From: Multifurca ochricompacta | Lineage: Eukaryota; Basidiomycota; Agaricomycetes; Russulales; Russulaceae | Direction of reading: 5' to 3' | DNA length: 16,915 nt | Assembly (NCBI GenBank): GCA_022496185.1 | Contig: WTXG01000504.1 | Coordinates: forward strand, 1 to 16,915 | Shown: positions 1 to 16,915 of the stretch, in pieces | Numbering within the stretch: position 1 is the stretch's first letter | How the letters are laid out: every line of letters starts with the position of its first letter | Made by a program: the position numbers and the translations under genes | Notes under the pieces: model-generated | The model's input: the letters and a program-made list of their open reading frames with translations, nothing else | Database searches by the model: none | What the model was told of the DNA's origin: nothing

Positions 1-4
1 CAAT

Positions 5-470
5 GACTTGTGGCTGGAAGGAAAGAATTCACACGTCACATCCACAGCCAAGTTAGCGCCCCGACGTCATGGACCCTTCAAGATAACAAGAAGCTGTCAG
101 ACGTGTCATACGAGCTCGAACTCCCCCCCACGTGGCGAATCCACCCGGTCTTCCATGCCAGGCTGCTGACACCTTACAAGGAGACATCCCTGCATGGGGA
201 AAACTTCCCTAGACCTCCCCCTGAATTAATCGATGGAGAAGCGGAATGGGAAGTGGAGCGAATTCTAGACTCCTCACGTAAAGGCCGAGGGCGCAAGCTA
301 CACTACCTCATTAAGTGGAAAGGGTTCCCAGACTCAGACAGCTCGTGGGAACCAGCCGGGGATATCTTCGCTCCAGTCCTTATCTCAGAGTTCCACACTC
401 GACACCCAGAAGCGCCCAAAGAACAGCTAAAAAGGGCGACGACCTCCAAAGTAAATTCCCCAGTACATGC
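5..470 (+). pseudogene. Gypsy integrase C-terminus with chromodomain (end of pol)
   Basis: This is the end of a Gypsy polyprotein. From base 5, frame 2 reads DLWLEG...TAKLAPRRHGPFKIT, the beta-barrel region after the integrase core. At about 89-92 one base is missing and the reading continues in frame 1 as KLSDVSYELELPPTWRIHPV and VFHARLLTPY, a very conserved Gypsy signature. A chromodomain follows at about 238-415, with EWEVERIL, YLIKWKGF and SSWEP. Its aromatic residues are those that bind methylated histone H3 tails in the family and steer integration into heterochromatin (family knowledge, not tested here). I see no pol stop in frame 1: the frame stays open to 1404 and runs into the downstream ORF, so the true end is uncertain. 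The family assignment is secure. Confidence 0.88.
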
Positions 471-505
471 TCCCACAGCAACGTCCTACAACCACCGAAT
501 CTATC

Positions 506-1704
506 ATGTCTTTCATCGCTGCCAACGCCGCCGTAGATGCATTCACCGCCACCACAGTAGTTGCCGAGATTTCCCCTCCGCTCACCCTTCCACATGCCCC
601 TCCTCACCCATCGACTACGAGGCTGCTGAGGCCCGAGTCAAGAACCAGTCTCCCAACCCCAACGACGACTTTGAACACTGTGAAGAGCCGCATCCAAATG
701 ACCTGATAGGCATGGAGTCTGATGACAAAGTGCCGGAGTTCCCCTTCTTCGTCAACAATCCAAACTCCTCCACGTACTACCCGCTCGAGATTACCATGGG
801 TGATGGAACCACCACCATCGCCAAGTATATTTTCTACACTAATGGAGGGATGGACGTGGCTGGATGCATGAAAAAGGACGGTCCAGTTTACGGGGCCCCA
901 GTCTATCTGGAGGAAAGGTATACTGGTTGTTTGCATCACACCATGACCGACGAACAGCTGGGGCATCTGGCGGCCGAAGATTCGCGAGCCTTCGCCATTG
1001 ACGAAGTACTGAGTGACATGCGACTTCCGCGTCTCAAAGCTGAGGTGATGAGACTGCGGAAGAACCTCACCTTGCGCAACACACTCAACCGACAGTACAA
1101 AGAACATGCGAAGATGATGGCCTGGCTGATGAACGGGATGTTCCAGATAGAGCAGGAGTTGGTGGAGATCCGAAAAAGGTTGGAGAAAGGAGATGCCTAC
1201 CAGACGATTGCCGAGAGGTATGCTGACACATATGCCCGACCCTTGCCCCCACAATCATTGGGGGCTGCTCCTGTGCTGCTGCCGAACCGGTTCGAGATGC
1301 CACGAATGCATGAGAACCCACGCGGGGAGACGTGCTGGCACTGTGACAGTAAGTACCACATTAGTTGGAACTGTCCTCTCAACCGCAAGTGGTGCCAGCA
1401 TTGTTGAAGCAATATGCACTGGAGTAGGTTTTGTATTTTCCACCGCGTAGGAGTCGCTCCGACAACCGCCAATCCGTCTGGATGGTGCGGCAAATGCCTG
1501 CGTCACAATTCGGGACACCGTGAACTGGATTGCCCCATTCATGACTTGTGTCGCTTGTGCGGCCAACGCGGGCCCTACGGATTTCTCCGCACGCACAGAT
1601 GCCCCCAGGACTCGGATAAAGAGAACTATACTATGGACGAGTGTAATGTAGCCGATGATTATTTGGAATTGGTGCAGGACGATGATGGTATGAGTCGTTT
1701 CTAG
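506..1704 (+). pseudogene. Extra ORF downstream of integrase, with four zinc-knuckle-like motifs
   Basis: A second reading frame lies between the chromodomain and the 3' LTR. The best start is the ATG at 506 (MSFIAANAAVDAF) in frame 2. Near 595-610 it shifts to frame 1 (SPIDYEAAEARVK) and continues to TGA at 1405-1407, then in the same frame to TAG at 1702-1704. The middle is helical and charged (LKAEVMRLRKNL, FQIEQELVEIRKRLE), like a coiled coil. The C-terminus carries four knuckle-like motifs: C-x2-C-x4-H-x4-C at 1333-1374, the same spacing at 1393-1434 only if the TGA counts as one residue, C-x2-C-x6-H-x4-C at 1486-1533, and C-x2-C-x11-H-x-C at 1549-1602. The tail is acidic (LELVQDDDG). 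A nucleic-acid-binding, Gag-like or accessory role is inferred. I do not recognise a named family. Confidence 0.72.
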
Positions 1705-1721
1705 CAGGGTCTGCTCGAACC

Positions 1722-1735
1722 AGAAGAGGGGGTGA
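1722..1735 (+). promoter_or_regulatory. Polypurine tract of the Gypsy element
   Basis: The purine run AGAAGAGGGGG, followed by TGA, directly precedes the TGTTAC start of the LTR. Position and composition match the plus-strand primer of LTR retrotransposons. Confidence 0.8.
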
Positions 1736-2325
1736 TGTTACAATCCCTGCCGTCCGCCCCTGTTTTCTTCACTCTTCCCAATGATGACCCATCTCTACCG
1801 CCTACCTTACACTTCCTGATCACGTCCCCATCCTGGGACCCATCACATGCCTTGCTTCCTTCCCCATGACTCGCTTTGGACTTGTTGACTCATTGTGTAC
1901 CCATGTTTGATCCTTTTCTTGTTATCTCTTATCTCATTATCGTTACGACCGGACACTTACTTAATACCCTATCAGAAGCCAGGCTTTACGCCCTCCGCTT
2001 CTGTATATTTGGGCCCACTTGACTCCGATATCTTATCTCGTAGACGCCCACTAGATTACGTATATAAGTCCGCTGTAGCTACTCTGTAGACCTCAGACTC
2101 GACTTATTGAATACATCGGTGCTTGTCTTCTGGACGCTCCTTTGAAGGTCTCACTTCGATTGTCTCAGTACTTCTGGTACTTTCCGCTCAACATTGTCTT
2201 AGAGCACGGCCTCTTTGACTTTGACTCCTCCCGTATAACTCCAAGGGATCTTATTGATCTCTTATCTGATCACGAACGAACGCCATCACACAAGTCATGT
2301 GGAATGTCCCGCACCAGGCGTAACA
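1736..2325 (+). repeat. Gypsy 3' LTR, 590 bp
   Basis: The LTR starts TGTTAC just after the polypurine tract and ends GTAACA, a perfect 6-bp terminal inverted repeat. Both edges are confirmed by the solo LTR at 13782-14373 (592 bp), which is collinear over its whole length in reverse orientation and is itself bounded by a target duplication. A TATA box (TATATAAG, 2061-2068) sits in the second half. I looked for the exon/spliced-copy arrangement of the Copia LTRs and did not find it here. Confidence 0.9.
2061..2067 (+). promoter_or_regulatory. TATA box in the Gypsy LTR
   Basis: TATATAA followed by G, with transcription expected about 30-35 nt downstream. The same motif occurs at the matching place in the solo LTR (minus strand, around 14042-14048). 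Confidence 0.6.
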
Positions 2326-2350
2326 CCCCATCTATTTACACAACGTCCCC

Positions 2351-2422
2351 CTGATGTGGGCTTAGGACTTGTTGTAGATGGCGCTAGACAGCCTACTATA
2401 CTACTTAGAAGTCGCACATCAG
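2351..2422 (+). promoter_or_regulatory. Stem-loop in the Copia A leader
   Basis: CTGATGTG (2351-2358) pairs perfectly with CACATCAG (2415-2422), and inside it GACTT (2366-2370) pairs with AAGTC (2409-2413). The same arms are present in element B (7921-7928 and 7985-7992). The hairpin lies about 120 nt upstream of the likely gag start. A role in RNA packaging, dimerisation or translation is inferred. Confidence 0.5.
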
Positions 2423-2546
2423 AGGCAGGACTTTCTTAAGTTCTGAAGCATAGCGCCGCAGAATGGACGGGCCCTCTTCAATGAGACCTGGACAACTGGT
2501 TCTAATTGCTCCTTGGAACCAGGATCAACCTTTTAAATCATCTCAA

Positions 2547-5500
2547 ATGTCTTCCATCGTCTTCCCTCCCACATTCAAGTTCGATAAACTTGATGGCTCC
2601 AACTGGCAGCAGTGGTCGGTGTCTTTCACTGCCCTGCTGAGGATTAATGGAATGAAGAGGCATATTACACATGATGCCCCTGAATTCCTGAATCCACCCA
2701 AGCCAGAGGATGGAGAAAAGGACGACGAGTACGCCAAGTGCTTCGCACAATGGTCGGAGCCCATGTACGTAGAGTGGAATAGAGTGGAGGAAGTCCTCAT
2801 GGGAGTTCTGGTGATGGTAACGTCACCAGAAACATACTCCCAAATTGCCTCCGACAGAACTTTTCCCTCTGTCAATGCCAAATATGAGCGTTTGGAATCA
2901 CTCTATGGCTCAGTAGGAAGCATGGCCACCTACAACTTGTGGTGTTCTGTGTCCTCCTTCCGCTTGGAGGAGGGCAAGCAATTCAGACCCCAGTTGCAGT
3001 GTGTGTTGGATGTGAGGAGTACTCTCAAGGAAAATGGGATGGAGATCTCTGATCTCCAGTTGAGCTTTATTTTGCTCCAATCCCTACCTCCATCCTACAA
3101 TGCCATTGCTGGCTCAATCCTGGCGTCAGGTCCTCCTGACTGCCTTTCCCCTCAGGACCTTGTACAAAGGTTCCTAAATGAGGAAAGCCGACTTGCCGGC
3201 CCCACAGGAAGTGGTGTTGGGGCTGCCCTTAACAAGGCAGCCCATGTCAACAAAAATAAAAATAAAAAACAAGTAACTTTCACGCCACCTCCTGCAGGTG
3301 CATCATCGTCCAATGATGTCACCTGCTTCTATTGCCAGAAGCCGGGCCACAAGGCAAATGAATGTCGGCAAAGGAAACAGGACAGAGCCAATGCTGATGC
3401 AGGCAAAAAGGGCAACAAGAGGAAGGGGCAAGGCCCCAGTGTACATAATAACTCCACACAAGTAGCTACCGTAATTAATGGTAGTGGCAGAATACAGGAG
3501 GTGCATGAGACACCTCGCATTTCACTTTATATGATGACCACCAAACACACGCAAGAAGTCGATGATGGCAGCAATCCTTGGATGATGGACAGCAGAGCCA
3601 CCACTCACTTTACACCATACTTAGAAGATTTCTCTGAGTATTTCCCACACAAGGGACATCAGGTGACAATAGGTGATGGATCCATAGTCCAAGTCGAAGG
3701 AACAGGCAAAGTCATACTCAAAACTCGCAATAATTATGAGTTAGAGTTAAATAATGTCTTTTATATGCCTGGCAGTGAAAGAATACTGTCGACAAGCTGC
3801 ATCACCGACAAAGGCGGTTCAGTGGAGTTCTCTCCATCTGAAGTCAAAATAAAGTACAATAATGCAATTATAGCGGAAGGTGTCAAGGCTATGGGACTCT
3901 ACTGGGTCTTTGGGAAAACTATGCAGAATTTAAATACTGCTTCCCACAAATCTGCATCAACTAGCCTTGAAACCTGGCATTTGCGCATGGGTCATATGTC
4001 AAAAGAGGCCCTCAAAAGATATGCTCCTAAGGCTGTAAAAGGCCTTAGCATTGATAATAGCCAAGTGGAAGACAAGCTGTGTTATGGCTGTGAAATGGGA
4101 AAATCACACTGTCTTCCATTCCCTCCCTCTCAAAAGAGAGCTTCAGCACCCTTGGAAGTCATTCATAGTGACCTAGTTGGTCCTCTACAATGTACTTCAA
4201 TTCAAGGGAACCTATACTTCGCCACCTTCATAGACGACTTTAGCAGGACAGCTCTAGTTGTTGCCATGAAGAATAAAAGTGATTTCACATCGGTCTTCAG
4301 TAACATTAAGGCATTCTTGGAAAATAAAACAGACAAGAAAATAAAGACCTTACATACTGACCGAGGTGGCGAATATGTAAATAGGGAGCTGAAGTCAATA
4401 CTTGAGAAGGCTGGCATAGAGCATAAATTGACAATGCCATATTCCCCACAACAAAACAGAAGGGCTGAAAGGTTCAACAGAACCATTATGGAAAAGGCTA
4501 CCAGTATGCTGCATCATGCTGGTCTTTCCCTTGGTTTCTGGGAATGTGCAGTGCGAACAGCCTGTCACATATACAATAGAACACCAATCCGCTCTAATAA
4601 GTGGAGGACACCGCTTGAGCTTCTGGATGGGGACATTCCAGATGTCTCTTACTTTAAAATATTTGGCTGCTTAGCCTACTACACTGTCCCAGAGGACAAA
4701 AGACGTAAACTGGATCATAAAGCCAGGGAAACAGTCTTTGTCGGGTATGCACCCCATTCGAAAGGATACCTCCTATGGGACATGCATACTCAATCCTTCG
4801 TATTGTCAAGAGATGTGACATTTGATGAAGGGTCCTTCCCATCCAACCTTGCCAAGGACAGCAAGGGAAAGCAAAAGGAAAAAGTTACGCCTTTTGTCTT
4901 AGAAAAAGAGAGGCCTGTCCAACCTCAACCAGCAATAGCCACAGTTCCTCAGGCTCCTGAAGACAAGGACGCCCAGGTTGAGGAACAGGAGGTAGTGGAA
5001 CCTCCTCAAATAAATCCTGAGCCTACCACACCCGACAATGAGCTTGACACACATGATCAAACCATCTACCAGACACCTCCATCCCAAATTATGGAACCAT
5101 CAGAGCTTCCTGAAAGAACCTGTGCAAAGAGACAGTCTAAGAAAAAGACTGGTGGCAAAATTCCCCAACCAGTATTCACTAGGGAAAGTCCATGCTCTCA
5201 ACAATGTGACAGGGCCGTGCAGGAAGATCTAGATCTTGATACTGCCCGTCCTAAATGTTCACGCCGCATGAACCCTCGATTCTACAATGAGGATAATGCT
5301 GAGTTCGTGCAAGGTTCTTCCAGACTTGGGAATATGGAATTGCTTAATGCCGCAGGTGTCTCTTATAGGGACCCCCTGACTTTTCAGGAGGCAATGCAGT
5401 CTGATAATGCAGATGAATGGCTTGAAGCATGCAAATATGAAATTGATGCTTTAGATAAGCTAAATGTGTGGTGCCTTGAAGATCTTCCAAAAGGAAGGAA

Positions 5501-6569
5501 GGCAGTTAAGTCCAAATGGGTCTTTAAGCTGAAACCAGATGGACGGTTTCGTGCTAGGCTTGTGGCAAAAGGTTTCACCCAAGTAGAAGGGGTGGACTTC
5601 GACGAAACATTCTCACCAGTCGCCAGATTTGAATCACTTAGATTATTACTAGCGCTAGCTACGCTAGAGGATTGGGAAATCCACCAGATGGATGTCAAAT
5701 CGGCATTCCTACATGGCGATCTGGATGAAGAAATTTATATGGAGCAACCAGTTGGTTTCGTTGTTGCTGGTCAAGAGTCCAAAGTTTGTAGGCTACAAAA
5801 AGCTTTATATGGCCTCAAACAAGCTTCCCGAGCATGGAATTTACAGTTTCATGCAGTTCTTAATGAACTGGGCTTTACTCGGACGTACTCTGATGCAGGA
5901 GTATATGTGTTTCATCAAAAGGAGGGGGATGATTCACTTTATGTCATTCTCTATGTAGATGACATTACTATACTTGGATCTTCCAATGATAGAATAACAT
6001 GGCTGAAGTCGTCTCTATCTAGTCGATATGAGATGACTGACTTGGGAGAAATCCAGTCATACCTTGGAGTTAACATCACCAGGGATCGTCCTAATAAGAC
6101 GCTGGAAATTGATCAAGCAGCCTATGTTTTATCTATTATTGAGAAGTTTGGGATGAGGGATTCCAACCGAGTATATACTCCTCTTCCCTCTGGCGCTGAT
6201 GTACATCTGGTCAAGTTTGAAGGCCAGGCATCTACTTCTGAGATAAAGAAGTACCAACAGCTGATGGGATCTCTGCTATGGGTGCAGATTGGAAGCAGAC
6301 CCGATATCAGTTTTGCTGTGGCGCGCCTTAGTCAGTACGCTTCCAACCCCTCTCAAGATCACATGCGACTTGCAAAGTATGTCTTGAAGTATCTTAACAG
6401 TACAAAAGACTGCAAGTTGCGGTATTCTGGAGGGAATGGGGAGAGTGGCCTTCATGGCTTTGCAGATTCCTCATGGGGAGATCAGAGGACTGCCGCTCTA
6501 CCTCAGGCTACGTGTTTTTCTTGGCAAATGGTGCCATTTCATGGTGTTCCAGAAAACAGAAAACAGTAG
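2547..6569 (+). CDS. Copia A Gag-Pol polyprotein (Gag, protease, integrase, reverse transcriptase)
   Basis: I chose ATG 2547 (MSSIVFPPTFKFDKLDG) over the in-frame ATG 2463, because the matching upstream frame in element B is closed by a TAA five codons in. Residues below count from 2463. Gag comes first, with a CCHC knuckle CFYCQKPGHKANEC (288-301, nt 3324-3365). The protease site is WMMDSRA (Asp376), where the family has DSG. The integrase has H506-x4-H511 and C540-x2-C543, then Asp570, Asp633 and Glu669 with DD35E spacing, but QNRRAERF where QNG is usual. The linker is Pro/Glu-rich, then comes RT with YVDD at 1164-1167 (nt 5952-5963). RNase H begins at GFADSSW (Asp1335), but the frame is lost after 6482 and ends in unrelated residues. 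The enzymes would act in cytoplasmic particles and the nucleus. It is probably inactive. Confidence 0.93.
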   Translation: MSSIVFPPTFKFDKLDGSNWQQWSVSFTALLRINGMKRHITHDAPEFLNPPKPEDGEKDDEYAKCFAQWSEPMYVEWNRVEEVLMGVLVMVTSPETYSQIASDRTFPSVNAKYERLESLYGSVGSMATYNLWCSVSSFRLEEGKQFRPQLQCVLDVRSTLKENGMEISDLQLSFILLQSLPPSYNAIAGSILASGPPDCLSPQDLVQRFLNEESRLAGPTGSGVGAALNKAAHVNKNKNKKQVTFTPPPAGASSSNDVTCFYCQKPGHKANECRQRKQDRANADAGKKGNKRKGQGPSVHNNSTQVATVINGSGRIQEVHETPRISLYMMTTKHTQEVDDGSNPWMMDSRATTHFTPYLEDFSEYFPHKGHQVTIGDGSIVQVEGTGKVILKTRNNYELELNNVFYMPGSERILSTSCITDKGGSVEFSPSEVKIKYNNAIIAEGVKAMGLYWVFGKTMQNLNTASHKSASTSLETWHLRMGHMSKEALKRYAPKAVKGLSIDNSQVEDKLCYGCEMGKSHCLPFPPSQKRASAPLEVIHSDLVGPLQCTSIQGNLYFATFIDDFSRTALVVAMKNKSDFTSVFSNIKAFLENKTDKKIKTLHTDRGGEYVNRELKSILEKAGIEHKLTMPYSPQQNRRAERFNRTIMEKATSMLHHAGLSLGFWECAVRTACHIYNRTPIRSNKWRTPLELLDGDIPDVSYFKIFGCLAYYTVPEDKRRKLDHKARETVFVGYAPHSKGYLLWDMHTQSFVLSRDVTFDEGSFPSNLAKDSKGKQKEKVTPFVLEKERPVQPQPAIATVPQAPEDKDAQVEEQEVVEPPQINPEPTTPDNELDTHDQTIYQTPPSQIMEPSELPERTCAKRQSKKKTGGKIPQPVFTRESPCSQQCDRAVQEDLDLDTARPKCSRRMNPRFYNEDNAEFVQGSSRLGNMELLNAAGVSYRDPLTFQEAMQSDNADEWLEACKYEIDALDKLNVWCLEDLPKGRKAVKSKWVFKLKPDGRFRARLVAKGFTQVEGVDFDETFSPVARFESLRLLLALATLEDWEIHQMDVKSAFLHGDLDEEIYMEQPVGFVVAGQESKVCRLQKALYGLKQASRAWNLQFHAVLNELGFTRTYSDAGVYVFHQKEGDDSLYVILYVDDITILGSSNDRITWLKSSLSSRYEMTDLGEIQSYLGVNITRDRPNKTLEIDQAAYVLSIIEKFGMRDSNRVYTPLPSGADVHLVKFEGQASTSEIKKYQQLMGSLLWVQIGSRPDISFAVARLSQYASNPSQDHMRLAKYVLKYLNSTKDCKLRYSGGNGESGLHGFADSSWGDQRTAALPQATCFSWQMVPFHGVPENRKQ

Positions 6570-6913
6570 CGCAGTCCACCACTGAAGCCGAATATATGAG
6601 CCTCTCTGAGGCTGCAAATCAGGCAGCGTGGTATAGGACTTTTATGGAGGAACTAGGGTATGAGGTATCCTCCCCTATACTACTCCACTGTGACAATAAG
6701 GGTGCCGTAGATTTGGCATTAAACCCAGTCACAGGAAGGCGGTCAAAGCATATTCCCATCAAGTACCATGCCATTAGGGGGTACATTGAATCGCACATAA
6801 TTGAGTTAGTGCGAACCCCCACAGGTGAGATGCTGGCAGATGGCTTCACTAAGTCTCTACCAAGAGCATCATTTGAAACCATGGTAAATGGACTTGGACT
6901 TATGCTGGAATGA
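6473..6913 (+). pseudogene. Copia A RNase H domain, frameshifted from pol
   Basis: This frame continues pol after a one-base deletion near 6480-6486. True RNase H sequence resumes at about 6482 (SEDCRSTSGYVFFLANG), then AISWCSRKQKTVAQ, STTEAEYMSLSEA with the catalytic Glu, HCDNKGAV with a catalytic Asp, and RRSKHIPIKYHAIRGYI near the end. The first catalytic Asp (GFADSSW) is left in the upstream frame. RNase H removes the RNA strand during reverse transcription. The ATG at 6473 lies inside the domain and is not a real start. I see no slippery heptamer, so I read this as mutation rather than programmed frameshifting. Only a polypurine tract and LTR1 follow, as expected for the end of a Copia pol. 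Confidence 0.9.
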
Positions 6914-7174
6914 GAAGAGCTGGAATCTGGAGACTTGGAATACCAGTCTCACTTTCCCACCATGTCATATGAGCACATTCTCGACCTCGAGAGTGATGCA
7001 AGAGGTGTGAGTTTGCATAAGAGAATCTACAACTCATATGCAAAGCTCACAACCCGCACTTGAGAGTTAGAGAAGTTGGATCTCTGGCTGGCGATATGCT
7101 CATTCAATTGTGATGGCAGTGTGCTCATCCAACTCATTTCCCATCCATGACCAGATGCCTTCAGCATGGAGGGA
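6914..7174 (+). other. Copia A 3' UTR with a long inverted repeat
   Basis: This 261-bp stretch between pol and LTR1 has no gene. It contains CATATGAG (6966-6973) and ATTCTC (6977-6982) facing GAGAAT (7021-7026) and CTCATATG (7033-7040), which can fold into one two-part stem. In the loop is the palindrome TCTCGACCTCGAGA. Its function is unknown. Confidence 0.55.
7168..7174 (+). promoter_or_regulatory. Polypurine tract of Copia A
   Basis: GGAGGGA ends immediately before the TGTTGA start of LTR1. It is short but correctly placed to prime plus-strand DNA. Confidence 0.7.
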
Positions 7175-7439
7175 TGTTGAACACAGAAGATGTTCGGTGA
7201 TGCTTCAGGCATCAGGTGATCAGATTAGCTGCTTTGTAGATTAGATTAGATACCGGAGTTTCGGACTATTTACATTATCATTATTACTTTCTTTCTCACA
7301 CTCCGCAGTAGCTGACTGATACACTATGTAACATGTGATTTCTGTAGTGGCCAATGGCCTTTCTCCCTCATGTTTATTGTTTGGACTTTGTCCGGCACTT
7401 GTGGACTTATTCCCAGTGCACAGACCACCCCTTGATTAG

Positions 7440-7446
7440 TATATAA
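7440..7446 (+). promoter_or_regulatory. TATA box of LTR1, predicted start at A7474
   Basis: TATATAA lies 34 nt upstream of A7474. That A is also where the repeated second copy at 7586 begins, an independent reason to place the transcription start there. Confidence 0.7.
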
Positions 7447-7473
7447 GGGTGTCTGTTTCATCCTCTACACTTC

Positions 7474-7624
7474 AGAGTTTTCTTCATCTCTGAAGTGTAA
7501 GTCCCTTCTACATTACTTCCTACTTATACCTTTGACTAACCGCTCTCTGTAGCTAACTTGTCTTTTAGGTCAGTAGTATAGTAATAGAGTTTTCTTCATC
7601 TCTGAAGTCTAACTTGTCTTTTAG
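7474..7624 (+). other. LTR1 split exon pair, two predicted introns and spliced copy
   Basis: Exon 1 is 7474-7496. Intron 1 is 7497-7552 (donor GTAAGT, branch CTAAC at 7536-7540, acceptor CTGTAG). Exon 2 is 7553-7568 (CTAACTTGTCTTTTAG). The linker at 7569-7585 starts with a second possible donor, GTCAGT. The copy at 7586-7624 equals exon 1 joined to exon 2 in all 39 bases. It ends in pyrimidines plus TAG, so splicing 7568 to 7625 (intron 2, 56 bp) would remove linker and copy. The match is seen directly; splicing is inferred from the signals. Confidence 0.85.
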
Positions 7625-7676
7625 TTAACAACTAACAACTCACAGTCAGTATGCTGCGCATCATGCCTGTTTCACA

Positions 7677-7895
7677 TAGTAGATACACAGTAGCTAGAAG
7701 GCTTCATCTCTGGGCAGAAGTACTTGCTGCCATTGTTGGGGGTTTGCCCCAACCAGAGGAAACCTGATAGTCTACTATAGTCATGGCCCCAATCATCTAG
7801 GGCTTAATCATGGACTCCACCACCAGCACTAGAGGAAGGGCTATATACCCTTTGTCTCTAGTGGAACTTGTGGTTGGCTCCTCCATGACATGACT
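7677..7895 (+). promoter_or_regulatory. Structured 5' leader of Copia B
   Basis: This part of the leader cannot be compared with element A, where the Gypsy element interrupts it. It has no gene but several perfect or near-perfect inverted repeats: GGCAG-AAGTACTT-GCTGCC (7713-7731); GTTGGGG (7735-7741) with CCCCAAC (7747-7753) around a 5-nt loop; and CACTAGAG plus AAGGG (7827-7840) with CCCTT plus CTCTAGTG (7848-7863) around CTATATA. Such folding fits a packaging or dimerisation leader (inference). No primer binding site is recognisable at 7677. Confidence 0.5.
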
Positions 7896-7920
7896 CCCCA
7901 TCTATTTACACAATGTCCCC

Positions 7921-7992
7921 CTGATGTGGGCTTAGGACTTGTTGTAGATGGCGCTAGACAGCTTACTATACTACTTAGAAGTCACACATCAG
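7921..7992 (+). promoter_or_regulatory. Stem-loop in the Copia B leader, matching the one in A
   Basis: CTGATGTG (7921-7928) and CACATCAG (7985-7992) form the same stem as 2351-2422 in element A. The arms are unchanged although nearby bases differ between the copies. Confidence 0.5.
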
Positions 7993-8117
7993 AGGCAGGA
8001 CTTTTTTAAGTTCTGAAGCATAGTGCCACAGAATGGATGGGCCCTCTTAAATGAGACCTGGACAACTGGTTCTAATTGCTCCTTGGAACCAGGATCAACC
8101 TTTTTTAAACATCTCAA

Positions 8118-8645
8118 ATGTCTTCCATCATCTTCCCTCCCACCTTCAAGTTTGACAAACTTGATGGTTTGAACTGGCAGCAATGGTCAGTGTCCTTCAC
8201 CACCTTGCTTCAGATAAATGGGATGAAGAGGCATATCACACATGATGCCCCTGAATTCCTAAATCCACCAAAGCCAGAGGATGGAGAAAAGGACAATGAA
8301 TATGCCAAACACTTCGCAAGTTGGTTGGAGCCCATGTACCTAGAATGGAACAGAGTGGAGGAAGTCCTCATGGGAGTTCTGGTGATGGTAACATCACTGG
8401 AAACATACTCCCAAATTGCATCTGACAGAACTTATCCTTCTGTCAATGCCAAGTATGAGTGATTGGAATTGCTCTACAGCTCAGTAGGTAGCATGGCCAC
8501 CTACAACTTGTGGTGTTCTGTGTCTTCCTTCCACTTGGAGGAAGGCAAGCATTTCAGACCCCAGTTGCAGTGTGTGTTGGATGTGAGGAGTACCCTCAAG
8601 GAAAATGGGATGGAGATCTTGTTGAACACAGAAGATGTTCAGTGA
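8118..8645 (+). pseudogene. Copia B gag fragment, with stop and 3' deletion
   Basis: The frame starts at ATG 8118 (MSSIIFPPTFKFDKLDG) and follows element A's Gag closely through HDAPEFLNPPKPEDGEKDNE. A TGA at 8460-8462 stands where element A has CGT (Arg). In the same frame it continues (LYSSVGSMATYNLWCSVSSF, LKENGMEI) to about 8619, then runs into LTR2 and ends at 8643-8645. The zinc knuckle, protease, integrase, RT and RNase H are absent. Full-length Gag cannot be made from this copy. The in-frame TAA 15 bases after the ATG at 8034 shows that translation in this family does not need that upstream ATG. Confidence 0.88.
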
Positions 8646-8884
8646 TGCTTCAGGCATCAGGTAATCAGATTAGCTACTTTGTAGATTAGATTAGATACCA
8701 GAGTTTCAGACTTTTACATTATCATTATTACTTTCTTTCTCACATTCCGCAGTAGCTGACTGATGGACCATGTAACATGTGATTTCTGTAAATGGCCAAT
8801 GGCCTTTCTCCCTCATGTTTATTGTTTGGACTTTGTCCAGCACTTGTGGACTTATTCCCAGTGCGCACAGACCATCCCTTGGAG

Positions 8885-8891
8885 TATATAA
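8885..8891 (+). promoter_or_regulatory. TATA box of LTR2, predicted start at A8919
   Basis: TATATAA is 34 nt upstream of A8919, the first base repeated at 9030. The spacing is identical to LTR1. Confidence 0.7.
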
Positions 8892-8918
8892 GGGTGTCTG
8901 TTTTGTCTCTTCCACTTC

Positions 8919-9068
8919 AGAGTTCTTCTAACCTCTGAAGTGTAAGTGCCTTCTATACTATCTACTTAACTATTAGACTAACGTTCTTTACATAGAACTT
9001 TCTTTGTCTAGGTCAGTAGTATAGTTAATAGAGTTCTTCTAACCTCTGAAGTAACTTTCTTTGTCTAG
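8919..9068 (+). other. LTR2 split exon pair, two predicted introns and spliced copy
   Basis: Exon 1 is 8919-8941. Intron 1 is 8942-8995 (54 bp, GTAAGT, branch CTAAC at 8978-8982, acceptor CATAG). Exon 2 is 8996-9011 (AACTTTCTTTGTCTAG). The linker at 9012-9029 begins GTCAGT. The copy at 9030-9068 equals exon 1 joined to exon 2 in all 39 bases. Exon sequences differ from LTR1 at several positions, but each LTR is consistent within itself. Intron 2 would be 9012-9068, 57 bp. Confidence 0.85.
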
Positions 9069-9268
9069 CCTAACCTGCTAACCTTTGTTGAGACAGACCC
9101 AAAGCCACTGGATCAACCTGAGTGGCATTACTGCCATGCACACTTGTGGCGTGCTTTGACTGATTGATAAAGGACAATCCACAAAACGCTCTTTATTCTC
9201 TCTTGTGACTGTAGGACAATGGACTTAGATAGTATTGTTCTACAAACTAGGATTACACTCTCTTTTAG

Positions 9269-9275
9269 TATTTAA
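9269..9275 (+). promoter_or_regulatory. TATA-like box of LTR3, predicted start near A9304
   Basis: TATTTAA lies 35 nt before A9304, where the repeated unit begins (two upstream bases, TC, also match). The spacing agrees with the other LTRs. Confidence 0.6.
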
Positions 9276-9301
9276 GGACATCCCTTCGTGTAGTTGTCAC
9301 T

Positions 9302-9457
9302 TCAGTTTTAACCAACTAAACTGAAGTGAGTATTACTTATCTTATCTCTTACCTTACTTAGTTAACATGTTACATCACACAGTTATCGCTACTAAACTAG
9401 GTAAACATAATATTATCAGTTTTAACCAACTAAACTGAATTATCGCTACTAAACTAG
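9302..9457 (+). other. LTR3 split exon pair, two predicted introns and spliced copy
   Basis: Exon 1 is 9302-9325. Intron 1 is 9326-9382 (57 bp, donor GTGAGT, possible branch TTAAC at 9362-9366, acceptor CACACAG). Exon 2 is 9383-9400 (TTATCGCTACTAAACTAG). The linker starts with GTAAAC at 9401. The copy at 9416-9457 equals the spliced exons in all 42 bases. Intron 2 (9401-9457) would again be 57 bp. Confidence 0.85.
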
Positions 9458-9535
9458 GTAGCGCTTATCTAACTCGCTGCTGCTCAAATCAACAACCTTC
9501 ACAGTCAGTATGCTGCACCTCATGCCTGTTTGACA

Positions 9536-9550
9536 GGTTATGGGCCCTGG
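9536..9550 (+). promoter_or_regulatory. Primer binding site, half-tRNA initiator Met type
   Basis: GGTTATGGGCCCTG directly follows the end of LTR2. It is complementary to the anticodon stem-loop of eukaryotic initiator tRNA-Met (CAGGGC-x-CATAACC in yeast). Drosophila copia and yeast Ty5 are primed by such a tRNA half, so this marks a Copia minus-strand start site. Confidence 0.75.
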
Positions 9551-9769
9551 GCATGCTTAACTGACAATTCCTTTTGATCAGTCCAACTTTTCTTCAAGCT
9601 CACTGCTTCAAGACTTCTTCTTCCCAATCACCATCACAGTGAGCTTCGATTTCTTTTTCCCTTTGCCCTTAACTGTCCACAAGGTGGTGCACTTTATGTG
9701 CCCACTGTAACAGGTGATGCTCTGTGTACACTTAGTAATCAAGAAGGGCAAAGGTGTGGTGACCTAAGT
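9551..9769. other. Leader-like remnant between LTR2 and LTR4, with a perfect inverted repeat
   Basis: The 219 bp after the primer site resemble no other part of the window and hold no convincing plus-strand gene. CCTTTGCCCTT (9660-9670) is perfectly inverted at 9744-9754. The minus strand holds a short open frame, listed separately. The stretch may be the leader of the element primed at 9536, cut off by the LTR4 element. Confidence 0.4.
9608..9763 (-). other. Short open frame, Cys- and Lys-rich, function unknown
   Basis: On the minus strand a frame opens after an in-frame TAG (itself a possible acceptor, CAACTTAG) and runs 51 codons to TGA at 9608-9610. It contains KCTQSITCYSGHIKC and then VKGKGKKKSK and VIGKKKS. 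It has no ATG at its beginning, so it could only be a 3' exon or the remnant of an ORF read from LTR4. I do not recognise it. It may be chance, since the region is short and pyrimidine-rich on the other strand. Confidence 0.2.
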
Positions 9770-9879
9770 TGTTGGGCATACCGTGGAGGCAAACATCACG
9801 CGTCAAGCAATGACCAGGAACTGTGTCACCCACTGTGGTTTATTCAACCACGATGACAGTGTTCTGAAACTGGAGGAAG

Positions 9880-10000
9880 CTGCAGCCCCAAGAGGACAAG
9901 ATCCAAAGGATCAAGTCACACAGGGAGGCAGTATACCATTAGCACTATGTATCGAACTCATGTAGACAGTTACTCACCTGCAGCCCCAAGAGGACAAGAT
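9880..10000 (-). other. LTR4 exon, predicted intron and second exon copy
   Basis: Exon 1 is 10000-9978 (minus), ending CTGCAG before the donor GTGAGT (9977-9972). An identical 23-nt copy lies at 9902-9880 and is followed by CTTCCTCC. The match starts exactly at the predicted start base and stops exactly at the donor. The second copy ends CTGCAG, an acceptor, so splicing 9978 to 9879 (98-nt intron, possible branch CTAAT inside) would leave one exon copy joined to U5. An AATAAA on the minus strand (about 9844-9839) could be the poly(A) signal. Confidence 0.8.
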
Positions 10001-10027
10001 GGGGGCTACAGGCTGTTACAGAGGGTC

Positions 10028-10034
10028 TTATATA
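10028..10034 (-). promoter_or_regulatory. TATA box of LTR4, predicted start at 10000
   Basis: TATATAA on the minus strand lies 34 nt before the A at 10000, where the repeated exon begins. It is the same geometry as in LTR1-LTR3. Confidence 0.65.
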
Positions 10035-10160
10035 CATTTCTCAGTGTAACGAGGTAAGCAGTAAGTGTAAGCAAGAATCAGCAAGTATCAGTCAGCTGTA
10101 TTGCTGACTGAGCCTTATCTTTGTGATTCATAAGCTGCTTTACTCTGCTGACTGATCATG

Positions 10161-10197
10161 CTCCACAGTGTGATGTCATAATGACGTCACTGTGGAG
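10161..10197. promoter_or_regulatory. U3 palindrome with a CRE-like core in LTR4
   Basis: CTCCACAGTG (10161-10170) is perfectly inverted at 10188-10197. Between them is TGACGTCA (10182-10189), the classical ATF/CREB-type site bound by bZIP factors. It lies upstream of the LTR4 TATA box and could be an enhancer (inference). Confidence 0.5.
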
Positions 10198-10305
10198 TAG
10201 ATAACTGATATGTAGTCTAGCCCTTAGGTCTGGAACACGTCTATCTACTGATACATATGATTCTGTGCTAAAATTGGCCATGGCCCAACCTGGGCCCTTA
10301 TCTAG

Positions 10306-10387
10306 AGCTCCACTTACCTAGAACCTTCTAGGCTGGACTCCTCTTATCTTGATAACAGCTCCACTTGGTCTAGAACTGTCTAGACTG
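10306..10387. repeat. Imperfect direct repeat in the U3 of LTR4
   Basis: AGCTCCACTT followed by CTAGAAC and TCTAG motifs occurs at 10306-10335 and again at 10357-10387. Tandem U3 units of this kind are often enhancers. Next to it, at about 10409-10431, CTATTGTGTT is inverted around a single base. Confidence 0.5.
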
Positions 10388-10606
10388 TGGGGCCTTGCCT
10401 ATTGTGTTAAACACAATAGAGAATCGACTTGTTATTGTTGAGTGGCTCTTGTGCTGACTAAGCAGCATGTGACTATTACATGTGACTCGGTCACATGATC
10501 CATGTCACGACTACATTCCCATGATCACGTGTTGAGACTGCTGGGTAATCTTCCCACAGTCATGTGATCGGAAAAGGGAGAAAATAAAGGAAAAATAAAA
10601 TAGAGC

Positions 10607-11483
10607 TGTGACAGTAGGCATTCCTTATGGTGTGGGCATTTATTTGTCGGTAGTCTTGGATGGGTCGAAGTTTACCATCTTTCTTCTTGATAAAGAAGAA
10701 TGGTGATGCATATGGTGATTTTGACGGACGAATATACCCTTTTGCGAGGTGCTCTTCGAGGAATGACATGAGGGCAGTCTGTTCTGCCTGTGACAATGGG
10801 TAGATTTTGCAGTCGATTGCTGATGGAGTATCAGGTGCAAATTCAATAGCATGATCCCATGGTCGCAGGGGTGGGAAACGTTGTGATTCTTCTTCTGAAA
10901 ACACCTTCCAGTGATGGTGATAGGCTTTGGGTACTACCTCTGCAAAGGTCCTTTCGGCATGCCCTTCCACTGCCTTTTGGGCTAGTTCTGACGCTTTGGT
11001 GACATAACAGTAACCTGGGTCCTCCTCTTCTTCTTCTTCCTTTACCCAACATATAGTCACATGTCGGACTGCATAGTCGTATCCTAAAGAAGTGATGAGG
11101 ACAGGGTAGAATTCCTTGTCCATAGTTGCATTGCTCCAGTTAATTGTTGGTTCAAATGCAGCCAACCATGGGTACCTGAGAATCAAGTCTTCTTCTCCCA
11201 GATTAGTGACCAGGAAGCAGATGACTTTGGTTTTTTCTCCTACTTGGACCTTGAGATCGGTATAATGTGTAATCTTTCCCGCCCGATTGGCAGTCCTGTC
11301 AATGTTCCATTTATTCTTTTCCTGAGGGAGTGCCAGCATCCCTAATCCCATGGTCCTTGCCATTTGTGGGCTGATAAAGTTATCAGTGGCTCCTGAATCT
11401 ATCAGGATGTCACGATTGGCCGTCTTCTGTGTAGTTTCGAAATGTACTGGTATTTTCAAAGACTTGAAGCGACTAGTATACAC
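10607..11483 (-). pseudogene. Gypsy protease and N-terminal reverse transcriptase
   Basis: On the minus strand, RFKSLKIPVHF leads into the retropepsin site LIDSGATDNFIS (intact DSG). EEDLILRYPWL and FEPTINW follow, as in Gypsy proteases. An acidic linker with EEEEEED is followed by the start of RT: LSQAEQTALMSFLEEHLAKG, GYIRPSKSPYASP, FFIKKKDGKLRPIQDYRQIN, then RNAY and a break. Palm motifs, RNase H and integrase are missing. No ATG is present at the beginning (the frame opens after a TGA and reads LHVTSVYTSRF), so this is an internal piece of a polyprotein. It is not in frame with the gag piece upstream. Confidence 0.88.
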
Positions 11484-11530
11484 AGAAGTTACATGTAGTG
11501 CTCATGCCCAGGCCGATGGGGTAGAGCCAG

Positions 11531-11955
11531 TCAAAAATCCTTTTTGGCAAATGCCTTCTTGACCAGGATGGCCCATACCTCCTCACTTTCCTTCTTCATA
11601 TTGGCCCATATTTCCTGTGCCTTTTCTTCCTTTGTCGGTGTTTTCTTTTCAACAGTTGGTGGGTTGTTATGAATGGGTGTGACTGTAGCCTCCGCCACGT
11701 GCGCCCCTTTCTTCGGACATTCTCGAGACATGTGGCCTTGCGCTTTGCAGCAAAAGCACCTTCCCTCTTTCATCAGCATTTGTCTTTCATCTTCAGTGAG
11801 TGCGACTCGTGCTCTGGTTCTGTCAGCAGAGGTATCCATGGCATTTGGGTCCCTCTGACTAGAGTGTGCGGGTTTGACCCCAAAGGTGGCCTTCCACTGG
11901 TCGTGGGTCTTTCCCTTCTTTGTGAAGGAACAGGCATGGCGCAGGCTTATATTCT
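11531..11955 (-). pseudogene. Gypsy Gag C-terminus with CCHC zinc knuckle
   Basis: The frame is open from about 11955 (FTKKGKTHDQWKATFGVKPA, then QRDPNAMDTSADRTRAR) and ends at TGA 11531-11533. It holds one canonical knuckle, CFCCKAQGHMSREC (C-x2-C-x4-H-x4-C), followed by a Lys/Glu-rich tail. The knuckle binds genomic RNA in this family. A shorter reading could start at ATG 11839, but the upstream residues are Gag-like, so the fragment probably began further upstream. A stop plus a frame change separates it from the protease frame. Confidence 0.85.
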
Positions 11956-12294
11956 AGATACTACTGTACTACTATCTATCTCACCTTGTTAATTCAGAGA
12001 CTTAGCTGCTTGCAATAATGTGATAACGACTGCTTCATCTATAGCAGTTTTTAGTGACTTTATATACATTTTTAGATGTACTATTATCAGCTACTAATCT
12101 AAAGTAAAACAAATGTGTTATCTCGCTCGTTAATGAATGTGATCAAATCACATGATCGATCTGAGATATTTATACTCAGTTATCTAATTAATGTGAAACG
12201 CATTTTGATCTCATTAATTAATGTTATCTAAACACGATCACAATAATGTTGGACCACTATCCCGGTATCACTGTACCGGTACTCTGGTTCAACA
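11955..12294 (-). repeat. LTR5, truncated 3' LTR of Copia C
   Basis: On the minus strand the LTR starts TGTTGAACCAG at 12294, directly after a polypurine tract. It contains a TATA box (12066-12060) and near 12031 a predicted start. A possible exon runs to AACAAG before the donor-like GTGAGA (11984-11979). Homology ends at about 11955, where Gypsy gag begins, so the part where a spliced second copy would be is missing. Confidence 0.75.
12247..12294 (-). repeat. 48-bp terminal hairpin at the start of LTR5
   Basis: On the minus strand TGTTGAACCA at the LTR tip faces TGGTCCAACA 28 bp further in, an inverted repeat with one mismatch. Between them is the perfect palindrome GTACCGGTAC. The tip is where integrase binds, but the role of this hairpin is unknown. 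Confidence 0.5.
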
Positions 12295-12306
12295 CTCCCC
12301 CTTGCT
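12295..12306 (-). promoter_or_regulatory. Polypurine tract of Copia C
   Basis: On the minus strand AGCAAGGGGGAG ends immediately before the TGTTGA start of LTR5. Length, purine content and position all fit a plus-strand primer. Confidence 0.8.
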
Positions 12307-12342
12307 AAGTGTCGCTGCTTAAGCGTGCTAAGCAATGTGTTT

Positions 12343-13781
12343 TTACTTAGGCAAGGTAATCTCTAGCCCAAGTTGACTCCTGAACTTCAGGAATTTGACG
12401 CGTCCCAAATTTTTGGTGAACATGTCTGCGGGATTCTCAGCTCCTTCTATAAAAAATAGCTCTACTTTCTTTTCTTGTACAATCTGTCTGACATAATGGA
12501 AGCGGATATCAATATGCTTTATCCGCTGCTCTTGTACAGGGTTAGAGGCCATAAAAATGGAGCCTTGGTTATCACCGCAGAGGGGAATGGGTCCTAGATC
12601 AATGCCAATTTCACTAAGAAGCGATTTGATCCATACAACTTGTCACATTGTGTCAGAAAGCGACATGTATTCTGCTTCAGTGGACGAAAGTGCTATGGTC
12701 TTTTGTGCTCTAGAATTCCAGCTGAATATCCCATTCGCTATTTTCACCATATATCCAGTAGTAGATCGGCGATCAATTGGGTTTGACACCCAATCAGAAT
12801 CAGCACACGCGATCAATCTGCCATTTGATCTACCATCGTAGATAAGTGTGTAATCCAATGTCCCGGCTAAATATTGACAGATATACAGTGCTCGATCAAG
12901 ATGATCTTGAGATGGATTAGTGGCAAATTGAGATAGCCTTGTCACTGCAAAGGCAATATCTGGTCGCGTGCCCAACATAATGTAAAGTAATGAGCTGATT
13001 ACTTGTTGGAACTTTGAATGAATGGAAGGATCAGCAGGTTCAGTGTTAGGCTCTGGATGATAGCCTTCTGGGAGAGGAGTGGGTGCAAATTTTGCATTAA
13101 GTATCCCGAAGCATTGCAGCACTTTAGTAAGGTATGGCTGTTGATCGAGTAGAACTTTGCCATTTTTCCTAGTGATGCGCATTCACAAGAACTCCTTTGT
13201 ATCTCCTAGATCCCTGCATTCCCATTTGTTCATGAAGTCAGTTTTTAATTTACTGACTAGGACTTTGTCATTTCCCATAAAAAGGGCATCATCAACATAT
13301 ACAATGATGACAACAATCAACCCATCATTAGTCTTATATAGAAATAGACCTGAGTCTGAGAGTAGGCATTTACAGCCCATCGCAGCCATGGATTTATCCA
13401 GCGCCTTCCACCATGCTAAGGCAGCTTGTTTAAGACCATAAATGGCGCGTTGTAGTTGTAGTACTTTGGTTTCTTGTCCTTTAATCTTGAAACCTTCAGG
13501 TTGTTCCATATATAGCTCTTCTTCTAGTTCACCATACAGGAATGCACTTTTGACATCTAATCCAGTGATGTGCCAATCCTCAAGTGCTGCAAGCACGAGC
13601 ATCAACTGGACAGTCTCAAACCTTACAACAGGCGAGAATATTTCATTGAAGTCAATACCTTCAACCTGAGAAAAGCCTTTAGCAACAAGCCTGGCTTTCT
13701 TACGACCATCAGATTTTTGGTCAAAGACCCATCTGTTTTTAATTGTCTTCCTCCCTTTGGGAGGGTCCACAAGTGTAAAGA
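12343..13781 (-). pseudogene. Copia C reverse transcriptase and RNase H
   Basis: Resuming after the solo LTR, the frame reads LVDPPKGRKTIKNRWVF, ARLVAKGFSQVEGIDF, ETFSPV-like EIFSPVVRFE, DVKSAFLYGELEEELYMEQP, YGLKQAALAWW and the catalytic IVYVDDALFMG. It then runs through GTRPDIAFAVTRLSQFA to RNase H, with ADSDW, STEAEYMSLSD and CGDNQGS carrying the acidic residues, and ends HIDIRFHYVRQ...LEITLPK at TAA 12343-12345. Two in-frame TGA codons break it: 13183-13185 (between KEFL and MRITR) and 12643-12645 (between SDTM and QVVW). All catalytic residues I can place are intact, so point stops and the LTR insertion, not active-site loss, inactivate it. Confidence 0.92.
13777..13781. repeat. Target site duplication AAAGA, left copy
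   Basis: AAAGA at 13777-13781 repeats at 14374-14378 on the other side of the Gypsy solo LTR. It is a perfect 5-bp duplication, as expected for Gypsy integration. Confidence 0.9.
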
Positions 13782-14373
13782 TGTTACGTCCGGTGTGAGA
13801 TGTCCTGCATGACTTGTGCGACAGCCTTGTTCGTGTGTTCAGATAAGAGGTCAATAGGACCTCTTGGAGTTTCAGTGGTAGAGTCAAAGTCAAAGGGGCT
13901 GTTCCCTAGTGATGATGTTAAGTGGAAAGTGCCGAAAGCACTGAGATGATCGAGTCAAAGGGTCCAAGGGAGAGTCCGAAAGACAAACACCGATGTATTC
14001 AATAAGTCGAGTCTGAGGTCTACAATGTAGTTACAGCGAGCTTATATACGTAATCGAGTGGGCGTCTATAGATAAGATAGCGGAGTCAGGTGGGCCCAAA
14101 TATACGGAAGCGGACGGCGTAGAGTCGGGCTTCTGATAGGGTATTAAGTAAGTGTCCGAACATAAAGATAAAGAGATAACAAGATAAGAGATAAGAGGTC
14201 AAACATAAGTACACAACGAGTCAACAAGTCCAAAGCGAGTCACGGGGAAGGAAGCAAGGCACGTGATGGGTCCCAGGACGGGGATGTGATCATGAAGTGT
14301 AAGGTAGGTGGCAGGGATGGGTCATCGTTGGGGAGGTGGAAGAAAATGGGGTTGCTCGGTAGAGATTGTAACA
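13782..14373 (-). mobile_element. Gypsy solo LTR, 592 bp, inserted in Copia C pol
   Basis: On the minus strand it starts TGTTACAATC at 14373 and ends CGTAACA at 13782. It aligns along its length with the Gypsy LTR at 1736-2325, including CCCTATCAGAAGCC, TTTGGGCCCA and the TATA box (14048-14042). It is flanked by AAAGA on both sides. No internal Gypsy sequence remains, so it is a solo LTR left by LTR-LTR recombination. It inserted after element C was already present and belongs to the same family as the Gypsy element at the left of the window. Confidence 0.95.
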
Positions 14374-14940
14374 AAAGACTTTTCGTCTGTGAAGTGCCTC
14401 AAGTTCTTCGCGACAAGCAGCCTTCCATTCCTTTTGTTGCATGTCAGGCATGCACAAAATATCTCTATATGTCCATTCCCGTATATTGGACATGTCTAGT
14501 GGTTGTGAAATATGTGGAACTGCTTTGGTGAGCAAATAATTCACAAATTCTCCTCCCCCTTCCTGGGCTAGTTGAGATACGCGATCTACTAGATCCTCAA
14601 CTTCATCGTCACTCCCCCTTATGGGTGACAGTGGATTGTCACTAGAGTGGGCCAGAGTGTCGAGACTAGGACCAGGAACCTGTCTCAAACGTGCAGATGG
14701 ATTCGGGGAGCTACCCTGAGGTTCCACTGCTTGTCTCCATTGCCGCATCCACTGAATGTCTCTAATCTGATCGACAGGTTGCCTATTTTCTCCATAGACA
14801 TTCCCAGGGCGAAGTGCAACTTTCCTTTCCCATGTAGAGCGCCGGAGAGGCGCTGGTTGTTGTTCTGGCACAGGAGAAGGCAAGGGTTCCTCTGGCTGTG
14901 GAGTGCTAAGTTCTTTGTCAAGAACTTGAGGCCCTTCTTT
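14374..14940 (-). pseudogene. Copia C linker and start of the RT domain
   Basis: This segment continues the integrase frame after the TGA at 14941-14943. It is a Pro/Gln/Arg-rich linker (VPEQQPAPLRRSTWERK) followed by FVNYLLTKAVPHISQPLDM and REWTYRDILCMPDMQQKEWK, then CREELEALHRRKVF, the Copia motif that opens RT. The frame then enters the solo LTR. Removing the LTR and one target copy restores the frame into the downstream RT. It encodes no domain with its own activity here. Confidence 0.85.
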
Positions 14941-15834
14941 TCATGTGGAAGGTGGAGGGCGAGATGGTAGGAAATCATCATCGTCCACTAAAGGGATGGG
15001 CTGTGGGTCTGGCTCTTCATTAAGTAGAGGCTCATTTAATTTTGTAACTCCACGGTGTTTGTTGGAATCACACTTAGGAAAGAGATTCTCATCAAATAAG
15101 GCTGTAGCTTGCGTGTATAAAGTATTATTTCCAAGTCTTATGAACAGATGGCCTTTAATGCCATCTGCTTGCCCTATGTACACCATAAGTTCGGACTTAG
15201 GTGCTAATTTATTACTGTGGCGTTCTTCTGGAATGTAGACATAAGCACCACATCCAAAGACACGTAGATGAGAAATCTCCGGTGCTTCTCTATACAGTTT
15301 CTCATAAGGTGTCAGCCATTTCAGGCAATGTACAGGAGTCCTGTTATAGAGATGTACTGCATGTAGAACAGCAAATTCCCACCAGGAGTCTGGAAGACAT
15401 GACTCAATGCACATTGCTTGCGCTTTGTCCATACAAGTACACATGAAACGCTCTGCGTGGCCATTTTGTTGGGGAGTATAAGGCACGCTTTGTAGGATGT
15501 TTATCCCTTCATCTTTTAGTACATTCATAAACACATCAGACTTGTATTCGCCACCAGCATCAGACATCCATTGTTTAATGTTAGTGTTATGTTGATTTTT
15601 GATCATAGCAAGGAATTGTTGCAAAGCGTTTATTGCAGCAGACTTAGTGCGCAAACATACAATCCAAGCAAATGACATATAATCATCAATAAAGCTGATA
15701 AAATATTTGTATTTATGATAAGATTCAATCAGGAAAATCTTCAAATCTGAATGGATGTGCTCAAATGGCTTTGAGGCACGTTTTACAGACGTAGATAAGA
15801 TTGCGAAGGCATCTTGCCTTGCGCATCCCGGCAT
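14941..15834 (-). pseudogene. Copia C integrase core
   Basis: The frame reads KRASKPFEHIHSDLK with the first Asp, SFIDDYMSFAWIVCLRTKS, then MSDAGGEYKS with the second Asp, and SVPYTPQQNGHAERFM with the catalytic Glu, an intact DDE set in an rve-type fold. HLYNRTPVHCLKWLTPYEKL and LRVFGCGAYVYIPEERHSNKL follow, typical of the Copia integrase C-terminus. It ends at TGA 14941-14943, a probable point stop because the same frame continues in the linker. The ATG at 15834 is internal: the zinc-binding N-terminus lies upstream in another frame. Confidence 0.9.
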
Positions 15835-16230
15835 AAGGGAACTGTCTTTGGATAAGATAGATCTGGGGGGAATCCCTTAGTGTGATCTTTTGCATGACGT
15901 AAGACTTCCTTGGAGGATGTCCTAAGCGCTTATGCATTAGATCATAATCAACGCTGAAGATCATGGAGTAAGATCACAAATTAGCGATTTTAGAATGAAG
16001 CCAATAGATAGTTTGGCCAGGGATCGCCGGGTGGCATTGAATAATAGGGACTGTAGATCCCTTATTCCGCAAGGTTAATTGATGTTCATCCCCATAGATG
16101 TACAGTCCTTGCTTAAGAAATTCTCCAACACTCAGGAGTCTCCCAGTAATATTAGGAATATAGTAGACTGGATAGAGGCGCATTGTATGCGTTTTGGTGA
16201 CTCCATTGTATGTGACATCATGTTCTAATA
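15761..16230 (-). pseudogene. Copia C protease-integrase linker and integrase zinc-binding region, decayed
   Basis: From about 16230 the minus strand reads MRLYPVYYIPNITGRLLSVG, LKQGLYIYGD, IPGQTIYWLHSKIANL, then TGA at 15974-15976. In the same frame it continues SYSMIFSVDYDLMHKRLGHP with the HxxxxH half of the integrase zinc finger. The frame is lost before the Cys half: the core frame beginning MPGCARQ keeps PGC, and the first Cys appears lost in the indel region near 15830. It belongs just upstream of the integrase core. Confidence 0.8.
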
Positions 16231-16500
16231 GAACGTCCTTTCCCTTTAATATAGATTGGCTTAGAAGCCGTTTTAACAGGTTCAGGGTTTGTTAAGTCCT
16301 CATATTCAATAAAATTGTCGAGAGAAAAGGTAAAGTGCGCTGAAGCACCAGAGTCTAAGAGCCAAGTAATTGGCTGTCATCCTTAGTCTTTCCGTTACAC
16401 TTAGCACACTGGCATTATGCCATAAATCAAATGTATTAATGCATGACTTTAAGTCATTTACTGTGCTATCTACACCTGCATAACAGCGGTTCATTATGGG
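16231..16500 (-). pseudogene. Copia C protease region, frameshifted
   Basis: On the minus strand a short frame reads ITWLLDSGASAHFT (catalytic Asp codon at 16355-16353), FSLDNFIEYED and, after it, KPIYIKGKG before a frameshift near 16233. Upstream, in other frames, are CYAGVDSTVNDLKSCINTF and CAKCNGKTKDD, parts of the gag-protease junction. The active-site DSG is intact, unlike element A. At least two single-base indels split the region, so no continuous protein can be made. Confidence 0.78.
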
Positions 16501-16507
16501 GGGCCCC

Positions 16508-16870
16508 CTAGAATGCAGAACTAATGAAGTGTAAATGTCTATTAGTTTTGCAGGGTAGAAGGAAAGGAGGGACATACTTGTTGTGATCGTCGTCCTCATT
16601 TAAACCAGCCAGATCAGCCAACTGATCATTAAAGTGATCAGAACCCCAATCGAGAGAATTATTGGGGTCCTCCTCCTCGTTTTCTGTATCGACATTGATT
16701 GGTGAGGGAGATCTGGACTTCTTTCGGGGTGGTTCATCTCCATCATCTTCAAGGTCCTCCAGCTTGGTCTGACTGGACGATGCTCTTGAAAATTGGTCAG
16801 TGATGCGGGACTCGAGTGGTTTAATGTTACAAGAGGTCCCTGGCACACCTATGTTGTCGCATAGATCCAA
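16508..16870 (-). pseudogene. Copia C gag C-terminal region, Lys/Arg-Ser and acidic
   Basis: The open frame reads YHAFNQALDLCDNIGVPGTS before the listed interval, then TKLEDLEDDGDEPPRKKSRS, PSPINVDTENEEEDPNNSL and DWGSDHFNDQLADLAGLNED. PPRKKSRSPSP looks like a basic nuclear-targeting or RS-type patch next to an acidic stretch. Homologous sequence seems to end near 16560 (DDDHN), after which the residues are not Gag-like. It lies directly upstream of the protease pieces, so I assign it to the Gag tail. I see no zinc knuckle in it and cannot place it in a named domain. Confidence 0.6.
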
Positions 16871-16915
16871 GGCTTGGTTAAATGCATGATAGCGCCAGGG
16901 ATCTGCTCCTTAGGT

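Follow-up and report, generated by a model that had tools for sequence, protein, structure and literature searches.

Within the analyzed window, i.e., the whole 16,915-nt stretch of Multifurca ochricompacta DNA, four long terminal repeats (LTRs) of three families (A, B, and C) were distinguished (Table 1). LTR1 closes an element whose ORF gave an RVT_2 match of 274 bits in a profile search, the rve domain (3561-4760) being located upstream of RVT_2 (5301-6300); a 502-nt query of this LTR found 92-98% matches at other places of the genome (sequence search). LTR3 is flanked by the 5-bp duplication ACCTT (9081-9085 and 9495-9499) and its terminal CA was also found in five other family-B copies compared. 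As LTR3 is inserted into the end of LTR2, the latter resumes at 9500-9535 and the PBS at 9536 is that of LTR2. As in ordinary LTR retrotransposons, the family-A PBS reads like the complement of the anticodon arm of the initiator tRNA.

Families A and B belong to Ty1/copia, as indicated by the RVT_2 polymerase in both and, in family A only, by an integrase upstream of the polymerase. LTR pairs of family B flank RVT_2 matches on two contigs (C7 and C605), and the B'' blocks lie about 0.9-1 kb downstream of RVT_2 matches. Target duplications of 5 bp (GGCTG, TACCC, CCCTT, and TTAAC) surround four of the six family-A LTR pairs examined, and none was seen for the other two. Family C is of Ty3/gypsy type, with Gypsy-type domains and the integrase downstream of the polymerase: its element C206, read in pieces, carries Integrase_H2C2 (78 bits) and SH3_Tf2-1 (57 bits), an rve match of 25.7 (under its cut-off), and a weak RVT_1 match (20.1 bits; cut-off 29.6), with all integrase-side domains downstream. 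A search with the RT piece found no relatives among viral contigs, while three MAG contigs were matched among prokaryote genomes; a protein search gave 7063 relatives, at the protein level only and without DNA context.

Table 1. LTRs of the window and their predicted features.
Feature	Position	Strand	Remarks
LTR1, family A (Copia)	7175-7676	+	TG...CA ends; forms the 3' LTR of the upstream element
Polypurine tract of that element	7166-7174
LTR1 predicted hairpin	7467-7498	+	arms 7467-7477 and 7488-7498
LTR1 copy 1 exon 1	7474-7496	+	predicted TSS 7474, 34 nt from TATA start
LTR1 predicted intron 1	7497-7552	+	GTAAGT...AG, 56 nt, CTRAY motif
LTR1 copy 1 exon 2	7553-7568	+	base-by-base comparison
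LTR1 predicted intron 2	7569-7624	+	GTCAGT...TAG, equals spacer + copy 2
LTR1 copy 2	7586-7624	+	exon 1 + exon 2, 39/39
LTR2, family A (Copia), 5' LTR	8620-9085	+	first part; last part 9500-9535
LTR2 PBS	9536-9547		directly after LTR2 end
LTR2 predicted hairpin	8913-8942	+	arms 8913-8922 and 8933-8942; covers G of donor 1
LTR2 copy 1 exon 1	8919-8941	+
LTR2 predicted intron 1	8942-8995	+	54 nt
LTR2 copy 1 exon 2	8996-9011	+
LTR2 predicted intron 2	9012-9068	+	begins GTCAGT; copy 2 inside
LTR2 copy 2	9030-9068	+	exon 1 + exon 2, 39/39
LTR3, family B (Copia), solo LTR	9086-9494	+	inserted into LTR2 end
LTR3 predicted hairpin	9298-9328	+	arms 9298-9308 and 9318-9328; covers GTG of donor 1
LTR3 copy 1 exon 1	9302-9325	+	predicted TSS A9304
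LTR3 predicted intron 1	9326-9382	+	57 nt
LTR3 copy 1 exon 2	9383-9400	+
LTR3 predicted intron 2	9401-9457	+	GTAAAC...TAG; copy 2 inside
LTR3 copy 2	9416-9457	+	exon 1 + exon 2, 42/42
LTR4, family C (Gypsy type)	9824-10612	-	TGTCAC...GTGACA
LTR4 predicted hairpin	9976-10013	-	5' arm 10013-10002, 3' arm 9987-9976
LTR4 copy 1 (exon 1)	9978-10000	-	predicted TSS 10000
LTR4 predicted intron	9880-9977	-	GTGAGT...CAG, 98 nt, copy 2 at its end
LTR4 copy 2	9880-9902	-	exon 1, 23/23

In all four LTRs, a block starting 33-35 nt past the TATA box (copy 1) is followed by a second copy. The claim of the earlier note that copy 2 equals copy 1 without its GT-AG segment or segments was confirmed base by base in each of them, and the junction positions it had given agreed with the sequence. 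The segments removed from copy 1 start with GTAAGT or GTGAGT and end with AG, and a second GT-AG segment (LTR1, LTR2, and LTR3) ends at the final AG of copy 2. It had also been stated that LTR3 and LTR4 have no sequence in common with LTR1 and LTR2 in this block, which holds for LTR4 (other letters) but not wholly for LTR3, since the stem CACTTCAG...CTGAAGTG is present in LTR3 as well as in LTR1 and LTR2.

The GT-AG segments of copy 1 are predicted to be introns. For every donor, an AG partner occurs in the same LTR at a distance of about 49-99 nt, so that no predicted intron extends beyond the LTR. Among 106 parsed family-A Copia LTRs, taken from the window's own 53.8-Mb genome by a pattern that included donor 1, donor 2 is GT in 106/106 and acceptor 1 is AG in 105/106, and a CTRAY motif (counted with no chance control) occurs within 40 nt of the 3' end of intron 1 in all 106. 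For one LTR (L165), an acceptor one base off was needed. A pattern-free scan for a TATA-like site followed by a repeat of at least 15 nt, whose start was allowed 22-49 nt from the TATA, gave 85 matches; GT stands right behind copy 1 in all of them, and the repeat begins 33-34 nt from the TATA in 81.

A comparison of the kind proposed in the earlier note, made on LTRs sampled from the genome, revealed that copy 2 is the exact spliced form of copy 1 in 97/106 LTRs of family A, 16/20 of family B, and 20/20 of family C. In family A this match is far beyond chance, as random re-pairing of the 106 copies gave a mean of 9.06 exact matches and a maximum of 19 (2000 re-pairings). The exact family-A LTRs span 17 exon-1 and 34 exon-2 variants, an exact copy 2 was found in at least one LTR for 41 of the 48 distinct copy-1 haplotypes, and an unselected subset (36 parsed of 40 fetched) gave 35/36. 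The nine family-A misses are 1-2 bases away from the spliced form, and the other four family-B LTRs are one C/T or G/A step off. The B' (2) and B'' (7) LTRs have their own exon sequences, each copied in copy 2. As exon 1 is invariant in the 20 family-C LTRs, this family gives no test of concerted change. A copy 2 independent of copy 1, or containing intron bases, was sought in the LTRs of families A, B, and C and was absent. Four of the family-A disagreements could be dated via the partner LTR: three are younger than the insertion, and the fourth goes back to an earlier change in copy 1. In the L048/L053 pair (duplication CCCTT), copy 1 has changed and copy 2 has not yet, the state that a one-cycle lag of copy 2 predicts.

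The layout is common to Copia families A and B and Gypsy family C despite their different sequences. Places with the hairpin arm, exon 1, and donor number about 1,500 in family A (estimated), 56 in family B, and 176 in family C, on many contigs, and the reversed control patterns had no match in the genome; in 9 of the 20 Copia flanks checked no such block was present. Its occurrence in Copia and Gypsy lineages of one genome would imply two or more gains of the layout or its transfer from one lineage to the other.

Two LTR pairs with target duplications, L007/L011 and L058/L059, have introns in both LTRs and, in their first 460 nt, one and no difference between the LTRs, respectively, from which it appears that the introns survive transposition. 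Loss of intron 1 alone was searched in family A, and an exact pattern (no mismatches, reaching 98 of the 106 rows) had no match in the genome. Fully intronless LTRs do occur, 36 of which were read and 19 more found by pattern. The former comprise all 33 family-A pattern matches, L032 and L166 outside the pattern, and one B'' LTR (L183), and the latter, seen as match strings only, 11 matches of family B (one with a mismatch) and 8 of the 10 of family C (one with a mismatch), the other two being not assignable. Intronless LTRs were dropped as proof of splicing, because a deletion between the exon-1 copies leaves the same sequence. The 20 expected partner sites of intronless family-A LTRs held one intron-bearing partner in the same orientation (C523) and one family-A LTR in the opposite orientation, and 18 had no such block, in a reading that mutated or displaced blocks would escape; with 19/20 thus lacking a same-orientation partner block, many intronless family-A LTRs may be solo or broken. 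Both LTRs are intronless in C212, C246, and, by coordinates only, C359; one intronless LTR per element was found, by coordinates, at the 5' end in family-B C13 and C593 and at the 3' end in C457 and C523. The ACAT subfamily is possibly over-represented among the intronless LTRs, a post hoc observation that was not used.

We consider it likely that these LTRs hold R twice, as copy 1 with predicted introns and as copy 2 without them, and that copy 2 is the probable landing site for spliced strong-stop cDNA, so that the introns would be restored and copy 2 rewritten. Judging from the left edge of the repeat, the first transcribed base would be the one that opens copy 1, 33-35 nt downstream of the TATA start, and the RNA would be spliced near its 5' end. 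In families A and B, intron 1 would lie within copy 1 and intron 2 would comprise the spacer and copy 2, whereas family C would have a single intron with copy 2 at its end. The spliced 5' end would then be exon 1-exon 2-U5 (A and B) or exon 1-U5 (C), and the letters of this predicted end are identical to copy 2 plus U5. At the RNA 3' end, derived from the 3' LTR, U3, the intron-bearing copy 1, the spacer, and copy 2 would all be kept. There, copy 2 would act as the 3' R that receives the strong-stop cDNA copied from the spliced 5' end, and extension through copy 1 and U3 would yield new LTRs again with introns. Since landing on copy 2 would keep the upstream intron-bearing copy 1, and copy 2 would be a fresh print of spliced copy 1 after each such transfer, the concerted change of the two copies would be explained. 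Intron loss is a textbook sign of passage through reverse transcription; the likely gain would be that a 5'-near intron, of a kind that aids expression in several mushrooms, is kept, which reverse transcription would otherwise delete.

Confinement of splicing to the 5' end may be provided by a predicted hairpin, whose 5' arm begins in U3, before the predicted start site, and whose 3' arm lies over donor 1 (in LTR1 over its GT; in LTR4 with 12 pairs, two of them G-U as counted by eye, over CAG/GT). RNA begun at the predicted start site is without all or part of the 5' arm, while RNA running through the 3' LTR would have it in full. In local folding windows (RNA ending 15 nt past the donor), the cost of opening donor 1 in 106 A, 20 B, and 20 C LTRs, the A and B rows chosen by patterns including both arms and the C rows not, was 11.0, 14.8, and 14.0 kcal for RNA including U3 vs. 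3.1, 2.8, and 3.6 kcal for RNA from the start site; with U3 shuffled, it was 3.9, 5.1, and 6.3 kcal. The nine B' and B'' LTRs gave 12.7-14.7 kcal with U3 vs. 1.1-3.3 kcal from the start site. The sole family-A check independent of the arm-based selection is the count of CACTTCAGA, present in 72/72 TATA-selected LTRs. Of 355 random sites in the same loci, 4.2% gained at least 6 kcal, the top value (9.5) being above the family-A mean gain (7.9). In long windows (170 nt from the start site), the equilibrium gain in donor access was modest or mixed: in family A, the GU was unpaired at 0.37 in start-site RNA vs. 0.19 (right direction in 79/106), in family B at 0.06 vs. 0.0003 (20/20), and in family C at 0.43 vs. 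0.28 (17/20), where over 9 nt the mean was reversed (0.35 in start-site RNA vs. 0.44). The signal is thus clear in local windows, and weak and mixed in long ones. If, as modeled, the hairpin forms over donor 1 only when U3 is transcribed, the 3' LTR would be spared splicing. The joint reading, in which an intron-free second R is a landing pad rewritten from spliced RNA each round, splicing is limited to the 5' end by a hairpin gated by the start site, and the introns are kept through the RNA cycle, seems to us reasonably probable.

A possible, though rather unlikely, alternative is that unspliced RNA sustains the main cycle, splicing being a side path that occasionally rewrites copy 2, and that the hairpin dyad plays no part in splicing but acts as a promoter or initiator element. 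Unspliced RNA would restore the LTR too, because the beginning of its exon 1 is able to pair with copy 1. The claim of the earlier note that copy 2 is rewritten from spliced RNA in each replication cycle is supported as regards the rewriting, as copy 2 follows spliced copy 1 in most LTRs compared; as regards every cycle it is not, as the LTR could also be restored from unspliced RNA with copy 2 left as it was. The predicted start site falls within the dyad, CACTTCAGA is invariably present in the LTRs counted above, and longer RNA weakens the gating effect. However, copy 2 lagged before insertion in only one observed LTR pair, which means that rewriting must occur often, and the family-C stem, built of other letters with its two G-U pairs, suits RNA better than a DNA-binding dyad. 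It is improbable that copy 2 is kept equal to spliced copy 1 by cDNA-driven gene conversion, i.e., by recombination between genomic LTRs and the cDNA of spliced RNA, and not by the first strand transfer. This process likewise needs splicing and reverse transcription and would yield the same copies, and elements with one intronless LTR (C13, C593, C457, and C523) occur, but it would have to act at nearly every LTR, and the intron-bearing blocks matching in both LTRs of the young elements L007/L011 and L058/L059 fit one-round synthesis. We regard it as very improbable that the copies are kept alike solely at the DNA level, through unequal exchange, gene conversion between copies, or replication slippage. 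Recombination between short direct repeats does happen, intronless LTRs are the expected deletion product, and 19/20 such family-A LTRs had no same-orientation partner block at the expected site, yet these processes cannot join exon 1 to exon 2 without the intron in copy 2, as splicing followed by reverse transcription can, and each exon of copy 2 follows its partner through 41 haplotypes. Chance or an assembly artefact, in favor of which nothing was found, has a negligible probability, given the numbers of places on many contigs and the empty reversed controls.

The present elements resemble ordinary Ty1/copia and Ty3/gypsy elements in their RVT_2 or RVT_1-type polymerase and integrase, TG...CA LTRs, and 5-bp target duplications (here in families A and B), and R-mediated first strand transfer is assumed to be common to both. 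Ordinary LTRs have a single R and no intron, whereas the present ones hold two copies of R, one of them with predicted introns, and thus depart, in the LTRs compared of families A, B, and C, from the canonical U3-R-U5 arrangement with a single, intron-free R. In foamy viruses and HTLV/BLV, a splice donor lies in R just past the start site, and the acceptors lie far downstream, yielding subgenomic RNA. The donor position is alike, but here each AG partner lies in the LTR of its donor, and it is the genomic RNA that would undergo splicing. In HIV-1, the fold or fate of the 5' leader RNA depends on the start site chosen; a dependence on the start site is proposed here too, but the switch would lie between the 5' and 3' LTR and would guard an intron.

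An LTR with a spliced second copy was found nowhere among the open-licence papers searched. According to a review, plant LTR elements are generally without introns, and the functional introns of the plant LTR retrotransposons Ogre and EVADE make subgenomic RNAs by alternative splicing (PMC12786077). The predicted introns of the present elements lie in the LTR and have a spliced copy there, an arrangement not described for Ogre and EVADE in the passages on them (PMC12786077). For Ty1, a putative RNA lariat in strand transfer, with a branch in the genomic RNA, was proposed, which likewise ties splicing-type chemistry to the first template switch; unlike in the model for the present LTRs, the proposal as abstracted involves neither an intron nor a second R (PMC1266399). 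Introns are needed for good expression in several mushrooms, not all, as reported in PMC4935854, and the present host is presumably a fungus of the intron-needing type.

If the proposed reading is true, these elements would be a counter-example to intron loss with a readable mechanism, their introns surviving via the LTR's own spliced print, and the same RNA sequence would undergo splicing at one end but escape it at the other, depending on the transcription start. Genomic DNA would also preserve, in these elements, a natural record of both splicing and strand transfer that is legible without RNA data, and they would account for the persistence of retroelements in hosts that rely on introns for good expression of their genes.

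The analyzed region is made up of retrotransposons nested in one another, and the genome searched was that of the window itself (53.8 Mb, 605 contigs), in which LTR elements are dense. LTR1 and LTR2 belong to family A (Copia), LTR3 to family B (Copia) and LTR4 to family C, of Gypsy type, as pieces of one element show the Gypsy domain order: H2C2, rve and a Tf2-1-like SH3 come after a weak RVT_1 match. The segment directly after LTR2 reads as complementary to the anticodon arm of the initiator tRNA, and the terminal CA of LTR3 is the same end as in five other family-B copies. The Copia polyprotein left of LTR1 looks broken, as it comprises two overlapping frames.

Features of the nested retrotransposons (forward-strand coordinates)
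Feature	Position	Strand	Remarks
LTR1	7175-7676	+	3' LTR of a Copia element in which integrase precedes RVT_2
LTR2	8620-9085 and 9500-9535	+	5' LTR, family A like LTR1; GGTTATGGGCCC directly after
LTR3	9086-9494	+	solo LTR of family B, inserted within U5 of LTR2; 5-bp duplication ACCTT, whole 9081-9499
LTR4	10612-9824	minus	family C
Gypsy-like LTR, copy one	1736-2330		
Gypsy-like LTR, copy two	13783-14373	minus	inverted relative to copy one, aligned pieces 80-89% alike; splits a Copia element
RVT_2/rve pieces of the split Copia element	13183-13794, 14941-15834	minus	
LTR-like end of the split Copia element	11990-12308	minus	TATA present
Copia polyprotein	2463-6913		overlapping frames near 6473-6569

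In all four numbered LTRs, copy 1 (the block with the predicted introns) starts 33-35 nt past the start of the TATA box. Copy 2, the later intron-free version in the same LTR, is copy 1 without the GT...AG segment in LTR1-LTR3, and copy 1 as far as the donor in LTR4, and the identity claimed in the earlier note was seen in each of them. Families A and B have two predicted introns, the first lying within copy 1 (49-57 nt) and the second consisting of the spacer and all of copy 2, and family C has a single one of 96-99 nt with copy 2 at its end. The short predicted introns carry CTRAY motifs; together with the dense LTR elements they suggest a fungal genome, probably of a mushroom-forming species. 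Removing the predicted introns from the transcript 5' end leaves the letters of copy 2, then U5. The split repeat is absent from both Gypsy-like LTR copies, and it was not found in a scan of the LTR-like end of the split Copia element, which indicates that some LTR elements of this genome lack the layout.

Family A was sampled through two similarity searches, which supplied 60 loci, and a pattern search, from which 40 additional loci were taken in the order listed. To be parsed, a block had to show a TATA-like motif, the first donor and both arms of a predicted hairpin; others were passed over uncounted. Once duplicates and two blocks truncated at the end of a locus had been removed, 106 LTRs remained (70 + 36); four of the 40 pattern-search loci were unparsed (one was intronless, one had no recognised TATA and two were duplicates). 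Spliced copy 1 equalled copy 2 exactly in 97/106 LTRs (62/70 from similarity, 35/36 from pattern), which bears out the expected within-LTR agreement, since random re-pairing of copy 2 (2000 trials, 106 LTRs) gave a mean of 9.06 matches and a maximum of 19. The exact LTRs, one of which (L165) requires an acceptor one base off, represent 41 haplotypes with 17 exon-1 and 34 exon-2 variants; of the nine misses, seven are one base away from the spliced form and two are two bases away. Among 71 LTRs picked by the TATA region without the hairpin filter, 68 carried the split repeat, a few only partially, the exceptions being two intronless LTRs and one with a one-base loss.

Twenty of 41 listed places were analyzed for each of the other families: 16/20 were exact in family B, the remaining four being a single C/T or G/A step away, and 20/20 in family C, where exon 1 is invariant. 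Twenty flanks of polymerase matches, hand-picked among 150 listed with a bias towards other families, yielded ten blocks (seven and one from the family-B subfamilies B'' and B', respectively, and two from A) and one intronless LTR; nine of these flanks had no block. A scan without family patterns, which looked for a TATA-like site with a repeat of at least 15 nt starting 22-49 nt on, covered 447 kb (overlaps included and the two strands both counted) and gave 85 hits in 19 groups, 18 of which were the families described here. The first copy was followed by GT in 85/85 hits and began at 33-34 nt in 81/85. The remaining group is a local repeat that follows a TATA-like site and belongs to a different repeat family (locus L006, minus 3021), where the splice layout was not recognised.

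The junction found in copy 2 is not what one would get from intron-bearing DNA by exchange or slippage. As exon 1 and exon 2 are joined at GT and AG, each subfamily having its own exons, copy 2 was, judging from these sequences, most likely written from spliced RNA, and repeatedly. In the proposed mechanism, the 5' end of the genomic RNA would be spliced and strong-stop cDNA would be the complement of exon 1-exon 2-U5, for which copy 2 would be the 3' LTR site reading that order unbroken. The cDNA landing on copy 2 would be extended through the spacer and the intron-bearing copy 1 into U3, and the new LTR would be complete, with spliced copy 1 imprinted in its copy 2. A transcript left unspliced would restore the LTR too, but with copy 2 not rewritten, so of the earlier proposal the writing from spliced RNA is supported, and it need not occur in every cycle.

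Disagreements between the copies can be dated where both LTRs of one element are known. The partner LTRs of L037 and L046 are exact, so these changes arose after insertion. In the pair L048/L053 (contig C12; target duplication CCCTT), copy 1 is changed and copy 2 unchanged in both LTRs, L053 having one further, later loss; this state is what a one-round lag predicts and is possibly a snapshot of one replication round. The pairs L007/L011 and L058/L059, with target duplications and one and zero differences in the first 460 nt, respectively, have introns at both ends, which indicates that introns survive transposition.

If intron 1 were also lost in the 3' LTR, LTRs lacking it alone should be expected; an exact genome-wide pattern that would reach 98/106 family-A rows found 0. 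The donor-in-place pattern gave 2,135 raw hits, for an estimated total of about 1,500, since the first 100 listed included 28 two-strand doubles and at least one intronless LTR. A sparing of the 3' LTR might be explained by the predicted hairpin, whose 5' arm starts upstream of the predicted start site, within U3, and whose 3' arm lies over donor 1. In RNA that stops 15 nt beyond the donor, opening the donor costs 11.0/14.8/14.0 kcal/mol (A/B/C) with U3 and 3.1/2.8/3.6 kcal/mol without it, and 3.9/5.1/6.3 kcal/mol with shuffled U3, the A and B rows having been selected by patterns containing the hairpin arms. The B' and B'' donors show the same U3 effect, and the family-C stem has different letters, with two G-U pairs. 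At 355 random sites the gain reached at least 6 kcal in 4.2% (maximum 9.5, mean 0.6). For RNA extending 170 nt from the start site, the equilibrium effect was smaller and partly mixed, so the hairpin would need to act during transcription.

Intronless LTRs number at least 35 in family A (33 by pattern, plus L032 and L166), at least 11 in family B plus one B'', and at least 8 in family C, i.e., about 2%, 16% and 4% of the paired-pattern places, respectively. Both LTRs are intronless on contigs C212 and C246; judged by coordinates, a single one is the 3' LTR on C457 and C523 and the 5' LTR on C13 and C593. They are compatible with cDNA landing on copy 1, but an identical sequence would remain after a deletion between the two copies of exon 1, so they do not discriminate between the models. 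The ACATCTGAAGT subfamily of family A, with a weakened top stem pair, looks over-represented among them (7/33, two same-strand pairs included, vs 4/106), as seen post hoc.

The earlier note knew of no splicing-generated LTR repeat of this kind and, in agreement, searches of an open-licence library turned up no LTR that combines introns with a second, spliced R. According to a 2025 review (PMC12786077), plant LTR elements are mostly without introns, Ogre and EVADE being exceptions. Good expression is reported to depend on introns in several, not all, mushrooms (PMC4935854), which would make it worthwhile for such elements to retain an intron.
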